A stretch of 64,000 nucleotides of DNA, taken from contig PKCN01000360.1 in assembly GCA_002862205.1 (NCBI GenBank), forward strand, positions 1 to 64,000, given 5' to 3'. The notes beneath the pieces were generated by a model that saw nothing but the letters and a program-made list of their open reading frames with translations, was not told where the DNA came from and searched no databases. The position numbers were made by a program, and so were the translations under genes. Below are positions 1 to 64,000 of the stretch, piece by piece. This stretch comes from Planctomycetaceae bacterium. Its GTDB lineage: Bacteria > Planctomycetota > Planctomycetia > Pirellulales > Pirellulaceae. Each line of letters opens with the position of its first letter. The stretch's first letter is position 1.

Positions 1-302
1 GCCTTCCGCAGAGCCAACATGACACTCAAAGAATGTCAACTCGAGAGTTGCGTTCCACAGACGCAACCAAGTCTTTTTGTTGACATTTACGACCAGCCGC
101 AAGAGCAGAAATGTGACGCTACAATTCCGGTGAAGTCATTCAAAACGCGAGCAACCAGTCCCAACGCAATATTCGACGGGTTGGACTGAAGACACCAGAT
201 CAAGGTCCACTTTCTGATCGGGTTACCGTAGGCTTGAAGGTTTCAAGCAGCCCACCCAGCCCCCAATCACACCAAATCAGAGAGGGCTTCGCCCGACAGA
301 AT
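1..302. other. Unassigned left edge, no supported gene
   Basis: No convincing gene is visible. The plus-strand frame starting at base 1 stays open to a TGA at about 187-189 (roughly 62 codons), so it could be the tail of a gene entering from the left, but the encoded stretch has no recognisable motif and an open run of this length is not improbable by chance. The rest is the region downstream of the minus-strand kinase gene. Confidence 0.3.
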
Positions 303-1856
303 TCAGTTGGACAGTTGTATCAACACCGTATCAAGAATACGGTCAATGGTTGCATAGTCTGTCATGCGTTCTGCTGCGTCGGCGTGCATCATGCTGACGA
401 CTAAATCCTGCAACGGCTTGGGCGTGCCTCGCCAATCTGATTCCTTAGGTTCAAAACGCTGCATGGAACTGATAATCGCCTTTGTACTTTCACTCTCGAA
501 TGCACGCCTGCCGCTAAAAATTTCGTAGGCCACACATCCAAGGCTGAAGAAATCACTCCTGTAGTCAGCTGGGTATCCACGCAATCGTTCCGGTGCAATG
601 AAGCCCGGCGTACCGCTCAGATGCTTACTGACATCCCGTTTGACACACAACTCATCAGCCAAACCAAAATCAAGAAGATGACATTTCCTTGAATCAAGGC
701 TCAACATGATGTTGTCCGGCTTGATATCCCGATGCACGAGTCCAATCTTGTGAACAGCCTGAACACCCTGCAAGATTTTCTTGAATAGCTCCGTTCCCAA
801 CTGCAGTGAAACCTGGCCCTGTCGAATACGCTTTGAAAGCGACTGTCCGGTCAGATATTCCATGACAAAGAATGGGCGTTCATCAATTTCACCAACATCG
901 TAAACACGTACAACATTCTCGTGGGACAACCGCGCCATCGCTCGTGCTTCTTCGATAAACGGGTCCGCTAATTCTCGACCAACTTTGACCGACTTGAGCG
1001 TTTTGATCGCGACTACCCGGTTGAGAATGTCGTCCGTCCCACGATAGACAACACCCATTCCCCCCACACCGATGATCTCGTTAATCGCATACCGGCCGAG
1101 GCGTTTAGGAAATGGGATCACATTCTTCTGGGAATCCTGCATTCCCGAACCCGCCCGACTGCCACTGTTGGAGGGAAACCAGTCGAAACTTGCCGCATCT
1201 GATGCCGCCTGCGAATCACCTACACTTTCAGAAGCAACGAACGTTTCCTCAAAACTCTCAGCTGTAGCAGTCGATTCCATGCTGACAATCTTGACTTCAG
1301 ACACATCATTTTCAGCGACAACTCGTTTCGCCTCAAATGTGCAAAAGGGGTGTCCCTGCTTTGAACATGTGACTTCTCTAATGCTGATATCCTCCTGATA
1401 AAAATCAGCGATGCCCTCAATGATCCCGTGAGCGAGAGTACAAAGCCCACGCCGCGATGAGTAGACGACTTGAGCCTCATCTTCACTCAGGCGAAAGGCC
1501 TGGATATTGGCTGGTTGTGCAGTCGGATTCTGCATTCGAATGGTGCGGTGAATCAATGACTCGACGTTCGCAAGTAACTCAAACGTTTTCCACTCCGGGT
1601 GCAACATGTTGCTCGCAAAACCAATCAACTCTGGTCCGGCAAAACGTCCCAAAACCCGCAGCAAGTCATCCAATTCCACCTTCAACAACTCACAGCCAGC
1701 CCCCAAAAGAGCAAACACCGCCTCGTCGGGATAGGTACCGATCGGGGAAAGCACCAAGCCCTCGTAACCCGCCTGTTTCAAAATAGCATCCCATGCTTCA
1801 GGCCCGTGATTCGTGTCTACGAATTTCTTGACAATACAACAGATGGATCCGTGCAT
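303..1856 (-). CDS. H-NOX (haem NO-binding) domain fused to Ser/Thr protein kinase
   Basis: A predicted haem-dependent gas sensor joined to a eukaryote-like protein kinase (517 aa). Residues 1-178 match the H-NOX/HNOB fold: the opening MHGSICCIVKKF, a candidate proximal haem-ligand His103, Pro115, and the diagnostic YxSxR haem-propionate motif as Tyr132-Ser134-Arg136. A linker of about 75 residues rich in Ser, Glu and Ala follows. The kinase (about 254-510) is complete: glycine loop GVGGMGVV at 263-270, Lys285, HRDIKPDN at 375-382, DFG at 397-399, and APE at 421-423. There is no transmembrane segment, so it should be cytoplasmic. H-NOX proteins usually partner histidine kinases or cyclases as separate chains, or fuse to MCPs or guanylate cyclases. 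The direct kinase fusion is the odd feature. That NO binding controls kinase activity is inference. Confidence 0.9.
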   Translation of the reverse strand: MHGSICCIVKKFVDTNHGPEAWDAILKQAGYEGLVLSPIGTYPDEAVFALLGAGCELLKVELDDLLRVLGRFAGPELIGFASNMLHPEWKTFELLANVESLIHRTIRMQNPTAQPANIQAFRLSEDEAQVVYSSRRGLCTLAHGIIEGIADFYQEDISIREVTCSKQGHPFCTFEAKRVVAENDVSEVKIVSMESTATAESFEETFVASESVGDSQAASDAASFDWFPSNSGSRAGSGMQDSQKNVIPFPKRLGRYAINEIIGVGGMGVVYRGTDDILNRVVAIKTLKSVKVGRELADPFIEEARAMARLSHENVVRVYDVGEIDERPFFVMEYLTGQSLSKRIRQGQVSLQLGTELFKKILQGVQAVHKIGLVHRDIKPDNIMLSLDSRKCHLLDFGLADELCVKRDVSKHLSGTPGFIAPERLRGYPADYRSDFFSLGCVAYEIFSGRRAFESESTKAIISSMQRFEPKESDWRGTPKPLQDLVVSMMHADAAERMTDYATIDRILDTVLIQLSN

Positions 1857-2198
1857 AAGTTGGTCGCTTGGCCCAATAACTTTTCACAAGTTATCGGAAG
1901 GCCTTCCTTTTAGGTTATCAGGGCAGGGAAGAGCAAAGACTTCGGGGAGGCATAAAGCCGATGTTGAGTGAACGATAGCCTTGGAAATTTTTCTTCACAC
2001 GTAGGCGTTCGAGTTAAGACAGCGAGCCATGTTACTAATCGCAAACTCTGTTGGCCGGAGATATCACACGATTCATTAACCCACTCAACGTCTGATGATG
2101 CGTCTCATTGCATCTGCCTTATTTCAGGGTGCCAGCCTTAACTCGGGGTGCCAGCCTTTCATGTTCTCAACATCGTGATGCAGGACCTGAAAAACACG
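1857..2198. other. Intergenic region with a short direct repeat
   Basis: No gene is supported. The only structure noticed is a direct repeat of GGGTGCCAGCCTT at 2127-2139 and 2146-2158, a 19-bp period present twice. The region separates the FHA gene from the H-NOX kinase on the minus strand and should hold the kinase promoter, but no promoter could be picked with confidence. Confidence 0.4.
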
Positions 2199-2864
2199 TT
2201 ATGCATCGGGCCAATCGGGATCAGCAATTTGGCGGGCCATGTTTGCAAGTTTGGACTGGGTATCCAACATTCGCTGCCAAGACGCCATTTTCAACACCAC
2301 TTCCTGACTATTTTCATCTGTTCTCGCTGCTTCAATTAAACGCTTCAGTCGAGACTGCAAATAGTCAAGGATTTCACAAAGCTGCGCCTTCTGCCCAGGT
2401 GATAAGTCCGCAGGAATATCTGGCACTTCCTGAACCTGAATGATTTCCGCAGGATGCGGCGACTTGGGCTCAGCACCGAGATTCAGTGCAATCGAACCTT
2501 CACTGTTTTGTTCATCTCGACTGACCGTTGGATTCTCATTTCCCATCGCAGCAAGACGAGCCGCGATTTGAGTCTCCGACCCAACCAGCATCAAACTGCG
2601 TCCAACAGAAATAAGATCCCCGTGACGCAAAATTTTGAGTTGGCACTCAACGCCATTGACCTTGGTTCCATTGGTACTGTCGAGATCAGTCAAAACAAGC
2701 CTGTCATTATCACGCTGCACTTTGAAATGACAACGGCTCACTCGCTCATCGTTCAGCTGAATCTCATTCCCTTCCTCGCGACCTATCGTCAGAGGCGGAG
2801 CAAGATCTTCGTAGATCTTGCCGCGGTCGGCTCCATGAAGGATTTTGAGCGTTACGCCCGGCAT
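2199..2864 (-). CDS. FHA domain protein
   Basis: A predicted phosphothreonine-binding adaptor of 221 aa. The forkhead-associated domain fills about residues 5-100 and shows the signature positions: the GR pair (TIGREEGNE), SRCH, and the DSTNGTKVNG loop. The C-terminal 110 residues are polar and then helical, probably coiled coil (about 150-215), with no membrane segment. I chose the ATG at 2864 because GGAG (2871-2874) lies six bases upstream and the protein then opens MPGVTLKILHG, typical of stand-alone FHA proteins. A TTG at 2897 would add 11 residues. It is the gene immediately upstream, on the same strand, of the H-NOX kinase. A kinase-FHA functional pair is plausible but inferred from position. 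Confidence 0.85.
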   Translation of the reverse strand: MPGVTLKILHGADRGKIYEDLAPPLTIGREEGNEIQLNDERVSRCHFKVQRDNDRLVLTDLDSTNGTKVNGVECQLKILRHGDLISVGRSLMLVGSETQIAARLAAMGNENPTVSRDEQNSEGSIALNLGAEPKSPHPAEIIQVQEVPDIPADLSPGQKAQLCEILDYLQSRLKRLIEAARTDENSQEVVLKMASWQRMLDTQSKLANMARQIADPDWPDA

Positions 2865-2870
2865 AGGGCA

Positions 2871-2874
2871 CTCC
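2871..2874 (-). promoter_or_regulatory. Ribosome binding site deciding the FHA gene start
   Basis: GGAG on the minus strand, six bases before the ATG at 2864. The longer frame would begin at a TTG at 2897 without such a site. Confidence 0.55.
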
Positions 2875-2997
2875 ACAGTTGGGAAAGTCTTCGACAAGGC
2901 TTGAAAAGAATCCGATCCATTATAATCACGATTAATACTCTAGTCATTCGTGTACTTATGAATCCTATCTACATTATACCCCCGAAAAATGACTCGA

Positions 2998-4194
2998 TTA
3001 ACGAATTTCCGCAATCAAACACTTTAGATAGTCGCTCTCTGGGCATGAAATAGCGACCGGATGGTCCGGAGAAGGACCTCGATTCTCCATCACCACCAGA
3101 TCTCGACGCCGCCGACGCCCTACATCGAGCAACATGTTCAGGAAATCCGCCCTAGAAACGCGACCCGAGCAACTACAGGTCACGAGAATCCCACCAGGTG
3201 AAAGAATGTCCAGTGCCAAGGAATTTAACCTCCCGTATGCCCTCAAAGCGCTGTCGATTTGATGGCGCGATCCCGCGAAGCGAGGCGGATCCAAGATCAC
3301 AGCTTCATACTCCCGCCCCTCCTTCGCATATTTTTTTAGCGTGTCGAAGCAATCACCCTTCTCAAAACTGATCGAATCCAGACCGTTTCGTTCGGAAGCC
3401 AACCTAGCTGCATCGAGCGCAACCTGGCTCGAATCAACCCCCACTACCTGTGCTGCTCCCTGCTTCGCGGCTACCAATCCGAAGCCGCCGGTGTAGCAAC
3501 AAACATCGAGGACACGACGATCTTTGAGATAACGAGCGACAGCCTGATGGTTCCATCTTTGGTCGAGAAAACCTCCCGTTTTCTGTCCACTTTGAAGGTC
3601 CACAACCAGATCCAAACCATTTTGGCGATATTGAACCGGGGACGAAATGGCCTCCCCAAGACAAGTTTCGATTTCTTCGACTCCCTCATGCTTGGCCGTT
3701 CTGGGGTCAATCCGAGCAACGATCGAGCGTGCCCCCAAGGATTGCTGCAGATAATCCAGAATAGGATCTCTCCACCTGAGCAAGGCGGCCGATGTGAATT
3801 GAACTCCAAGGCAGTCGGCGTAACGATCGACAATCAAGCCACTAATCAGGTCGGATTCACTAAAAACGAGTCTTTCTGCCGCCTGTTCATCAAGCGGCCC
3901 GGTCATACGTCGTCGTCGAACAGCGCCATCGATTCGTTCCCGCCAAAGCGTCTCATCAATGGCTGTTGCCGAGTCGAAAGCGTACAGTCTGATCCTCAAG
4001 CGACTGGCTGGATTGAGAATGCCACGGGCAATCCAGTTTCCATCGTGATCCAATAAATCCACAATCTGACCACAGTCCAAATCGCGGCCATCCTCGGCAA
4101 GAGCGTGGGCGTGTACCCACGGATGGCGTGCCAGAAAGGGAAATTGCCGCGTCGGCTTTAGCCGAAGAGGGATTGGCTGCTCAGAAACCGTCAC
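2998..4194 (-). CDS. rlmI: Class I SAM-dependent rRNA (cytosine-C5) methyltransferase, RlmI family
   Basis: Predicted 23S rRNA methyltransferase of the RlmI/YccW type, about 398 aa. The N-terminal 70 residues form a PUA-like RNA-binding domain (FLARHPWVHAHAL). The Rossmann core has the family's QKTGGFLDQR (about 204-213), motif I LDVCCYTGGFG (229-239), DPPRFAGS with Asp302-Pro303-Pro304, and a late SCSG motif. The frame is open to an ATG at 4290, but that adds 32 residues with a hydrophobic run atypical of the family. The GTG at 4194, preceded by GAGAG, gives the usual N terminus. The family assignment is firm; the target base is inferred from the family. It lies divergent to the ferredoxin gene. 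Confidence 0.87.
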   Translation of the reverse strand: MTVSEQPIPLRLKPTRQFPFLARHPWVHAHALAEDGRDLDCGQIVDLLDHDGNWIARGILNPASRLRIRLYAFDSATAIDETLWRERIDGAVRRRRMTGPLDEQAAERLVFSESDLISGLIVDRYADCLGVQFTSAALLRWRDPILDYLQQSLGARSIVARIDPRTAKHEGVEEIETCLGEAISSPVQYRQNGLDLVVDLQSGQKTGGFLDQRWNHQAVARYLKDRRVLDVCCYTGGFGLVAAKQGAAQVVGVDSSQVALDAARLASERNGLDSISFEKGDCFDTLKKYAKEGREYEAVILDPPRFAGSRHQIDSALRAYGRLNSLALDILSPGGILVTCSCSGRVSRADFLNMLLDVGRRRRRDLVVMENRGPSPDHPVAISCPESDYLKCLIAEIR

Positions 4195-4487
4195 GGCAAA
4201 GCTCTCAAATCTTGTTCTTGTCAAAAGAAAAACCACACAACTTAGAATGGTGACAAAATATACTCGCCAGCATAAGTCGTCGATTTTCAAGCGTGGGATG
4301 CCCGTTGCCGTAAATCGGTCTGGTCACATAGGCAACCCATTCGCAAGAATGCTGCCAACTCGTCACAATGGGCGGTTTGAGGTAGAGTCCTACGCTTGCC
4401 CAGACGATATATTGATCGAGGTCCACCGTCCGGATCGATGGCAGGTGTCCATTCGCCAGATTTGAATAGATAAGAAAGGTCTGATTC

Positions 4488-4772
4488 ATGACTCACGTCG
4501 TAGCTGAGCCCTGCTCAGGATGCAAATACACCGATTGCGTGGTCGTATGCCCCGTGGAATGCTTCTACGAAGGCGAGCAAATGCTCTACATTCATCCCGA
4601 GGAGTGCATAGACTGTGAAGCGTGCGTTCCGGAGTGTCCGGTAGAGGCCATTTTTCACGAGGATAATCTCCCCGATGAATGGAAAAGCTACCTTGAGCTG
4701 AACGCCACCAAATCTGACTCGGGTGAGTGCGATGTCCTGACCGAAAAGAAAGAACCTTTGGTGGACAATTGA
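4488..4772 (+). CDS. fdxA: 7Fe ([3Fe-4S][4Fe-4S]) ferredoxin
   Basis: Small cytoplasmic electron carrier of 94 aa. The first cluster region has Cys9, Cys12, Cys17 and Cys21 in a CSGCKYTDC...C pattern like Azotobacter-type seven-iron ferredoxins (CKYTDC, then PVECFYEG). The second has Cys40, Cys43, Cys46 and Cys50 followed by PVEAI. The length is usual for FdxA-type proteins of about 95-110 residues. The ATG at 4488 has an AAGAAAGG ribosome binding site about eight bases upstream. It stands alone between a divergent methyltransferase gene and a convergent HNH gene, so the redox partner cannot be told from context. Confidence 0.92.
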
Positions 4773-5073
4773 TCTTCGACTCGCTGCGGAAATGCTTCGG
4801 CTGAATGAATCAACCGCTCAACGCTGAACCGTCAGCGGTAAGATCCAATAAGCGGCCGTCTCTGCAGGCGAACAATCCAGTGCTTGGATTGCTGATCGTC
4901 ACCAAAATTTCTGTAGCGACATCATGTTCGGGCTAAATGAGCTATCAGGAAGAGTTCGGTCAGTATCTCCTGGCCAATACGCCTCCACGTCCGCCTAGAC
5001 GCGTTGATTTGTGAATCGGCAAGTATGTCGACCGGGCAGACTCTTGAAGTCATGACCGGATCGCTTCTCTTCC
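4773..5073. other. Intergenic region between convergent genes
   Basis: No gene is supported. Shortly after the ferredoxin stop the sequence CTGAACCGTCAG can form a small hairpin, flanked by ACCG and CGGT, which may help terminate the ferredoxin transcript. There is no T-run, so this is weak. Confidence 0.3.
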
Positions 5074-5679
5074 TTACCCCGCGGCAGGGAGAAATGTCTT
5101 CCAACATTCATAACGCGGGTCCTCTGCCGATTGTGCTAATATCGGATTGACACGAGGCTTCTCAGGTCGTGACAACAACTTCATCCGAGCTTCTTTTGGA
5201 GTTCGACCACCTTTGCGGCTGTTGCACCGCAAGCAACAGCAAACAATGTTTTCCCACGTCGTCGGCCCACCATGAGAGCGCGGCACCACATGATCCAAGC
5301 TCAGCTTGTGGGCTGGCTGACTCTGCCCACAATATTGGCAAGTATGGTCATCGCGCGCAAACAAGTTCTTGCGGTTGAATCGCACGGATTGAATTGGCAT
5401 TCTGTCGAACCTTGTGAGTCGAATGATTCGGGGGACGCGCAACTCAAAATTCACCGTCTGCACATAATCTTCGCCCGCATGTTTTTCAAGACATGTCAAC
5501 TGACTAAGCTCGCACCAACTCTCAAAGTCGTAACTGGCATACTGACCATTCTCATTCTCAATCACCTCGGCGCAGTTGCGGTACAGTAAAGTAAAAGTAC
5601 GGCGCACATTGATCACCCGAACCGCCATGTAAAAACGATTCAATACCAGCACGTTTGTTTCTAACACACTCTGTGACAT
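5074..5679 (-). CDS. HNH endonuclease family protein
   Basis: A 201-aa protein with a C-terminal HNH fold. Two Cys pairs (Cys114/Cys117 in CQYCG and Cys149/Cys152 in CLRCN) would hold a structural zinc, and the catalytic core is LDHVVPRSHGG (Asp129, His130, His136) with Asn144. The N-terminal 90 residues are a conserved wing found with this stand-alone HNH family in planctomycetes and Bacteroidetes, with VLNRFYMAVRVINVRR near the start. There are no restriction or phage genes nearby, so it looks like a housekeeping or DNA-processing nuclease rather than part of a mobile element. The substrate is unknown. Confidence 0.85.
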   Translation of the reverse strand: MSQSVLETNVLVLNRFYMAVRVINVRRTFTLLYRNCAEVIENENGQYASYDFESWCELSQLTCLEKHAGEDYVQTVNFELRVPRIIRLTRFDRMPIQSVRFNRKNLFARDDHTCQYCGQSQPAHKLSLDHVVPRSHGGPTTWENIVCCCLRCNSRKGGRTPKEARMKLLSRPEKPRVNPILAQSAEDPRYECWKTFLPAAG

Positions 5680-6013
5680 GGTCGCTTTGATCCCTCGTTA
5701 CCAGTGGTAAAAAAACGGATGACAATCAACGAACCCGCGTGATTGGTGAAAACGCTGAACAAGCTGGTTACAGTTTACAAATATCAATCTCCGGCCTTTG
5801 AGTGCCAAGATCGCCAAATTGTAAACGACTGAGCAGTGTTCACCCGCTGGGAATACCATTGTCGACGCACCCGCTACCCATGGGGGTTCACCGCATGCCG
5901 GCTGAAAATGGCGAGCAATATGAAAAATCACTGTAAAACCCATATTCTGGGGATACGGTACCCCAGCCTGTCAGGCGAACCCGCTCGTCATGACCACACT
6001 TAACTCACCCTGA
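5680..6013. other. Divergent intergenic region with two small hairpins
   Basis: No gene is supported; a short minus-strand frame here (5698-5943) has no recognisable features. Two adjacent hairpins lie at 5948-5965 (TGGGG/CCCCA) and 5966-5976 (GCCTG/CAGGC), upstream of the DUF456 gene. They could be a leader structure, but nothing shows a specific function. Confidence 0.3.
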
Positions 6014-6685
6014 ATGCAATATTCCATGATTTCTGACATCCCAACGGTAGGTTCACTGGGCCTTGAAACGGCTGTCTTGACCATTTCCATGCCACCCCTG
6101 ACTCCCTTGATCGCTGAATCCACTAGCTGGGCCGGTTGGCTCGAGCCAACCGGCACCGTGCTTGCAGCGATCATGTTGGTGCTACTTTGCATGATCGCTT
6201 GGGCCGGCAACCTAATTGCATTGCCCGGAAACTGGGCCGCCGTGTTGATTCTGCTTGGCTATGCATTCGTGGGGCCAGAAGCCGGCAATGCTTCCATTGG
6301 GTATCTCCCTGTCGTCGCGGCGTTTTGCTTCGCGGCACTGGGAGAAGCATTCGAGTTCATCGCTGCAGCGCTGGGTGCTCAAAAAGCAGGTGCCAGCCGT
6401 AAAGCGACGCTACTGGCAATGGTTGGCTCAATGGCAGGTGCCATTTTTGGTGCCATTGTCGGATTGCCGGTTCCCATCGTGGGCCAAGTTCTCGCCGCGA
6501 TCTTGTTCGGCGGGCTCGGGGCTACTCTGGGCGCCATGCTGGGCGAGTGGTCCAACGGGAGTTCCTGGCGTGAAAGCCTGCCCATCGGCCATGCAGCCTT
6601 CTGGGGACGAACGATCGGCACTCTGGGGAAAGTCGCAGCCGGAGCAGTGATTGTCGTGATCGCCATGATCAGTGTTGCAGTTTGA
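6014..6685 (+). CDS. DUF456 family membrane protein
   Basis: A 223-aa inner-membrane protein of unknown function. It matches DUF456 (YqgC-like) by the LPGNWAAVLILLGYAF segment, the GEAFEF motif, an AGASRKAT loop, and glycine-rich helices containing GLPVPIVG and the late AAFWGRTIGTLGK. Five or so hydrophobic helices follow an N-terminal stretch of about 40 residues. An internal ATG four codons in is an alternative start. No functional partner is visible next to it. Confidence 0.82.
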   Translation: MQYSMISDIPTVGSLGLETAVLTISMPPLTPLIAESTSWAGWLEPTGTVLAAIMLVLLCMIAWAGNLIALPGNWAAVLILLGYAFVGPEAGNASIGYLPVVAAFCFAALGEAFEFIAAALGAQKAGASRKATLLAMVGSMAGAIFGAIVGLPVPIVGQVLAAILFGGLGATLGAMLGEWSNGSSWRESLPIGHAAFWGRTIGTLGKVAAGAVIVVIAMISVAV

Positions 6686-6835
6686 GTTTCCCGCGGTCTA
6701 TCAGGAGATCTGGCCTACACAACAGATGCCGTCAGGAGCAGACTCAGCACACATTGATAGCAACAGGAGCTCAATTGACTTTAACGCCGGCATTTTCCTA
6801 GTGTACTGCAAAGCCTTCGCCATGCCCTGATCAGC

Positions 6836-8533
6836 ATGTTCCCATTCTGGGACCGAAGTACCAACGCGAGCGATCTACACCACGCAAAGAAATGCCATCG
6901 CACCATGCAACAAGGACGCCGGACGAACGACCGAAGACGACGCGTTCTGTACTCGGCACACCAAGCCGACCATGAACCTGCTTCTGCTGCCAGTCGCCGC
7001 CAAGCAGAAAAGCTTCGTGAGGCGCGCTGTCCACAAATGGCATATGGTTCGCGTGTGCATCGCCGCATTCGAGGGCGTTGGTTCTCGCTGGTGCCCGTCC
7101 GCTTAAGATCCATGGCATTGGTCACTGTCAGCATCGTGCTGCTTGCAATGCTTTTGTGCACCGCACACTATGCTGCAGTCACATGGGTGCCTCTTTCCAG
7201 CCGACCCATGATCGCTCGCCCCTTGCGTTTGGATCGCCCCGACAGTTTCGGGAGTTGGTGCATGGTGGCAATGCTAAGCATCACAGCCGGCATTGCCTTA
7301 ATGACTTACCAACTTCGCCGTTATCGCAATAACGATTTCGGTGGACATTACCGACTCTGGCGTGTTGTTATTCTCGTGAGCGTACTGGCAAGCATTAACA
7401 CGCTTGCATCGCTAATCGACTGGAGCGGCGCCATCATCGATGCCGGCTTTGGCAAACGCGTCGCCTTGGCGGGGAGCGACTGGGTAAGAATTGTCGTCAC
7501 ATTCGGTGGAGCAGTTCTTGCGTTGAGAATGGTTGCTGAACTCTGGCATTGTCGAACTGCTTTGGTCCTGATGCTCACAAGTAGCATTCTTTTCGTGATT
7601 CCGGAAGCAGTTCAATGGAACATTCTAAAAATTGAATCGGCAGGATACTGGACACTGGCAACCACAGCCCCAATGCTTGGCTGCACGACGCTTTTGATCG
7701 CGATGCTCACCTACCTCCGGATGCTTTACAGGGAAGTCAAGCAGGTTGAGGACATTTCCATCATCGACCGGGTTCGGCAATACAAAGTGAACCTGTTCCA
7801 ATCCGGAGAGAATGCAGAGGAAGCATCGTCCACCAAGCTTGACAAACCTGCCAAAACCAGAGCGAAGCGGCGATGGTGGCAAGGCGGGGAGACCAGCGAA
7901 TCAACATCAAATGATGATCCGTCAGAAGTCCGTACCAGTCAACAGAGTCGCCCAAAAACCACTGCTACCAAGAAGCAAACGAAGTCCTCGGTTCCTGCAC
8001 GGGATGAAGCCCACGAAGACGACGAGCAAATACAAGAGATGGATCCTGGCATGGGCAAGCGGCGTTGGTTCGGGCTTCGCAAACCGAACGCTTCTGCAAA
8101 TGCAACGGGAACAGACTCGGGTGCAGCAACGAGTTCGGCAACAGACCCGAAATCCAAAACGTCTGAAACGAAACGCACAAATTCAGCATCTCGATCAAAA
8201 TCAAAGTCGGTGACGAGTCAGCAGCAGAAAGCCCCGAACAGACCCGATACCGAACTGGATTTGACAGGGGACAAGCCCGAGCGAAAAGGGCTCATGGGCT
8301 GGCGTCGAAAAAAAGAACTTCAACAGGCAGAAACGACCGACTCGACGGATTCAACGCAATCCGGGAGCAAGGAGCAACCAACCACGACTCGAAACAAGTC
8401 TTCCGCTCCCCAGTCTCAAAACGAAAAGGGAGACGATTCGGATGAAGCCGAGGCGATTGATTGGAATTCAATGAGCAAAGCCCAGCGAAGGCGACTTCGC
8501 AAGCAACTCAAACGCCAAAACAAAGCCGCCTGA
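6836..8533 (+). CDS. Six-helix membrane protein with long disordered C-terminal tail
   Basis: Not recognised; probably lineage specific. The frame encodes 565 aa: a basic N-terminal region (1-90), then six predicted membrane helices between about residues 92 and 300, then about 250 residues that are hydrophilic and strongly biased to Lys, Ser, Thr, Gln, Glu and Arg, ending in a basic RRRLRKQLKRQNKAA. The tail contains two similar short patches, KRRWW(Q)GG and KRRWFGLRK, and a third, KGLMGWRRKK, suggesting a repeated short linear motif. The start is uncertain: ATGs at 6905, 7040 and 7112 are in frame, and the last would begin directly at helix 1. It is convergent with uvrB, 16 bp from the uvrB stop. 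Confidence 0.6.
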   Translation: MFPFWDRSTNASDLHHAKKCHRTMQQGRRTNDRRRRVLYSAHQADHEPASAASRRQAEKLREARCPQMAYGSRVHRRIRGRWFSLVPVRLRSMALVTVSIVLLAMLLCTAHYAAVTWVPLSSRPMIARPLRLDRPDSFGSWCMVAMLSITAGIALMTYQLRRYRNNDFGGHYRLWRVVILVSVLASINTLASLIDWSGAIIDAGFGKRVALAGSDWVRIVVTFGGAVLALRMVAELWHCRTALVLMLTSSILFVIPEAVQWNILKIESAGYWTLATTAPMLGCTTLLIAMLTYLRMLYREVKQVEDISIIDRVRQYKVNLFQSGENAEEASSTKLDKPAKTRAKRRWWQGGETSESTSNDDPSEVRTSQQSRPKTTATKKQTKSSVPARDEAHEDDEQIQEMDPGMGKRRWFGLRKPNASANATGTDSGAATSSATDPKSKTSETKRTNSASRSKSKSVTSQQQKAPNRPDTELDLTGDKPERKGLMGWRRKKELQQAETTDSTDSTQSGSKEQPTTTRNKSSAPQSQNEKGDDSDEAEAIDWNSMSKAQRRRLRKQLKRQNKAA

Positions 8534-8549
8534 TCTCCCTGCCTCGGAC

Positions 8550-10667
8550 TCAACCCCGCTTTGGCCTCGGAACTTTGGTTCTTCCTCCTGCCTTGATACC
8601 CTTGCGGCGTTTGCGCTGATTCCCTGCCGCCTTTCCGGATGGTTTTTCAATTTCGATTTCAGCTAACGGCTTTCCAATGTTGTCTTTGAGTTGCAAAACA
8701 CGATCACGCAATGATGCCGCCCGCTCAAACTCCAATGCCTCCGCTGCGGCGAGCATTTCCCGCTCCAAAGTATCGACGTATTCAACAGTGATATAAACGG
8801 TTTCAGATTCATCCTTGGCCGCTGCAATATTTTTCTGTCGCTTCGCGGCTTCCAATTCGATACCAGCGCTGATTTTTTTCCGCACTGTTTCAGGAGTGAT
8901 CCCGTGTGCTTCGTTGTACGCTTGTTGAATCGCCCGTCGCCGCTCGGTCTCGTCAATCGCAAGCTTCATGGAATCAGTTACTTTGTCTGCATAAAGAAAC
9001 ACTTTGGAATTAGCATTTCTGGCAGCACGTCCAATGGTCTGGACCAGGCTGGTTTCACTTCTTAGAAAACCTTCTTTGTCAGCGTCAAGAATTGCAACGA
9101 GCGAAACTTCCGGCAGATCCAAGCCCTCTCGGAGCAAGTTCACTCCTACCAGACAATCGAATCGCCCCGCTCTCAACTCCTGCAATAAATCAACACGTGC
9201 AAAAGCATCCAATTCACTGTGAAGCCAACGGCACCGAACATTCTGTTCCTGAAAATATGTCGAAAGATCTTCAGCAAGCCGCTTGGTCAGCGCGGTCACC
9301 AACACACGTTCATTCCTCTCCGCCCGCTCACGAATCTGTTCCAGCAAGTGCTTGACTTGCCCTCTTGCCGACACAACCTCCACAACAGGATCCAACAAAC
9401 CCGTTGGCCTGATAATCTGCTCGACCACTTCACCTTTGGTCCGTTCCAATTCGTAGTCACTTGGTGTGGCGCTCACGAAACATATTTGTGAAGTGCGTTG
9501 TTCCCATTCATCAAACTTCAGCGGGCGATTATCCATCGCACTAGGCAATCGAAAGCCATGACTGACCAATGTCTCTTTACGACTCCTGTCTCCTGCATAC
9601 ATCGCACGAACCTGAGGCACGGTGACATGCGACTCGTCGACGAAAGTAATGAAATCGTCGGGAAAGAAGTCGTAAAGCGTGTCTGGCGTTGCACCAGGCG
9701 GCTTGCCTGATAGCGGACGACTGTAATTCTCGATTCCTGGGCAATGGCCAACCTCAGCCATCATCTCCAGATCAAACCGGGTTCGTGCTGACAATCGCTG
9801 TGCCTCGAGCAGTTTTCCCTGTGACTGAAACAGCTCCAATTGTTGCGACAACTCTTCGCGAATGACCCGCAAAGCATTCTGAATGCGATCCTCGGGCATG
9901 ACAAAGTGTCGAGCAGGGTAAATGTAAACATGGTCCAGTGTCCGAATTGTCTCTCCCGATACGGGCTTGATAATCGAAATCTGCTCGATCTCGTCACCCC
10001 ACATTTCAATGCGATAAGCAAATTCTTCGTAAGTCGGCCATAACTCAATCGAATCACCACGCACACGGAACTTGCCCCGCTCAAACGCAACATCATTCCG
10101 CTCGTAAAGAACATCGACAAGTTTCAACAGCAGATGATCTCGCCGGGTTTTTTCGCCACGATGCAGTGGCACAATCAACTCTTTGTAATCTTTTGGTGAA
10201 CCCAAACCATAGATACTGCTCACAGAAGCAACGATCACAACATCCCGACGACTCACCAGCGAACTGGTAGTCGCCAGACGCAGTCGATCAATCTCTTCGT
10301 TAATCGAAGAGTCTTTTTCGATGTAAACATCGCGTTGGGGTATGTAAGCCTCAGGCTGATAATAGTCGTAATAGCTAACAAAATAATGAACCGCATTCTC
10401 AGGGAAAAAACCCTTGAATTCACTGTAGAGCTGAGCTGCCAAAGTTTTGTTGTGACTTAGCACCAACGCGGGTCGTTTCAGATTGGCAATGACATTTGCC
10501 ATCGTGAATGTCTTTCCCGTTCCCGTTGCGCCCAGCAGAACCTGAGTACTACGCCCACTTTCGAAGCCGCGAGTGAGGGATTCAATGGCCTGAGGTTGAT
10601 CGCCAGCCGGCTCAAATGGTCGCTGCAAATGAAATGGGGCAGGCTCAATTCCCTCTGCTGCGTCCAT
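8550..10667 (-). CDS. uvrB: Excinuclease ABC subunit B
   Basis: UvrB, the damage-verifying helicase-like subunit of nucleotide excision repair. It carries the Walker A motif GATGTGKT near residues 46-53, the beta-hairpin segment YYDYYQPEAYIPQRD, the DESH Walker B box, the helicase motif QTIGRAARN, and a C-terminal UVR motif (residues AAEALEFERAASLRDRV) that contacts UvrC/UvrA. The extreme C terminus is an unusually basic extension (NQRKRRKGIKAGG). The ATG at 10667 follows GAGAGG closely; a GTG at 10715 would add 16 residues. At about 705 aa it is a little longer than the usual 660-680. It stands alone; UvrA and UvrC are not in the window. Confidence 0.97.
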   Translation of the reverse strand: MDAAEGIEPAPFHLQRPFEPAGDQPQAIESLTRGFESGRSTQVLLGATGTGKTFTMANVIANLKRPALVLSHNKTLAAQLYSEFKGFFPENAVHYFVSYYDYYQPEAYIPQRDVYIEKDSSINEEIDRLRLATTSSLVSRRDVVIVASVSSIYGLGSPKDYKELIVPLHRGEKTRRDHLLLKLVDVLYERNDVAFERGKFRVRGDSIELWPTYEEFAYRIEMWGDEIEQISIIKPVSGETIRTLDHVYIYPARHFVMPEDRIQNALRVIREELSQQLELFQSQGKLLEAQRLSARTRFDLEMMAEVGHCPGIENYSRPLSGKPPGATPDTLYDFFPDDFITFVDESHVTVPQVRAMYAGDRSRKETLVSHGFRLPSAMDNRPLKFDEWEQRTSQICFVSATPSDYELERTKGEVVEQIIRPTGLLDPVVEVVSARGQVKHLLEQIRERAERNERVLVTALTKRLAEDLSTYFQEQNVRCRWLHSELDAFARVDLLQELRAGRFDCLVGVNLLREGLDLPEVSLVAILDADKEGFLRSETSLVQTIGRAARNANSKVFLYADKVTDSMKLAIDETERRRAIQQAYNEAHGITPETVRKKISAGIELEAAKRQKNIAAAKDESETVYITVEYVDTLEREMLAAAEALEFERAASLRDRVLQLKDNIGKPLAEIEIEKPSGKAAGNQRKRRKGIKAGGRTKVPRPKRG

Positions 10668-10872
10668 CTGCCTCTCGCTATTATCTGGTTCGGGTATCAA
10701 GGGCGATCCACTCACTATTGAAACAGAACATTGAAACAGGTCATCTCCTCACTTCAAGCACTTCATCCTAGCGAAGTGACGAGTCAACACGTAGGAGGCT
10801 CACAATACAATCCTCATTCCTGTCCCCGATTGCAGGTCCAGATCAAACGACTCGCTTAAAAACACAACCGTC

Positions 10873-11367
10873 CTAATGAGTCACGATCGCCATCTCGCGA
10901 ATCTCTGCCATCTTCCTCGGACCAATGCCACGAACGCGCTGCAAGTCATCCACGGTTTCAAAGCTCCCAATCGAGACACGATCCGACACAATTCGTTTCG
11001 CTAACACAGGGCCAACACCAGGCAGAAGAGACAATTCCGGTGCATTCGCAGAATTTAAATTGATCTGAATGATCCAACGTCTTTGCTGTGTGCCCCAACC
11101 TGATGCCAGTGCATCATTTCTGTTCGCACCGTCTCGTCTCTTACCCAAGGGCACCCCCGCGAGTCTTGCAGTCACCAATTTTCCGGCACGGGTACCGATC
11201 CTTGGCGGATCATGGGGCCTTTGTTTGCTCAAGCCTGCAGTTGTTGGCAGAACTTCAAATCTTGCAGGCATGATGCCCAGCATTAAAATCGCAATCGTAC
11301 AGACAATGATCCACTGCACTGGCCGCCTGGCAAAAACGAACTCGAACTCGACGTTTGACTCGGCCAT
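10873..11367 (-). CDS. Helix-hairpin-helix protein, ComEA-like
   Basis: A 164-aa membrane-anchored DNA-binding protein. A single hydrophobic helix lies near residues 15-35 (IIVCTIAILMLGIMPA), so the rest is probably outside the cytoplasm. The C-terminal 65 residues contain tandem HhH motifs (LSLLPGVGPVLAKRIV and VRGIGPRKMAEI) preceded by INLNSANAPEL, as in ComEA, the DNA-uptake receptor. I chose the ATG at 11367 because GGAGG (11376-11380) sits eight bases upstream; the ATG at 11382 would place that site inside the coding region. No competence genes are adjacent, so a role in DNA uptake is inferred from the family only. Confidence 0.8.
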   Translation of the reverse strand: MAESNVEFEFVFARRPVQWIIVCTIAILMLGIMPARFEVLPTTAGLSKQRPHDPPRIGTRAGKLVTARLAGVPLGKRRDGANRNDALASGWGTQQRRWIIQINLNSANAPELSLLPGVGPVLAKRIVSDRVSIGSFETVDDLQRVRGIGPRKMAEIREMAIVTH

Positions 11368-11375
11368 GCTCCAAC

Positions 11376-11380
11376 CCTCC
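11376..11380 (-). promoter_or_regulatory. Ribosome binding site deciding the ComEA-like start
   Basis: GGAGG on the minus strand, eight bases before the ATG at 11367. It lies within the first codons of the longer frame, which argues for the shorter start. Confidence 0.6.
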
Positions 11381-11696
11381 ACTCGAGTTTCTGATCAAAC
11401 CTCTCAAACCGCACGACCAGCGGATCAACCAATCTACAGGCTGTCTGGAAATCAATTTCCGGATATTCGGCATGATTTTCGATTTTTTGCGACCTGCACT
11501 TCATCGCATCAAACTCAAAAAACGAAAAAAGCATAGAAACCACAGGTCGGTAATTTGCAATCATTGCAAGACGACTGCCCACAGAATTCATTCTTCTGGG
11601 TTATTATCTCGGTCACAACGACGCATCACTCAACCACGTCAAATTCGCCCATCGAACCTGCGTGGCTCCCATCTCTCATCACCATTTTGCATTTTC
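11381..11696. other. Divergent intergenic region between comEA-like gene and nadC
   Basis: The plus-strand frame of nadC stays open through this stretch, but the encoded residues do not resemble NadC and would overlap the minus-strand HhH gene. It should hold two divergent promoters; none could be placed with confidence. Confidence 0.35.
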
Positions 11697-12653
11697 ATGA
11701 GCGACGAAATGTCACGCAAACCCGTCAAAGATTATCAAACGGTGACGGCTGACTCCCTGCTTGAGGCTGATGTCCGATCACTCGTTCGACTGTCAATTGC
11801 CGAAGATCTACGTGACTCACTTGACTGGACGACAGTGTGCCTGATTGAGCCAGAGCGGCGAGGAGGATGCCAAATCGTTCCCCGCGAAGAGGGTATCTGT
11901 GCAGGACTCGCCACCTTGGCATGGATTGTGGATGAATTCGATGCTGACCTTGATCTTGAATTGATACTCACCGATGGCCAAACTCTGACACCGGGCGAAC
12001 CCATTGCCTGCCTGCGAGGCAGTGTTCGCGACCTGCTAACAAGCGAGCGTACCATTCTGAATATCGTCGGTCGCTTGTGTGGCATTGCAAGCCTTACAGC
12101 CAACTATGTCGCTGCCATCGGAGAATCTGCCGCACGTTTGTATGACACTCGCAAGACGACACCTGGCTGGCGTCTGCTTGAAAAATATGCGGTCCACTGC
12201 GGCGGTGCCCACAACCATCGCAGCGGACTTCACGACGGCTTCCTGATCAAGGACAACCATCTGGCCTTGGCGGGCGACAGCCAAGGTCCCATCCCCGCGA
12301 GCACCGCGACAACAAAAGCACTCCAATGGCGTGGTTCACAGATCGAGCGTCTGACCGCTCCTGATATCGTTGAAATCGAAGTCGACAGTCTGGAACAGTT
12401 CGCGGAAGTTTTGCCAAGCAAACCCGACATCATCCTGCTCGACAACTTCTCCATCAACCAACTCCGTGAAGCAGTCGCAATCCGGAACGAGAGAAAATCA
12501 CCAGTCGAACTTGAAGCATCCGGCAATGTTCGCATTGATACTCTACCCGCCATTGCCGCAACCGGCGTCGACCGTATCAGCAGTGGTGCACTGACCCACC
12601 AAGCGACGTCACTGGACCTAGGCCTCGACTGGTTTGACAGCAACTTGTCCTGA
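11697..12653 (+). CDS. nadC: Nicotinate-nucleotide diphosphorylase (carboxylating)
   Basis: Quinolinate phosphoribosyltransferase, converting quinolinate and PRPP to nicotinate mononucleotide, CO2 and PPi in de novo NAD synthesis. The protein is 318 aa. Family signatures are plain: SERTILNIVGRLCGIAS, the active-site block DTRKTTPGWRLLEKYAV followed by CGGAHNHRSGL, the KDNH motif, IEVDSLEQ, LLDNF, EASGNV and ISSGALTH. The ATG at 11697 is used because upstream sequence is not NadC-like; an ATG four codons later (11709) is also possible. NadA and NadB are not in the window. Confidence 0.95.
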   Translation: MSDEMSRKPVKDYQTVTADSLLEADVRSLVRLSIAEDLRDSLDWTTVCLIEPERRGGCQIVPREEGICAGLATLAWIVDEFDADLDLELILTDGQTLTPGEPIACLRGSVRDLLTSERTILNIVGRLCGIASLTANYVAAIGESAARLYDTRKTTPGWRLLEKYAVHCGGAHNHRSGLHDGFLIKDNHLALAGDSQGPIPASTATTKALQWRGSQIERLTAPDIVEIEVDSLEQFAEVLPSKPDIILLDNFSINQLREAVAIRNERKSPVELEASGNVRIDTLPAIAATGVDRISSGALTHQATSLDLGLDWFDSNLS

Positions 12654-12696
12654 CAACTTCTTATGACGCTCGGCAATCGGAAAGCAACTCAACAAA

Positions 12697-12748
12697 CCTC
12701 AGCAAGCAAACCCCAGCAAGCAAACCCCAGCAAGCAAACCCCAGCAAA
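12697..12748 (+). repeat. 14-bp tandem repeat, about 3.7 copies
   Basis: The unit CCCCAGCAAGCAAA is repeated head to tail at 12697-12710 (first copy with CCTC), 12711-12724, 12725-12738 and a partial copy 12739-12748. It is noncoding and lies between the convergent nadC and zinc peptidase genes. Confidence 0.9.
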
Positions 12749-12834
12749 CTACGAGGCAGGCTGTCAGGTGGGCCAAAACAAGGCTGCGTTTCTACCCCCC
12801 CAAATCGCGTTGCCAGTCCTCCAGTTTCTTTTCA

Positions 12835-13515
12835 CTACCTTTGATTGCCAAAAACTCGCATTCCGTAATAAAGCAGTGTCATGATGGACTGCAGAGTCCC
12901 CGCTACATAGGTCAAAGCTGCAGCATTGAGAACCTTTGCCACATACTGCTCTTCGTTTCCAGCAATGATTCCCTGTGACACGAGTTCTTCGCGAGCTCGC
13001 GAGCTGGCATTGAATTCTACGGGCAGATTCACGAGCTGAAAAAATACCACACACGCAAAGAGCAACAGTCCGATCACCGCCAGCGGAGAAAGGCTGAAGA
13101 TCAAGCCGATGAACAGGAGAACGAGTCCAGCATTTGAGCCAAAGTTGGCAGCTGGGACCGCCAAATTTCGAATGGCAAGCGGAGCATATCCTTTGGCATC
13201 CTGAAAAGCGTGCCCAGCCTCGTGGCAAGCGACACCCACAGCAGCCATGGATTGACCGTGGTAGACATCCGGACTTAGCCTCAGCACCTTGTGCCTGGGA
13301 TCATAGTGGTCACTCAAGTGCCCACCCACTTCTTCGATTTCCACATCCGACAAACCGGCGCTGTCCAACATCCGACGAGCAGCCTGAGCTCCACTCATGC
13401 GAGCGGGTACCTTACTCATCGACTCAAATGTAGATTTCACTTTCCGCTGGGCGTAAAAACCCAACAACAGGGGTGGCAAGACAAAAAGGAAGTAGACAGG
13501 ATCAAAGAAAAACAT
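12835..13515 (-). CDS. Membrane zinc metallopeptidase, YugP family
   Basis: Predicted integral-membrane metalloprotease (226 aa). An N-terminal helix (FFFDPVYFLFVLPPLLLGF) is followed by a soluble segment with the HExxH zinc site CHEAGHAFQ (His98, Glu99, His102 from this start), then two strong membrane helices near 125-170 and a conserved FNASSRAREEL segment that supplies the third ligand region in this family. The start is placed at the ATG at 13515 (MFFFDPVYF), which fits the family and has AGGT upstream; an ATG at 13545 would add ten residues. Substrates of this family are unknown. Convergent with nadC. Confidence 0.87.
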   Translation of the reverse strand: MFFFDPVYFLFVLPPLLLGFYAQRKVKSTFESMSKVPARMSGAQAARRMLDSAGLSDVEIEEVGGHLSDHYDPRHKVLRLSPDVYHGQSMAAVGVACHEAGHAFQDAKGYAPLAIRNLAVPAANFGSNAGLVLLFIGLIFSLSPLAVIGLLLFACVVFFQLVNLPVEFNASSRAREELVSQGIIAGNEEQYVAKVLNAAALTYVAGTLQSIMTLLYYGMRVFGNQR

Positions 13516-13714
13516 GGTGCTACCTGCTAAAAGGCATGAAAACAAATCTCAATCGCAAGAATGGCAGTTCTCGAGGACCGCATTCACACCCTGCAATTGC
13601 CAGACCATTTTTCCGAAAAACCGCCGATCTGCGTTTCGACGCACTCAATCCAATCGTTTGACGCCATCCACACTTGGCAATCGGATTGATGATCTTTCTC
13701 AACCGTTGGCAAAC

Positions 13715-16700
13715 TCAATCGCGTGAGCCGGGAGTTATCTTCATGGTCACTGTTTTCGCTCCCCGCTGCACAACGATTTGAACTTCTCCACCTATTTTCA
13801 GCGCCTCAATTGCATAGGTGTAGTCATAAATATCTTCGATTTTGCGACCAGCAAGCTGCACGATGATGTCACCCCCACGAACCCCAGCTTTTGCCGCCGG
13901 ACCATCAGCCGCAACACCACTCAATTTGAGTCCTTTGACATCACCGGCCACGTAGTCTGGAATGGTTCCCAAGTAGGCGGTCAGCCGCGCTCGAGGGGCG
14001 TCCTTTTGTGCCTCGCCTTCCTCAAGCTTGAACTCGGGAGCCTTTGAGCTTGTTAAGAATCCACGGCCGATCAGGGCGAACAGTCGTGCAATGTCTGCAA
14101 CACCTTCGTAATTCAATTTATCGGGAGTGTCACGAGGAGTATGGTAATCCTCATGAGCGCCGGTAAAAGCGGACAAGACAGGAACATCACGGGCCACAAA
14201 TGCAGAGGCGTCCGTGGGCAATCTTGTACTGGTCTTGTCGAGCGTCAGCTCAAGACCGACAGGCAAGTTTCGTCTCTGGACTTCACTTGCAAATCCCGGA
14301 GAAGATCCAATCCCTTGAATCACCAATTTTTCCCGCAACCGACCAACCATATCAAGATTGATGTAGGCTGCGATTGCTGCGGTCAATGGCTTGGCGTCGG
14401 TCGTCGTGCCATGTGCATGAGCAACAGCATCTCCCGGCTCATCCTCCATCTTGGCTGGTTTGGGTGCATGCGGATACAGTCGGTAAAAGTCATCCGCAAA
14501 CGCCTGAGATCCGAACAGGCCCAACTCCTCGCCGCTCCACGCAGCAACCAGCAAGTCACGCTTTGGCTTGAGACGTCCCGCTTTTTTCTCAGCAGCAAGG
14601 TATTGGGCAATTTCCAACATAGCAGCAACACCACTGGCGTTATCGTCAGCGCCCACATGAACCTGACCACGTTCATCATCCTTTGCGAGACTTCCTCCAC
14701 CCCCTCCGGTGCCCAGATGATCGATGTGGGCCCCTACCATCAGAGCAGGTGACTGGTTATCGGGTTGGGCAGCAGCAGTCATCCGAGCAATAACATTCCG
14801 CCCTGTGCCTCGTTTGCGTTCAATTCCGACGGTGGCAGACACTTTGGCATTTTGCAGCGGGAACCCAAGATGCAACGAACCGTCATCGAGTTGCTTCTGG
14901 CTCTTTTCCAGATCCTGCTCTGCAGCACGAAAGATCCGCTGTGCCACAGCATTCGTTACAGAGACGGCAGCAATACTGACACTTGCCTGCGATGCGGCCT
15001 GATCAAACCGAATCAACTGGTTCTTTACCTTACTGGTGGGCCCCGTCACGAAGATGATGCCCTTGGCTCCTAAATCTCGTGCAATCGATGCCTTCCGTCG
15101 TGGCGAGCTATACCGCGCCATCTTCTGGCGTTGCTCGGCAGTGATCTCCTGAGGCATATCTCTCAGCACCATGACCCATTGGCCACCAACAGCAAGGTGG
15201 ACGTAGCTGTCATACTCGGGAGTCCCGTCGCTGGCGGGGATCTGCATTCCATAGCCGGCGAAAACAACTCCCGTCTCACCGGTTTCACCATCTTTCGAGA
15301 ACGCCAAGGGTTGCCAGTCCTTATTGAGCTCCAAATTTTTCCCAGCAACCATCATTTGATTGGCGTCAGTCAGGGACGAGCCAGCGGGGAAATCGAAAGC
15401 ATGGAAGAAGGTGCCATTCTCACCAGCAGGCTGAAAACCAAGACTTTCCAAATAGGCAGCGACGTAAGCGGTCGCACGTCGCTCACCGGCAGTACCAGTC
15501 AACCGTCCACCCAAATCTGGTCGCGCAAGAAAGTCGACATGTCGCATCGCGTCGGTTGGCACGAAGCCAGGCACAGACGATTCCGCCGCCGCCAGTGCTG
15601 CTGACTTGTCTTCGTCCGTCGTATTTGCATCGAGTTTGAGAAAATTGCGAGCCTCAGCGTCATCCCAATCCGCCATGAAGATTTGGGACTGCTTGGCTGC
15701 AGTACGCGTGGATGTCCAAGAAAGCCTTTTTCCATCTGGCAGAAACACGGGCAACCCGTCGAATCCATCTGTGTCTGTCACGCGAACAGGCTCACCCTTA
15801 CCATCTGCGCGTACCAGATAGAGTTCGAAATTCGCGAAACCGTGTTTGTTTGTCGTGAAGATCAAGTAGTCACCACTGGGGTGATAATAAGGCGCCCAAC
15901 TCATCGCCCCAAGGTTGGTCAAGCGTCTGACATCACCACCGTTGATATCCATCGAGTAGACCTCGGCTGTCGCACCATTCTCAGAGAACCGCCGCCAACA
16001 GATCCGCTTGCCGTCTGGGGAAAAAAACGGGCCACCGTCGTAGCCAAACACGTCTGTCAACTGCCGAACGTTCGACCCATCTGCATTCATGATAAAAATA
16101 TCAATCATCGAAGCCGGATCGATTTCGAAAAGCTCCTTTTCCCGTTCAGACAACGTACGTGCAAAAGCATTCCGGTTTGATGCAAATGCGATCAGAGTCC
16201 CATCAGGACTGTAACTTCCCTCAGCGTCATAACCCTTCGCATGGGTCAAACGCTGATACGTTCCATCAGAAAGCTCTTTCGAATAGAGTTCATACTGATT
16301 GTCATAATCCCAAGCGTATCGACGTTGTTTTCCGCTTTCTCGCAGCTCGATTTCCTGTTTCTGTTTATCGCGTGCTGCAGGATCATGCTGGGTACTCGCA
16401 AAAAGAACTCGCTCGCCCGTCGGGTGAATCCATGCACAACTCGTCTTGCCATGCCCTGGGGAAACCTTCTCGATGTCGCCTGTCTCGAGATCAGTAACGT
16501 AAATTTGGTAGAAAGGGTTTGCCGCATCACGCTCGCTCTGAAAGACCATGCGGGAACCATCAGCACTAAAGTAACCCTCACCGGCACGTCTCCCCTCAAA
16601 GGTCAGCTGTCGAGTTTTGGACAGCAACAGGGCTTCGTTACTCTTCCCCTCAACTCCAGCAACCTTGACATCAGCAACCTTGACATCAGCAACCTTGACA

Positions 16701-16834
16701 TCGGATGACACATCCGCCTCATTTTCAGGCTGCGGTTTGTCTGTGGATTCTCCCTGCCCCCACACCACGGCCAGAGGGCTGAATAGGACAAGCAACAAGA
16801 CCGTGAACTGGTGCGGGATCATTACGTTACGCAT
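13715..16834 (-). CDS. Exported PD40 beta-propeller / PA / M28 peptidase / PDZ protein
   Basis: A large secreted metallopeptidase, 1039 aa from the ATG at 16834, which opens a clear signal peptide (IPHQFTVLLLVLFSPLAVVWG). After a repeat-bearing linker comes a TolB-like PD40 propeller (about 70-400; recurring YSPDG, FSPDG, HPSGD). A protease-associated-type insert (about 520-640) is followed by an M28 aminopeptidase core with its zinc ligands: His703 (GAHIDHLG), the GADDNASG Asp, Glu769-Glu770 (WSGEELG), Asp828 (NLDMVGR) and His898 (EDYHTP). It ends with a PDZ domain (about 945-1035). An open extension to 16912 is not signal-peptide-like. It probably degrades peptides in the periplasm; the substrate is unknown. 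Architecture firm, role inferred. Confidence 0.92.
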   Translation of the reverse strand: MRNVMIPHQFTVLLLVLFSPLAVVWGQGESTDKPQPENEADVSSDVKVADVKVADVKVAGVEGKSNEALLLSKTRQLTFEGRRAGEGYFSADGSRMVFQSERDAANPFYQIYVTDLETGDIEKVSPGHGKTSCAWIHPTGERVLFASTQHDPAARDKQKQEIELRESGKQRRYAWDYDNQYELYSKELSDGTYQRLTHAKGYDAEGSYSPDGTLIAFASNRNAFARTLSEREKELFEIDPASMIDIFIMNADGSNVRQLTDVFGYDGGPFFSPDGKRICWRRFSENGATAEVYSMDINGGDVRRLTNLGAMSWAPYYHPSGDYLIFTTNKHGFANFELYLVRADGKGEPVRVTDTDGFDGLPVFLPDGKRLSWTSTRTAAKQSQIFMADWDDAEARNFLKLDANTTDEDKSAALAAAESSVPGFVPTDAMRHVDFLARPDLGGRLTGTAGERRATAYVAAYLESLGFQPAGENGTFFHAFDFPAGSSLTDANQMMVAGKNLELNKDWQPLAFSKDGETGETGVVFAGYGMQIPASDGTPEYDSYVHLAVGGQWVMVLRDMPQEITAEQRQKMARYSSPRRKASIARDLGAKGIIFVTGPTSKVKNQLIRFDQAASQASVSIAAVSVTNAVAQRIFRAAEQDLEKSQKQLDDGSLHLGFPLQNAKVSATVGIERKRGTGRNVIARMTAAAQPDNQSPALMVGAHIDHLGTGGGGGSLAKDDERGQVHVGADDNASGVAAMLEIAQYLAAEKKAGRLKPKRDLLVAAWSGEELGLFGSQAFADDFYRLYPHAPKPAKMEDEPGDAVAHAHGTTTDAKPLTAAIAAYINLDMVGRLREKLVIQGIGSSPGFASEVQRRNLPVGLELTLDKTSTRLPTDASAFVARDVPVLSAFTGAHEDYHTPRDTPDKLNYEGVADIARLFALIGRGFLTSSKAPEFKLEEGEAQKDAPRARLTAYLGTIPDYVAGDVKGLKLSGVAADGPAAKAGVRGGDIIVQLAGRKIEDIYDYTYAIEALKIGGEVQIVVQRGAKTVTMKITPGSRD
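16661..16705 (-). repeat. 15-bp in-frame tandem repeat in the M28 peptidase gene
   Basis: Three head-to-tail copies of a 15-bp unit (plus strand AACCTTGACATCAGC) encode repeated DVKVA pentapeptides in the linker just after the signal peptide. The unit length is a multiple of three, so copy-number change would keep the frame. Confidence 0.9.
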
Positions 16835-17012
16835 GCAAATTTCTTTTTGATTGACGGTGGTACCCCGAGATCTTGTCGTTTGCAATTCAGACGAATCGGA
16901 CCACGACACCATCGGGAACGCTCAAGTTTCTACGCTCGATTCAGTAGTTGGATCGAACGTTATCAGTTATGGACACGCATTGCGGGCAGCCGCAATTTTA
17001 ACGCCAAAACCC

Positions 17013-17411
17013 TCACCGCACAGAGAGCCCGTGAGCACCACGCAGGCAGATCAGCCCATCACTCCACCTAGCGAACAGCTCGATCCGCTCCTGCTCCTGC
17101 TCAAAGAACCGCACTGTACTGACTTTATGGCGAATATCGTCCTTGACGAGCCCAAATACCTCGCGGTACTCGGGCGCCGGATCCACCCCCGCGTCCTCAT
17201 CAATTTCTGGCCTGACCCGAACGGTAGCGTCGAATCGGAAAACCTGAAGCCATCCGGGCCGCTGAACGGCTACCAGGCGCACATTCCGCAGCCGCGCCGT
17301 TCCGCCAAAGAATCCATTCTCCGTCAAGTGTTTTCGAATCGTGACTTCCATTTCATGATCGCCACACCAATCTTCCCATCGTTTACGAAGATGTTTTACA
17401 AATGCCAGCAT
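17013..17411 (-). CDS. Conserved hypothetical protein, 132 aa
   Basis: Not assigned to a named family. The protein looks genuine: it is soluble, without low complexity, and has an ordered alternation of helical and strand-like segments (MEVTIRKHLTENGFFGG, then RLVAVQRPGWLQVFRFDATV, then FGLVKDDIRHK). The ATG at 17411 has AGG about seven bases upstream. An overlapping plus-strand frame (16851-17456) has no protein-like features and is rejected. It lies just upstream, on the same strand, of the M28 peptidase gene and may share its transcript. No function can be suggested. Confidence 0.65.
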   Translation of the reverse strand: MLAFVKHLRKRWEDWCGDHEMEVTIRKHLTENGFFGGTARLRNVRLVAVQRPGWLQVFRFDATVRVRPEIDEDAGVDPAPEYREVFGLVKDDIRHKVSTVRFFEQEQERIELFARWSDGLICLRGAHGLSVR

Positions 17412-17733
17412 GGGTCAACCTGCGTCTATGTGCGGAAACTTTTGTCCTCACGATAGTTTAGGAACTCGCACAGACCCTCACATGATCCACACACACATTC
17501 GCAATCGAAGACATTGCTTTGCTGAAAACAGGCAACCGACATATCGCTACATTGAACGAAAAAATCGACGTATTGCCTGTTGGGGCTCAGGCTTGCTGAA
17601 ACCTGATACCCCACCCTGATGCTCGCAGAATCGTGACCAGTGGAATCCCCCCCGCGTCTCCACCGGGGAACAAACGACCAGATGACTTGGCAAACCGCTT
17701 AGCTCTTGCTGATGGGGAATGAATTTCGACTAC
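17412..17733. other. Intergenic region with two stem-loops
   Basis: No protein gene is supported. Two stems stand out: AACAGGCAA at 17527-17535 pairs with TTGCCTGTT at 17573-17581 (nine of nine, long loop), and immediately next GGGGCTCAGG at 17582-17591 pairs with CCTGATACCCC at 17602-17612 with a small internal loop. They lie downstream of the DUF3500 gene. Neither has a T-run on either strand, so they may be a structured RNA or part of an untranslated region rather than a classic terminator. Confidence 0.4.
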
Positions 17734-18768
17734 CTATTTAATCGGCAAATCGAAATCACCGGTAAGATCTCTCCAGACGCAGTGAATATGGTTGGCTGGA
17801 TTCCCTGCGGCATCAGCTTGGGTATTTGCCAACTCGATCAGAAATCTCTGACCACGAATCCGATAGTAGTGGCCCACTCCCGGCTCAGTGGCTCCAGCCC
17901 ACGCGAAGTGAACATTTTCCCAACCATCTTCTTCAATCAATGCTCGCCGTTGCTTGGCAACGTCATCGGTGACCGCATCAACATAAGTGCCGACCAGCTC
18001 TTTCAGAACTGTTTTTTGTTTATCACTGAGTTCAGCCAAAGGGATGCCCTCAGGCTCACCCACGACAGCGTGAACGTCCCCCGCAAAACGAATCTCCTTG
18101 AGAGCTTTGGGGCTGATGATCGCCTGCTTGCTTTGGGCTTTATCGAGAGAGTTGACAAGCTCGAATGCAAGATCTTCCTCCTGACGCAAGACACGTGTCC
18201 CTTTCCCTAAAGGCCCAGAGACATCATTCATGATCGTGCCTGGATTCGCTGCAAAGAATTGAGGAGTGCTGTCAACGATTTTTCCGCCGCGGCAAGCGAA
18301 GTTCAACGAGAGGTGATGTCCTTCGAAACTCAACGCCCATGCTTCCGTGTTGCTGGGTGCCCCGAAGATCGTCACGAAATACTTTTCCGGATCACGAGCC
18401 CAGTTTCTCTTCTCCCCTTCAAGCTCACGAAGCACGGCTTCCAACAACATGATTTTGCTCGCCTTGTCGTAACCCGCCTCACTCAACGCCGCCCGGACCA
18501 GACGCAACGCGGCTGTCCGCTGCGCTGCGTTCATGTCGCTGAGCACCAGACCCTTGCGACTTTTCTTGGGAATGAAGTGCCAATCAACTCGTTTTGGTGA
18601 TCCATAAGGCAGCACAGCAACGGACTTCTGATCGTCCGTGAGAGTTGAAAGGAAGGAATCAGCAAACGTCTGCAGCTGCTTGCCCGGAGGATCAGCAACT
18701 TTCCAGCCAGCAAGGACGACGCACCCAAGCAGAGCACAGGCAAACAAAGCAGTACGAGCAAAACGCAT
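17734..18768 (-). CDS. DUF3500 domain exported protein
   Basis: A 344-aa protein of unknown function matching DUF3500. From the ATG at 18768 it begins with a signal-peptide-like helix (FARTALFACALLGCVVLAGW). The family signatures are FGAPSNTEAWALSFEGHH followed by LSLNF, a conserved PHFFAANP-like segment seen here as PQFFAANPGTI, and a C-terminal VHFAWAG ... GHYYRIRGQRFLIE block. An ATG at 18822 would add 18 residues before the signal sequence and is less likely. Family members occur widely in Planctomycetes and Bacteroidetes as secreted proteins. No biochemical role is established that I can rely on. Confidence 0.85.
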   Translation of the reverse strand: MRFARTALFACALLGCVVLAGWKVADPPGKQLQTFADSFLSTLTDDQKSVAVLPYGSPKRVDWHFIPKKSRKGLVLSDMNAAQRTAALRLVRAALSEAGYDKASKIMLLEAVLRELEGEKRNWARDPEKYFVTIFGAPSNTEAWALSFEGHHLSLNFACRGGKIVDSTPQFFAANPGTIMNDVSGPLGKGTRVLRQEEDLAFELVNSLDKAQSKQAIISPKALKEIRFAGDVHAVVGEPEGIPLAELSDKQKTVLKELVGTYVDAVTDDVAKQRRALIEEDGWENVHFAWAGATEPGVGHYYRIRGQRFLIELANTQADAAGNPANHIHCVWRDLTGDFDLPIK

Positions 18769-19272
18769 GACTTGAAAATCCCAATGGAAGATGAAAGATA
18801 GAACGGTAAGAGTGTTCAACAATCGCCAGAATCATTCATCGCTGGCAATCGCGTGGGGGGTCCAAAAGTCTAATCGAACGATGCGTTGTAAATACACATG
18901 CACCCCATCTTTCTCTTCCAAATTGGCAGAATTCTCGCCAACCAGGAATCCAGACATCCAGCCCCGAGTCCGGAACAGGACATCCCTCCCTGCCTGAACC
19001 CGGCCTCCCAACCTCTAACAGAGAGAATCAAGTTCCAAGGAGCACTGGCGTGCTCAATTAGAAAGTTCTTCTCATGGCCGACGATGTTACGATCTGATAC
19101 GCTCACGCCTCTACAGAAAGCTGTTGAACCGTTTGCATGAAGCGGTTGAACGAGCAGATACCATGAACCATTTGTATCCTCGACCCTTGAGCCGCCTTTC
19201 ATTCCCGGGCATGCCGATACGCATTTGAAGCGTGGCACCTTTATTTCCTCGATCAGCTGGTAGAAAAAGCAA
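18769..19272. other. Long divergent intergenic region, no gene seen
   Basis: About 500 bases between the divergent DUF3500 and methyltransferase genes. A minus-strand frame crosses it (18870-19460) but overlaps the methyltransferase and has no protein-like features. An imperfect inverted repeat GTTGAACCG ... CGGTTGAAC (one mismatch) lies around 19120-19150. No tRNA or recognisable riboswitch was found. Confidence 0.35.
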
Positions 19273-19932
19273 ATGGATAGGATCCCCGAACCCGACACTT
19301 TCAGCCCCAGCGATGAAGCTGTGGAATACCACACCATGGACCACTCCGCGGTCAATCGTGAATTCGTGGACGAATTACTGAAAAGGCCCACAGGGCCATT
19401 GGTCGTCGACCTGGGCTGCGGACCTGCGGGAATCCCGATCGAGCTGTGCCAGCGATCCAACGACTATCAGGTAATCGCAACTGATGGCGAAGTTGAAATG
19501 CTCGAAATCGCCAAACAGGAGATCGATATTGCTGGTTGCCTTGGACAGATCTCGCTTGACCACGTGGTCGTCGAGTCGATGGAGCTATTCGAGGACGGAA
19601 TGGCAGACACAGTCATCAGCAACAGCTTGCTGCACCATCTGGAGGAACCACGCTTGGGCCTCGAAACGGCAGTTCGCTTGACTCGAGCTGGCGGCCGTAT
19701 CTTCATTCGTGATTTATCCCGCCCCGACAGTGCGGAAGCAATCGAAACCTTGGTCCAAACTTACAGCGGCAACGAAAGCGAGAATGGTCAACAACTGTTT
19801 CGCCAATCCCTTCACGCCGCCCTTACCTTGAACGAAATCAGGTCCATTGCGAGGGGCCTTGGAATCTCGGAAGATCACGTTCAAATGTCCAGTGACCGTC
19901 ATTGGACGATTGACTGGTGCCGTCCAGCATGA
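19273..19932 (+). CDS. Class I SAM-dependent methyltransferase
   Basis: A soluble 219-aa methyltransferase with a Rossmann fold: motif I VVDLGCGPAGIPIEL (about 44-58), an acidic residue ending strand 2 (VIATDGE), the post-motif region DTVISNSLLHHLEEP (about 113-127), and a conserved GGRIFIRDLSRPD strand. The C-terminal part (EIRSIARGLGI) matches the UbiE/methyltransferase-11 type. The substrate cannot be told. It sits 63 bp upstream of thyA on the same strand and may be co-transcribed, but there is no evident metabolic link. Confidence 0.8.
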   Translation: MDRIPEPDTFSPSDEAVEYHTMDHSAVNREFVDELLKRPTGPLVVDLGCGPAGIPIELCQRSNDYQVIATDGEVEMLEIAKQEIDIAGCLGQISLDHVVVESMELFEDGMADTVISNSLLHHLEEPRLGLETAVRLTRAGGRIFIRDLSRPDSAEAIETLVQTYSGNESENGQQLFRQSLHAALTLNEIRSIARGLGISEDHVQMSSDRHWTIDWCRPA

Positions 19933-19995
19933 CTGGTGACGGCAAGAAAGATGAGATGAGACGAACAAACAGAAAAACCGCATCTGGTGTGATTC

Positions 19996-20790
19996 ATGCG
20001 CAATTATCTTCAACTGCTTGACGAAGTTCTCAGCCACGGAATTGACCGGGATGACAGGACCGGCGTTGGAACACGTGGACTTTTCGGTCGGCAAATGCGA
20101 TTCGATCTTTCTCAAGGTTTTCCGCTACTAACCACCAAAAAAGTACACATTCGGTCGGTAATCTACGAATTACTGTGGTTCCTCAAAGGGGACACCAATA
20201 TCAAGTGGCTTACAGACAATGGCGTCACGATTTGGGACGAATGGGCCGACGAAGCAGGGAATCTGGGACCTGTTTACGGGCACCAGTGGCGATCGTGGCA
20301 GAGCCCTGACGGGACAACGATTGACCAGATCGCACAGGTCGAAAATGAAATACGAAACAATCCCCAATCAAGAAGATTGATCGTCTCTGCCTGGAATGTC
20401 GCCGACGTGGCCGATATGGCGCTGCCCCCGTGCCATCTGTTGTTCCAGTTCTACGTCGCAGGTGGTCGACTATCCTGCCAACTCTATCAACGCAGTGCTG
20501 ATCTGTTCCTCGGCGTCCCTTTCAATATCGCAAGCTACGCTCTGCTGACCATGATGATGGCCAAGGTGACCGGCCTGCAGCCTGGTGAATTTGTCCACAC
20601 CTTGGGCGATGTACACCTGTATAAAAATCATTTTGATCAGGCCCACGAGCAACTTTCAAGGCACCCCAGACCGCTTCCGAACATGCAAATCCACTCGACT
20701 CCTGAGTCAGTGAGTGAATTTGCCTTCGAGGACTTCACCCTCACTGGCTACGATCCCCACCCTCGGATCAAGGCACCGGTGGCGGTTTGA
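19996..20790 (+). CDS. thyA: Thymidylate synthase
   Basis: ThyA, converting dUMP and 5,10-methylene-THF to dTMP and DHF. The protein is 264 aa, the same length as the E. coli enzyme. The catalytic nucleophile is Cys146 in [12 protein letters not shown]. Arg21 and Arg126-127 ([12 protein letters not shown]) bind dUMP phosphate, and the block [20 protein letters not shown] is canonical. The stop overlaps the first codon of folA (TTGA), so the two are translationally coupled; FolA regenerates the THF that ThyA oxidises. Confidence 0.98.
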
Positions 20791-21314
20791 GCGAGAAAAA
20801 CCACTCTTTCGGGGGGAAGGCCAGTTTAACTGCCGTCGTAGCGATGACACCGACCGGAGTGATTGGTCTCGATGGCGACATGCCATGGCGGTTGAGCAGC
20901 GACCTTCGTCGATTCAAACAACTGACAATGGGGGGAGTCCTGATAATGGGACGACGGACGTATGATTCCATTGGTCGCCCGCTGCCAGGACGACGGACGA
21001 TTGTCGTCACGCGGAACCCTGACTGGGCATCTGCGGGGGTCGATTCGGCATTGAATCCGGAAAAAGCGATGGAAATGGCAGGTCAGGACCGCTGTTTTGT
21101 GGTCGGCGGAGCAGAAATTTACCGACAAATGTTACCTCATTGCTGTGAATTGTGGCTAACACGGGTCTGGTCCACGGTGGAAGGGGACACAAAATTGTCG
21201 ATTGACCTATCGCATTTCAGGGTCATCGAACAAACTCGTGTGCCAGCAAGTGCACGGGACGATGTCCCAACCGAGTTTCTCAGAATGATTCGGCAAAATT
21301 CTTGCAAAAAATGA
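20787..21314 (+). CDS. folA: Dihydrofolate reductase
   Basis: FolA, reducing dihydrofolate to tetrahydrofolate with NADPH. The protein is 175 aa with the family core: [17 protein letters not shown] with the acidic Asp on the substrate side, [22 protein letters not shown] and the FVVGGAEIY nucleotide-binding strand. The start is a TTG at 20787 that shares bases with the thyA stop (TTGA). The next in-frame ATG falls inside the first conserved strand, so the TTG is the reasonable choice. The operon is thyA-folA. Confidence 0.95.
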
Positions 21315-21452
21315 TGCCCTGTCCCCATTGAGCAAATAGGGGGCCGGTCGGTATATTTCGGGACGACTCAGTCGAACAAGCTGCGATTTTCGCGGTCCAG
21401 ACTCGGTTCCCCTTGCCCTGATCACTATTAGACCTTTCTCCGGAGTCCGGTT

Positions 21453-21836
21453 ATGCCCCGCTTGATGGGCGTCGATATCCCCAACGACAAACAAATTCAA
21501 TACTCTCTCACTTACCTTTATGGCATTGGCTTACACAGTGCGCGGGAGGTATGCGAGAAATTGGGAATTGACCCCGCGAGGGCTGCAAGTGAAATCCAGG
21601 AGGATGAGCTGGGCCGGATCGCTGCTGTGTTGGAACGCGATTACACGGTCGAGGGTCCACTCCGCCGTCAATTAGCCCAAAACGTCGGGCGTTTGCGTGA
21701 GATCAAGGCTTATCGTGGGCTTCGCCATCGTAACGGCTTGCCTGTCCGAGGGCAGCGTACCAAGACCAATGCCCGCACCCGCAAGGGGCCGCGTAAGACG
21801 GTTGCCGGCAAGAAAGGTGTCAAGGACTTGCGTTAG
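21453..21836 (+). CDS. rpsM: 30S ribosomal protein S13
   Basis: S13, located in the head of the small subunit where it contacts the P-site tRNA and 50S. The protein is 127 aa and shows MPRLMGVDIPNDKQIQYSLT, the helix-two-turn-helix YGIGLHSAREVCEKLGID, the RDYTVEGPLRR segment, and the basic C-terminal tail RGLRHRNGLPVRGQRTKTNA. GGAG lies seven bases before the ATG. It begins an rpsM-rpsK-rpoA-rplQ cluster. No rpmJ or infA is seen upstream; the preceding gene is folA, 138 bp away. Confidence 0.98.
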   Translation: MPRLMGVDIPNDKQIQYSLTYLYGIGLHSAREVCEKLGIDPARAASEIQEDELGRIAAVLERDYTVEGPLRRQLAQNVGRLREIKAYRGLRHRNGLPVRGQRTKTNARTRKGPRKTVAGKKGVKDLR

Positions 21837-21893
21837 TCCACGACGCCGCTGTATTCCTCCTCCCGCACTCCAATTTTCAAGAGATTCTTTGCC

Positions 21894-22277
21894 GTGGCAA
21901 AGTCAAACAAAAAGAAACGTGTTCGCCGCAATGTCTCCAACGGCATCGCCCACATTCACGCGACCTTCAACAACACGACAGTGACCATCACGGACCCAAA
22001 AGGCGACACGCTTTGCTGGGCCAGCGCTGGCACCAGTGGCTTCAAGGGAAGTCGCAAAAGCACTCCATTCGCGGGCCAATGTGCTGCACAGCAAGCAGCC
22101 GAGAAGGCCAGCAAGTTTGGAATGCGGGACGTCGAGGTTCGAGTGAAGGGGCCGGGCTCTGGTCGGGAAAGCGCTATCACGTCGCTCCAGGCCGCCGGCT
22201 TGAATGTGAAATTGATTGAAGACGTGACCCCGATTCCGCACAACGGATGCCGGCCTCGCAAGAAACGTCGCGTTTAG
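21894..22277 (+). CDS. rpsK: 30S ribosomal protein S11
   Basis: S11, a platform protein of the small subunit. The protein is 127 aa with [19 protein letters not shown], the [20 protein letters not shown] block, [12 protein letters not shown] and the C-terminal [17 protein letters not shown]. The start is a GTG (21894) giving [11 protein letters not shown], the expected basic N terminus. It is 57 bp after rpsM. Confidence 0.98.
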
Positions 22278-22419
22278 TTTCAGAATGCCGGCTTCACGGC
22301 ACGTTCGACTAGCAAAACAAATCATCACTCGATCCGTTTGATGACGGGTGTGAAAACCCATTTAAACCCAGCAGCTTCACCTCCCACATCTGTTATTCAG
22401 AACTGAGGTAATCATCACG

Positions 22420-23409
22420 ATGCACATTCGTTGGCGTGGTATGGAACTTCCAAGCGCCTTGGAAGTAGACCGCGAATCACTGACTGAAACTTATGGCAAA
22501 TTTTCCGCTGAACCATTTGAGCGAGGTTTTGGTGCGAGCGTGGGTAATAGCCTCCGCCGAGTACTGCTAAGCAGCCTCATGGGCAGTGCTGTGACTCAAA
22601 TTAAAATCCGCGGCGCCCAGCATGAGTTCACGACGATCCCGGGCGTACTGGAAGACGTCACGGAAATCGTGCTGAACGTCAAGAGTATCGTGGTTCGCAA
22701 TCACAGCGAAGCAACACGCGTCATCACAGTCGAAAGCGACAAGGCTGGAGTGATTACGGGCGCCGATGTTCAAACCGATTCAGACGTGGAAGTGATCAAT
22801 AAAGATCACGTCATCGCTACGCTTACCGATGATGTTCCATTCATGATGGAAATGGTGGTTGAGAACGGACGTGGCTACGTTCCGAGTACGGAACACAGTT
22901 CCGTGGACCACGAAATTGGCATCATCCCTGTGGATGCTGTCTACAGCCCTATCACACGGGTTCGATACGAGGTTGAAGAAACACGTGTCGGCCAGAAAAC
23001 AAACTACGATAAGCTGAATCTGGAAATCTGGACCGATGGTTCAGTCAATCCGGAAATGGCTTTGGTGGAATCAGCGAAAATTCTGCGAAAGCATCTCAAT
23101 CCTTTCGTACAGTACCGAGAACTCGGACCGAGCATTTTCTCGGCCGCCCGAGGTGGTGCTGGATCGCCGGAAGCCCAGCTGGAAGCGAAGCTGAACATGA
23201 CACTTGCTGACTTACGATTGTCGGTTCGTGCCAACAACTGCTTGGAGAGCGAAAACATTCAGACCGTGCGTGACTTGGTTCAGAGAACTGAAGACACGTT
23301 GTTGGAAGTACGCAATTTTGGCGACACAACCTTGAACGAGGTTCGTGAAAAGCTTTCACAGTACGGTCTACACCTTGGAATGCGAGTTCCCAACCAACCT
23401 CTCTTCTAG
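22420..23409 (+). CDS. rpoA: DNA-directed RNA polymerase subunit alpha
   Basis: RpoA, whose N-terminal domain (about 1-235) dimerises to nucleate RNA polymerase and whose C-terminal domain (about 255-320) binds UP elements and activators. The protein is 329 aa. Clear signatures are [52 protein letters not shown]-like ([16 protein letters not shown] here) and the alpha-CTD with [11 protein letters not shown] and [22 protein letters not shown] precedes the ATG at 22420. rpsD, which usually sits between rpsK and rpoA, is absent; the gap is 142 bp. Confidence 0.98.
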
Positions 23410-23472
23410 AGAGCGGTTAGTGAATCGCAGTCACCCCATTCCTTAACGACATATTTTGACGGACTTGATGCC

Positions 23473-24102
23473 ATGCGTCACCGAAGACGAGGCCGCACAC
23501 TGGGACGAAGCCCGAGCCATCGCAAAGCGATGCTCAAGAACCTTGCTAGCGCGCTATTTTTGACTGAACGAGATGCGACCCTCGATGACAATGCACCGAA
23601 AGTCGCAGGTCGGATCACGACCACGCTGCATAAGGCAAAGGAGGTCCGCCCTCTGATAGAGAAGTGTATCACCATTGCCAAAAAGACCATTCCATCTGCA
23701 GAGGCGGCCGAAAAACTGGCTACATCCGCAGAACGTGGTAGCGACGAATGGAAAAGATGGCGACAAAGTGATGACTGGCAAAAATGGGCCAATGCTCGTG
23801 CTCCAGTCGTGGCCGCACGCCGGCGAGTCATTCAGCTCATTGGCGACAAACAAGCAGCAAAAATCCTCTTCGATTCTATCGCAGAGCGGTACGTCGATCG
23901 CCCAGGTGGGTACACCCGAATCATGAGGCTCGCGACCCCGCGGCTTGGCGACGCTGGTCAACGAGCCATCCTGGAACTGGTTGGGAAGAATGATCGCGAT
24001 AACGTCAAAGCCGAGAGACCTGCTTTCGAAGATGACGAGGACGCAGACGAGGAAGTTGAAACAACCGCAGCAGCCACTTCCGAAGAGGCAGGGGACGAGT
24101 AA
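23473..24102 (+). CDS. rplQ: 50S ribosomal protein L17, extended form
   Basis: L17, a large-subunit protein near the exit tunnel. The N terminus is canonical: MRHRRRGRTLGRSPSHRKAM then LKNLASALF, followed by ITTTLHKAKEVRPLIEK. The protein is 209 aa, well above the usual 115-130. About 35 extra residues rich in Trp, Glu and Lys (around SDEWKRWRQSDDWQKW) interrupt the core before GGYTRIMRL, and a tail of about 35 residues is strongly acidic (EDDEDADEEVE). Both seem lineage additions rather than errors, since the frame is continuous. Last gene of the cluster, followed by a strong terminator. Confidence 0.96.
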   Translation: MRHRRRGRTLGRSPSHRKAMLKNLASALFLTERDATLDDNAPKVAGRITTTLHKAKEVRPLIEKCITIAKKTIPSAEAAEKLATSAERGSDEWKRWRQSDDWQKWANARAPVVAARRRVIQLIGDKQAAKILFDSIAERYVDRPGGYTRIMRLATPRLGDAGQRAILELVGKNDRDNVKAERPAFEDDEDADEEVETTAAATSEEAGDE

Positions 24103-24144
24103 ACCAAACTCGTCTTGAACCGAATTTTTTCAGACCAAATCAAA

Positions 24145-24178
24145 AAGAGCACGTGGATAACACGTGTTCTTTTTTTTT
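24145..24178 (+). terminator. Rho-independent terminator after rplQ
   Basis: An 11-bp stem AAGAGCACGTG (24145-24155) pairs with CACGTGTTCTT (24161-24171) with one G-U pair and a five-base loop, followed by eight T in a row (24171-24178). It ends the ribosomal cluster. Confidence 0.9.
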
Positions 24179-24246
24179 GCGCCGACGAGTCAGACAACAC
24201 CCATGCCGCTGAACGTTTCAACACATCAATGCCGGCAAGACATCTG

Positions 24247-25542
24247 CTAAGCCCTCATTCCCTGCGCCATCCGCCATGCCCGGATCTGCTCATCTACTCC
24301 AGACGAAGAGGTCAGGTCCGTCCATTTTTCTGCCACCACATCGAGAGCTTCCTGTGGCGCAGCATCTCCAACCAACGCACGGCGTATCTGCTGATCCAAA
24401 ACCATTAAGTAATCCATCGCATCATTCAATTGAGGACAAGGTGCGATGAGCGGTGCCTGCAACTGCTCGGCCAACCAACGATCGTACGGGGCCGAATCCC
24501 CGCTCCAAGAGGCGCCATCACGCAGGTCGTTCATGCCAGCAACCTGACGACGAACCGAGCGACTGCCTTCCCCACCACACATCCATTCGATGAAACGCTT
24601 GGATGCACTGGTCTGCCGGCAGTCTGCCGACAGCGAAACAACGGGAGCAAATGGGTCCAGCACGACCTTGGACAATGCCACAGTACCCGGCAGAGCAGAT
24701 AACTGCATCTCGACCACAGGTCCTGACCTTCGTTCAGGAAAACCGATCCCACCGCGGAGCTTTCCCTCTCCCACCCGTGCCCAAATTTGATCGGGTGTCT
24801 GATCTTTTTCCACGTATCGTGAGTTGGTTTGCAGCATAAGTTCGAGTGACTTCACGTAGGGCTCAGTATGAATCAATGGTGTCAGATCCTTTCGCTCGAA
24901 CAACCAACTTTTCGCGTTACGACTACGCCACAGAAACATCGTCCCAGCCCAACCCGAGGCGGTCGGCTCCGCCGCCAGACCTTCCCATTCACCTTGAACC
25001 AGCGCGTCATAATCTTCCCATGAATCGAGCGGTTCAAGTCTAGCCTGAGCGATCAGGGCAGGCAGGGTACAGCCTAGCGGTAATGCGTAGGTGGATTTTC
25101 CGTAACGAGCTGCACCATTACGAGCGGTGGGCGGTAGGCCGCCGAACTTGGATTCGATTCGCTTCACCTCGTCAGTCGTCATTTCAACCACTGCTTCGCT
25201 GCGAGCCGCCTCGCCCACGAGGGCCAGTGGATAGATCACCACATCTGCTTTCTTCGCCGCTGCAAGAAACGCATCACCTATCCCGCTTGGATCCGCTCTT
25301 TCCAAAGGCAACACGTTGACCTCAAGTCCCTGCTCGGAAACAGCCTGCCACCCTCGAGAAATAAAATCCTTATCACCCTTCTCACCAACCAACAGAACTC
25401 GTAATGGCACAACTTTGCTGCTTCTAGCAGCGGGCGCTGCAACCGGCTCCGTCTTGCTGCAGCCCAACTCAAACCCTGCGGCGACGGCGGCTGCTCCGAC
25501 CAAAAATCGCCGTCGGCCAGTGGTGAAATCAGCGTGTGTCAC
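24247..25542 (-). CDS. Tat-exported lipoprotein, family 1 solute-binding protein
   Basis: A predicted periplasmic or membrane-tethered solute-binding protein (431 aa) of the extracellular solute-binding family 1 type. The N terminus has a twin-arginine-like GRRRFLVGAAAVAAG followed by a lipobox ending ELGC (Cys28), so it should be exported folded and lipidated. The body has the bilobal pattern (VVIYPLALVGEA, YALPLGCTLPALI, GIGFPERRS, KRFIEWMCGGE). The start codon is GTG. No ABC permease or ATPase gene is adjacent. It is divergent from xylB, which hints at a sugar ligand, but this is inference. Confidence 0.75.
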   Translation of the reverse strand: MTHADFTTGRRRFLVGAAAVAAGFELGCSKTEPVAAPAARSSKVVPLRVLLVGEKGDKDFISRGWQAVSEQGLEVNVLPLERADPSGIGDAFLAAAKKADVVIYPLALVGEAARSEAVVEMTTDEVKRIESKFGGLPPTARNGAARYGKSTYALPLGCTLPALIAQARLEPLDSWEDYDALVQGEWEGLAAEPTASGWAGTMFLWRSRNAKSWLFERKDLTPLIHTEPYVKSLELMLQTNSRYVEKDQTPDQIWARVGEGKLRGGIGFPERRSGPVVEMQLSALPGTVALSKVVLDPFAPVVSLSADCRQTSASKRFIEWMCGGEGSRSVRRQVAGMNDLRDGASWSGDSAPYDRWLAEQLQAPLIAPCPQLNDAMDYLMVLDQQIRRALVGDAAPQEALDVVAEKWTDLTSSSGVDEQIRAWRMAQGMRA

Positions 25543-25690
25543 AGGTTGGGCTCTTGATAGCAGAAGAATCGCGTCAGGAATCGGTCGATTTGGCTAACAA
25601 CGCATGCATTCCATTGCCGCGAGGGTTAAGTCCAGCGCTGTTACGCACTATAGTGGCTCGAAGTTCAAACAGTCTTTCGCAGAACGAAGC

Positions 25691-25695
25691 AGGAG
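25691..25695 (+). promoter_or_regulatory. Ribosome binding site deciding the xylB start
   Basis: AGGAG ten bases upstream of the ATG at 25706. The frame is open from 25604, but the extra 34 residues are not kinase-like. Confidence 0.7.
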
Positions 25696-25705
25696 AAAAA
25701 GACAG

Positions 25706-27238
25706 ATGAATTGTTACCTTGGAATTGACATTGGCACAAGCGGAACCAAGACACTCGCAATAGACGCATCAGGAAAAGTTCTTGCCGAATCTGTCGCTGA
25801 ATATCCACTTCATCAACCCCGACCCGGCTGGACCGAACAGGATCCCGAAGATTGGTGGAAGGCGACCATAAAAACCGTCCGCGCAGTAATGCGGAAAGCC
25901 AAATTAAAACCTGATTCAGTCAAAGCAATTGGGCTGAGCGGACAGATGCATGGTTCGGTTTTTCTTGACAGCAAAAACCAGGTCATTCGCAGGGCTTTGT
26001 TGTGGAACGATCAAAGAACCGCCGCAGAGTGTGAACAAATCACCGCAGCGGCCGGTGGCCGCAGCAACCTGATCAAAATGGTCGCCAACCCTGCCTTAAC
26101 CGGTTTCCAAGCGCCCAAGATACTTTGGCTGCGAAACAAGGAAAAAAGAAACTACGACAAGCTGGCAAAAGTCCTCCTCCCGAAAGATGACATTCGTCGA
26201 CGTTTGACAGGAGATTTCGTTACGGAAGTGAGTGATGCCAGTGGAACACTGTTACTTGACGTCGTGAAACGCCGCTGGTCAAAACGCTTGCTCAGCAAGC
26301 TCGAACTTGATGAGCAAATTCTACCGCGTGTGGTTGAAAGTGATGAGGTCACTGGGACTCTCACCCGAGAAGCGGCCAAAGCACTGGGACTGACACCCCA
26401 ATGCAAGGTTGTTGGTGGAGCAGGTGACTGTGCCGCCGGCGCCGTTGGAAATGGAGTCGTACGCAAAGGAGTCCTCAGTACTTCTATCGGCACCAGTGGT
26501 GTGATGTTCGTTCATAGCGACGAACCCCAATACGATGCAGCTGGACGGCTTCATACTTTTTGCCACGCAGTCAACGGCAAATGGCACATGATGGGTGTCA
26601 ATCTCACAAGCGGTGGATCTCTTCAATGGTGGGTTGATTCCGTCCTGCAAGGACTAGCTGGAGTGACTGCCAAAAATCGTTACTCAGCAGCCACGAAAGA
26701 AGCCGCCGCCATAGCCGCAGGCAGCAATGGTTTACTTTTCCTGCCCTATCTCAACGGAGAGAGAACACCTCATGCGGACCCCAACGCACGAGGCAGTTTT
26801 GTTGGCATGAATCTCACACACACTCGAGGTCACATGACACGCAGCGTGATGGAAGGGATCACGTTTGCGCTTCGCGACAGTCTGGACATCATCCAGTCAA
26901 TGGATGTTCCTGTCCGTCAGATTCGGGCTTCGGGTGGTGGCAGCACGAATCCCTTATGGCGTCAGATGCAGGCGGATGTGTTTGGCAAAAAAATCACAAC
27001 ACTGGAAGTTGAGCAGGGCCCCGCGTTCGGAGTTGCACTACTAGCGGCCGTCGGTGACGGAGCATATCGGTCCATCGAATCTGCGTGCAAAGCAACAATC
27101 AAAGTCGCAGACGAAACGCCCATCAACCGATCTGCAGCAAAACGATATAACCAACTATTTCCCATCTACCGTGATCTCTATGGCCAGCTGAAGGAATCGA
27201 TGGCCAGAATTTCGGAGTATCAGGGTTCACAGAGCTGA
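25706..27238 (+). CDS. xylB: Xylulokinase (FGGY family)
   Basis: Phosphorylates D-xylulose with ATP to xylulose 5-phosphate for the pentose phosphate pathway. The protein is 510 aa from the ATG chosen by its ribosome binding site. The FGGY fold is clear: GIDIGTSGTKTLAID phosphate loop at the N terminus, GLSGQMHGSVFLD (the xylulose-specific MHG motif), LLWNDQRTAAEC, the GGAGDCAAGAVGNG block with the catalytic Asp, ISTSIGTSGV, and the C-terminal RASGGGSTNPLWRQM. Other FGGY sugar kinases are the alternative, but the MHG motif favours xylulose. It is divergent from a solute-binding protein; no xylose isomerase is visible. Confidence 0.9.
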   Translation: MNCYLGIDIGTSGTKTLAIDASGKVLAESVAEYPLHQPRPGWTEQDPEDWWKATIKTVRAVMRKAKLKPDSVKAIGLSGQMHGSVFLDSKNQVIRRALLWNDQRTAAECEQITAAAGGRSNLIKMVANPALTGFQAPKILWLRNKEKRNYDKLAKVLLPKDDIRRRLTGDFVTEVSDASGTLLLDVVKRRWSKRLLSKLELDEQILPRVVESDEVTGTLTREAAKALGLTPQCKVVGGAGDCAAGAVGNGVVRKGVLSTSIGTSGVMFVHSDEPQYDAAGRLHTFCHAVNGKWHMMGVNLTSGGSLQWWVDSVLQGLAGVTAKNRYSAATKEAAAIAAGSNGLLFLPYLNGERTPHADPNARGSFVGMNLTHTRGHMTRSVMEGITFALRDSLDIIQSMDVPVRQIRASGGGSTNPLWRQMQADVFGKKITTLEVEQGPAFGVALLAAVGDGAYRSIESACKATIKVADETPINRSAAKRYNQLFPIYRDLYGQLKESMARISEYQGSQS

Positions 27239-27337
27239 CGACCAACCGTGAATCTTGTGCCAAACGACTTATAAAGTTCAAACATCCACCTTTAGATGAC
27301 CCAGAAGTTTCCCAAGTCACTCACTGGAAAACCTGAA

Positions 27338-28306
27338 ATGCAACGTACATTAGCAATTCTTTTGACTGCTGCTCTTCTCGCAATGGCAACAGTCAACGCG
27401 AATGCAGAGGAAAAACTCAAAGCGCTCATCATTGACGGTCAAAACAACCATGGTGCATGGCCAAAAACAACGGCCATGATGAAAAAGTATCTGGAAGAAT
27501 CGGGACGCTTCACAGTCGATGTGGAACGCACCCGATACACATGGAAAGGTGGAGCACTACTCAAAGAGTTTTCGCTCGATGATGGCGAACCATACGAAGA
27601 TCTTCCCCAGCCAAAACCAGACCCCGAGTTCAAACCAAAATTTGATAACTATGACGTCGTGATCAACAACTTTGGCTGGAATGCCGCTGCCTGGCCTGAT
27701 GTAACCAATCAGGCTTTTGACAACTTTGTTCGCGAGGGTGGTGGTCTCGTCATTGTTCACGCAGCCGACAACTCGTTCGGTGACTGGCCCGCGTACAACA
27801 AAATGATTGGCCTCGGCGGATGGGGTGGCCGCAACGAAAAATCAGGTCCCTATGTCTACATTGATGAGACTGGCAAAACGATCCGTGACACCACACCTGG
27901 CAATGGCGGATCGCACGGGCCACAACATGAGTTCAAAATCGTAATTCGTAATCCAGAGCACCCCATCACCAAGGGATTACCACGAACGTGGCTTCACGCC
28001 AAAGACGAACTCTATCAACAACTACGTGGTCCAGCGGACAACATGACGATTCTGGCAACAGCTTTCTCCGACAGGAACTTCAAGGGAACAGGCCGCAATG
28101 AACCGATGATGATGACCATCGAATATGGCAAAGGCCGCGTTTACCACACACCCATGGGGCACGCTGACTACTCAGTCGAATGCGTAGGCTTCATTACAAC
28201 CTTACTGCGGGGCACCGAATGGGCCGCGACAGGAAACGTCACACTGACAGATGTGCCTGATGATTTCCCGACAGCTCAAAAAACAAGTTCACGCGACTTC
28301 AATTGA
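27338..28306 (+). CDS. ThuA-like domain secreted protein
   Basis: A 322-aa exported protein with a ThuA (trehalose-utilisation) type glutamine-amidotransferase-like fold. From the ATG at 27338 it has a signal peptide with likely cleavage after ANA. Fold landmarks are KALIIDGQNNHGAWPKTT, YDVVINNFGWNAAAWP, FVREGGGLVIVHAADNSF, HPITKGLPRTWLHAKDELY, and the C-terminal YGKGRVYHTPMGHADYS. Such proteins are abundant in planctomycetes, often beside sugar dehydrogenases or hydrolases. Here it follows xylB by about 100 bp, so it may act on extracellular sugar-related substrates; the actual reaction is unknown. Confidence 0.88.
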   Translation: MQRTLAILLTAALLAMATVNANAEEKLKALIIDGQNNHGAWPKTTAMMKKYLEESGRFTVDVERTRYTWKGGALLKEFSLDDGEPYEDLPQPKPDPEFKPKFDNYDVVINNFGWNAAAWPDVTNQAFDNFVREGGGLVIVHAADNSFGDWPAYNKMIGLGGWGGRNEKSGPYVYIDETGKTIRDTTPGNGGSHGPQHEFKIVIRNPEHPITKGLPRTWLHAKDELYQQLRGPADNMTILATAFSDRNFKGTGRNEPMMMTIEYGKGRVYHTPMGHADYSVECVGFITTLLRGTEWAATGNVTLTDVPDDFPTAQKTSSRDFN

Positions 28307-28444
28307 ACGATCGTAAGTGACTGGCCCAGCGGACCCAAAATCCCGATGGCCTCATACGCCGCGTCTTCTCGAGCGTTGCCATGGTGCGAAACCCGTGCAG
28401 GCCATCTTCGAGCCATGTGGATACGGTGTCAGTTGGAGGCCTGT

Positions 28445-29512
28445 CTATCGCTGACGCACGTTCACGAATGGAGGACGCCAACTGGGTCCCAAAGCAGCGT
28501 CATCAACACTCACCCCTGCCTCCACCTCACCGCGGTGGTTTAGCAGCGGATGATCGGGCATCGCCTCCAAACTTGGGAGCTGAATGAAACGCACCCGACC
28601 ATCTTCATAGAGAACGTTGATACCAGTGGCGTTGTGCCCTACCACCTTGCCGTGCTGAGTGGAGTCCGTGATCCCAGACAACGGAGCATCGGACATGATG
28701 GCAAAGGAAGAACGTGCCTCAAAGCGTGGTGATTTCAGCCTGTCCTCCTCCATGACACCGAGGTTGTAAGCATAATGTCCACCAGCGAATTGCTGAATCT
28801 GCCGCAACTGGTCGACCGTCGCACCATGAAGATCTTCGAGAGTTGGAACACTCGCCAAATCAGTCAAAGCTGCCTCCATCGCTGGGGGCTGGTCCAGCGA
28901 TGGACACCAGCGGATATCTGGATCTGCCAATAAACCAGCTTCGTTCAACCGGATCATGAAGACACCAGCAAACGCCTCACGGCCAGTTTCAGCAACCGCC
29001 GGCATTCGCTCCTGTGGACTGTGGTTGACGTATTGCGTGATCGCCGTTCCAAATTGACGCAATTGATCCTGACACGCCGTTTTCCTGGCTTCCAAACGAC
29101 CTGCCGCAAGAGCAGGAATGATCACCGTCAGCATGACGATCGCTGCGGCTGCGGCACCCAACCAATCCATCCACCCGTACCCGCTTCCAGGTGTGTTCTC
29201 AATGCTGGGCTCAAGCTTGGGCAGATTCACCAAGTCATGTTCTTCGATGTTCTCCGGCTGGCTCTCCCCCTTCTCCGGTTGGCTCTCCCCAGCAGTTGGC
29301 ATCGGGGGCAGTGAGGCGAGGGTCTTCGCAATCAGATCTTGCGGAGGCGGTTCGGGAGGTTCATAAAATTCTTCCAAGGGCCTGAGTGACCGCTCGATCT
29401 CATCAAGCTGCTTGCGAGCCTCAGGATCGTCCTCCAGCCATTGCGCTACTCGGCGCATTTGATGCGGCTCAAGGGCGCCCAGCAGGTAACCGATAAGGTC
29501 TTCGTGCATCAC
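28445..29512 (-). CDS. Putative anti-sigma factor with pseudopilin-like (DUF1559-type) periplasmic domain
   Basis: A 355-aa single-pass membrane protein downstream of an ECF sigma gene, 120 bp apart. Residues 1-65 are helical (MMHEDLIGYLLGALEPHQMR), like the cytoplasmic anti-sigma helices that lack the zinc motif. A Pro/Glu linker contains a duplicated GESQPE heptad. A membrane helix lies at about 117-140. The outer part resembles DUF1559 pseudopilin-like proteins: after the helix comes ARKTACQDQLRQFGTAITQY, and near the C terminus GHNATGINVLYEDGRVRF fits the H-x9-DG ending. It probably holds the sigma factor at the membrane and senses an envelope cue; this is inference. Confidence 0.65.
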   Translation of the reverse strand: MMHEDLIGYLLGALEPHQMRRVAQWLEDDPEARKQLDEIERSLRPLEEFYEPPEPPPQDLIAKTLASLPPMPTAGESQPEKGESQPENIEEHDLVNLPKLEPSIENTPGSGYGWMDWLGAAAAAIVMLTVIIPALAAGRLEARKTACQDQLRQFGTAITQYVNHSPQERMPAVAETGREAFAGVFMIRLNEAGLLADPDIRWCPSLDQPPAMEAALTDLASVPTLEDLHGATVDQLRQIQQFAGGHYAYNLGVMEEDRLKSPRFEARSSFAIMSDAPLSGITDSTQHGKVVGHNATGINVLYEDGRVRFIQLPSLEAMPDHPLLNHRGEVEAGVSVDDAALGPSWRPPFVNVRQR

Positions 29513-29632
29513 CAGAGGATCAACGCATGGAGTAAAGAATTAGCGTGCCGAGGCCAGAACCGCAGCACTTGCAACGGTTAGTCCTATGCGCACAACTCGC
29601 TCCGGGTTCATCATTTCCCGGGAAATCAGCGA

Positions 29633-30271
29633 CTACTCGTCCGTGCCATACCGGGTTTCGTCCCAAAGCAGACCGAGACGCTGCACAGCAGCGTGCAAGC
29701 GACTTTTGACGGTGCCCACAGGAATCCCGAGAGCATCCGCGGCTTCGCGGTACTTCAGGCCCTGGTAGTAAACCAGATGAATGACCTGCTGCATCGACTC
29801 GGTCAGCGAATCAACGGAATCATGCACCCAACGGCTATTTTCCTGATCTGAGGCCGCACGGTGCGGATCCGGAGAATCCCCAACCAGTTTCTCCGACCAG
29901 CTGTTGCCCCTTTCGTCCTTTTCACTCGAAGAAGAGCGATCGAGGCTGACCATTCGGTGTCTTTTGTTTCGCCGCTGGACGTCAATCGCCTGATTTGTGG
30001 CAATCGCGTACAACCAAGGACGAAAACGGCGAGCCGGATCGAATTGGTGACACTTCAGGTGGACCTGCAAAAACGTCCCCTGAAAAGCATCCTCCGCCAT
30101 CTCGGCATTGCCAATGTAACGTCGGAGATAACTGTACATTTCACGCTCGTAGCGTCGCATCAGAGCCTCGAAGAGACCCCGATCTCCACTTTCTCGATAC
30201 TGGGCGATCAGGCTCTCGTCTGAGACGTCACCCTGCAAGTTCAAGGAAGCGACTGGTGCTAATGCATTCAT
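29633..30271 (-). CDS. ECF RNA polymerase sigma factor
   Basis: A 212-aa sigma-70 family factor of the extracytoplasmic-function type. Region 2 is present (LMRRYEREMYSYLRRYIG, the AEDAFQGTFLQVH segment, and RPWLYAIATNQAIDVQRR), as is region 4 with its helix-turn-helix (YREAADALGIPVGTVKSRLHAA). The linker between them is rich in Ser and charged residues. The frame extends to 30337, but the added residues form an unrelated hydrophobic run; the ATG at 30271 gives MNALAPVASLN and is preferred, with an ATG at 30286 also possible. It probably acts with the downstream putative anti-sigma protein. Target promoters are unknown. Confidence 0.9.
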   Translation of the reverse strand: MNALAPVASLNLQGDVSDESLIAQYRESGDRGLFEALMRRYEREMYSYLRRYIGNAEMAEDAFQGTFLQVHLKCHQFDPARRFRPWLYAIATNQAIDVQRRNKRHRMVSLDRSSSSEKDERGNSWSEKLVGDSPDPHRAASDQENSRWVHDSVDSLTESMQQVIHLVYYQGLKYREAADALGIPVGTVKSRLHAAVQRLGLLWDETRYGTDE

Positions 30272-30494
30272 CGAATGACCCACCATCGTTAGGGAATAGA
30301 CAAGTAAAACAAAAATAAGGGCGTGCATGACGCACAAAAAGGGTGTGCCTTGTTAACGGACACATTGAGCTACGCGGAGAATAATGTTGAAGACCGCAAA
30401 GCTGTTACCGAAAAGCACAGGTTTAGTATCCCCAAAATCTCTGTAAAGTCAAAAATGAATCCGCTATTTGTGGCAAACCACCCTGTAGAGCTAT

Positions 30495-32234
30495 ATGGAT
30501 AAGGAAAGGTGTGGCTATTACAACATCGTTTTTGAATTTCATCTATCGAGACGAATCGCCTTGAACACACAAGAAAACAGCCGACTTGGCTACCGTTGGG
30601 CCCGCTCAGGCGATATCAATGCATTTTTCGGGCTAATGCTCGATAATATCGCTGGCCTGATTTTAATGGTCGCGTTGCTGAGCGGATTTGGCTTTCCCGT
30701 CGAGTTTGTGGTCTCTGCAATGATCCCTGGTACGGCATTGGGCGTGCTGATTGGTGATCTGGCATTTTTCGCCTTGGCATTCTGGCTGGCCAAACGAACC
30801 GGCAGGGACGATGTCACTGCGATGCCGCTGGGCCTCGATACGCCCAGCACCTTTGGAATCATCCTGTTCATTCTTGGCCCGTCTTACCTGCAAGGAATCG
30901 GCATGCAATTGAGCGAGCAGGAGGCAGCCTACCGGACGTGGCACATTGGAATTTGGTGCATTGTGCTCAGCGGCATTCTGAAGTTTGCGCTCGCACCCTT
31001 TACAGAAATCGTCCGGCGAGCGATTCCCCGAGCCGGACTCTTGGGCTCCTTGGCGGCGATCGCGCTGGTTTTAATCAGCTTCATTCCGTTGATGGAGATA
31101 TTTCGACATCCGTTGCCCGGAATGCTCGCTCTCGTCATCGTGCTGAGCACCTTGGTCGGACGAATTCCACTTCCTGGCAGGACCCCCGGCACCCTGGGTG
31201 CTTTGCTGGTCGCCAGCATTGTGTTCTATGTCATGTGCCTCATCCCGGGCACCCACTACGAGTTCCCACAAGCTCCCGCTGGAATTCAGTGGTTCCCTAC
31301 CCAATGGCTGGAGGCTTGGCAATTTAATTGGCTCGCAAACTTTGACGATGCGCTTCCTTACTTGCCAATCGCGTTGCCGTTTGCCATTGGAACGGTAGTT
31401 GGAGGCATTGATTGCACTGAGAGTGCCGCAGCAGCCGGTGACAAATACGACACAAGAACAGTCATCGGTGTGGAGGCGTTTGCCACCCTGCTCGCAGGTT
31501 TCTCCGGAGGTGTTATCCAAACGACACCTTACATTGGTCATCCCGCCTACAAGGCCATGGGTGGTCGCGCCGCGTACACGCTGGGAACCGCTTTGCTCAT
31601 TGGCTCAGCAGGTTTAGTCGGCTATTTTGGATGGATCAACGCGTATATCCCTGCTGCTACGGTATACCCCATTCTGGTCTTTGTTGGCTTGGAAATCACT
31701 GCCCAGAGTTTTTTGGCAACGCCGCGAAGACACTATGCAGCTGTTGCACTAGCCTGTCTGCCAGCCTTGGCATTTCTTGCCCTCAGTTTCCCGAATCAGA
31801 TGTTGGGGGACGCCGCACTGCGCGATGCTGGTATCGAGATCGCGAGTTTGCAGAACGGTTTACTGAAAGCGAATCTCAAAACAGTAGGCATGCTCAGCAG
31901 TGGCTTCATCATCACCAGCCTTTTATGGGCTTGGGCATTGGCGAAAATTGTGGATCGCGAAGTCAAGCAGGCAGGCATTGTAATGACCTTGGCTGGCGTC
32001 CTGACTGCCTTTGGAATCATTCATTCCCCCCTACCAGGCAATCAGCTGTTTGTGCTGTATGGTCCCGAAAGCTGGGGTAACATTGTTCTCGATGCAACCA
32101 ACCGAGCGCCAGTCCTTGAATACGTTGCTGGTTACTTCGCCTGCGCAATCCTGCTGGCAGTATGGTCACTGAGATCCGATATCAGCTCGCACGTCCCCGA
32201 CGAACATGATCCTGAAACCGCCTCCCATTCATGA
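30495..32234 (+). CDS. NCS2-like (xanthine/uracil-type) permease
   Basis: A 579-aa polytopic inner-membrane transporter with about 12-14 helices. It resembles the NCS2/AzgA nucleobase-cation symporters: early RSGDINAFFGLMLDNIAGLI, a TAMPLGLDTPSTFG loop, the VVGGIDCTESAAAAGDKYDTR segment, and GGVIQTTPYIGHPAYKAMGGR, which correspond to the substrate-binding helices. The cytoplasmic C terminus is short and charged. The ATG at 30495 is used; a TTG at 30561 would trim 22 residues. The substrate (purine, pyrimidine or another anion) cannot be decided. It is divergent from the ECF sigma gene with about 220 bp between. Confidence 0.82.
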   Translation: MDKERCGYYNIVFEFHLSRRIALNTQENSRLGYRWARSGDINAFFGLMLDNIAGLILMVALLSGFGFPVEFVVSAMIPGTALGVLIGDLAFFALAFWLAKRTGRDDVTAMPLGLDTPSTFGIILFILGPSYLQGIGMQLSEQEAAYRTWHIGIWCIVLSGILKFALAPFTEIVRRAIPRAGLLGSLAAIALVLISFIPLMEIFRHPLPGMLALVIVLSTLVGRIPLPGRTPGTLGALLVASIVFYVMCLIPGTHYEFPQAPAGIQWFPTQWLEAWQFNWLANFDDALPYLPIALPFAIGTVVGGIDCTESAAAAGDKYDTRTVIGVEAFATLLAGFSGGVIQTTPYIGHPAYKAMGGRAAYTLGTALLIGSAGLVGYFGWINAYIPAATVYPILVFVGLEITAQSFLATPRRHYAAVALACLPALAFLALSFPNQMLGDAALRDAGIEIASLQNGLLKANLKTVGMLSSGFIITSLLWAWALAKIVDREVKQAGIVMTLAGVLTAFGIIHSPLPGNQLFVLYGPESWGNIVLDATNRAPVLEYVAGYFACAILLAVWSLRSDISSHVPDEHDPETASHS

Positions 32235-32277
32235 GGCGGTCATTGATGCAGGACGAACAAGCAGATTTTTATCTGCT
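32217..32277. terminator. Possible bidirectional terminator hairpins between convergent genes
   Basis: Two hairpins: ACCGCCT (32217-32223) with AGGCGGT (32234-32240), spanning the permease stop, and AGCAGAT (32260-32266) with ATCTGCT (32271-32277), spanning the stop of the beta-RFAP synthase gene. There is no long T-run after either, so termination is only suggested. Confidence 0.4.
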
Positions 32278-33276
32278 GCCATGAATCTGAACTGATCGCG
32301 GCTCGTTACGGACGGATGTCAGTGTCACCAACTCGATGTCCTCAGGCAACGCTGCCAAGCACTCCTCGGCTACTTTCTGCGACTCAAACCAGGCGAATAC
32401 CCCTGGCCCCCAACTGCTCTGTCCATGCCCGTGCACGCCACGATCACTCAACCAGTCAATCACGCGTGTGACAGCAGAACCGTTGTAGGGTCCACCTTGG
32501 ACACTAGCAAACAAATGTCCGCTTCTTTCATTGTAAGTCCGCGTGCCATTTGCAAAATTCGTGAACTGTCCCTGCCTGGCTGCTGGCATGATTTCTTCGA
32601 TCACTAGTCGCCGTAATTCATTGCCAGCCTGTTTGGATGCTGGTAACAAACGTGCAAATTTATCACGTTCTCGCTGGCCACTGACAGCAAGATCATGGTC
32701 CAACGGCCTCAATACTGCGACGCGCCAATCTTCCGGTAAACAAATCCCCTCCTGAACGACATTGCTATTTTCGCCAGGAGAATTTTCACCTGCTTCACTT
32801 TCACCCGCTTCGTAGATAATTCCCCCCTGCCAGTAACCATGAGTGCCAACAACGGATCGCTGCCCACGGTCAGCCAAGGCATTGGCGATTGTCCCTCGCT
32901 CAACTTCAAGAGCTTGGTGGAGACAAAGACCTTCAGTCACCGCCAAGGCCAACTGGGTACCACTACCAAGCCCACAATGTGATGGCGCTGTCCGCAGAAC
33001 TTGAACACGGCATGCAGGTAATTCCATTTGACCGCTGAACTGGCGGATTCGCTCAGCAATTGACACGATTCGAGGCTGAAATTTTTCAGGGCAGTGGAAC
33101 CGGTCAGCTGATGACAACATGACCTCGGTAAGCGGCGTGTTCAACATCACCCCAACTCCACCAAAAGGCCGCACGGTATCCAACAACCCGAAATGCAAGC
33201 GTGAACCGGTACAGATTCGCACGATTGAGCCATCACCAACACAGGCCGTTGAATCAATGGTTCGTGATGCGTTCAT
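32269..33276 (-). CDS. Beta-ribofuranosylaminobenzene 5'-phosphate synthase (beta-RFAP synthase)
   Basis: Predicted first enzyme of the tetrahydromethanopterin branch, condensing 4-aminobenzoate with PRPP (losing CO2 and PPi). The protein is 335 aa of the GHMP-kinase-like family. Landmarks are the N-terminal CTGSRLHFGLLDT, the glycine-rich PSHCGLGSGTQLAL (98-111), VGTHGYWQGGIIYE, and the late QSSWGPGVFAW. A patch near 157-170 (GESEAGENSPGEN) is low complexity. It overlaps the upstream DUF447 gene by 23 bp, and PabA, which helps make its substrate, is two genes upstream. The family assignment is strong; activity in this organism is inferred. Confidence 0.87.
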   Translation of the reverse strand: MNASRTIDSTACVGDGSIVRICTGSRLHFGLLDTVRPFGGVGVMLNTPLTEVMLSSADRFHCPEKFQPRIVSIAERIRQFSGQMELPACRVQVLRTAPSHCGLGSGTQLALAVTEGLCLHQALEVERGTIANALADRGQRSVVGTHGYWQGGIIYEAGESEAGENSPGENSNVVQEGICLPEDWRVAVLRPLDHDLAVSGQRERDKFARLLPASKQAGNELRRLVIEEIMPAARQGQFTNFANGTRTYNERSGHLFASVQGGPYNGSAVTRVIDWLSDRGVHGHGQSSWGPGVFAWFESQKVAEECLAALPEDIELVTLTSVRNEPRSVQIHGSR

Positions 33277-33850
33277 CTATTGTCTTTCTAAGAAAATCGA
33301 ACGCTGTCTGTTCCGTCTCGCCGCCAGTCTTCTCGATCAAAGGTCGCAAACGATCCAATTCTTCCCGAATTTGATCAGCAGACAGCAGATGCGTCCTCGT
33401 TGCCAGAATAGCAGCTTCGATCACTGCGAACTTTGCACGATTGAAACCAAAAAACGGTTTCTCTATTTCGCAATGAACAACTCGACAATCCATCTCAACG
33501 CGAGGCTGATCATCTGAAACCGCCACGACTTGTACCGCCATCCAGCGATGGCAAGTTCGCAAACGCCACCAAGCGGTATCTTCCCACTGTTGCACCAAAC
33601 TGGAAATCTCGTTCGCACTGAGTTCTCCTACCGCAGTCCGAGCAATCAAGCTGACATCGTCCGTGACATGCACCACCGCCTTGCCCGTGGCAATCAAATT
33701 CCGGTAGGTCAGCGACGAATTGAACGGTTTGAGGGTCAAACGATCAGGAGCCTTCTGCTCACCGAAATCGTCAGCAACCACTGGCCCCATGGGTGCCAGA
33801 TTGACATTTCCATTCTTATCAGTTGAGGTCACGATCGCTTCAAGGATCAC
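33254..33850 (-). CDS. DUF447 family protein, C1/tetrahydromethanopterin-linked
   Basis: A 198-aa protein matching DUF447, a flavin-reductase-like beta-barrel family that travels with methanopterin biosynthesis genes in archaea and methylotrophic bacteria. It begins MILEAIVTSTDKNGNVNLAPMG and contains TLKPFNSSLTYRNLIATG, AVVHVTDDV and FFGFNRAKFAVIEAAILATR, all typical of the family. Its ATG overlaps the pabA stop (ATGA), and its end overlaps the beta-RFAP synthase start, so the three genes are translationally coupled. The biochemical role is not established; a step in cofactor assembly is inferred from context. Confidence 0.87.
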   Translation of the reverse strand: MILEAIVTSTDKNGNVNLAPMGPVVADDFGEQKAPDRLTLKPFNSSLTYRNLIATGKAVVHVTDDVSLIARTAVGELSANEISSLVQQWEDTAWWRLRTCHRWMAVQVVAVSDDQPRVEMDCRVVHCEIEKPFFGFNRAKFAVIEAAILATRTHLLSADQIREELDRLRPLIEKTGGETEQTAFDFLRKTIDERITNH

Positions 33851-34503
33851 GAGGCCAATTCCTCACGCGTCGAATCACATGGTGCCTTGGGCCGAAGTTC
33901 CTTTGATTCGTGCTGAGCATGATGAACCTCGCGATGCCTCGCTCCAGCGACAAAATTTCCAAGCAACGCCATCCCATCGTCTGTCAGGACGGATTCTGGA
34001 TGAAACTGAACTCCCTGTACCGGTCGTGTGACATGCCGAATCCCCATGATCACACCATCATCCTGACTACGAGCTGTCACGACCAACTCAGCTGGCAAGC
34101 TTCCTTCGTCCACTGCCAGAGAATGGTATCTGCCCACATTGATGGTAGCAGGCAGACCGGCAAACAACCCAGACGCATCATGTGTGATCGGGCTAGTCAT
34201 CCCATGTCTGGGGGGACAGGGACTGACAGTTGCACCAAACGCAGCCGCAATGGCCTGGTGCCCAAGGCAAACGCCAAGGATTGGGATTTGGGGGGCAAGG
34301 TTCCGAATCACATCCACGGAACATCCGGCTTCAAACGGACCTTTGGGCCCCGGTGACAAAACGACTGCCGCAGGAGCCAGACGCTGGCATTCGCGGCAAT
34401 CAATCTCGTCGCTGCGGACAACCAGCGTATGCGCCCCCAAACGCCTTAAATAGCGGGCGAGATTGTGGACGAATGAATCGTAATTATCGAGGAGCAGAAT
34501 CAC
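33847..34503 (-). CDS. pabA: Aminodeoxychorismate/anthranilate synthase, glutamine amidotransferase subunit
   Basis: Class I glutamine amidotransferase (218 aa) that supplies ammonia to PabB or TrpE. The catalytic triad is visible: Cys79 in GVCLGHQAIA, and His168 and Glu170 in GVQFHPES. Other landmarks are LLLDNYDSFVHNL and LSPGPKGPFEAG. The C-terminal 25 residues are polar and variable. Sequence alone cannot separate PabA from TrpG. The PabA reading is favoured because it is coupled through ATGA to DUF447 and then to beta-RFAP synthase, which consumes 4-aminobenzoate. It starts three bases after the second exbD stop. Confidence 0.88.
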   Translation of the reverse strand: MILLLDNYDSFVHNLARYLRRLGAHTLVVRSDEIDCRECQRLAPAAVVLSPGPKGPFEAGCSVDVIRNLAPQIPILGVCLGHQAIAAAFGATVSPCPPRHGMTSPITHDASGLFAGLPATINVGRYHSLAVDEGSLPAELVVTARSQDDGVIMGIRHVTRPVQGVQFHPESVLTDDGMALLGNFVAGARHREVHHAQHESKELRPKAPCDSTREELAS

Positions 34504-34506
34504 AGA

Positions 34507-34983
34507 TTATCGACGTGGTTTGGCAAACTTGATCTTTTCAATCAGTTTGACAACTTCGTTGCCCTGTTTGTACCCGCTTACCGCAGTAATTGAGCGAATG
34601 ACGTACTCGTAGCGAAGATTGTAGTCCGTATCAATCTCTATCTCTGGGCCATCCTCGCCCTCAACCGGGGCGGTCGTCCCGATCAACTCAACCACATTTG
34701 CACGCAGTTGGTCAAAATCGGTCCCCAGATTGATTTCGTTGAGCGCCATCGTGGTCAGTTTGCCGTTCTCATCGGCCTGAAGCCTCAATTTCAGGGGCAA
34801 ATCAGTCGGATCCGTCGTCATGCTTTCATTCCCGGCCAACGGCATGCGGACACTGAAGTCGCCTTCGAGCTCAACAATCTTGAATGTCATGACAAAGAAA
34901 ATGAGCAGCAGAAAGACAACGTCAATCATGCTGGTCATGTTCAAGCCACTTTTCTCAGCTTCCCCGCGATTCCGGATTTTCAC
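34507..34983 (-). CDS. exbD: ExbD/TolR family biopolymer transport protein (second copy)
   Basis: A 158-aa single-pass protein of the ExbD/TolR family, the proton-channel partner of ExbB/TolQ that transmits proton-motive force to the outer membrane. Its one membrane helix carries the essential acidic residue Asp21 in NMTSMIDVVFLLLIFFV. The periplasmic domain follows (about 45-155) and contains an acidic insert (EGEDGPEIEIDTD). It overlaps the upstream exbD by four bases (ATGA) and is three bases from pabA. Confidence 0.9.
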   Translation of the reverse strand: MKIRNRGEAEKSGLNMTSMIDVVFLLLIFFVMTFKIVELEGDFSVRMPLAGNESMTTDPTDLPLKLRLQADENGKLTTMALNEINLGTDFDQLRANVVELIGTTAPVEGEDGPEIEIDTDYNLRYEYVIRSITAVSGYKQGNEVVKLIEKIKFAKPRR

Positions 34984-35417
34984 GAGTTATCCTCCTTCAC
35001 ACGCAGAGCAAAGTTCTCAAGCTTCTGATCCTGCGCAACTCGAATCACCTCCTGCACGTCTCCTGCAGAGGTGTCCTTGTGAGCCCGGATCACGACATTG
35101 GCATCGGCCACAGTCTTGCCTTCCGCTTTGATGACTGCCAACTCTTTTCGTAACCCAACACTCAGCGTCTCAGCGGTGTAGTCATCACCCCCAAGAATGA
35201 TCTCACCATCCTGCGCTACGTGTAGGATGATGGGAAACTCCAAGGGAACTTCAGGCGGTTTCACCAGTTGGCTACTGGGAAGCTTGACACGATCATTTGA
35301 CTCAGTCTGAGCGAAATTGATCAGGACCATGAAGAACGCAATCAGCTGAAACACCATGTCGATCATCGGCGTCAGATCGCCTTCAGCCAAGTCGACTTTC
35401 TTAGACTTGACCCTCAT
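34980..35417 (-). CDS. exbD: ExbD/TolR family biopolymer transport protein (first copy)
   Basis: A 145-aa ExbD/TolR protein with one membrane helix and the conserved Asp20 in DLTPMIDMVFQLIAFFMV. The periplasmic domain ends in the typical VIRAHKDTSAGDVQEVIRVA fold. It begins directly after the exbB stop and overlaps the second exbD. Two non-identical ExbD proteins after one ExbB is a common arrangement and suggests a hetero-dimeric plug. Confidence 0.92.
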   Translation of the reverse strand: MRVKSKKVDLAEGDLTPMIDMVFQLIAFFMVLINFAQTESNDRVKLPSSQLVKPPEVPLEFPIILHVAQDGEIILGGDDYTAETLSVGLRKELAVIKAEGKTVADANVVIRAHKDTSAGDVQEVIRVAQDQKLENFALRVKEDNS

Positions 35418-36311
35418 TTAGTTCTTTCCCCCCTGAGGCTGGACATCTTCGAACCGACTCATCAGGTTCTCACTTGTGACACCAACTTCGAGGAGCAACC
35501 GCGACACTCGGTTACGTAAAATGTTGTAGGCAGCAATCGCTGGAATGGCCACAGCGAGACCGACAAGCGTTGTGAACAACGCGGTTGAAATACCCTCGGC
35601 AAGCTCAGCGGGCTTAGGCGAGGCACCACCAAGGGCAATCACTTGAAACGACGCAATCATTCCCTGAACCGTTCCAAACAATCCAATCATGGGACTGAGG
35701 TTGCCGATCAAAGCCATGTAACTGAGCCGATGCTCCAGTTTCATACTTTCCTCTTCACCCACTTCTTGCATCCCTTCGATTGCCTTGCCGTAACCGCGTG
35801 ACAACTTGGCCAGGCCTGCCGAAAGCACCTGCCCCAAAACAGACTCATCCGTACGAGCCATATCATAGGCACCTTGGAAGTCTTTTTCGTTGAGACGTTC
35901 TTCGAAGGCATCGACCAATTCCTGAGGACACAATGTGTCTCGTCGTGCGGCCAACACATTCATGACAAACAGTGAAACGAGGGTCACAGAGAGAGCGAGG
36001 AATACCAGCAGATATCCCCAGCCGAGTGAGCTAATCGTCCAACTCAGCAGATTTTGATCTGCCTTGCTGCCGCCACCGTCACCCGCATCAGCATCAGCAT
36101 CAGCCGCCGGTGGAGCTGGATCAACAACAACTTCTTCTTCGACAGCACCGAACTCGGCTTCCGCGCCCTCATCCTGCGCGAACGCAGGTGTGAAAGTGAA
36201 CATAGCTGCAAGCAAGAAGACTGGGATCGTTATCGATCGCGTCAATAAATGCGAATATGGCAGCTGGTGAAAAGACGCAAAACTGGGAAGCATTCCGCAA
36301 GCATCGAACAT
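35418..36311 (-). CDS. exbB: MotA/TolQ/ExbB proton channel family protein
   Basis: The proton-channel subunit, about 297 aa. The start is set at the ATG at 36311, with GGAG about ten bases upstream; an ATG at 36293 is also possible. A signal-peptide-like segment (VFLLAAMFTFTPAFAQ) is followed by an acidic, Ala-Pro-Asp-rich periplasmic stretch (ADADADAGDGGG), then three membrane helices. The channel signature appears in the last two: ALIGNLSPMIGLFGTVQGMI and FTTLVGLAVAIPAIAAYNIL. It heads the exbB-exbD-exbD-pabA-DUF447-RFAPS group and follows two secreted TPR genes, which may be its periplasmic clients. Confidence 0.9.
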   Translation of the reverse strand: MFDACGMLPSFASFHQLPYSHLLTRSITIPVFLLAAMFTFTPAFAQDEGAEAEFGAVEEEVVVDPAPPAADADADAGDGGGSKADQNLLSWTISSLGWGYLLVFLALSVTLVSLFVMNVLAARRDTLCPQELVDAFEERLNEKDFQGAYDMARTDESVLGQVLSAGLAKLSRGYGKAIEGMQEVGEEESMKLEHRLSYMALIGNLSPMIGLFGTVQGMIASFQVIALGGASPKPAELAEGISTALFTTLVGLAVAIPAIAAYNILRNRVSRLLLEVGVTSENLMSRFEDVQPQGGKN

Positions 36312-36515
36312 CAACGAGGCGCTCCGGGAGAATAGTAGTGGTTGGGAGGCGAAGCTGAACGCAGGTCGCGTCCTGTAACAGCCCTTTGGCTTCACCGTAG
36401 TCTAGCAAACTTCATTTAACAGCATGGACCCCATGACAGTTAATCCATCGAATAAAAAAAAGTAAGGTTGGGGGGAATGACCAAGTGGTAGTGGTAAGCA
36501 GGAGGCAAAAAGAGG

Positions 36516-37544
36516 TCAGAATCCCGGATAACGACTCTGCAATTCCTGTCGCGCCTGAGCTGCTCGTTCGGGTTTGCCGACTCTCGGCCACAACTCCACC
36601 AATCGTTTGAGAGCCTCAGCATGCGCATCTGGCTGTACCGAGAACATCAGATGCGTATGCAAATAGGCCATGATCGCGCCCTCAATATCATCACGAGACT
36701 CACAACTTGCCCCGCGAGCGTTATAGATCCTCGCCGCAATTTCCACATCCTCAGGATTCAGCTCGGCAATCAACGTATTGGTCAACTCATCGGCCTGATC
36801 ACCGTCACCTTGCAGCGCCAGTGCCACAGCCTTGCCAGCCTTGCTCAAGGTTTGAAGGCGGACAATATGCGTTGTTTGAGGCTTGAGGCCGAGAATTTTA
36901 TCAAAATCAGCGACCGCGGCCGCACCTTGCTTCATTTTCAATTGCACAAGCCCTTGAAGGTAACGTGCCTCTATCTTGGTTGCTTCTGCTGGGGCGTTTT
37001 CCAAGGACCTGTAGTATTTCAGGGCCTGATCACTTTTGTTCGATGCCAACGCCAAGTCACCCAACAACTTCCCCGCCTCATAAAAGTGCCATGAGTCCCG
37101 ATTTTGGCCAGCAAATTCGATCATTCCTCGAGCCGCGTCATCGATTTTCCCTTGACCGGACAAGGCTAACTCCGCTTTGCACAGGGCGATGTAGAAGGCA
37201 ACTTCCTCCTTGATGATGTCCCGATTGATGTTGTTGACCTTCAACTTCTTCAGTTCTTGCAAGGCTTGATCGTACTGCCCATCCAATGCAAAGCCTCTTG
37301 CCTTGGTCAGTTGTGGGGGGTCGCCCTCAAACATGATCTTCGTGATCTCTCCGGCCTTGAAGTTTTTGGTAACTCCAGCCTTGTCCAGCTTCACCCCATC
37401 TTTACTCCGTCCAATCACCGCGCCGCTGATATTATCTCCCTTCATGTCATAAACGCGGTCGATTTGTGCCTGAGCGGAAGGGATAGCGAGCATCCAAGTG
37501 CAAGCAAAAACGAGCACACGAGCCTTAAAGAAAATGCGTTTCAT
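36516..37544 (-). CDS. Secreted tetratricopeptide-repeat protein, 342 aa
   Basis: An exported protein with a signal peptide (MKRIFFKARVLVFACTWMLA then IPSAQA) and helical repeats. An N-terminal beta-like part (IDRVYDMKGDNISGAVIGRS) is followed by TPR-like units from about residue 80 to 340 (for example DGQYDQALQELKKLK, ASNKSDQALKYYRSLE, KQGAAAVADFDKILGLKP). TPRs mediate protein contacts. It lies between the 1006-aa TPR gene (78 bp upstream) and exbB (about 200 bp downstream), all on the minus strand, so it is likely part of the same envelope machine. Confidence 0.8.
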   Translation of the reverse strand: MKRIFFKARVLVFACTWMLAIPSAQAQIDRVYDMKGDNISGAVIGRSKDGVKLDKAGVTKNFKAGEITKIMFEGDPPQLTKARGFALDGQYDQALQELKKLKVNNINRDIIKEEVAFYIALCKAELALSGQGKIDDAARGMIEFAGQNRDSWHFYEAGKLLGDLALASNKSDQALKYYRSLENAPAEATKIEARYLQGLVQLKMKQGAAAVADFDKILGLKPQTTHIVRLQTLSKAGKAVALALQGDGDQADELTNTLIAELNPEDVEIAARIYNARGASCESRDDIEGAIMAYLHTHLMFSVQPDAHAEALKRLVELWPRVGKPERAAQARQELQSRYPGF

Positions 37545-37622
37545 AGAAGTAATTGTTTTCTTGAGAGACAGGAGAATTCTAAAAACGGAAAAGAGCAGAC
37601 AATCCAGCAGAACACGGAAGGC

Positions 37623-40600
37623 CTACTTCTTAGTGGCTTTTGACAAACCTTTCACTGGTTGACCCAAGTCACCTTCAATCTGCTTGAGCAGCTTATTGAA
37701 CTTAAGAAAGTGATCGTCACCCCCCATCGCGGGATACAGTGCATGCACCGTGGTGATGTCACTCTTTGCTTTTTCAATGAACAGCTTGCTATCGGACTTC
37801 TTACCAGAAAGATAACGGCAAAGGGCAACGTGATAACGAGCATTAAAGAACATGTCTTTATACTTCGGATCACGCCCTGTTAACCGGCTCACTTTCCCCC
37901 AGCCCCAGATGAGATTTTTCCCCTGGGCATCCGGCTTGCCGCCAAGGAGTGCTTTATCATAGGCCGCCACTGTAAATTTTGCGGGCACAACTTGTGCCCA
38001 TTGTTCATAAGTGAGAGCAGCGGCAACCTGCGCGTCCAACATCATCGGTTTTTTCTTCAAAATTCCCGCATACTCCGTGATCGCCGCACTGTAACTGCCC
38101 AACAATTGCTGTGCTTTCGCAAGCTGGAACTCCACCGTTAACGAAGCATCTGGATTCGCTTTCTTGATCATCTGGAATATACTGACAGCCGATCCCAACA
38201 ACTCAACCGTTTCACCAGTAGCTTTACTCGATCCAGGTGACATTGAAGTTTCAGCCAAAGCCATCAGGGTTTGCGCTACCCACTGCAAGGTGGCAACATT
38301 TTTCGCGTTTTTGGCAACTTTCTCCATGAAGACCCGAAACGCAGAAATCAGAGCCTGCTTTTCGGGTCCCGTGGCAGCATTCAATGATTCCTGAATCTCG
38401 CGCGACGCACGCACGTAAATCGCGGTGAGCTTTTTCTCAGCATCGGGGCCATTCACGCTTTTGCGCAAATCATCCATCACACTTATTGCACGTTTCAAAA
38501 GTGCATCGGCCTGATCCGGCGAATTTGCCATTTGTTGAACGAGCACCAGAAGCTCGGTACTGTAGGTATCGCTTGCAAACTTCTGGTCCGCGTCACCAAG
38601 TCGATCGATGATCGCTCTGGGGCCATAGGTTTCATTTTCCATGACACCCGAGGCTGCCTCGATATCATTCATTCTCAGGTGGATCTTCATCAGCACTAGC
38701 GCTGCGTTTCCTGCATCTCTATCAACGAGCTTTCCTTTGATGGCTGACAGGCCATCTGCAGTATGAATCGCAGCTTTTTCGAGATACTCGCGAGCCTTTG
38801 CTTCGTCTTGTGCTGTGACGTACTCATTCCAAAGGATAACCCCAAGCAACCGCATAAAATAACTACGTTCGGCACCTTCTGGCATCGCCAGGATTCGTGT
38901 TTCCGCCTCGACCCATTTGCCATCTCTTAATGCGATTTTGATAATCATGCCTTGGGCCCGCGCCGCTTTTTCGTTTTTCGGCCAAGCCTTGAGCAGGAAG
39001 TCAGCGAGCGATTCCAACTGACCCGATACAGTTTTGTTCCCGGAGTCCTCGACCAACAAACGCTGGAGAGCGTTTAACGCGACCAGACCACCACTGAGAC
39101 CAACGTCTGATCCTCGCGAATTACGCGCCAGGAAGAGTCCCACCACTGTCGCATCGCGATACTGCTTCGCCCTGAGAAGTAAATATGCAAGATACTGCCT
39201 TGATTGATTCATGACTGCAGAATCTGAGCCGATTTCGACCAGACTCAAGCCACGTTGCAAGTACTGAATCGCAAGCATACGGTTTTCGAACAAACTCTTG
39301 GTCAGTTCGTCCAATTGCTTCTTCTCGTCTTCATTCGCGTTTGGATTTTTCTCCAACTGCTCAATGGCTTTCTCCAAGGAGTTCATCGCAGGCTGCAAAT
39401 CACTGGCACTTTGGAATGCAGCCTCCAAACTTTCAGGCTGTTCAGCCTCAGGCATTTCCGCCGGTGCTTCCCGATCAATACCAAGATCAGCCAAGAGTTC
39501 GATCGCCTCATCGGCTTGTGGACTTGGAATCCTGCTGGCCTTGTTCAATAAATCTCTTGCACTTCCTTCGGCTCTTTTACGCTCTACAGGCTTCTTTACC
39601 TTGTCAGTGTCCTTTGATCGTACAAGGTAAGCTTTTGCCAACGCGATCCGCAAATTCTGTACGTTGGTGGCAGTGCGTTCATTGGGCCTGATGTCTTGTA
39701 TCAGCGGGGCTCCCCGGTCAATGCCCATCTGGTAGTTCGGTGGAGACTTTTCCAGACCCAAACGAATGATGCCGCTCACGGCTTGATACTTTGCATCACG
39801 CAAAGCATCTGCGTCGGGTTGCTCAAGCATCCGCAGGTAACTGTCCAATGCTTTTCCTTTGCTGCCAAGCTGTTCCTCGACCTGCCCACGCTGCAGCGTA
39901 GCGATGGCACCCTGAGCATAACGACCATAACTTTCACTTAACTCAGTGAAAGATTTGAGCGCCTGTTCGAGCAATTCCTTGCCATCTTTCACCGGATCAG
40001 GATAGGTGCCTGCAGCTAAACGCCGCGATTCAGCCGCACTATTCATCGCCTGAAGAAATTCACCTCGATATCGATCCCGAAGTGATTTCAATGCTGGATC
40101 TGGTGCCTTGGCAGTCGCCATTTCTTTCAGTTTTCCACGCAAGTCCTCAACAATTGCATCAAATGTTTTGGATGCCCCCAAGTAGGATTTCGCGGCCTCG
40201 GAACGCGTCTTTTCATCAGGTTCACTTCCCATCAACTGGGTCGCACGAACCAATTGCAATTTTCCTAGTTTCAAACGCGCTTCAGAAAGACGAGGGTGTT
40301 CTTTTTGTTTCAGGAATTCCGTGATTTCTGCCTCAGCCAAACGAAAATTCTCACTTCGCCTGTCACTGTTGCGTGAACTGATCGCCAGATCGATGTGCGT
40401 CTGGGCCTTCTCAAGAGGAATCGCCTTCAAAAAGTCGTCCGGAACACCGGGATAATCGCCGATCCGATCCAAGTAGGTCAAAGCTGTGTCAAAATATCCA
40501 GCCGCACGAAGTTGCTTGACAAAATTGTTCGCGGGCTCACCCCCAACAACAAGCGGTGTGGTCGTGACTACCGCTGCCACTGCCAGAAGCAGGGGCATGA

Positions 40601-40643
40601 ACAGCGATCGCGGTATCCCACGGAATCCGGAATAGAGTGGCAT
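37623..40643 (-). CDS. Large secreted TPR-rich protein, 1006 aa
   Basis: A long alpha-helical exported protein. A signal sequence lies near residues 12-34 (SLFMPLLLAVAAVVTTTPLVV). The remainder is a series of TPR-like helical pairs, with a charged, possibly coiled-coil middle (about 390-450, many Glu, Asn and Lys). It ends in a basic tail (GLSKATKK). There is no enzymatic motif. Opening units resemble outer-membrane-assembly TPRs (AAGYFDTALTYLDRI). It is the first gene of the minus-strand array that leads into ExbB/ExbD, which suggests it is a scaffold in a proton-driven envelope process. This is inference from gene order. Confidence 0.8.
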   Translation of the reverse strand: MPLYSGFRGIPRSLFMPLLLAVAAVVTTTPLVVGGEPANNFVKQLRAAGYFDTALTYLDRIGDYPGVPDDFLKAIPLEKAQTHIDLAISSRNSDRRSENFRLAEAEITEFLKQKEHPRLSEARLKLGKLQLVRATQLMGSEPDEKTRSEAAKSYLGASKTFDAIVEDLRGKLKEMATAKAPDPALKSLRDRYRGEFLQAMNSAAESRRLAAGTYPDPVKDGKELLEQALKSFTELSESYGRYAQGAIATLQRGQVEEQLGSKGKALDSYLRMLEQPDADALRDAKYQAVSGIIRLGLEKSPPNYQMGIDRGAPLIQDIRPNERTATNVQNLRIALAKAYLVRSKDTDKVKKPVERKRAEGSARDLLNKASRIPSPQADEAIELLADLGIDREAPAEMPEAEQPESLEAAFQSASDLQPAMNSLEKAIEQLEKNPNANEDEKKQLDELTKSLFENRMLAIQYLQRGLSLVEIGSDSAVMNQSRQYLAYLLLRAKQYRDATVVGLFLARNSRGSDVGLSGGLVALNALQRLLVEDSGNKTVSGQLESLADFLLKAWPKNEKAARAQGMIIKIALRDGKWVEAETRILAMPEGAERSYFMRLLGVILWNEYVTAQDEAKAREYLEKAAIHTADGLSAIKGKLVDRDAGNAALVLMKIHLRMNDIEAASGVMENETYGPRAIIDRLGDADQKFASDTYSTELLVLVQQMANSPDQADALLKRAISVMDDLRKSVNGPDAEKKLTAIYVRASREIQESLNAATGPEKQALISAFRVFMEKVAKNAKNVATLQWVAQTLMALAETSMSPGSSKATGETVELLGSAVSIFQMIKKANPDASLTVEFQLAKAQQLLGSYSAAITEYAGILKKKPMMLDAQVAAALTYEQWAQVVPAKFTVAAYDKALLGGKPDAQGKNLIWGWGKVSRLTGRDPKYKDMFFNARYHVALCRYLSGKKSDSKLFIEKAKSDITTVHALYPAMGGDDHFLKFNKLLKQIEGDLGQPVKGLSKATKK

Positions 40644-40792
40644 AGGATTTTGTCTGTCTAGAGGAGAAAAGGTGTCACGGAGATATCAGAGCAAACGGTT
40701 TTTTTAAAAGCTGAATGCAAGCCCGCCCACAAACACTAGATTAAGAGGGGCAGACGCCCTCTTCAAGCATAGCCCATTCAGCAGGCCATTCG

Positions 40793-42091
40793 ATGCGGAT
40801 TCCTTCACAGTTCGACGATCAAAGTCTTTACCGGAAAAAATTACCTCGTAGCGAGTCGATCAAGACGTTTCGCAAGCTGATTCGGTTGGCGTTAGGCTTA
40901 GCTCTTGTCATCGTGGTGATGCTGGAAGCCGCAAAACCCGGATTTTACAGGCCTTTCTTTGGACACTTGCCAGCGAAATCTGGTGGTGCTGCCGTGAATT
41001 TGCCTTCTGCCAAGGCCGGGAAAACGCGTGTTTTCGGCAGCAGTAATTCGGCGGACACATCAACTATGTATTCCCCCAAGGATCACCAAATTGCCAGCCA
41101 ATTGGTTTCGCAATTGTCGCGTGAAGAGCAAGTGCGCTGGACAGTTACACTTTCGCGGGCCCTGCGAGGCCTGAAAATCGAGCAAGTTCCCGACACAACC
41201 ACTACAACCCTTGAAGACCTCATATTCGTTCCTGAGCTGATCCCAACTCAGCGCGACGTTTGGGAAGATGCCATCGACAACCTCGACAAGCCCGTGCTGT
41301 TGTCCGATGCAGATCCCCAACACGGCTTGGAGCAAAAACATGCTTTGCTGGATGCCTTGGACGAAGCGGCAGCGAACCGTGTGATTGACGGAAGCGTTTG
41401 GCGATCCGCAGATTTCGACAGCTTTTACCGGACCCTGGATGCTGCTAGCCAACTCCCAGCTACGGGAATCGCCGCTGTCGGTGCCCTGCCTTTATTGCAA
41501 CAACCGGATGTTTTTCTAAACCAGAGGGTGGCCATTCACGGTAACGTGGCGTTGGCAGAAAAGCTGAACGCATCCGAAAACCCCTACGGAATCAAAGATT
41601 ACTGGCAGTTGTGGATCAAGCCAGCCGAGGGTGCGGATCGTCCGATTGTGGTGTGTGTCCCCGATGTTCCCCGGTCGGTTGTGGAGCAAGCGGGTAAAAC
41701 CGGAGCTGAAAAATCGGCCGCAGAGGGTCTACCAATCACGGTGGTGGGACGATTCCTGAAACGCCTAGCGTATCGATCCGGCGCGGGAGCAGATTTGGCA
41801 CCTGTGGTCGTTGGAAGGATCACCTATGCTCCGTATGCCGAGGGCGAGCAACCAACCCTACCGAACACTGATACAACAACGGTTTCAACGAGCAAATTTT
41901 GGCTCTTGACCTCTATTTCGTGCATTGGCGGTGTCGCATTGGCAATGCTCTTGATGTGGCGGACCAGTGTGCTGGCCAGAGAATCACGTAACCTTCGCAC
42001 AGCTAACCGTCAGGAACCGGATGAATTCCTAAAAAGCTTGGGCCAACAATCTCCCAACGAACCTTCCGAAGCAGGTCAGGAGCATCCATGA
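40793..42091 (+). CDS. Two-helix membrane protein, member 1 of a tandem pair
   Basis: Not recognised. The 432-aa protein has an N-terminal membrane helix (about 30-46), an extracytoplasmic region of about 320 residues, and a second helix near 373-393 with a polar C-terminal tail. The outer part holds a beta-rich domain (VFLNQRVAIHGNVALAEKL, DYWQLWIKPAEG, LPITVVGRFLKRLAYRS, APVVVGRI) that resembles a domain of the next protein in order and spacing. Its stop overlaps the start of that gene (ATGA). It is divergent from the TPR/ExbBD array, about 150 bp between starts. Confidence 0.65.
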   Translation: MRIPSQFDDQSLYRKKLPRSESIKTFRKLIRLALGLALVIVVMLEAAKPGFYRPFFGHLPAKSGGAAVNLPSAKAGKTRVFGSSNSADTSTMYSPKDHQIASQLVSQLSREEQVRWTVTLSRALRGLKIEQVPDTTTTTLEDLIFVPELIPTQRDVWEDAIDNLDKPVLLSDADPQHGLEQKHALLDALDEAAANRVIDGSVWRSADFDSFYRTLDAASQLPATGIAAVGALPLLQQPDVFLNQRVAIHGNVALAEKLNASENPYGIKDYWQLWIKPAEGADRPIVVCVPDVPRSVVEQAGKTGAEKSAAEGLPITVVGRFLKRLAYRSGAGADLAPVVVGRITYAPYAEGEQPTLPNTDTTTVSTSKFWLLTSISCIGGVALAMLLMWRTSVLARESRNLRTANRQEPDEFLKSLGQQSPNEPSEAGQEHP

Positions 42092-43548
42092 AAATTTGGG
42101 GCAAGACGATCAGACGACCTTTCAACCACATCGCACACGCTCTGACACTGTTTGCAACTGGCTTTCTGCCGCAGCTTGCATATCGTTTTCATCGTCGATC
42201 TGTACTGACATTTGCTTTGTTGCTCTGCACTTGCTGCTGCAAGTTGGGACACACAGGTGAATCCGTCATCCCGCTGCTCAGTGGGTTTGATGCTGAACGA
42301 GTTGAGGCCACTTACCCACCCACAGACCAGAAAAAGATGGGTGAGCTTGCGAAGCTGATGTACCGGTTACGCCCCGTCGACCCCGCCAAGCTACAGGCGA
42401 TGGCAAACCAGGACACAAGCGTGCCCGAGGGCCAAGAAGCGTCTCCCCTGACAGTGGGTGATGCCGCATCGATCAAAGGCACAATCAAGTCGATGCAGCT
42501 GGTGCCGATCCCAACAAAGCTGATTGAGTTCCTTGATTTCAAGCAATTGCACGTACTGACCGTTGAAGCAACGGATGGAAACGACATCAAGATCATCACT
42601 TTCCCGCTGCCTCAAGGTGCCCAAGTCGGCGACCACGTGGAAGGTGCGGGCTTGGCGTTGCATCTTGACCAAGCACCCAACCACGCGACCCCCACAGTCT
42701 CAGCGATCGCCTGCAATCGCCTGCGTTGGCTCCCATCATCATCATCCATCGTGGGCTGGCAGTTATTGCGAAACAAGGGCGTGGACATCAGTCTGCTGTC
42801 CGACTTGGGTTCCAGAAACCGGCAACCGCTGCTCGCCAAAGATGGTGATGCCTTTTATTCGATGATGGCGGCGGCGTCTGACTTGGGGCAAAGCGAAACA
42901 GAAAATCCAAGGCCAAGCGAGATCGCGCCCGTCACATTGCTTCAAGGCTCTTCGGAGCTAACAGGCCAATGGATTCAAATGAATCTTGAAACGGTACTGA
43001 TCACGCGCATCTCGGTGACAGAACCACAGCGACAGACAGAACTGGGCAGTGATCACTACTACCAGATCGATGCCGTGGGTGACCTTGGCAAAGTTGTTGT
43101 ACAAATCGAACGCCCGGCAGGTGACGATGGTGCCCCAGCGACATTTCAAAATCGCTATCCGGTCTCGGTAGTTACACGACATTTACCCGCGTTTCTCGAA
43201 AATCGAATCTCTCAGCAGGAGGGTGGAGATGCGGTCATTTCCGAGCTCAAGACGATGATCCAGATGGATGGATTTTTCTTCCGCCTCTGGAGCTATGAAA
43301 CGGACTTCATGGCCCAAAATGGTGGTGGTGATCAATTCAGCCCACTGCTGATCGCAGCTGTCATTCGAAACATTGAGCCCAATTCGGCTGATCCAGTTGG
43401 AGTTCATTTGATCGGTAGCGTTGCCGCATTTGTGGTGATTCTCGGAATTTTCGGAGTCTGGGTCTGGCAACGCCGGATCGATTCTCGTGACCGTGCTGTG
43501 CGCGAAAGGAAAAAAGAAAAGGAAGCAGAAACCCTGCGAATCCCCTGA
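42088..43548 (+). CDS. Membrane protein, member 2 of a tandem pair
   Basis: Not recognised. The 486-aa protein has an N-terminal hydrophobic segment with a Cys cluster (LTFALLLCTCCCKLG), an outer region with two beta-rich domains (for example SIKGTIKSMQLVPIPTKLIE and FFFRLWSYETDFMAQNGG), and a membrane helix near 445-467 followed by a basic, highly charged tail (RRIDSRDRAVRERKKEKE). It is translationally coupled to the preceding gene by ATGA. Shared topology and domain order suggest the pair arose by duplication and acts as a complex. Confidence 0.65.
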   Translation: MKIWGKTIRRPFNHIAHALTLFATGFLPQLAYRFHRRSVLTFALLLCTCCCKLGHTGESVIPLLSGFDAERVEATYPPTDQKKMGELAKLMYRLRPVDPAKLQAMANQDTSVPEGQEASPLTVGDAASIKGTIKSMQLVPIPTKLIEFLDFKQLHVLTVEATDGNDIKIITFPLPQGAQVGDHVEGAGLALHLDQAPNHATPTVSAIACNRLRWLPSSSSIVGWQLLRNKGVDISLLSDLGSRNRQPLLAKDGDAFYSMMAAASDLGQSETENPRPSEIAPVTLLQGSSELTGQWIQMNLETVLITRISVTEPQRQTELGSDHYYQIDAVGDLGKVVVQIERPAGDDGAPATFQNRYPVSVVTRHLPAFLENRISQQEGGDAVISELKTMIQMDGFFFRLWSYETDFMAQNGGGDQFSPLLIAAVIRNIEPNSADPVGVHLIGSVAAFVVILGIFGVWVWQRRIDSRDRAVRERKKEKEAETLRIP

Positions 43549-43590
43549 ATGCAGGCTCGCACACCACAATCAAACGCGTCGACTACTTGA

Positions 43591-44622
<1,032 letters not shown>

Positions 44623-44738
44623 GCCTCAACGGAATATTTCTTTTTGCAAAAGAACGAAATCGACTTTTTCGCCGCCTTGGAATCTCATCAGCGTTGACAT
44701 CGGTCCAAGCGCGGCCTTAGTTTCTGGGTCGATCATTT

Positions 44739-44771
44739 GCGCAACACCCTTTTTTTTGTTGCGCTCGTTTT
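44739..44771 (+). terminator. Possible terminator downstream of mdh
   Basis: GCGCAACA (44739-44746) pairs with TGTTGCGC (44757-44764), eight perfect pairs around a T-rich loop, followed by TCGTTTT. The T-run after the stem is weak, so this is tentative. Confidence 0.45.
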
Positions 44772-44798
44772 AAAATCGCCTTTCTTTTCGCGAAAGCC

Positions 44799-45629
44799 AT
44801 GGATCGTTTACACAAGTCGATGTCATGGAGCCAACCTACGGAATCGGAATCCGACAAGCAAAACTCCCACAACTATCCGTGGGACAGTGACGAAGCTGAT
44901 TCGAACGCTTCGTTTGGCCTCGCTCACACTTGGTCACACAATACTGCACACCGCAGTTTTTTCCTTCCATTGCACTACGCTGAAAACCACCAATATCCTC
45001 TGTTGGTTTGGTTTCACAGTAACGGTTTTAACGAACATCAAATCGACCAGGTGATGCCGCACATCAGCCTGCGAAATTATGTTGGTGTGGGAATCCGAGG
45101 AACCAAAGCAGCCGATTCGATCGGTCATCGCTTTGGTTGGCACCACAGCCCTGCGGGCATTGCAACGACTCAGGAAGCCGTGATGGAGGCAATTGAAGCT
45201 GCTGCGGATCGTTTTTCGATTAACACGACACGCGTGGTTTTGGCTGGCTATCGCGAGGGAGGAACGATGGCATTGCGAACCGCCATGAGAGAGCCTCAGC
45301 GTTTCGCGGGGGTCATTTCGCTCGGTGGCCGCATGCCCAACGGTTCCATTCGCAATTTTCACCAACTGCGCCAACGCCGCCTGCCCATGCTCTGGCAATG
45401 GGGCACAGATAATAAGCAGTACAATAATCAAAATCTAAAAGTGGATTGCCAGACATCGATGGCGATTGGCAGCCGGGTTGAGGTGCGACAATACCCCGGT
45501 GACGATGAAATGACCACGATCGCGTTACATGACCTCGACGAATGGATCATGCGACATGTCGTCGCGGAATCTTCGATTCAGAACTCTGATCGTTGGGCGT
45601 CCAGTCCTACACTGTATTCGAGTAATTAA
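44799..45629 (+). CDS. Alpha/beta-hydrolase-like protein lacking the nucleophile serine
   Basis: A 276-aa protein with the esterase/phospholipase (PHB-depolymerase-like) fold: LPLHYAENHQYPLLVWFHSN with an oxyanion-type HSNG, a helix rich in Ala and Glu (TQEAVMEAIEAAADRF), strand VVLAGY, then GGTMALRTAM. The nucleophile elbow, normally GxSxG, reads G150-Y-R152-E-G154: the serine is replaced by arginine. A late Asp (GDDEMT) and His (ALHDLDEW) remain. It is therefore predicted not to act as a serine hydrolase, and may be a binding protein. The start is uncertain (ATG at 44799 or 44820). Confidence 0.75.
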   Translation: MDRLHKSMSWSQPTESESDKQNSHNYPWDSDEADSNASFGLAHTWSHNTAHRSFFLPLHYAENHQYPLLVWFHSNGFNEHQIDQVMPHISLRNYVGVGIRGTKAADSIGHRFGWHHSPAGIATTQEAVMEAIEAAADRFSINTTRVVLAGYREGGTMALRTAMREPQRFAGVISLGGRMPNGSIRNFHQLRQRRLPMLWQWGTDNKQYNNQNLKVDCQTSMAIGSRVEVRQYPGDDEMTTIALHDLDEWIMRHVVAESSIQNSDRWASSPTLYSSN

Positions 45630-45827
45630 TCTTCCTGGCCAGCGCGTTGAAGGGCGGGAATCAGACAACTAACCCCCGTTTGATCAGTTTCGCGGCCACA
45701 AGTGATGCCGAATCGTCGGCCATGGGGTAGACTGATGTGTGTTTCTGACCCACTCGATTTAGTGGTGCAGCGTCAATCCACGACGCTGGAAGGAAGAAGT
45801 CACTCCAAGAATACGCCCGACCACGCC

Positions 45828-46259
45828 ATGCCTTCATCCGATGATTTACACGATGGTGATCAAACGGAGCCAGATCCACAAACTGCTGCCACAAACGGCA
45901 AGACTGTCTTGCTCGTAGACGACGACGTTGAAATCGTCGAAGCCGTGCGTTACGCACTCGAAGGGGCTGGTCATAACGTGGTCGTAGCCCGCGACGGTAA
46001 TCAGGGGCTGGCACTTGCGGAACGCGAGAATCCAGACTTGATCGTGCTGGACATGATGATGCCGAAACGTAGTGGCTTCCTCGTCCTTGAAAAACTGCGC
46101 CGCCTTCGAACGGACCCCCTCCCGGTAATCATGATTACCGGAAATGAAGGCAGTCGCCACAAAGCTTATGCGGAACTGCTAGGTGTGAGTGACTACATAC
46201 GCAAGCCATTTCCGATGGAACGGTTGATCTCCGCAGTCGATAAACTGATCGGATCATGA
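45828..46259 (+). CDS. Response regulator, receiver domain only
   Basis: A single-domain response regulator. From the ATG at 45828 it is 143 aa: an acidic, disordered start of about 24 residues, then a full receiver domain with the acidic triad start VLLVDDDVEI (Asp32, Asp33), the phospho-acceptor Asp75 in LIVLDMMMPKRSG, the conserved Thr in IMITGNE, and the Lys in YIRKPF. There is no output domain, so it acts by protein contact or as a phosphate relay. Upstream in-frame starts at 45702 and 45735 are open; the latter has GGGG upstream. No histidine kinase is adjacent. It overlaps the DUF423 gene by ATGA. Confidence 0.87.
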   Translation: MPSSDDLHDGDQTEPDPQTAATNGKTVLLVDDDVEIVEAVRYALEGAGHNVVVARDGNQGLALAERENPDLIVLDMMMPKRSGFLVLEKLRRLRTDPLPVIMITGNEGSRHKAYAELLGVSDYIRKPFPMERLISAVDKLIGS

Positions 46260-46693
46260 ATCCCGTCGCTGACAATAAAGAAGTACAGCACCTTTCACGA
46301 CACATCGTGATCGCGGCAGCAATCACGGGAGCTCTAGGGATCGCCATCGGAGCCTTCGCTGCCCACGGTTTGGAATCACTCTTCGAGAGTCGTGGCTATG
46401 ATGCCGCTTTTGCTGCCAAACGGTCGAATCAGTTTGAGGTGGGTGTTCGCTATCACTTGCTGCAATCTGCCATGCTATTAGCGTTGGCTGCCATCCCATG
46501 GGGTTCACAACGATGGCGCCGATGGTCGATGCGAATGAGCTTAATAGGACAAACGCTATTCTGTGGTAGCCTCTACCTGCTGGTCCTCACGAACACACCA
46601 AAATTGGGGGCGATTACCCCGTTAGGTGGCGTGTGCCTTATTTTTTCCTGGTTAATGCTGCTGCCGATGTGCTGGAAATCAGGCGATGAATGA
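46256..46693 (+). CDS. DUF423 family membrane protein
   Basis: A 145-aa inner-membrane protein with four helices, matching DUF423 by GALGIAIGAFAAHGLE, the FEVGVRYHLLQSAMLLALA motif, and PLGGVCLIFSWLML. The function of this family is not established. Its ATG overlaps the response regulator stop (46256-46259), so the two are translationally coupled. Confidence 0.87.
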   Translation: MNPVADNKEVQHLSRHIVIAAAITGALGIAIGAFAAHGLESLFESRGYDAAFAAKRSNQFEVGVRYHLLQSAMLLALAAIPWGSQRWRRWSMRMSLIGQTLFCGSLYLLVLTNTPKLGAITPLGGVCLIFSWLMLLPMCWKSGDE

Positions 46694-46811
46694 CATCTGC
46701 ACGGATGCATTCTCCCAGAAAACGATCCTCGGGTCCTCGCCGTCAACGCTGGAATCGCTTACCGTGTTGGCGGCTCAATCTTCATTGCTCTAGCTCTTGC
46801 AATTTCCGCCG

Positions 46812-47807
46812 ATGTCCACTGCGGTTCCACCAGAAATCGAGTTTCCCAAGAATTGGCACCGCCGCCACTTACTTGATTTGGAAAGCCTGTCACCGGAAGA
46901 AATCTCCACCATTCTTGATGTGGCGCAAAGACTCAAGGAAATGACTCAGGGGTGCCGTCACAAGATCTCCCTGCTTGCTGGAAAAACATGTGCAAATCTG
47001 TTTTTTGAAAACAGCACACGTACTCGAAACAGCTTTTCACTTGCAGCCAAACGCCTTGGCGCTGACACCGTCGAATTCAGCAGTGTCGGCAGCAGTGTTG
47101 CCAAGGGTGAGACCTTTGTGGACACCGCCAAGACCATCGAGGCGATGGGGGTCGAGTGGGTGGTTACGCGGCACGGTACCCCGGGCACACCCCACTTGCT
47201 GTCACGCGAGCTGGATTGCTGCGTGCTCAATGCGGGTGATGGGCCACATGGTCATCCGACACAAGGCTTGCTCGACATGCTGACGATCAGGCAGCATCGA
47301 GGCGACATCAAAGGACTTACCGTGGCATTGGTTGGCGACATCGCCCACAGTCGCACGGCACGGAGTAACATCTGGGGGCTCAGTAAACTGGGAGCCCATG
47401 TCATCATTTGTGGTCCTCCTACCCTCGTCAGTCCAAGATGGAAAGAATTGGGCTTCGAAGTCGCCCATCACTTGGATGACATCCTTCCTCGTTGCGATGT
47501 TCTCAACCTGCTGCGTATTCAGTTTGAAAGACAGCGTGCCCGACCATTTCCAAGCGTCCATGAGTACGCTGCTCTCTACGCCATGAATGGGGTAAGGATG
47601 CAAAAAGCGAAAGACAACATCCTGATCATGGCGCCCGGTCCAATCAATCGTGGAGTGGAAATCACGCCCGAGGTCGCTGATGGACCACACTCCGTGATCC
47701 TCGAACAAGTCACCAATGGTATCGCTGTCCGTATGGCAGCACTTTGGCTGCTCTCTGGTGCTAACGAAAGAGCCAAAGCCAACGCAACCAGTTCACCCGC
47801 TGAGTGA
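46812..47807 (+). CDS. pyrB: Aspartate carbamoyltransferase catalytic subunit
   Basis: Condenses carbamoyl phosphate and L-aspartate to N-carbamoyl-aspartate, the committed pyrimidine step. The protein is 331 aa from the ATG at 46812 (a TTG at 46797 is open but not family-like). Key motifs are the carbamoyl-phosphate loop [12 protein letters not shown] (Ser68, Thr69, Arg70, Arg72), [23 protein letters not shown], and the aspartate-binding [11 protein letters not shown]. The C terminus is polar. It is followed by a dihydroorotase-like gene that appears to be the non-catalytic PyrC' type, the usual partner of class A ATCases. Confidence 0.96.
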
Positions 47808-47868
47808 TCGACGCATCACGCCTGATTGCTCGAACATGTGTCAAAGCCGAGCTAAGCAACACAACTCC

Positions 47869-49191
47869 ATGAACAAAACAGTCAAGAGAGATCTGCTCAT
47901 TGAAAATGCCCGACTGGTAGACCCCAGTCAGGATCTGGATTGTTCGGCAAACCTTCTGGTCATCCATGGATATGTGTCAAAAATTGACCCCACGGATCAA
48001 GAAATTCCTGAGACTTGCGAACGCCTTGATGCAAGAGGCAGGATCGTTGCACCGGGTCTGGTGGATTTGGGTGCCGAGTTACGTGAACCTGGCTATGAAG
48101 AAGACGAAACAATCGAATCAGGCTGCCACGCAGCCTTGGCCGGTGGTTTCACATCTGTACTTTGCTGCAGCAGTACTCGTCCATGCATTGATTCCCCCGG
48201 TGCGGTCGAATTTGTACGGCAGAAAGCCACCAAAGCGCGCGGTGCACGTGTCCATGTGATTGGTTGCCTCAGCAAAGGGCGTGAGGGAGAGCAGATGGCC
48301 GAACTTGGCTTGCTTTCTGTTGCGGGAGCAGTCGCCTTCAGTGATGCTCCCAAATCAATGCCCAACAACGCATTACTCAAACGGGCCCTTGAGTATTGTC
48401 GCATGTTCGATCTTCCCATCTTTGATCGGCCCGAAGTCCCAGAATTGGCCGAGGGGGGCATGATGCACGACGGCCAAACCTCTCTTGTACTTGGCCTCAA
48501 AGGACTCCCCACAGAGGCAGAAGACTTGGCAGTCGCTCGAGACGTGCGACTGGCCGAAGCCACCTCGGGACGTCTGCATGTAGGCCCGGTCAGCACCATG
48601 GGTGCCGTGGATATGATACGAAGGGTCAAATCGCGTGGCATTGACGTCACTGCATCGGTTTGCCCCCACAATCTGTGCCTCTCCGATATCAAACTGCGAT
48701 CTTTTGACTCCAAGTACAAAGTTCACCCGCCTTTGCGAAGCGAAAAACATGTGGAAACACTTCGAAACGCTCTCGCAGATGGGACCATCGACGCTATCCA
48801 AAGCGGCCACATGCCACGTAGTCGCGAGAAAAAGATGGACGATCTTGACCTCTCACCCTTTGGTGGGTCAGCGCTGGAAACAACCCTGGCAACCACAATC
48901 ACGTACATGATCAACGAGCAGCTGATTGACTGGAAAACAGCCATCAACCGGCTTTCAACGGCACCGGCACGTATTGCAGGAGTCGACGGCGGCTCGCTGA
49001 GACCCGGTGCCATAGCAGACATCGTCATCATTGATCCAAACGAGAGCTGGCAAGTCGATGGCAATCGCTTCCGCTCACACTGTAACAGTAGCCCTCTCGA
49101 TGGTCACACACTGCAAGGTCGGGCAACTCACACAATCGTCGCTGGCGAAATACGCTACCGATTGAAACCCGAATTGGATCATATCGCCTGA
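47869..49191 (+). CDS. pyrC': Non-catalytic dihydroorotase homologue (PyrC'-like)
   Basis: An amidohydrolase-fold protein (440 aa) of the type I dihydroorotase family, downstream of pyrB by 61 bp. The fold markers are intact: DLLIENARLVDPSQD, IVAPGLVDLG, LREPGYEEDETIESG, SGRLHVGPVST, FGGSALETTL, and LSTAPARIAGVDGGSLRPG. But the zinc site is gone: HxH reads Gly68-x-Glu70, the HCED region reads FDRPE (185-189), AHVST has become GPVST (Pro240), and TDHAPH reads SGHMPR (Gly313). It cannot bind the binuclear metal centre. Such PyrC' proteins are known to scaffold PyrB dodecamers. A second, active PyrC must be elsewhere. The ATG at 47869 starts the family-like sequence. Confidence 0.88.
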   Translation: MNKTVKRDLLIENARLVDPSQDLDCSANLLVIHGYVSKIDPTDQEIPETCERLDARGRIVAPGLVDLGAELREPGYEEDETIESGCHAALAGGFTSVLCCSSTRPCIDSPGAVEFVRQKATKARGARVHVIGCLSKGREGEQMAELGLLSVAGAVAFSDAPKSMPNNALLKRALEYCRMFDLPIFDRPEVPELAEGGMMHDGQTSLVLGLKGLPTEAEDLAVARDVRLAEATSGRLHVGPVSTMGAVDMIRRVKSRGIDVTASVCPHNLCLSDIKLRSFDSKYKVHPPLRSEKHVETLRNALADGTIDAIQSGHMPRSREKKMDDLDLSPFGGSALETTLATTITYMINEQLIDWKTAINRLSTAPARIAGVDGGSLRPGAIADIVIIDPNESWQVDGNRFRSHCNSSPLDGHTLQGRATHTIVAGEIRYRLKPELDHIA

Positions 49192-49242
49192 ACACACAGG
49201 CACGTCAGGAAATAGACTGTCCGGACGAGAATGACACTTGCC

Positions 49243-49353
49243 CCCTCGACCCTGGGGCTCCCTCGACCCTGGGACCCCTCGACCCTGGGACCCCTCGACC
49301 CTGGGACCCCTCGACCTTGGGCTCCCTCGACCCTGGAACCCCTCGACCTTGGC
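49243..49353 (+). repeat. 16-17 bp tandem repeat, about seven copies
   Basis: Seven head-to-tail copies of CCCTCGACCCTGGGAC, the first 17 bp and the others 16, with small substitutions (GGGGCT, TTGGGCT, TGGAAC). Starts are near 49243, 49260, 49276, 49292, 49308, 49324 and 49340. It is contiguous without spacers and lies between pyrC' and the convergent FG-GAP gene. Confidence 0.95.
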
Positions 49354-49370
49354 AACGTGGCAGCAACGTT

Positions 49371-51257
49371 CTATTTACTCTCTTCTACGTTCTTCGATTC
49401 GATCTTGCCAGCTCCCTGCTGCAAACGAATGGTTCTGTCGATAGCGGGCACTTCAAATACCTCCCGCTCACCACCCGGCCAGACAACCGTGATGGAATCC
49501 ACCGCTTGTTGCTGTCCCAAGCCAAAAGTAACCACTCTCTCAGACTGACTGAGATAACTGCGAGTCGGCATCACACACTGACTTTGCAAACGATCGCCCA
49601 ATTCAAGCTCAACAACCGCGCCGATCCCCTCTCTGTTACCGCTTGTGCCTTCCAAGGCAACCCGTAGCCAGTGGTGCCCCAATTCCTGATCATTCCGGAA
49701 CAGGACCGGCTTTCCATCACTGACGGAGATGACAACATCCTGATCCCCGTCCTCATCAAAATCTCCAAATGCCGCGCCACGGCCGACGACTGGCTGGTAG
49801 AAGTCTTTTCCCGTTGAAGATTCGGGCACCAGCACCAGTTCGCTCTTCGCTTCTCGACCAGCATTCCAAAAAAGTTGCGGTGGCTGAGCATACCTTTGTG
49901 TGGCCTGAACCTTGGAGATCTCTTCTTCCAAATGCCCGTTGGCACCAAGCAGATCAAACCGCCCGTCGAGGTCCACATCGAAGAAAAACAATCCAAATGT
50001 CAAACCCTGCCGTGTCGGGGGTCCTAGACCGGTGTACATCGCAGCATCGATAAACTGCGTCTTTCCAGCCCGCGCCATGTAGAGAGCACTGGCCTCGTTG
50101 GCGAAGTTCCCAATGCCAATGGCGAGCGTCCCATCACCGCGAAACTGTGCCGTGTCAATGCCCATTGCGCCGCGAGCATTCCCCGTGTTGCGATCAAAGG
50201 CTATTCCACAGATGCGTCCCACTTCGGTGAACGTCCCGTCTCGCTGATTTTCGAACAAGAAATTCCTGACGGTGTCGTTTGCCACAACAATGTCCAGCCA
50301 TCCATCCCCATTGAAGTCCACCGGGGCCAGCCCCATGGCTTTGCCAAGTGGCACCCCCGTATCATCATTTCTGATCTGAATCCCGGCAGTTTCCGACACA
50401 TCAGTGAAACTGCCATCACCGTCGTTGTGATACAGATAGGAGAACGACCCAGAAAAAGCCTTGGGGGGCCCGTAAGCACGGGACTGCCCATCCAACGTGA
50501 ATTTCTGGCTGAGATCCGCGTCTTTGCTCCAAGACACATAATTGCAGACGAACAGATCCAACAAACCGTCGTTGTCGTAGTCAAAAAAACCACAACTTGT
50601 GCCCCAGGTGTCATCTGTACCGCCAACGCCCGCTGCGTCTGTGACATCCTGGAAAACGCCACCCTCATTCCTCAGAAGACGATTTTTTCCCACGGCCGAC
50701 AGGAAGATGTCGGTGTCCCCATCGTTGTCATAATCACCAACGGCTGCTCCCATGCCGTAAAGCGTGAAACCCAGTCCTGCTTTTTCAGTGACATCAGTGA
50801 ATTGAAATGCTCCATCGCCAGCGTACAGCCGACTCGAAGAATCCTGTTCTCCACGGTTGTCCCAGGGCCAACGACTCGAGTTCACCAGCAGTACATCAAG
50901 ATGACCATCACCGTTGTAATCAAATACAGCAGCACCACTGCCCATTGTCTCTGGAAGCAATTTCTGCCCTTCGCGACCAGACTCGTGAGTGAATTCGATA
51001 CCGCATGAGCCAGCCATGCTCGTCATCACCAATGACGGAATTTTTTTCTCGTTTGCTGGCCTCTCGTCAGGAGGCGTGCTTTCAACTTCCGTCGAGACTT
51101 CTTCGTCTTTATTGAAATTCACATAGACCAGAATACCGATCAATGGCAGGCACAGTAGCATGATCACAAGCAGTGACGCACGAAACGCACTGGCGATCAC
51201 AGCATCGTTCTGTACGTCCTCATCATCATCAGCCTGATCATCTGTGGTGTTATTCAT
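49371..51257 (-). CDS. CRTAC1-like FG-GAP/VCBS protein with ASPIC/UnbV domain
   Basis: A 628-aa protein anchored by one helix (about 26-48, LLVIMLLCLPLIGILVYV) with an extracytoplasmic seven-bladed-type propeller. At least six calcium-binding FG-GAP/VCBS repeats appear, each ending in a D-x-N/D-x-D-G-x-x-D pattern (AVFDYNGDGHLDVLL, AVGDYDNDGDTDIFL, FFDYDNDGLLDLFV, PVDFNGDGWLDIVV, FFDVDLDGRFDLL, AFGDFDEDGDQDVV). The C-terminal ASPIC/UnbV domain holds MPTRSYLSQSERVVTFGLG and VVWPGGERE. A TTG (51272) overlapping the cytochrome stop would add five residues. Last gene of the three-gene cytochrome operon; probably a surface or periplasmic partner. Confidence 0.88.
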   Translation of the reverse strand: MNNTTDDQADDDEDVQNDAVIASAFRASLLVIMLLCLPLIGILVYVNFNKDEEVSTEVESTPPDERPANEKKIPSLVMTSMAGSCGIEFTHESGREGQKLLPETMGSGAAVFDYNGDGHLDVLLVNSSRWPWDNRGEQDSSSRLYAGDGAFQFTDVTEKAGLGFTLYGMGAAVGDYDNDGDTDIFLSAVGKNRLLRNEGGVFQDVTDAAGVGGTDDTWGTSCGFFDYDNDGLLDLFVCNYVSWSKDADLSQKFTLDGQSRAYGPPKAFSGSFSYLYHNDGDGSFTDVSETAGIQIRNDDTGVPLGKAMGLAPVDFNGDGWLDIVVANDTVRNFLFENQRDGTFTEVGRICGIAFDRNTGNARGAMGIDTAQFRGDGTLAIGIGNFANEASALYMARAGKTQFIDAAMYTGLGPPTRQGLTFGLFFFDVDLDGRFDLLGANGHLEEEISKVQATQRYAQPPQLFWNAGREAKSELVLVPESSTGKDFYQPVVGRGAAFGDFDEDGDQDVVISVSDGKPVLFRNDQELGHHWLRVALEGTSGNREGIGAVVELELGDRLQSQCVMPTRSYLSQSERVVTFGLGQQQAVDSITVVWPGGEREVFEVPAIDRTIRLQQGAGKIESKNVEESK

Positions 51258-51268
51258 GTGTTTCCATG

Positions 51269-54139
51269 TCAATTTGCTGCGGCCACATCTGGTTCTTCAT
51301 CCGCTTCCACATCAACGCGTTGCAAGTCATAGATCACAAGCGCTTCAGCCGCATGATTTGCCGCCGGATACTTGCGTCGCGCGGCGGGGGTCGCAACTTC
51401 CGCAGCGTTATCATCGGGTTTATAACGAGTGTGAAGTGCACGGTGAAACTGTTCCTGTTCAGCATCATCAATCAAACCATAGATCTCAGCCAGATTGGCA
51501 TGGGCGGTTACGTTCTCAGAGTCGACATCGAGTACCAGTTTGAACTGTTTGATTGCATCCTGAACCATTGCTTCAAATCCCGCATCATCTCCCATCACTT
51601 CTGCGCGTTGAGCCAAATCAACCAGAGTTAAACCCAGTTGGTTTCGGACTGCATAATCGAGTGAAAAGTCAAAGCCTCTTTCCGGCACCTTGGTCTGCAG
51701 CACAGCTCTTAAAGAATCGGCCGCCGCTTCAAGGTTCCCCTGCTGTCGATTAACGACTCCACTCAACCACCCATGCGTCCACGATGGCGGCGGCGGGTCC
51801 ATCTGTGCAGCTCGCCTGAGCGATTCGGTTGCTCCATCCAGATCACCTTCAGCAAACTGCACACGCGCCATATTCAGTGGTCCATCAAACCTGCCCAAAG
51901 CCTCGACTCTGGCAAATGCCTCTCCTGCTTGCTTCAGTTCAGCCTTGCCTTTGAGCAATAAACCGATTCCGTAATCATTCCACCTCTGCCACTCAGCAAT
52001 GGTTGCTGGAACAGAACCAGAGTTTGAATCTTCACCATCCGCTTCGATATGGTCGACGACATGCAGACTGACGCGATCACTTGCAATCTCGATAATTGGC
52101 AAGTCATTGGGGTCACCGACCTTACCCAAATCGAGCGGGTCAACCTCCGGGTCACGATCCGCACGAATGTAATCGAGATACTCCGTATCAAACTTCCGGT
52201 ACAACAGTTTCGCAGTTACCACAATCGGTTCATCCGACGTCTCGGGTACGTTCAACTTGTAATGCACGGTCTGCCCGGCGCCCGGTGGCATCTGATGGCT
52301 GTACAACGGCGTAAAGATATTCTGTGCATTCCTCCGATTGATCCGATTCCCTTCCCGATCCAGCATGAAGGTGTTGACAAAGTGAGCCCACGAATCAACC
52401 ACTTCACTTTGGTCACGGTGGCCACTTTGTCCGATCAAGCGATCGCCCTGCATGGCCGTCATCTCTATCCAAATCTGATTGGAATCTGATGTTCCCTGAC
52501 TGAAGTGGTGCCCAAGCTTCATCGTCCGGAGCACCGTTTCGAGCAGATAGGTTTTGCCTTTTTCAACCTTTGCTGAATCAGACAACGGTGCCTGCAAGAC
52601 GCCATCGATCGCACCGTCTTCCTTCAATCCAAACAGATCGACACGGAGCGTGCCTTCGAGATACTTCCGATGCAACTCGACTTGCTCCTGGTCACCCATC
52701 CAATGTCCTAACGCAGAATTGGCACTCGGGAATGAATGGGTATGAACCCCCAAGCCACCAAGTTGCTCCATGTACTTTGCACCAAACTCATCACTCGCAA
52801 CCGCTGGCATGTGGCATTCATTGCAGTTCTTCTCTGCCTTGGGTGGGTAATAAAAACTTCTGGCGCCATGCCCGGATACACCGCTGAGCAGATAGCTGTC
52901 GTAGTGGTTCTGTCCCCGCAAGAAGTCTTTATACGCAGTCACGTCTCCCGGCAAAGATACCTTGTGGCAGGTACCACAGAACTCCGAAGTCTTGTGCAAT
53001 GGCTTCAGCATCTCATGCTTGTGAAAAGCGGGCTTCGCTTTGACCATGAGCGAATTAAGCTCTGACAGAATCGGATTGTCGCTGTAAGCGAAGGGATAGT
53101 GCTTGGGCTCATCAATCGTGTAATCAGCGTTGCCGACGTGGCTGTCAACAGATTGAATCGCATGGCAAACGGCACACGAAATTCCGGCATGCGCCGTTGG
53201 GTCGTTGACGTCGTCGTAGTTGGGATCGTCGAAGCGGCCGGAAAAGAAGGGAACCGGATCATGGCAGCCAGCACACCAACGTGAAGCCTGCACAGTCCCC
53301 GCCCGTTCTGTTGCAACCTTTCGCGTCTCTCGCACAGAAGCCCGGTAAGCAGGATTGTTGAAACTGCTGAGTTTGTGTGCGCTATGCAGTGCAGAGTCGT
53401 AGATATCCTGATGACACTTCAGACAATACTCATCATTCATAAGTGTCTTGGCGGAAATGAACTTGCCGGTGGCGGTTTGTGCCAGAGACGGCTCGAAATA
53501 CTTCTTTCCGTCAATGGGACCCTCGTCTCCGCTGATCCTCGGATCGGAGGCCTGAAAGCCAACCATCACGATCACAATGCACCCAATCGCCAACGCGACT
53601 CGGCGGCCAATATGCCACTTGATCCGGGGGCCGACGAGACGATGCAGCCAATACAGCCAAATCGCAGCCAACGGTGCCAGAAAATGCATCCAATAAACGA
53701 TATTTCTGGTCGTGGGATTAACAATGGAAAACGATCCAACACGCATCAGCAGCAACCCACTGACAAGGATCACCAACGAGATTGCGAGCAGCGCATACCC
53801 GATCCTGACGGCACGCCGGTTCCGCCGTTTCCGCGATCGCCACATGTGAAGAAATCCGAACCCGACCACGGGCGATATCAACAGCAACCCCAGACCCAAA
53901 TGCATCAAAAACATCAATTGATAGAAGTGGGTCTCGTAGACTTCACCCGTAAATTTCTGGAGCCAGGTAATGGAGGTCAGGTAGAGACCATTTGCCGCAA
54001 GCACGCCAAAGAGCGTCAAGACGATATAGAGCACTACCCGAAGCCGGGGTGTTACCGGCCGAATGGGAGCTTTCTTCTTGAGCACCGGCGGCGCCTGTTC
54101 AGACGGGGATCCGTCAGGAGCGGCATTACTTGTGGCCAT
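51269..54139 (-). CDS. Pentahaem cytochrome c with polytopic membrane domain and TPRs
   Basis: A 956-aa fusion. Residues 34-196 hold about five membrane helices; helices 2 and 4 carry spaced histidines (His80/His98 and His152/His166), as in di-haem b-type cytochromes. Next is a soluble cytochrome region with five CxxCH motifs, at Cys239, Cys289, Cys322, Cys388 and Cys439, plus many extra His for second ligands, resembling cytochrome c554/multihaem families. Residues about 450-690 form a beta-rich domain (VNTFMLDREGNRINRRNAQ, then PPGAG). TPR units fill about 725-920. It begins 149 bp after the upstream FG-GAP gene and its stop overlaps the start region of the next one. Electron transfer across the membrane is inferred. 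Confidence 0.85.
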   Translation of the reverse strand: MATSNAAPDGSPSEQAPPVLKKKAPIRPVTPRLRVVLYIVLTLFGVLAANGLYLTSITWLQKFTGEVYETHFYQLMFLMHLGLGLLLISPVVGFGFLHMWRSRKRRNRRAVRIGYALLAISLVILVSGLLLMRVGSFSIVNPTTRNIVYWMHFLAPLAAIWLYWLHRLVGPRIKWHIGRRVALAIGCIVIVMVGFQASDPRISGDEGPIDGKKYFEPSLAQTATGKFISAKTLMNDEYCLKCHQDIYDSALHSAHKLSSFNNPAYRASVRETRKVATERAGTVQASRWCAGCHDPVPFFSGRFDDPNYDDVNDPTAHAGISCAVCHAIQSVDSHVGNADYTIDEPKHYPFAYSDNPILSELNSLMVKAKPAFHKHEMLKPLHKTSEFCGTCHKVSLPGDVTAYKDFLRGQNHYDSYLLSGVSGHGARSFYYPPKAEKNCNECHMPAVASDEFGAKYMEQLGGLGVHTHSFPSANSALGHWMGDQEQVELHRKYLEGTLRVDLFGLKEDGAIDGVLQAPLSDSAKVEKGKTYLLETVLRTMKLGHHFSQGTSDSNQIWIEMTAMQGDRLIGQSGHRDQSEVVDSWAHFVNTFMLDREGNRINRRNAQNIFTPLYSHQMPPGAGQTVHYKLNVPETSDEPIVVTAKLLYRKFDTEYLDYIRADRDPEVDPLDLGKVGDPNDLPIIEIASDRVSLHVVDHIEADGEDSNSGSVPATIAEWQRWNDYGIGLLLKGKAELKQAGEAFARVEALGRFDGPLNMARVQFAEGDLDGATESLRRAAQMDPPPPSWTHGWLSGVVNRQQGNLEAAADSLRAVLQTKVPERGFDFSLDYAVRNQLGLTLVDLAQRAEVMGDDAGFEAMVQDAIKQFKLVLDVDSENVTAHANLAEIYGLIDDAEQEQFHRALHTRYKPDDNAAEVATPAARRKYPAANHAAEALVIYDLQRVDVEADEEPDVAAAN

Positions 54140-54288
54140 GCGGGCTTTTCAGGTCAGAGAAGGGGGTCACATTCTGTAGACGTAGCGAGGACCAAAATTG
54201 TTTGCCAAACCAGCGTGAAAGACAAAACAAAAGGGGCAAAACGAACATTTAAGCCCATTAACCCCTCGCTATAGGGCATGACCGCGAA

Positions 54289-57200
54289 TCAGGGACTCTC
54301 AAAACTCATCTCGGTGGCCATTCCTGGCCTTGCCCAGAAAGATCGGAAGGATTGACGACGCTTGAGGTGGTGAGCGTTCAATTCCCATAACGCCTGACGC
54401 TTTGTCGCGTCTTCTGCTGGGGGAGGATACCGGCTCATGTCGCGATAGGGCAAAGGTAACGTGGATTGCCCGGTGAGCGTATTCAAATCAGCGTCTTTAT
54501 CCCACCCAATGCTGTGAAAAATGAAATCCCGCTTCCAGCCCTCTGGCAGATCAGCTTGCGGCAACGAAAACTGAAGTCGGATTTCATCTCCGGAACTCAT
54601 GACCACCATTTCGTCATCCCACTCCCGAATCAGGCCAGTGCAATCACCAAACTGGGAAAGCTCGCCAGTCAGCGGTGGCCATCTCGGAGCCAATTCTGCC
54701 TGTTGATAGTCGTAAGTTTCGGGCCGAGACAAACCATCCCGCAATCGCTCAGAGAATCCATGGAAAGCGACCTCTGCCTGCAGCAAATCAACATTTTCGA
54801 CTCGAAATTCTGCCGGCTGCTCTTGGACAGCAACCTCAGCACAGTCCCAATAGATCTGCGCGGATGTGCGAATTCGAAATCGAGGATCCTCAGAGTTCAC
54901 GATATCAGTCACATCAACGACAATGGTTTTTGTTTTTCCTCCGGGGAAACCCATGTATTCAATGGCTTTTTTCCAGCCAGAATCAGATGTCGAATCAGGC
55001 ACCCAGACGGATGGAAATTCCAATGGTCCAAGTGACGGATTCTGATCGATCTGGATGTTCAGTGAAGTATCAGTGGGCAAGATCCAGCCAGTCAGCACAA
55101 GGTAGACTTTGCAGCCATTCACAACACCGCCGATACTTCCCTGAGACTTACCAGCCAGCGTCTTAACAGCCAACGCCTTACCAAAATCGAGGTCGATCCA
55201 ATGCGGCTCGCACAGGCCTTGTCGATAACGGCGATCAAACCCCTTCACAAAGTCCCGATCAACCTCTGATAACTTCGTGGTCACGTCTCGCCCAAACGTA
55301 TCGCTGCCGTGAACGAGCGCGTGCCGATCATTGCTGGAAAAAGCAAAGATGGTAGGAGTCGCAATCTGCCCGGGCCCCACTTTTTCATTCGTCCAAATAT
55401 CGATGTCGGCAGGATGGTCGACTACCTGCAAGGCTACCTTGTCGAAGTACGCCACCTCCCACAACTCTTCGGTGATTCGAAAATCATAACGATCTCCACG
55501 AGGACGAATCCGATCGCCGTTGATTTTCAGATATTCCCATGGCCGGTCTTTTGCAACGATACCACGCGCCACCTGCAGTCCAAGCGGTGCAGCCCACAAG
55601 CAGTCCGTTTGAAATACATACTTTTCACCATCCCAGGCGTAGAGATAAGGGCATGAACCCTTCAGTGTCTGCTCCTCTTCAACAAGCGAATCAACTTTCG
55701 GATCGCGAACCGTTTGAGTCAAACCATTGGGGAAGATTGCACGCACGCTGCTTGCGGAATCGAAACCATCAAGCCCAAAATGAGTTGAAGGTGAGCGTAC
55801 AATCCTTGCCCGATAGTGCGCCCCAAAACGCATCTCGAGCACGCTTCCTACGGCATAATGATTGACTCTCCCGCTGGCATTGTCATCAATGCCCTTGAAC
55901 CTCACATCCATGTAATGACCAATTGGGACCGTCTTATTCTTGAGCAGGCTGATTCCCTGCGATGTCAGACCGACAAGATCCAGCACGCCATCTCCGTCAA
56001 ATTCCGCCACAACCAGATCCCGGGCTGACTCGGTTGACGCGACCGCTTGCCAATCACGAAATCCCCAAGGACCAATCCTTGTGATCGCAACTCCCCGTTC
56101 ATTCAATGCAACGACTTCCATCCATGAGTCGTTGTCCAGGTCCGCCACAACAGCCGCATCGGCTGCATGTTCGTTCTGTTCCACGTGATCGACAGTCCAT
56201 GCATTTGCAGCAGCGGTCTGCGAGTAGACGATGGAAACTCCACCTTTACCAGCAACGACCAGATCCCAGGAAACATTGCCATCGATGTCTTCAACCGTAA
56301 TGAATTCAGCACCCTCGACGGGCGGAATCTCATCGAAAAACCGGCTACGGAACTGAAGATGTAAAAGATTTTCCAGCATGCCAACTTTTCCGCTGGCACG
56401 ATGCACCGTCACCACATCAAGATCCAAATCCCGATCCAGATCAATCAGCGACATATCCGATACCGGATCGTCACCTGCGAATGCGTTCTCAGACTGTCCA
56501 ATTTCGAAGAAGCTCCGATTTCCGCGGTTGGCAAACAAGCGAATGCCGTCCGTCGCTGTCGCTAAAACCAAATCCAAGTCACCGTCTGCCTCCAGATCAC
56601 CCGTCACCGCGGCGGTCACGTTGCGGACATCCTCGAGACCACTGTCGGATTCTGCCAAGGACAACCGTGATCCTTCCTCAACTTCTGAACGACCGTCCAA
56701 CTGCACAAACCGAACGCCATTAGCGCCATAAACAACAAGACTTTGGAAGGTATTGTGGCGGGCCGCAGAAGAGTAGTCCTGATCACTTTCGACAACTGTT
56801 TTACGATCGGCTCGCAAACGCCTTGGATCACTGCTATCGACGAGAAACAAATCCGCAGCCACGATTCCCGCTGGAGCAATATCTAATTGCAACTGTCCGA
56901 CCAAGGTGAATTGCCCACCGCCCTCATTACTCCACAATTCCAGTAAACCGTCCTGGTCAGCACTAACCAGGTCCCTATCCAGATCGAGATCGTAGTCAAG
57001 TGAAAGCACAGTCTGCTTGCCCTGGACCGGGCTAATGATCTGATTTTCAAATTTGAATTCACTGCTGTTCGGATCCAACGGCTGATCTTCTACCGCCTGT
57101 GCGGATAATCGGCGGAGTGAATCAAAACTCAACAGATCCAGAGGGTGCGGAGAAGCTCTGCGACGATCCGTCTTCACGATTTCAGTACTGTTCAGCACAT

Positions 57201-58167
57201 TGAACCACAGCAACATGCGATTTTCGGCCTCTGACCAATTTTCCTCGTTGATAGCGGCTACGATCTGGGCAACCAATTCATCAGGAGTGACTCCAATGGG
57301 CTGGGTCTCACGTCTGATCGAAGGTTCGATTGCCTTAGCCAACCGATTAGCACGTTCCACGAACGCAATCGCTTTCTGATCATGCGTCGCAATGTTGAGT
57401 CGCGACGCTCGCAGCGCGAAGAAAAGATTATCAGGCTGTTTGTCAGAAAGCTGCCCGATCGCATCAGCAGCATCCGTCAACAAGTCCGCCGGGAGTCCAT
57501 CAATCGGATCCTCCAATTGTTCGACGACCTGAATCAGTGATCCGCCCAGAATCCGAACCTTCGCTGATTTACCGGCCTCACCGCGAATGGCGGCAGCAAC
57601 ACGCTTGTAAACTTTATTACGTTCCAATTTCGTGACAGAACCGGGCAACAAGGCTGCCTGATGCAAATCGACACGAGTCGCCAGCCACATGGCAAGAACT
57701 TCGTCCTCCGCCGCTTTTTGAAAATCCTCAATCGCCTGCCTGGCCGCGGAAATGGCATCGGGCACTTGCCTGCGGGCATTCTGTTTTTCCTGATCATCAA
57801 GCGACGCATTGGTCGCTTTTGCCGACAAGGCATCAACCCGAAGCACTCGATTGATCGCACGGTTGAGAGCGATTGACTCATCAGATACCGCTTCGCTGTA
57901 CAACTTGCTCCATAATTTATCTGCTTGAACCACCTCAAGATTTTCAGTCGCTGCCAATGCAGTTCGAGTCAGATCGAGATTCTGGCTGATCACCGGATCA
58001 AGCCCACCTGCCCCTGGGCCAGCTTTATTTTCGGCCAGCATCCAGAAGCCAGCCGCAACGCACAACAGCACAACTGTGCCCCCAACCAGCAGTAATACCA
58101 TCCGGCTACGGTCGGCCGATGTTTCGGTGTTCGAGCTTTTGCTACTTGTTGGGCCAAGATCACTCAT
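54289..58167 (-). CDS. Giant FG-GAP/ASPIC protein, 1292 aa
   Basis: A membrane-anchored extracytoplasmic protein. One helix lies at about 22-45 (MVLLLVGGTVVLLCVAAGFW). Residues 60-370 are helical, TPR-like. From about 395 to 800 are FG-GAP-type blades, several degenerate (GDLEADGDLDLVLAT, LIDLDRDLDLDVVTV, VADLDNDSWMEVVAL, VAEFDGDGVLDLVGL). An ASPIC/UnbV-like segment (about 815-870) contains PSTHFGLDG. The last 420 residues (from LKGSCPYLYAWDGEKYVF) form a separate domain I do not recognise. GGGGAG lies five bases before the ATG at 58167. It heads the operon with the pentahaem cytochrome. Confidence 0.82.
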   Translation of the reverse strand: MSDLGPTSSKSSNTETSADRSRMVLLLVGGTVVLLCVAAGFWMLAENKAGPGAGGLDPVISQNLDLTRTALAATENLEVVQADKLWSKLYSEAVSDESIALNRAINRVLRVDALSAKATNASLDDQEKQNARRQVPDAISAARQAIEDFQKAAEDEVLAMWLATRVDLHQAALLPGSVTKLERNKVYKRVAAAIRGEAGKSAKVRILGGSLIQVVEQLEDPIDGLPADLLTDAADAIGQLSDKQPDNLFFALRASRLNIATHDQKAIAFVERANRLAKAIEPSIRRETQPIGVTPDELVAQIVAAINEENWSEAENRMLLWFNVLNSTEIVKTDRRRASPHPLDLLSFDSLRRLSAQAVEDQPLDPNSSEFKFENQIISPVQGKQTVLSLDYDLDLDRDLVSADQDGLLELWSNEGGGQFTLVGQLQLDIAPAGIVAADLFLVDSSDPRRLRADRKTVVESDQDYSSAARHNTFQSLVVYGANGVRFVQLDGRSEVEEGSRLSLAESDSGLEDVRNVTAAVTGDLEADGDLDLVLATATDGIRLFANRGNRSFFEIGQSENAFAGDDPVSDMSLIDLDRDLDLDVVTVHRASGKVGMLENLLHLQFRSRFFDEIPPVEGAEFITVEDIDGNVSWDLVVAGKGGVSIVYSQTAAANAWTVDHVEQNEHAADAAVVADLDNDSWMEVVALNERGVAITRIGPWGFRDWQAVASTESARDLVVAEFDGDGVLDLVGLTSQGISLLKNKTVPIGHYMDVRFKGIDDNASGRVNHYAVGSVLEMRFGAHYRARIVRSPSTHFGLDGFDSASSVRAIFPNGLTQTVRDPKVDSLVEEEQTLKGSCPYLYAWDGEKYVFQTDCLWAAPLGLQVARGIVAKDRPWEYLKINGDRIRPRGDRYDFRITEELWEVAYFDKVALQVVDHPADIDIWTNEKVGPGQIATPTIFAFSSNDRHALVHGSDTFGRDVTTKLSEVDRDFVKGFDRRYRQGLCEPHWIDLDFGKALAVKTLAGKSQGSIGGVVNGCKVYLVLTGWILPTDTSLNIQIDQNPSLGPLEFPSVWVPDSTSDSGWKKAIEYMGFPGGKTKTIVVDVTDIVNSEDPRFRIRTSAQIYWDCAEVAVQEQPAEFRVENVDLLQAEVAFHGFSERLRDGLSRPETYDYQQAELAPRWPPLTGELSQFGDCTGLIREWDDEMVVMSSGDEIRLQFSLPQADLPEGWKRDFIFHSIGWDKDADLNTLTGQSTLPLPYRDMSRYPPPAEDATKRQALWELNAHHLKRRQSFRSFWARPGMATEMSFESP

Positions 58168-58172
58168 GAATG

Positions 58173-58178
58173 CTCCCC
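58173..58178 (-). promoter_or_regulatory. Ribosome binding site of the 1292-aa FG-GAP gene
   Basis: GGGGAG on the minus strand, five bases before the ATG at 58167. It occupies much of the 42-bp gap to the divergent FAH-family gene. Confidence 0.6.
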
Positions 58179-58209
58179 ACGGGGCTGTTTTTTCGATATC
58201 CTTTGCTGC

Positions 58210-59064
58210 ATGAACGTAACAAAATTTTTAGATCAGGCCGACTCGATTCGGGTCGGAATTGTGGAAAGTGGCCAATTGATGCCACTGCAGCTTGGCGAGC
58301 GATATTCGTCACTCGCGGAGCTTTTGGCGACAGAAAACCCGACTGCCACGATCCAAAGTCTGGGAACAGACGCCTCCCTGCCAATTGATGACTCGATTCG
58401 CTGGCTGCCACCGATTGATGACCAGGAGGTATGGGCTGCTGGCGTGACCTACAAACGCAGCCAAACGGCCCGAATGGAAGAGTCAGAAGCTGCTGCTTCG
58501 TGTTACGACCGAGTCTACCAAGCGGATCGCCCTGAGCTGTTCTTCAAAGCGACGCCGCACCGGGTCAGTGGCCACAAACAGCCGCTTCGTATCCGCAGTG
58601 ATGCGACTTGGAATGTGCCCGAACCAGAAATCACTCTCGTCCTCAGTCCGCAATTCCGAATCGTCGGGCTCACGGTTGGTAACGACATGAGTTCACGCGA
58701 CATTGAAGGCGAAAACCCGCTCTATCTACCGCAAGCCAAATGCTACGACCAGTGCGCCGGACTTGGCCCCTGGATCACGCTCTTTGACACATTGCCTGAA
58801 ATGAGCGAACTTCGAGTTGATCTGAAGATTGAGCGTGATGGCCAAGTGGTTTTCGATCAACAGACATCTGGAGCGGAAATGGCACGTTCCTTCGAAGATC
58901 TCGTCAGCTGGCTCAGTCGTGACAACTCGATGCCATCGGGTGCTTTTTTGATGACCGGCACTGGGATTGTGCCAAGCAACGAATTTACTCTTCACGCCGC
59001 TGATCTTGTTCACATTTCGATCGCCGGCATTGGCACATTGTCGAATCCGATTGTTCAAGCCTAG
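58210..59064 (+). CDS. FAH-family dehydratase/hydrolase (2-keto-3-deoxy-sugar-acid type)
   Basis: A 284-aa fumarylacetoacetate-hydrolase-fold protein. The metal site is visible as the ExE motif Glu138-Glu140 (WNVPEPEITLV) with an acidic residue in VGNDMSSRDIEGENPLYLPQ. The N-terminal signature WAAGVTYKRSQTARMEES fits the 2-keto-3-deoxy-pentonate dehydratase subgroup (C. crescentus XylX-like) rather than fumarylacetoacetase. The next gene encodes a 2,5-dioxovalerate-dehydrogenase-like enzyme, so together they would turn a 2-keto-3-deoxy acid into 2-oxoglutarate. Its end lies within a 16-bp tandem repeat. The pathway assignment is inference from the pair. Confidence 0.8.
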   Translation: MNVTKFLDQADSIRVGIVESGQLMPLQLGERYSSLAELLATENPTATIQSLGTDASLPIDDSIRWLPPIDDQEVWAAGVTYKRSQTARMEESEAAASCYDRVYQADRPELFFKATPHRVSGHKQPLRIRSDATWNVPEPEITLVLSPQFRIVGLTVGNDMSSRDIEGENPLYLPQAKCYDQCAGLGPWITLFDTLPEMSELRVDLKIERDGQVVFDQQTSGAEMARSFEDLVSWLSRDNSMPSGAFLMTGTGIVPSNEFTLHAADLVHISIAGIGTLSNPIVQA

Positions 59065-59117
59065 ACTCGTTCAAGCCTAGACTCGTTCAAGCCTCGACTC
59101 GTCCAAGCCTAGTCTCG
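59054..59117 (+). repeat. 16-bp tandem repeat, four copies, spanning the FAH gene stop
   Basis: TTCAAGCCTAGACTCG is repeated at 59054-59069, 59070-59085, 59086-59101 (CTCG variant) and 59102-59117 (TCCAAG variant). The first copy includes the last codons and TAG stop of the FAH-family gene, so the later copies repeat the gene end. Confidence 0.95.
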
Positions 59118-59188
59118 GAAGCCTAGCCCCCCCCAAAAAACCACTTACCCGCACACACTGTATCTACGGACCGCAAGGAATTCTCGTT

Positions 59189-60784
59189 ATGTCGACTGCT
59201 GAAAAAGCCATCCGCCCTGTTCTGATCGCTGGGGAATGGCGGCAAGCCAAACACGAACACACATTCAAGGCATCAAACCCCAATAAAAACGAGTTGCTTC
59301 CGGTAGAGTTCCCCGTCAGTCATTGGGAAGACTGCGATGCAGCACTTGCAGCTGCCGCACAAGCTGCCCACGAACTGCGTCAACTTCCTGCGGAAAAAAT
59401 TGCCGATTTCCTGGACTGCTATGCTGACCGTATTGAAGCTGCCAAAGACGCACTGGTTGACGCTGCATACGCTGAAACTGGCTTGGCGAAGAGTCCCCGT
59501 TTAGCCGATGTTGAACTGCCTCGCACCAGCAATCAATTACGTGCAGCAGCCGAGGCCTGTCGCACAGGAAACTGGGCGATGCCCACCATCGATACCAAGG
59601 CCGGAATTCGATCCTGCTACGAAGCGTTGGGACCGATTTGCATCTTTGGACCCAATAATTTTCCGTTTGCATTTGGAAGCGTCTCGGGTGGTGATTTTGC
59701 GGCAGCCATCGCAGCGGGCAATCCCGTGATTGGAAAAGCAAACAGCTCTCATCCAGAAACCACTTATCTATTTGCCAAAGAGGCTCTTGAGGCTGCAAAG
59801 CAAACCGGACTTCCAGAAGCGACCGTCCAGCTGATCTACCGAACGAACCATGCAGACGGAGAGCGAATGGTCGCTGATCCCCGAATCGGGGCAACGGGTT
59901 ATACAGGAAGTCGGAATGCCGGACTGCAACTAAAAACAGCCGCAGATCGCGCGGGCAAACCCATCTATCTGGAACTATCAAGCGTCAATCCCGTTGTCAT
60001 CACTGACAACGCCTTGGAAGAACGCTGTGATGAAATCGTGACCGAATTCACCACCAGCGTTTTGATGGGAACCGGTCAATTCTGCACCAACCCTGGTTTG
60101 GTGATGCTGCAAAAATCAGATCGTTCTGACGCCTTTGTCAAAGCGGTCACAGAAAAATTCAACACCACACCTGCTGGCACCCTGCTGTCACCCGCCGTCG
60201 CAAAAAGCCTCTCAGCAAGTGTTCAAAAACTATGTGATTTTGGAGCTGACCTGGTCACCGGAGGTGGTGAACCAGAAAGCGACCGGTGTGCCTATGCCAA
60301 CACGCTGATGGTGACGACCGCCGCAGCTTTTCTGAAAAATCCGGAAGGTTTTCAAACCGAAGCCTTTGGCAACGCAGCCCTCATTGTCATCGGTGACGAT
60401 ATCGCCGAGCTGTGTAACGCAATTCGCCACCTGGAAGGCAACTTAACAGGCTGTATTTACAGTGCATCCAATGGCAGTGACGATGAAGCCAGTCAAGCCT
60501 TGGCAGGCGAACTGACTCCCAAGGTGGGCCGACTGCTGAATGACAAAATGCCCACAGGCGTGGCAGTCAGCCCAGCCATGAACCATGGGGGTCCCTATCC
60601 GGCAACAGGCCATCCTGGCTTCACTGCTGTTGGCGTGCCCGCATCACTGATCCGGTTTGGAAAGCTCACAAGCTTTGACAACATCCGACCTCATCGACTG
60701 CCAAACCTGCTGGGAGACAAGAACCCAACAGGGAAAACGTGGCGGATGATCGATGGCAGCTGGACGTGTGGAGATGTCAACTGA
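59189..60784 (+). CDS. 2,5-dioxovalerate (alpha-ketoglutarate semialdehyde) dehydrogenase-like
   Basis: An NAD(P)-dependent aldehyde dehydrogenase of 531 aa, matching the KGSADH class that oxidises 2-oxoglutarate semialdehyde to 2-oxoglutarate. Catalytic residues are Cys299 in GTGQFCTNPG, Glu262 in YLELSSVNP, and Asn156 in FGPNNFPFAFGSVSGGD, which with the LGDKNPTGKTWRM ending typifies this subgroup. AAGGA precedes the ATG at 59189. It lies 124 bp downstream of the FAH-family dehydratase. The pathway could serve pentose (Weimberg-like) or uronate degradation; the substrate end is not encoded nearby. Confidence 0.87.
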   Translation: MSTAEKAIRPVLIAGEWRQAKHEHTFKASNPNKNELLPVEFPVSHWEDCDAALAAAAQAAHELRQLPAEKIADFLDCYADRIEAAKDALVDAAYAETGLAKSPRLADVELPRTSNQLRAAAEACRTGNWAMPTIDTKAGIRSCYEALGPICIFGPNNFPFAFGSVSGGDFAAAIAAGNPVIGKANSSHPETTYLFAKEALEAAKQTGLPEATVQLIYRTNHADGERMVADPRIGATGYTGSRNAGLQLKTAADRAGKPIYLELSSVNPVVITDNALEERCDEIVTEFTTSVLMGTGQFCTNPGLVMLQKSDRSDAFVKAVTEKFNTTPAGTLLSPAVAKSLSASVQKLCDFGADLVTGGGEPESDRCAYANTLMVTTAAAFLKNPEGFQTEAFGNAALIVIGDDIAELCNAIRHLEGNLTGCIYSASNGSDDEASQALAGELTPKVGRLLNDKMPTGVAVSPAMNHGGPYPATGHPGFTAVGVPASLIRFGKLTSFDNIRPHRLPNLLGDKNPTGKTWRMIDGSWTCGDVN

Positions 60785-60822
60785 GCCGTTCTCAACGCAT
60801 TACGGACAGCGAATCCATCCAG

Positions 60823-61767
60823 TCATTGAAAACCATCTGTCTCGACGCGGGTATCCCGCTCGGGGATTTTGCTCCAATCAAAATGCTCGATGGCAGATTC
60901 GATGTTTTCAACATGGGTGTGCTCGTCAATCAACCCTGCCGACCTTGCAGCCCATGTGATAATTTTCGCTGGTGAAACACCCCGTTCACGGTACAAGCTC
61001 AAACGCGTGTCACCATGTCTCTTGGCAAGCCGCCTGCCGTCGGGACCACAAACCAACGGCACGTGCGCAAAACGCGGGACCTGTAATCCAAGTGCTGAAT
61101 AGAGTTCAATCTGTCGGAACGTACTGGCAATCAGATCATTGCCCCGCACAACCTCAGTAATCCCCATCGCAGCATCATCAACGACGACAGCGAGTTGGTA
61201 GGAAGGTTCCCCGTTCTTCTGGGTGACAGGAAATGCTCCCAAGGCAACTGCAGGAACACATTCACGAGATCCCAAAACCAGATCGGTAAATTCCCGCGAT
61301 TGATCGCCAGCTCTGAATCGCCAGCAATAGGTCCCTTCAGCAGGGAGTGCATCGCCTTGCTTCCAGCCAGCACAGAACCCCGGATAGACCGCTGGCTCAT
61401 GATCAAAATGCGGTGCGGAACCCGCCTCCTGAATATCTTTACGGGTGCAGGCACAGGGAAAAACCCGGTCCGTTCTGATCAAAGTTTGCAACGCATCCCG
61501 GTACAAAGGCATGCGTTGGGACTGCAAATAGGGACCATTCGAACCACCTACATCCGGTCCTTCTTCCCAACTGACCCCCAACCAACTCAGATCATCAATG
61601 GCCTGCTGTGAAGCCCATGGTTTTACACGGGGCGAATCTACATCTTCAATTCGCAAAACCAACTTTGATTTTGCTTTCCTTGCCGACCAATAGGCAAGTA
61701 AATAGGTTCTGGCATTGCCCAGATGCTGGGCACCCGTCGGCGATGGTGCGAATCGACCTGCGCTCAT
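60823..61767 (-). CDS. gluQ: Glutamyl-Q tRNA(Asp) synthetase
   Basis: A truncated glutamyl-tRNA synthetase paralogue that attaches glutamate to queuosine at position 34 of tRNA-Asp. The protein is 314 aa and lacks the anticodon-binding domain of GltX. It has the class I motifs GRFAPSPTGAQHLGNARTYL (HIGH as HLGN) and RRLAKRHGD (KMSKS-like), LRIEDVDSPR, and the zinc site (PCACTRKDI with YPGFC). The length is typical for GluQ (about 290-310). It is convergent with the aldehyde dehydrogenase gene and downstream of asnS on the same strand. Confidence 0.92.
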   Translation of the reverse strand: MSAGRFAPSPTGAQHLGNARTYLLAYWSARKAKSKLVLRIEDVDSPRVKPWASQQAIDDLSWLGVSWEEGPDVGGSNGPYLQSQRMPLYRDALQTLIRTDRVFPCACTRKDIQEAGSAPHFDHEPAVYPGFCAGWKQGDALPAEGTYCWRFRAGDQSREFTDLVLGSRECVPAVALGAFPVTQKNGEPSYQLAVVVDDAAMGITEVVRGNDLIASTFRQIELYSALGLQVPRFAHVPLVCGPDGRRLAKRHGDTRLSLYRERGVSPAKIITWAARSAGLIDEHTHVENIESAIEHFDWSKIPERDTRVETDGFQ

Positions 61768-61918
61768 ACGAATTCAATTGTGGGCATTTTCAAAACTCTC
61801 CAAAAATCAGTTTTCCTGGGAAAGGATGATTCGCCACAAACTGGAGGAAGCGAGAAAGCCTGTCATATTTCCAACGCATCAAGATCGCGCATGACACATG
61901 ACCAAAATCCACCCACAA

Positions 61919-63313
61919 CTAGAAGTCAGCGTTGCCTGGCGTTCTGGGAAAGGGGATGACGTCACGAATGTTTCCCATTCCGCTGACATACTGAACCACT
62001 CTCTCCAACCCCAGTCCAAATCCAGCATGGGGAACCGTCCCATACCGTCTCAAGTCGATATACCAGTCGTACTCGCCTTGGTCGAGATCAGCCTCGGCCA
62101 TGCGACCTTGCAATACATCAAGTCTCTCTTCACGCTGACTTCCACCGATGATTTCGCCCACTCCGGGCACCAGCACATCCATGGCAGCCACCGTTTTCCC
62201 ATCGTCACTGACCCGCATATAAAACGGCTTTATGGAGGATGGATAATCCGTAAGTATGAGAGGCCCATCAACGTGTTTTTCAGTCAGGTAGCGTTCATGC
62301 TCTGCCTGCAAGTCGGTTCCCCAGCTAATCGGGTACTCAAATTTTTCATCGCACGACGTCAAAACATCAATCGCCTCAGTGTATGTCATATGCGAGAACG
62401 GCTTTTCCACCACCGACTGTAGTTGTGCTATTTTCCCTTTTTCAATTCGTTGATCAAAGAATTGCATATCCTCTTCACATGCATTCAGGCAATCATTGAA
62501 AACGCGTTTCAGGAAATCCTCGGCCAATTTCATGTTGTCGGCCAAATCAAAGAAAGCTGCTTCAGGTTCAACCATCCAGAACTCAGCCAGATGTCGACTG
62601 GTGTTGCTGTTCTCTGCTCGAAACGTTGGCCCAAAAGTATAAACTCGCCCCAACGCACATGCGTAAGTCTCCGCCTCGAGTTGTCCACTGACCGTCAGAA
62701 AAGTTGGCTTGTCAAAAAAGTCGTAAGAGTAGTTCACGGGGCCACCACTCTTGGCCAGCATTTCGAGGTCCAACGCAGTGACCCGAAACATTTCGCCTGC
62801 ACCCTCACAATCACTGGCAGTGATAATGGGTGTATTGGTGTAGAAGAAACCATTCTCGTGAAAGAACTGATGAATCGATTGGCTGATTTGATTCCTGACA
62901 CGTGTGACGGCACCAAAGGTGTTGGTTCTGGGTCGCAAGTGTGCCCATTCCCTCAGCTTTTCAAAAGAATGGCGTTTCTTTTGAAGCGGATAGGTCTCTG
63001 GGTCTGCCCACCCAACCACGCGTAGAGCGGTCGCGTGCATTTCAGTGGCCTGTCCTTTGGCGGGTGACTCCACCAACTCACCATCGATTGCCACGCTGCA
63101 TCCAGCAGTCAAACGCTGGACATCCTCCGCGTAATTCTCAAGCTCCCCAGGTACAACGACCTGCAGATTTCCAAAACAGCTTCCGTCATTGACTTCAAGA
63201 AAGCTGAATCCACCCTTGCTGTCCCGTCGGGTGCGCACCCAGCCGCGAACTTCACGCCCAGGCCCCACGGACTCAATTTGTCGGGCAGCATTGATTGGAA
63301 TCCATTGGCTCAT
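61919..63313 (-). CDS. asnS: Asparaginyl-tRNA synthetase
   Basis: Class IIb aminoacyl-tRNA synthetase charging tRNA-Asn. The protein is 464 aa from the ATG at 63313 ([16 protein letters not shown]). The N-terminal OB-fold anticodon domain covers about 15-105 ([20 protein letters not shown]). The catalytic domain has motif 2 [21 protein letters not shown] and motif 3 [18 protein letters not shown], plus MVEPEAAF characteristic of AsnRS over AspRS. The frame runs open to 63490 over the end of the upstream gene, which is not AsnRS-like. The start is two bases after the stop of the membrane protein gene, suggesting coupling. Confidence 0.96.
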
Positions 63314-63315
63314 AA

Positions 63316-64000
63316 CTAAGCAGCCTTCGCTTGTTTTTGCAGGAATGAAACAAATCCGATGATTAACAGGATCGCCAAAAATACCAACGCGACAATTCCA
63401 ATTGGGAAACCAAACATTGTTTTCCCATAAAGTCCCCAAGCAGATGCGAACGAGGAAACCACGGTTCCCAGGATCATCAACGCATTCCAAATAATACGCT
63501 TTGCACCGGTGGGCATCGCATCACCTAGCACGCTCCTGGAGTTCATGAGAAGCAGGAATGAAACATAAGCGATCGGTAGCATGGCTCCACCGATGACCGA
63601 TGTCGGCACCGCCAGTGCTGGCGCCGCGGCACCCCAAACGAAAGGACCTAAGACTCCGACAGCTGGAATGAAACTGCCAATTCGATGCATCGTGCCTTCG
63701 GCAGGCACATCCAGAAGTTCACAAAAAGCGAACCCATTGATAAGCATCAGAATGATGATGGTCGATACGGCCATCCCCAGCACCCCCACGCCGAACACAG
63801 TCTGAGCAATGGTATCTCCGACAAGCGGTTGGAGCGTAGCTGCCAACGCATTGTTGTTACGTTTGACCAACATTGCGGCCACTTCTTTGTCGGCCTCTGG
63901 CAGAGCCTCGCGGGCAGCAGCTAAATCCTCCTCTGCAATGTCAGGACTCTGTTGCTTGATCCTGGCATCCACATATTTGTAATAGGCCTTGACCTCGGTA
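63316..64000 (-). CDS. C-terminal part of a polytopic membrane transporter, possibly Nramp-like
   Basis: A partial gene: the minus-strand frame stays open to the right edge, so the N terminus is outside the window (an internal GTG at 63972 is not a credible start). At least 228 residues are seen, with a charged loop ([17 protein letters not shown]) and about five membrane helices ([91 protein letters not shown]). The pattern [15 protein letters not shown] ... [12 protein letters not shown] resembles planctomycete divalent-metal (Nramp-type) transporters, but I cannot confirm this from a fragment. Confidence 0.5.

Follow-up and report, generated by a model that had tools for sequence, protein, structure and literature searches.

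H-NOX proteins are described, in the sections of two accounts that treat their partners, as acting with histidine kinases, with diguanylate cyclases or phosphodiesterases, and with chemotaxis domains to which they are fused (PMC8738867, PMC8846402); the initial annotation of the DNA studied here names histidine kinases, cyclases and MCPs. In passages of PMC7108781, the zinc ligands of S. oneidensis H-NOX are given as Cys139, Cys164, Cys172 and His161, and the fourth ligand in V. cholerae H-NOX as a Gln. The same source reports that the cysteines of the V. cholerae protein form disulfides when oxidised, that the oxidised protein inhibits HnoK and that the haem-free protein still responds to oxidation in vitro; it also describes H-NOX signalling as a movement about glycine hinges (Gly81 and Gly154 in V. 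cholerae numbering). The H-NOX protein of Caulobacter is reported to have no activity on HnoK in its Fe(II)-NO form and to be activated by cysteine oxidation (PMC12329717, in the portion on this protein). A distal Tyr is named as a feature of O2-binding H-NOX domains in the relevant section of PMC8738867.

No description of an H-NOX/HNOB-Ser/Thr kinase protein was present among the matches listed in our search of the open-licence literature. A 2009 kinase survey mentions, in the passage concerned, HNOBA, a different domain, together with kinase-like non-kinases (PMC2754085), and an extract of PMC4053784 describes Acanthamoeba H-NOX proteins that are not joined to cyclases. The words 'heme', 'HNOB' and 'sensor' are absent from the main text of a paper on the accessory domains of planctomycete kinases (PMC11032199); the layout may be listed in its supplements or in domain-architecture databases. 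The sensor and the kinase are each known, and it is their combination, together with a double invariant ligand set, that was not found described in the literature searched.

The window that we analysed, a stretch of 64,000 nucleotides, is the start of a contig (C11) in a 7.8-Mb planctomycete assembly with a completeness of 98.7%. An open reading frame at 303..1856 on the minus strand, with an ATG start, encodes a protein of 517 aa. Residues 3-160 match the Pfam family HNOB (PF07700; E 6.2e-29, 101.4 bits against a cut-off of 25.5), and residues 256-499 match Pkinase (PF00069; E 8.3e-52, 176.6 bits against a cut-off of 31.7). These two matches within a single open frame bear out the initial annotation, which had proposed one 517-residue chain with an H-NOX domain followed by a Ser/Thr kinase. 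A match to V4R at residues 133-177 (33.0 bits, cut-off 31) overlaps the end of the H-NOX domain. From the Pfam matches, the profile alignment, the predicted model and its superposition, we place the H-NOX domain at residues 1-185 (1302..1856, minus strand), with a V4R-like C-terminal end at 133-177.

A profile of 16 H-NOX domains (that of the window and 15 named relatives) had S. oneidensis H-NOX as the best match among solved structures (4u9b, E 2.7e-23), with residues 1-177 aligned without a gap. His103 (codon 1548..1550, minus strand), the predicted proximal haem ligand, aligns to the haem-binding His103 of that protein. His103, Pro115 and the haem propionate motif Tyr132-x-Ser134-x-Arg136 (1449..1463, minus strand; assigned from sequence and conservation) were found exactly where they had been placed previously. 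Structure prediction, which had been suggested as a check, yielded an H-NOX fold: the domain model (pLDDT 87.8, pTM 0.84) superimposes on 4u99_B with a Z of 21.4, the highest against crystal structures (rmsd 2.8, 183 aligned; VIA-align), and on guanylate cyclase 8hbh_B with a Z of 18.5 (rmsd 3.2, 179 aligned). H-NOX structures head the Foldseek list, and TRAPP Bet3 and the MopR/DmpR sensor domains reach Z values of <10. The alignment and the fold match together suggest that His103 faces a haem pocket. At position 141, which we take to be the place of the distal Tyr in O2-binding H-NOX, the window protein has Leu, as do 70 of the 73 fusion proteins described below (Met, Gly or Val in the others). 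Having no distal-pocket Tyr, it lies outside the O2-binding, MCP-type H-NOX group, and NO rather than O2 is therefore the expected gas.

The most telling feature of the protein was unmentioned in the initial annotation. Three cysteines, Cys139 (codon 1440..1442), Cys164 (1365..1367) and Cys172 (1341..1343; all minus strand), are numbered identically to the cysteines that bind zinc in S. oneidensis H-NOX, and the ungapped profile match superimposes the two sets. This triad is present in 73 of 73 fusions versus 3 of the 58 kinase-less H-NOX ORFs examined (L042, L089 and L102, of which L089 and L102 lack Arg136). His103 is present in all 58 of these ORFs and the YxSxR motif in 55. His2 also marks the fusions, being present in 70 of 73 versus 0 of 58. 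The kinase-less set comprises the HNOB ORFs at the retrieved loci, 65 minus seven pieces of fusion genes (L018, L121, L159, two at L015 and two at L128), so that some further HNOB matches in the samples lie outside the cysteine count. One of its members, L042:1426-2274 (genome G105), has the full triad together with Gln161 and scores highest of the non-fused ORFs against the fusion profile (114 bits); the genes beside it resemble response regulators by eye.

At position 161, where the zinc-type H-NOX proteins have His or Gln as the fourth ligand, the window protein has Glu. Among the 73 fusions, Glu occurs at this position in 61, Gln in seven, Lys in four and His in one; Lys is a poor zinc ligand. 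Because of this Glu, we do not file the window protein under the zinc-type H-NOX group, with which it shares the three cysteines, though it may work alike. The initial annotation had proposed a layout leading from NO to Ser/Thr phosphorylation. The layout itself is confirmed, it recurs, and the data agree with its having arisen once; the restriction of its input to NO is too narrow, considering the three invariant cysteines that match a zinc/thiol switch and the precedent of the Caulobacter protein.

The kinase domain (residues 256-499; 360..1091, minus strand), defined by Pfam, motif alignment and fold match, is of the Hanks type and has an HRD motif (RD type); RD kinases are usually controlled via the activation loop. 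The earlier description of this kinase as complete is confirmed by the Pfam match and by the catalytic residues, all of which are in place: K285, E303, H375-R376-D377, K379, N382, D396-F397-G398, T416 and E423. The Lys, Glu, HRD, Asn, DFG and APE elements characteristic of Hanks-type PF00069 kinases are thus all represented. Among 75 aligned kinase domains, no row lacks the catalytic Lys or Glu, one has Asp in place of the first P-loop Gly, and the HRD and DFG residues are in place wherever a row extends to them, apart from L101, which has Asn for the Lys after HRD and a DLG sequence, and L110, which has one undetermined base. The closest kinase folds are those of S. aureus PknB/Stk1 and M. 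tuberculosis PknA/PknB. The protein nevertheless scores only 216 bits against the PASTA/PknB family NF033483, for which the cut-off is 450, and the hydropathy window revealed no membrane segment of the PASTA/PknB kind.

Residues of about 186-249 (1110..1301, minus strand) form a low-confidence and probably flexible linker, with pLDDT values of <50 at 181-249. The linker has a median length of 51 aa in the family, and the tail after the kinase has 10-29 aa in the 68 fusions that reach the kinase end. No 19-residue window with a hydropathy of >1.6 is present in the linker or tail of any of the 73 fusions, the window protein included; by this simple test, the fusion protein appears to be soluble, unlike PASTA kinases. 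Since NO and many oxidants reach the cytosol, a soluble sensor would be sensible. The full-length model is weak (pLDDT 66.1, pTM 0.52), and a contact or interface between the H-NOX and kinase domains is therefore not predicted.

The initial annotation had recommended a search for the HNOB plus Pkinase architecture. Two samples of planctomycete genomes, a phylum sample (392 genomes) and an order sample (396 genomes), were searched for HNOB; the order-sample loci with long frames were retrieved, and the ORFs at all retrieved loci were screened with a pair of profiles derived from the 13 fusions found earliest. Seventy-five ORFs had both profile matches. His103, Pro115, Tyr132, Ser134, Arg136, Cys139, Cys164 and Cys172 are all present in 73 of these and all absent from the other two (L101 and L161), which were excluded. 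The 73 fusion ORFs with the haem set and the triad, including that of the window, derive from 70 genomes. Two genes joined by a sequencing error, a possibility raised earlier, or another assembly artefact is ruled out by this recurrence in the assemblies of 70 genomes, and chance resemblance is ruled out by the profile scores and the fold match.

In the order sample, HNOB was found in 92 of the 396 genomes and the fusion gene in 63, 45 of which belong to another family of the order (f8). The gene is cut in seven of the 63, by contig ends (G667, G664, G659 and G683), a gap (G675) or a frame change (G648 and G538). HNOB was found in 42 of the 392 genomes of the phylum sample, where, besides the window's own genome, one genome outside the class (G103) has three fusions and another (G166) has one degenerate fusion; other frames of >400 aa are limited to G208 and G135, and both lack a kinase. 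Among 14 control genomes, one (Caulobacter) had an HNOB match. Sixty-eight of the 73 fusions reach the kinase end in one frame, and the kinase is cut in the remaining five by contig ends (L116, L125 and L137), an assembly gap (L145) or a frame change (L136). At L009, the first 49 residues are out of frame. Two further copies, cut before the kinase by a contig end (L121) and a frame change (L159), are included in the 63-genome count and not among the 73 ORFs. A contig scan with two narrow patterns returned 18 loci, all planctomycete, and missed most of the family found by profile, so that carriers in other phyla are possible.

Among the window's own genome and its relatives, 16 of 60 genomes contain the fusion, whole or as an identifiable piece (the split at L018 is an assembly gap, a run of N). 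Thirteen of the 22 genomes of the genus hold the gene. It is uninterrupted in ten of these; in the others, the first 49 residues are out of frame (G007), an assembly gap intervenes (G004) or six stops are present (G005). In the other nine, only kinase matches are listed, with no fusion. The presence of broken copies in two genomes and the lack of a listed fusion in nine of 22 suggest that the gene is dispensable in some strains. The closest named relatives, with 85-89% identity in the H-NOX domain, are from MAGs labelled Rhodopirellula, Rubripirellula (a genus in Pirellulaceae, order Pirellulales) and Planctomycetota. The named carriers comprise Rhodopirellula/Rubripirellula MAGs, a Fuerstiella MAG and uncultured Pirellula MAGs, and the chromosome of strain SV_7m_r contains a broken copy.

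Sequence conservation in the H-NOX domain of the fusions is concentrated in a small number of residues. Pairwise identity over the 73 fusions has a median of 39% and a minimum of 25%, and only 14 positions are invariant when gaps are ignored: G70, L77, W89, E99, H103, P115, Y132, S134, R136, C139, G144, G148, C164 and C172. Both the haem set and the cysteine triad are among them. In a tree of 76 fusion and 58 other rows (omitting L101, L161, two rows of L015 and two of L128), one branch, with an SH-aLRT of 100, separates the H-NOX domains of the fusions from all the others. The same split was obtained, with an SH-aLRT of 98, after removal of C139 and of residues 160 onward (75 versus 54 rows; five long or outlying rows, L102, L092, L044, L100 and L049, were additionally omitted). 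Both trees are of a quick type and carry long-branch warnings. These results are consistent with a single origin of the fusion family. Given this common grouping of the fusion domains, we favour a view of the triad as a single ancestral trait kept by selection over one of 73 independent events.

Several other arrangements were encountered. The 12.3-Mb genome outside the class encodes its three H-NOX-kinase paralogues at L103:1304-3925, L099:975-2480 and L100:1756-3474, one of which has a 284-residue linker. At L101:496-2499 (G166), an HNOB-like region (43.8 bits) lacking the haem His and the cysteines precedes a kinase and TPR repeats; this protein appears to be a haem-less relative of the H-NOX-kinase layout. 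At L161:1580-3277 (G535), HNOB is represented ahead of a kinase by its first half alone (profile 3-78). G535 also contains an intact stand-alone H-NOX (L075) and a broken copy of the main fusion (L128/L066), which is interrupted by frame changes and, in the H-NOX domain, by an in-frame stop. HNOB is C-terminal in L092:1444-3462 (G708), which has PAS and MCP signalling domains and is from a genome that also has a kinase fusion. It is likewise C-terminal in L104:199-2259 (G208), a protein of 687 aa whose first 500 residues have no Pfam match at E 0.001.

The gene upstream of the fusion (2199..2897, same strand) encodes an FHA domain according to Pfam, and the FHA domain is a natural reader of phospho-Thr. 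It adjoins the fusion only in the window and six close loci. Each of the nine genus genomes for which no fusion is listed has an orthologue with 79-83% identity, and the FHA gene and the fusion are on different contigs in G004, G006, G009, G015 and G019, although in G006 and G009 the fusion is near the end of a short contig and linkage there is possible. These findings weaken the case for a dedicated partnership, and the FHA gene is probably not a dedicated partner of the fusion. Other recurrent neighbours are clade-local or resemble spurious high-GC frames, and no operon partner or neighbour kept across the fusion family, or pointing to a substrate, was seen at the family loci.

The window's own genome also encodes a second, stand-alone H-NOX of 190 aa (L001:1429-2001 on contig C71; HNOB 115 bits). 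It lacks the triad and groups with the non-fused H-NOX proteins, and the cell may thus use separate H-NOX proteins for separate inputs.

We consider it fairly likely that the window protein is a soluble, cytosolic, one-component receptor kinase with a dual input, haem for NO and a thiolate/metal site for oxidants. The N-terminal H-NOX domain would hold haem on His103, with Tyr132, Ser134 and Arg136 gripping the propionates, and Cys139, Cys164 and Cys172 would hold a metal, probably zinc. The putative input would be binding of NO to the haem, thiolate oxidation or a combination of the two. The resulting change of state would move the H-NOX domain about a glycine hinge; G144 would be the counterpart of Gly154, given an offset of ten as for the cysteines, and G70 would be located at or next to the other hinge. 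This movement, transmitted through the flexible linker, could alter autophosphorylation of the Ser/Thr kinase in cis, in whichever direction, and the altered kinase could in turn change the phosphorylation of its presumed substrates. Several points weigh against the dual-input reading: the residue at the fourth ligand position is Glu, and even Lys in four of 73; no conserved neighbour names a substrate; a triad shared by descent represents one evolutionary event, however long it has been kept; and the weak full-length model, the dispensability of the gene in some strains and the long-branch warnings of the two quick trees count on the same side. Somewhat short of even weight is given to the broader proposal that the family is an ancient receptor-kinase family of single origin, in which an AND/OR gate for NO and oxidant within one domain leads to Ser/Thr phosphorylation.

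The simplest alternative is a pure NO sensor kinase, in which haem-bound NO gates the kinase and the triad holds only a structural zinc. This agrees with the presence of His103, Pro115 and YxSxR in 73 of 73 fusions and with the lack of a distal Tyr at 141, as in NO-type H-NOX. We nevertheless regard it as unlikely, because oxidation of the cysteines at the equivalent site is regulatory in the V. cholerae protein and replaces NO in that of Caulobacter, as far as the parts of the two sources cited above go. Moreover, NirK had no match in the 98.7%-complete genome, and cytochrome d1 had only a partial, sub-threshold one (22 bits against a cut-off of 25.5), so that denitrification within the organism offers no evident source of NO. 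NO may have to be supplied from outside, and a signal from oxidants is no less likely.

The opposite view, a thiol/zinc redox sensor kinase that lacks haem or uses it only to support the fold, draws on the three invariant cysteines, on the Caulobacter precedent (Fe(II)-NO inactive, oxidised form active) and on the response of haem-free V. cholerae H-NOX to oxidation in vitro, both as given in those same portions. The genome encodes one haem-copper oxidase subunit I (L165:1408-3783, contig C17), a 791-aa chain that also includes a cytochrome c part bearing the motif CSNCH; the oxidase, which from our reading of its sequence is presumably of the cbb3 type, fits an oxygen-using organism and thus this view. 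We judge it distinctly improbable, since the haem set is as invariant as the cysteines, which would be unexpected if haem were dispensable. It is also conceivable that the H-NOX domain is a docking or dimerisation module with the kinase controlled otherwise, or that the H-NOX domain is itself tuned through phosphorylation by the attached kinase. The degenerate proteins L101 and L161, in which H-NOX-like sequence persists beside a kinase although the haem His and the cysteines are missing, are in line with such a role, but the ligand residues are among the few invariant positions of the main group, and this explanation appears very improbable. Because an invariant haem set and an invariant cysteine set occur together in one family, the question of NO versus redox signalling by H-NOX is directly testable, and because a single protein holds input and output, it is assayable in one tube.

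The beta subunit of animal soluble guanylate cyclase, in which this kind of haem sensor detects nitric oxide, resembles the window protein in having sensor and catalytic output in one chain, but its output is a cyclase, and PAS and coiled-coil regions intervene. The kinase domain has the fold (TM 0.82 of the target) and motifs of PknB/Stk1 (4eqm, 9ymt), with 31% identity; kinases of this type are membrane kinases with extracellular PASTA domains, whereas no membrane segment was found in the window protein. HRI, the animal eIF2-alpha kinase, is a haem-sensing Ser/Thr kinase, but it is eukaryotic and its haem domain is unrelated to H-NOX. The closest counterpart of the sensor is that of the S. 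oneidensis H-NOX/HnoK system (4u99, 4u9b, 2kii), which has the same numbers for the haem His and the cysteines, aligns without gaps over residues 1-177 and superimposes with a Z of 21.4. That H-NOX has His at position 161 where the window protein has Glu, and it acts in trans, as an independent protein inhibiting a histidine kinase, according to the section of PMC8846402 on this pair, whereas the window protein has a Ser/Thr kinase in cis. The V. cholerae and Caulobacter proteins also have the haem His and three cysteines in corresponding places; as described in parts of PMC7108781 and PMC12329717, they are separate proteins acting on HnoK, with Gln or His as the fourth ligand, and have been shown to undergo the redox switching that we infer for the window protein. 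The H-NOX chemoreceptor resembles the window protein in having H-NOX in cis with its output, but it is a membrane, O2-binding protein with a distal Tyr, as characterised in a passage of PMC8738867, where the window protein has Leu141, a kinase output and no detected membrane segment. Direct coupling to Ser/Thr kinases in a large family would extend the range of H-NOX outputs by a new one, and, if the broader proposal above is true, the protein would be a one-protein counterpart of both H-NOX/HnoK and guanylate cyclase, with a different output.
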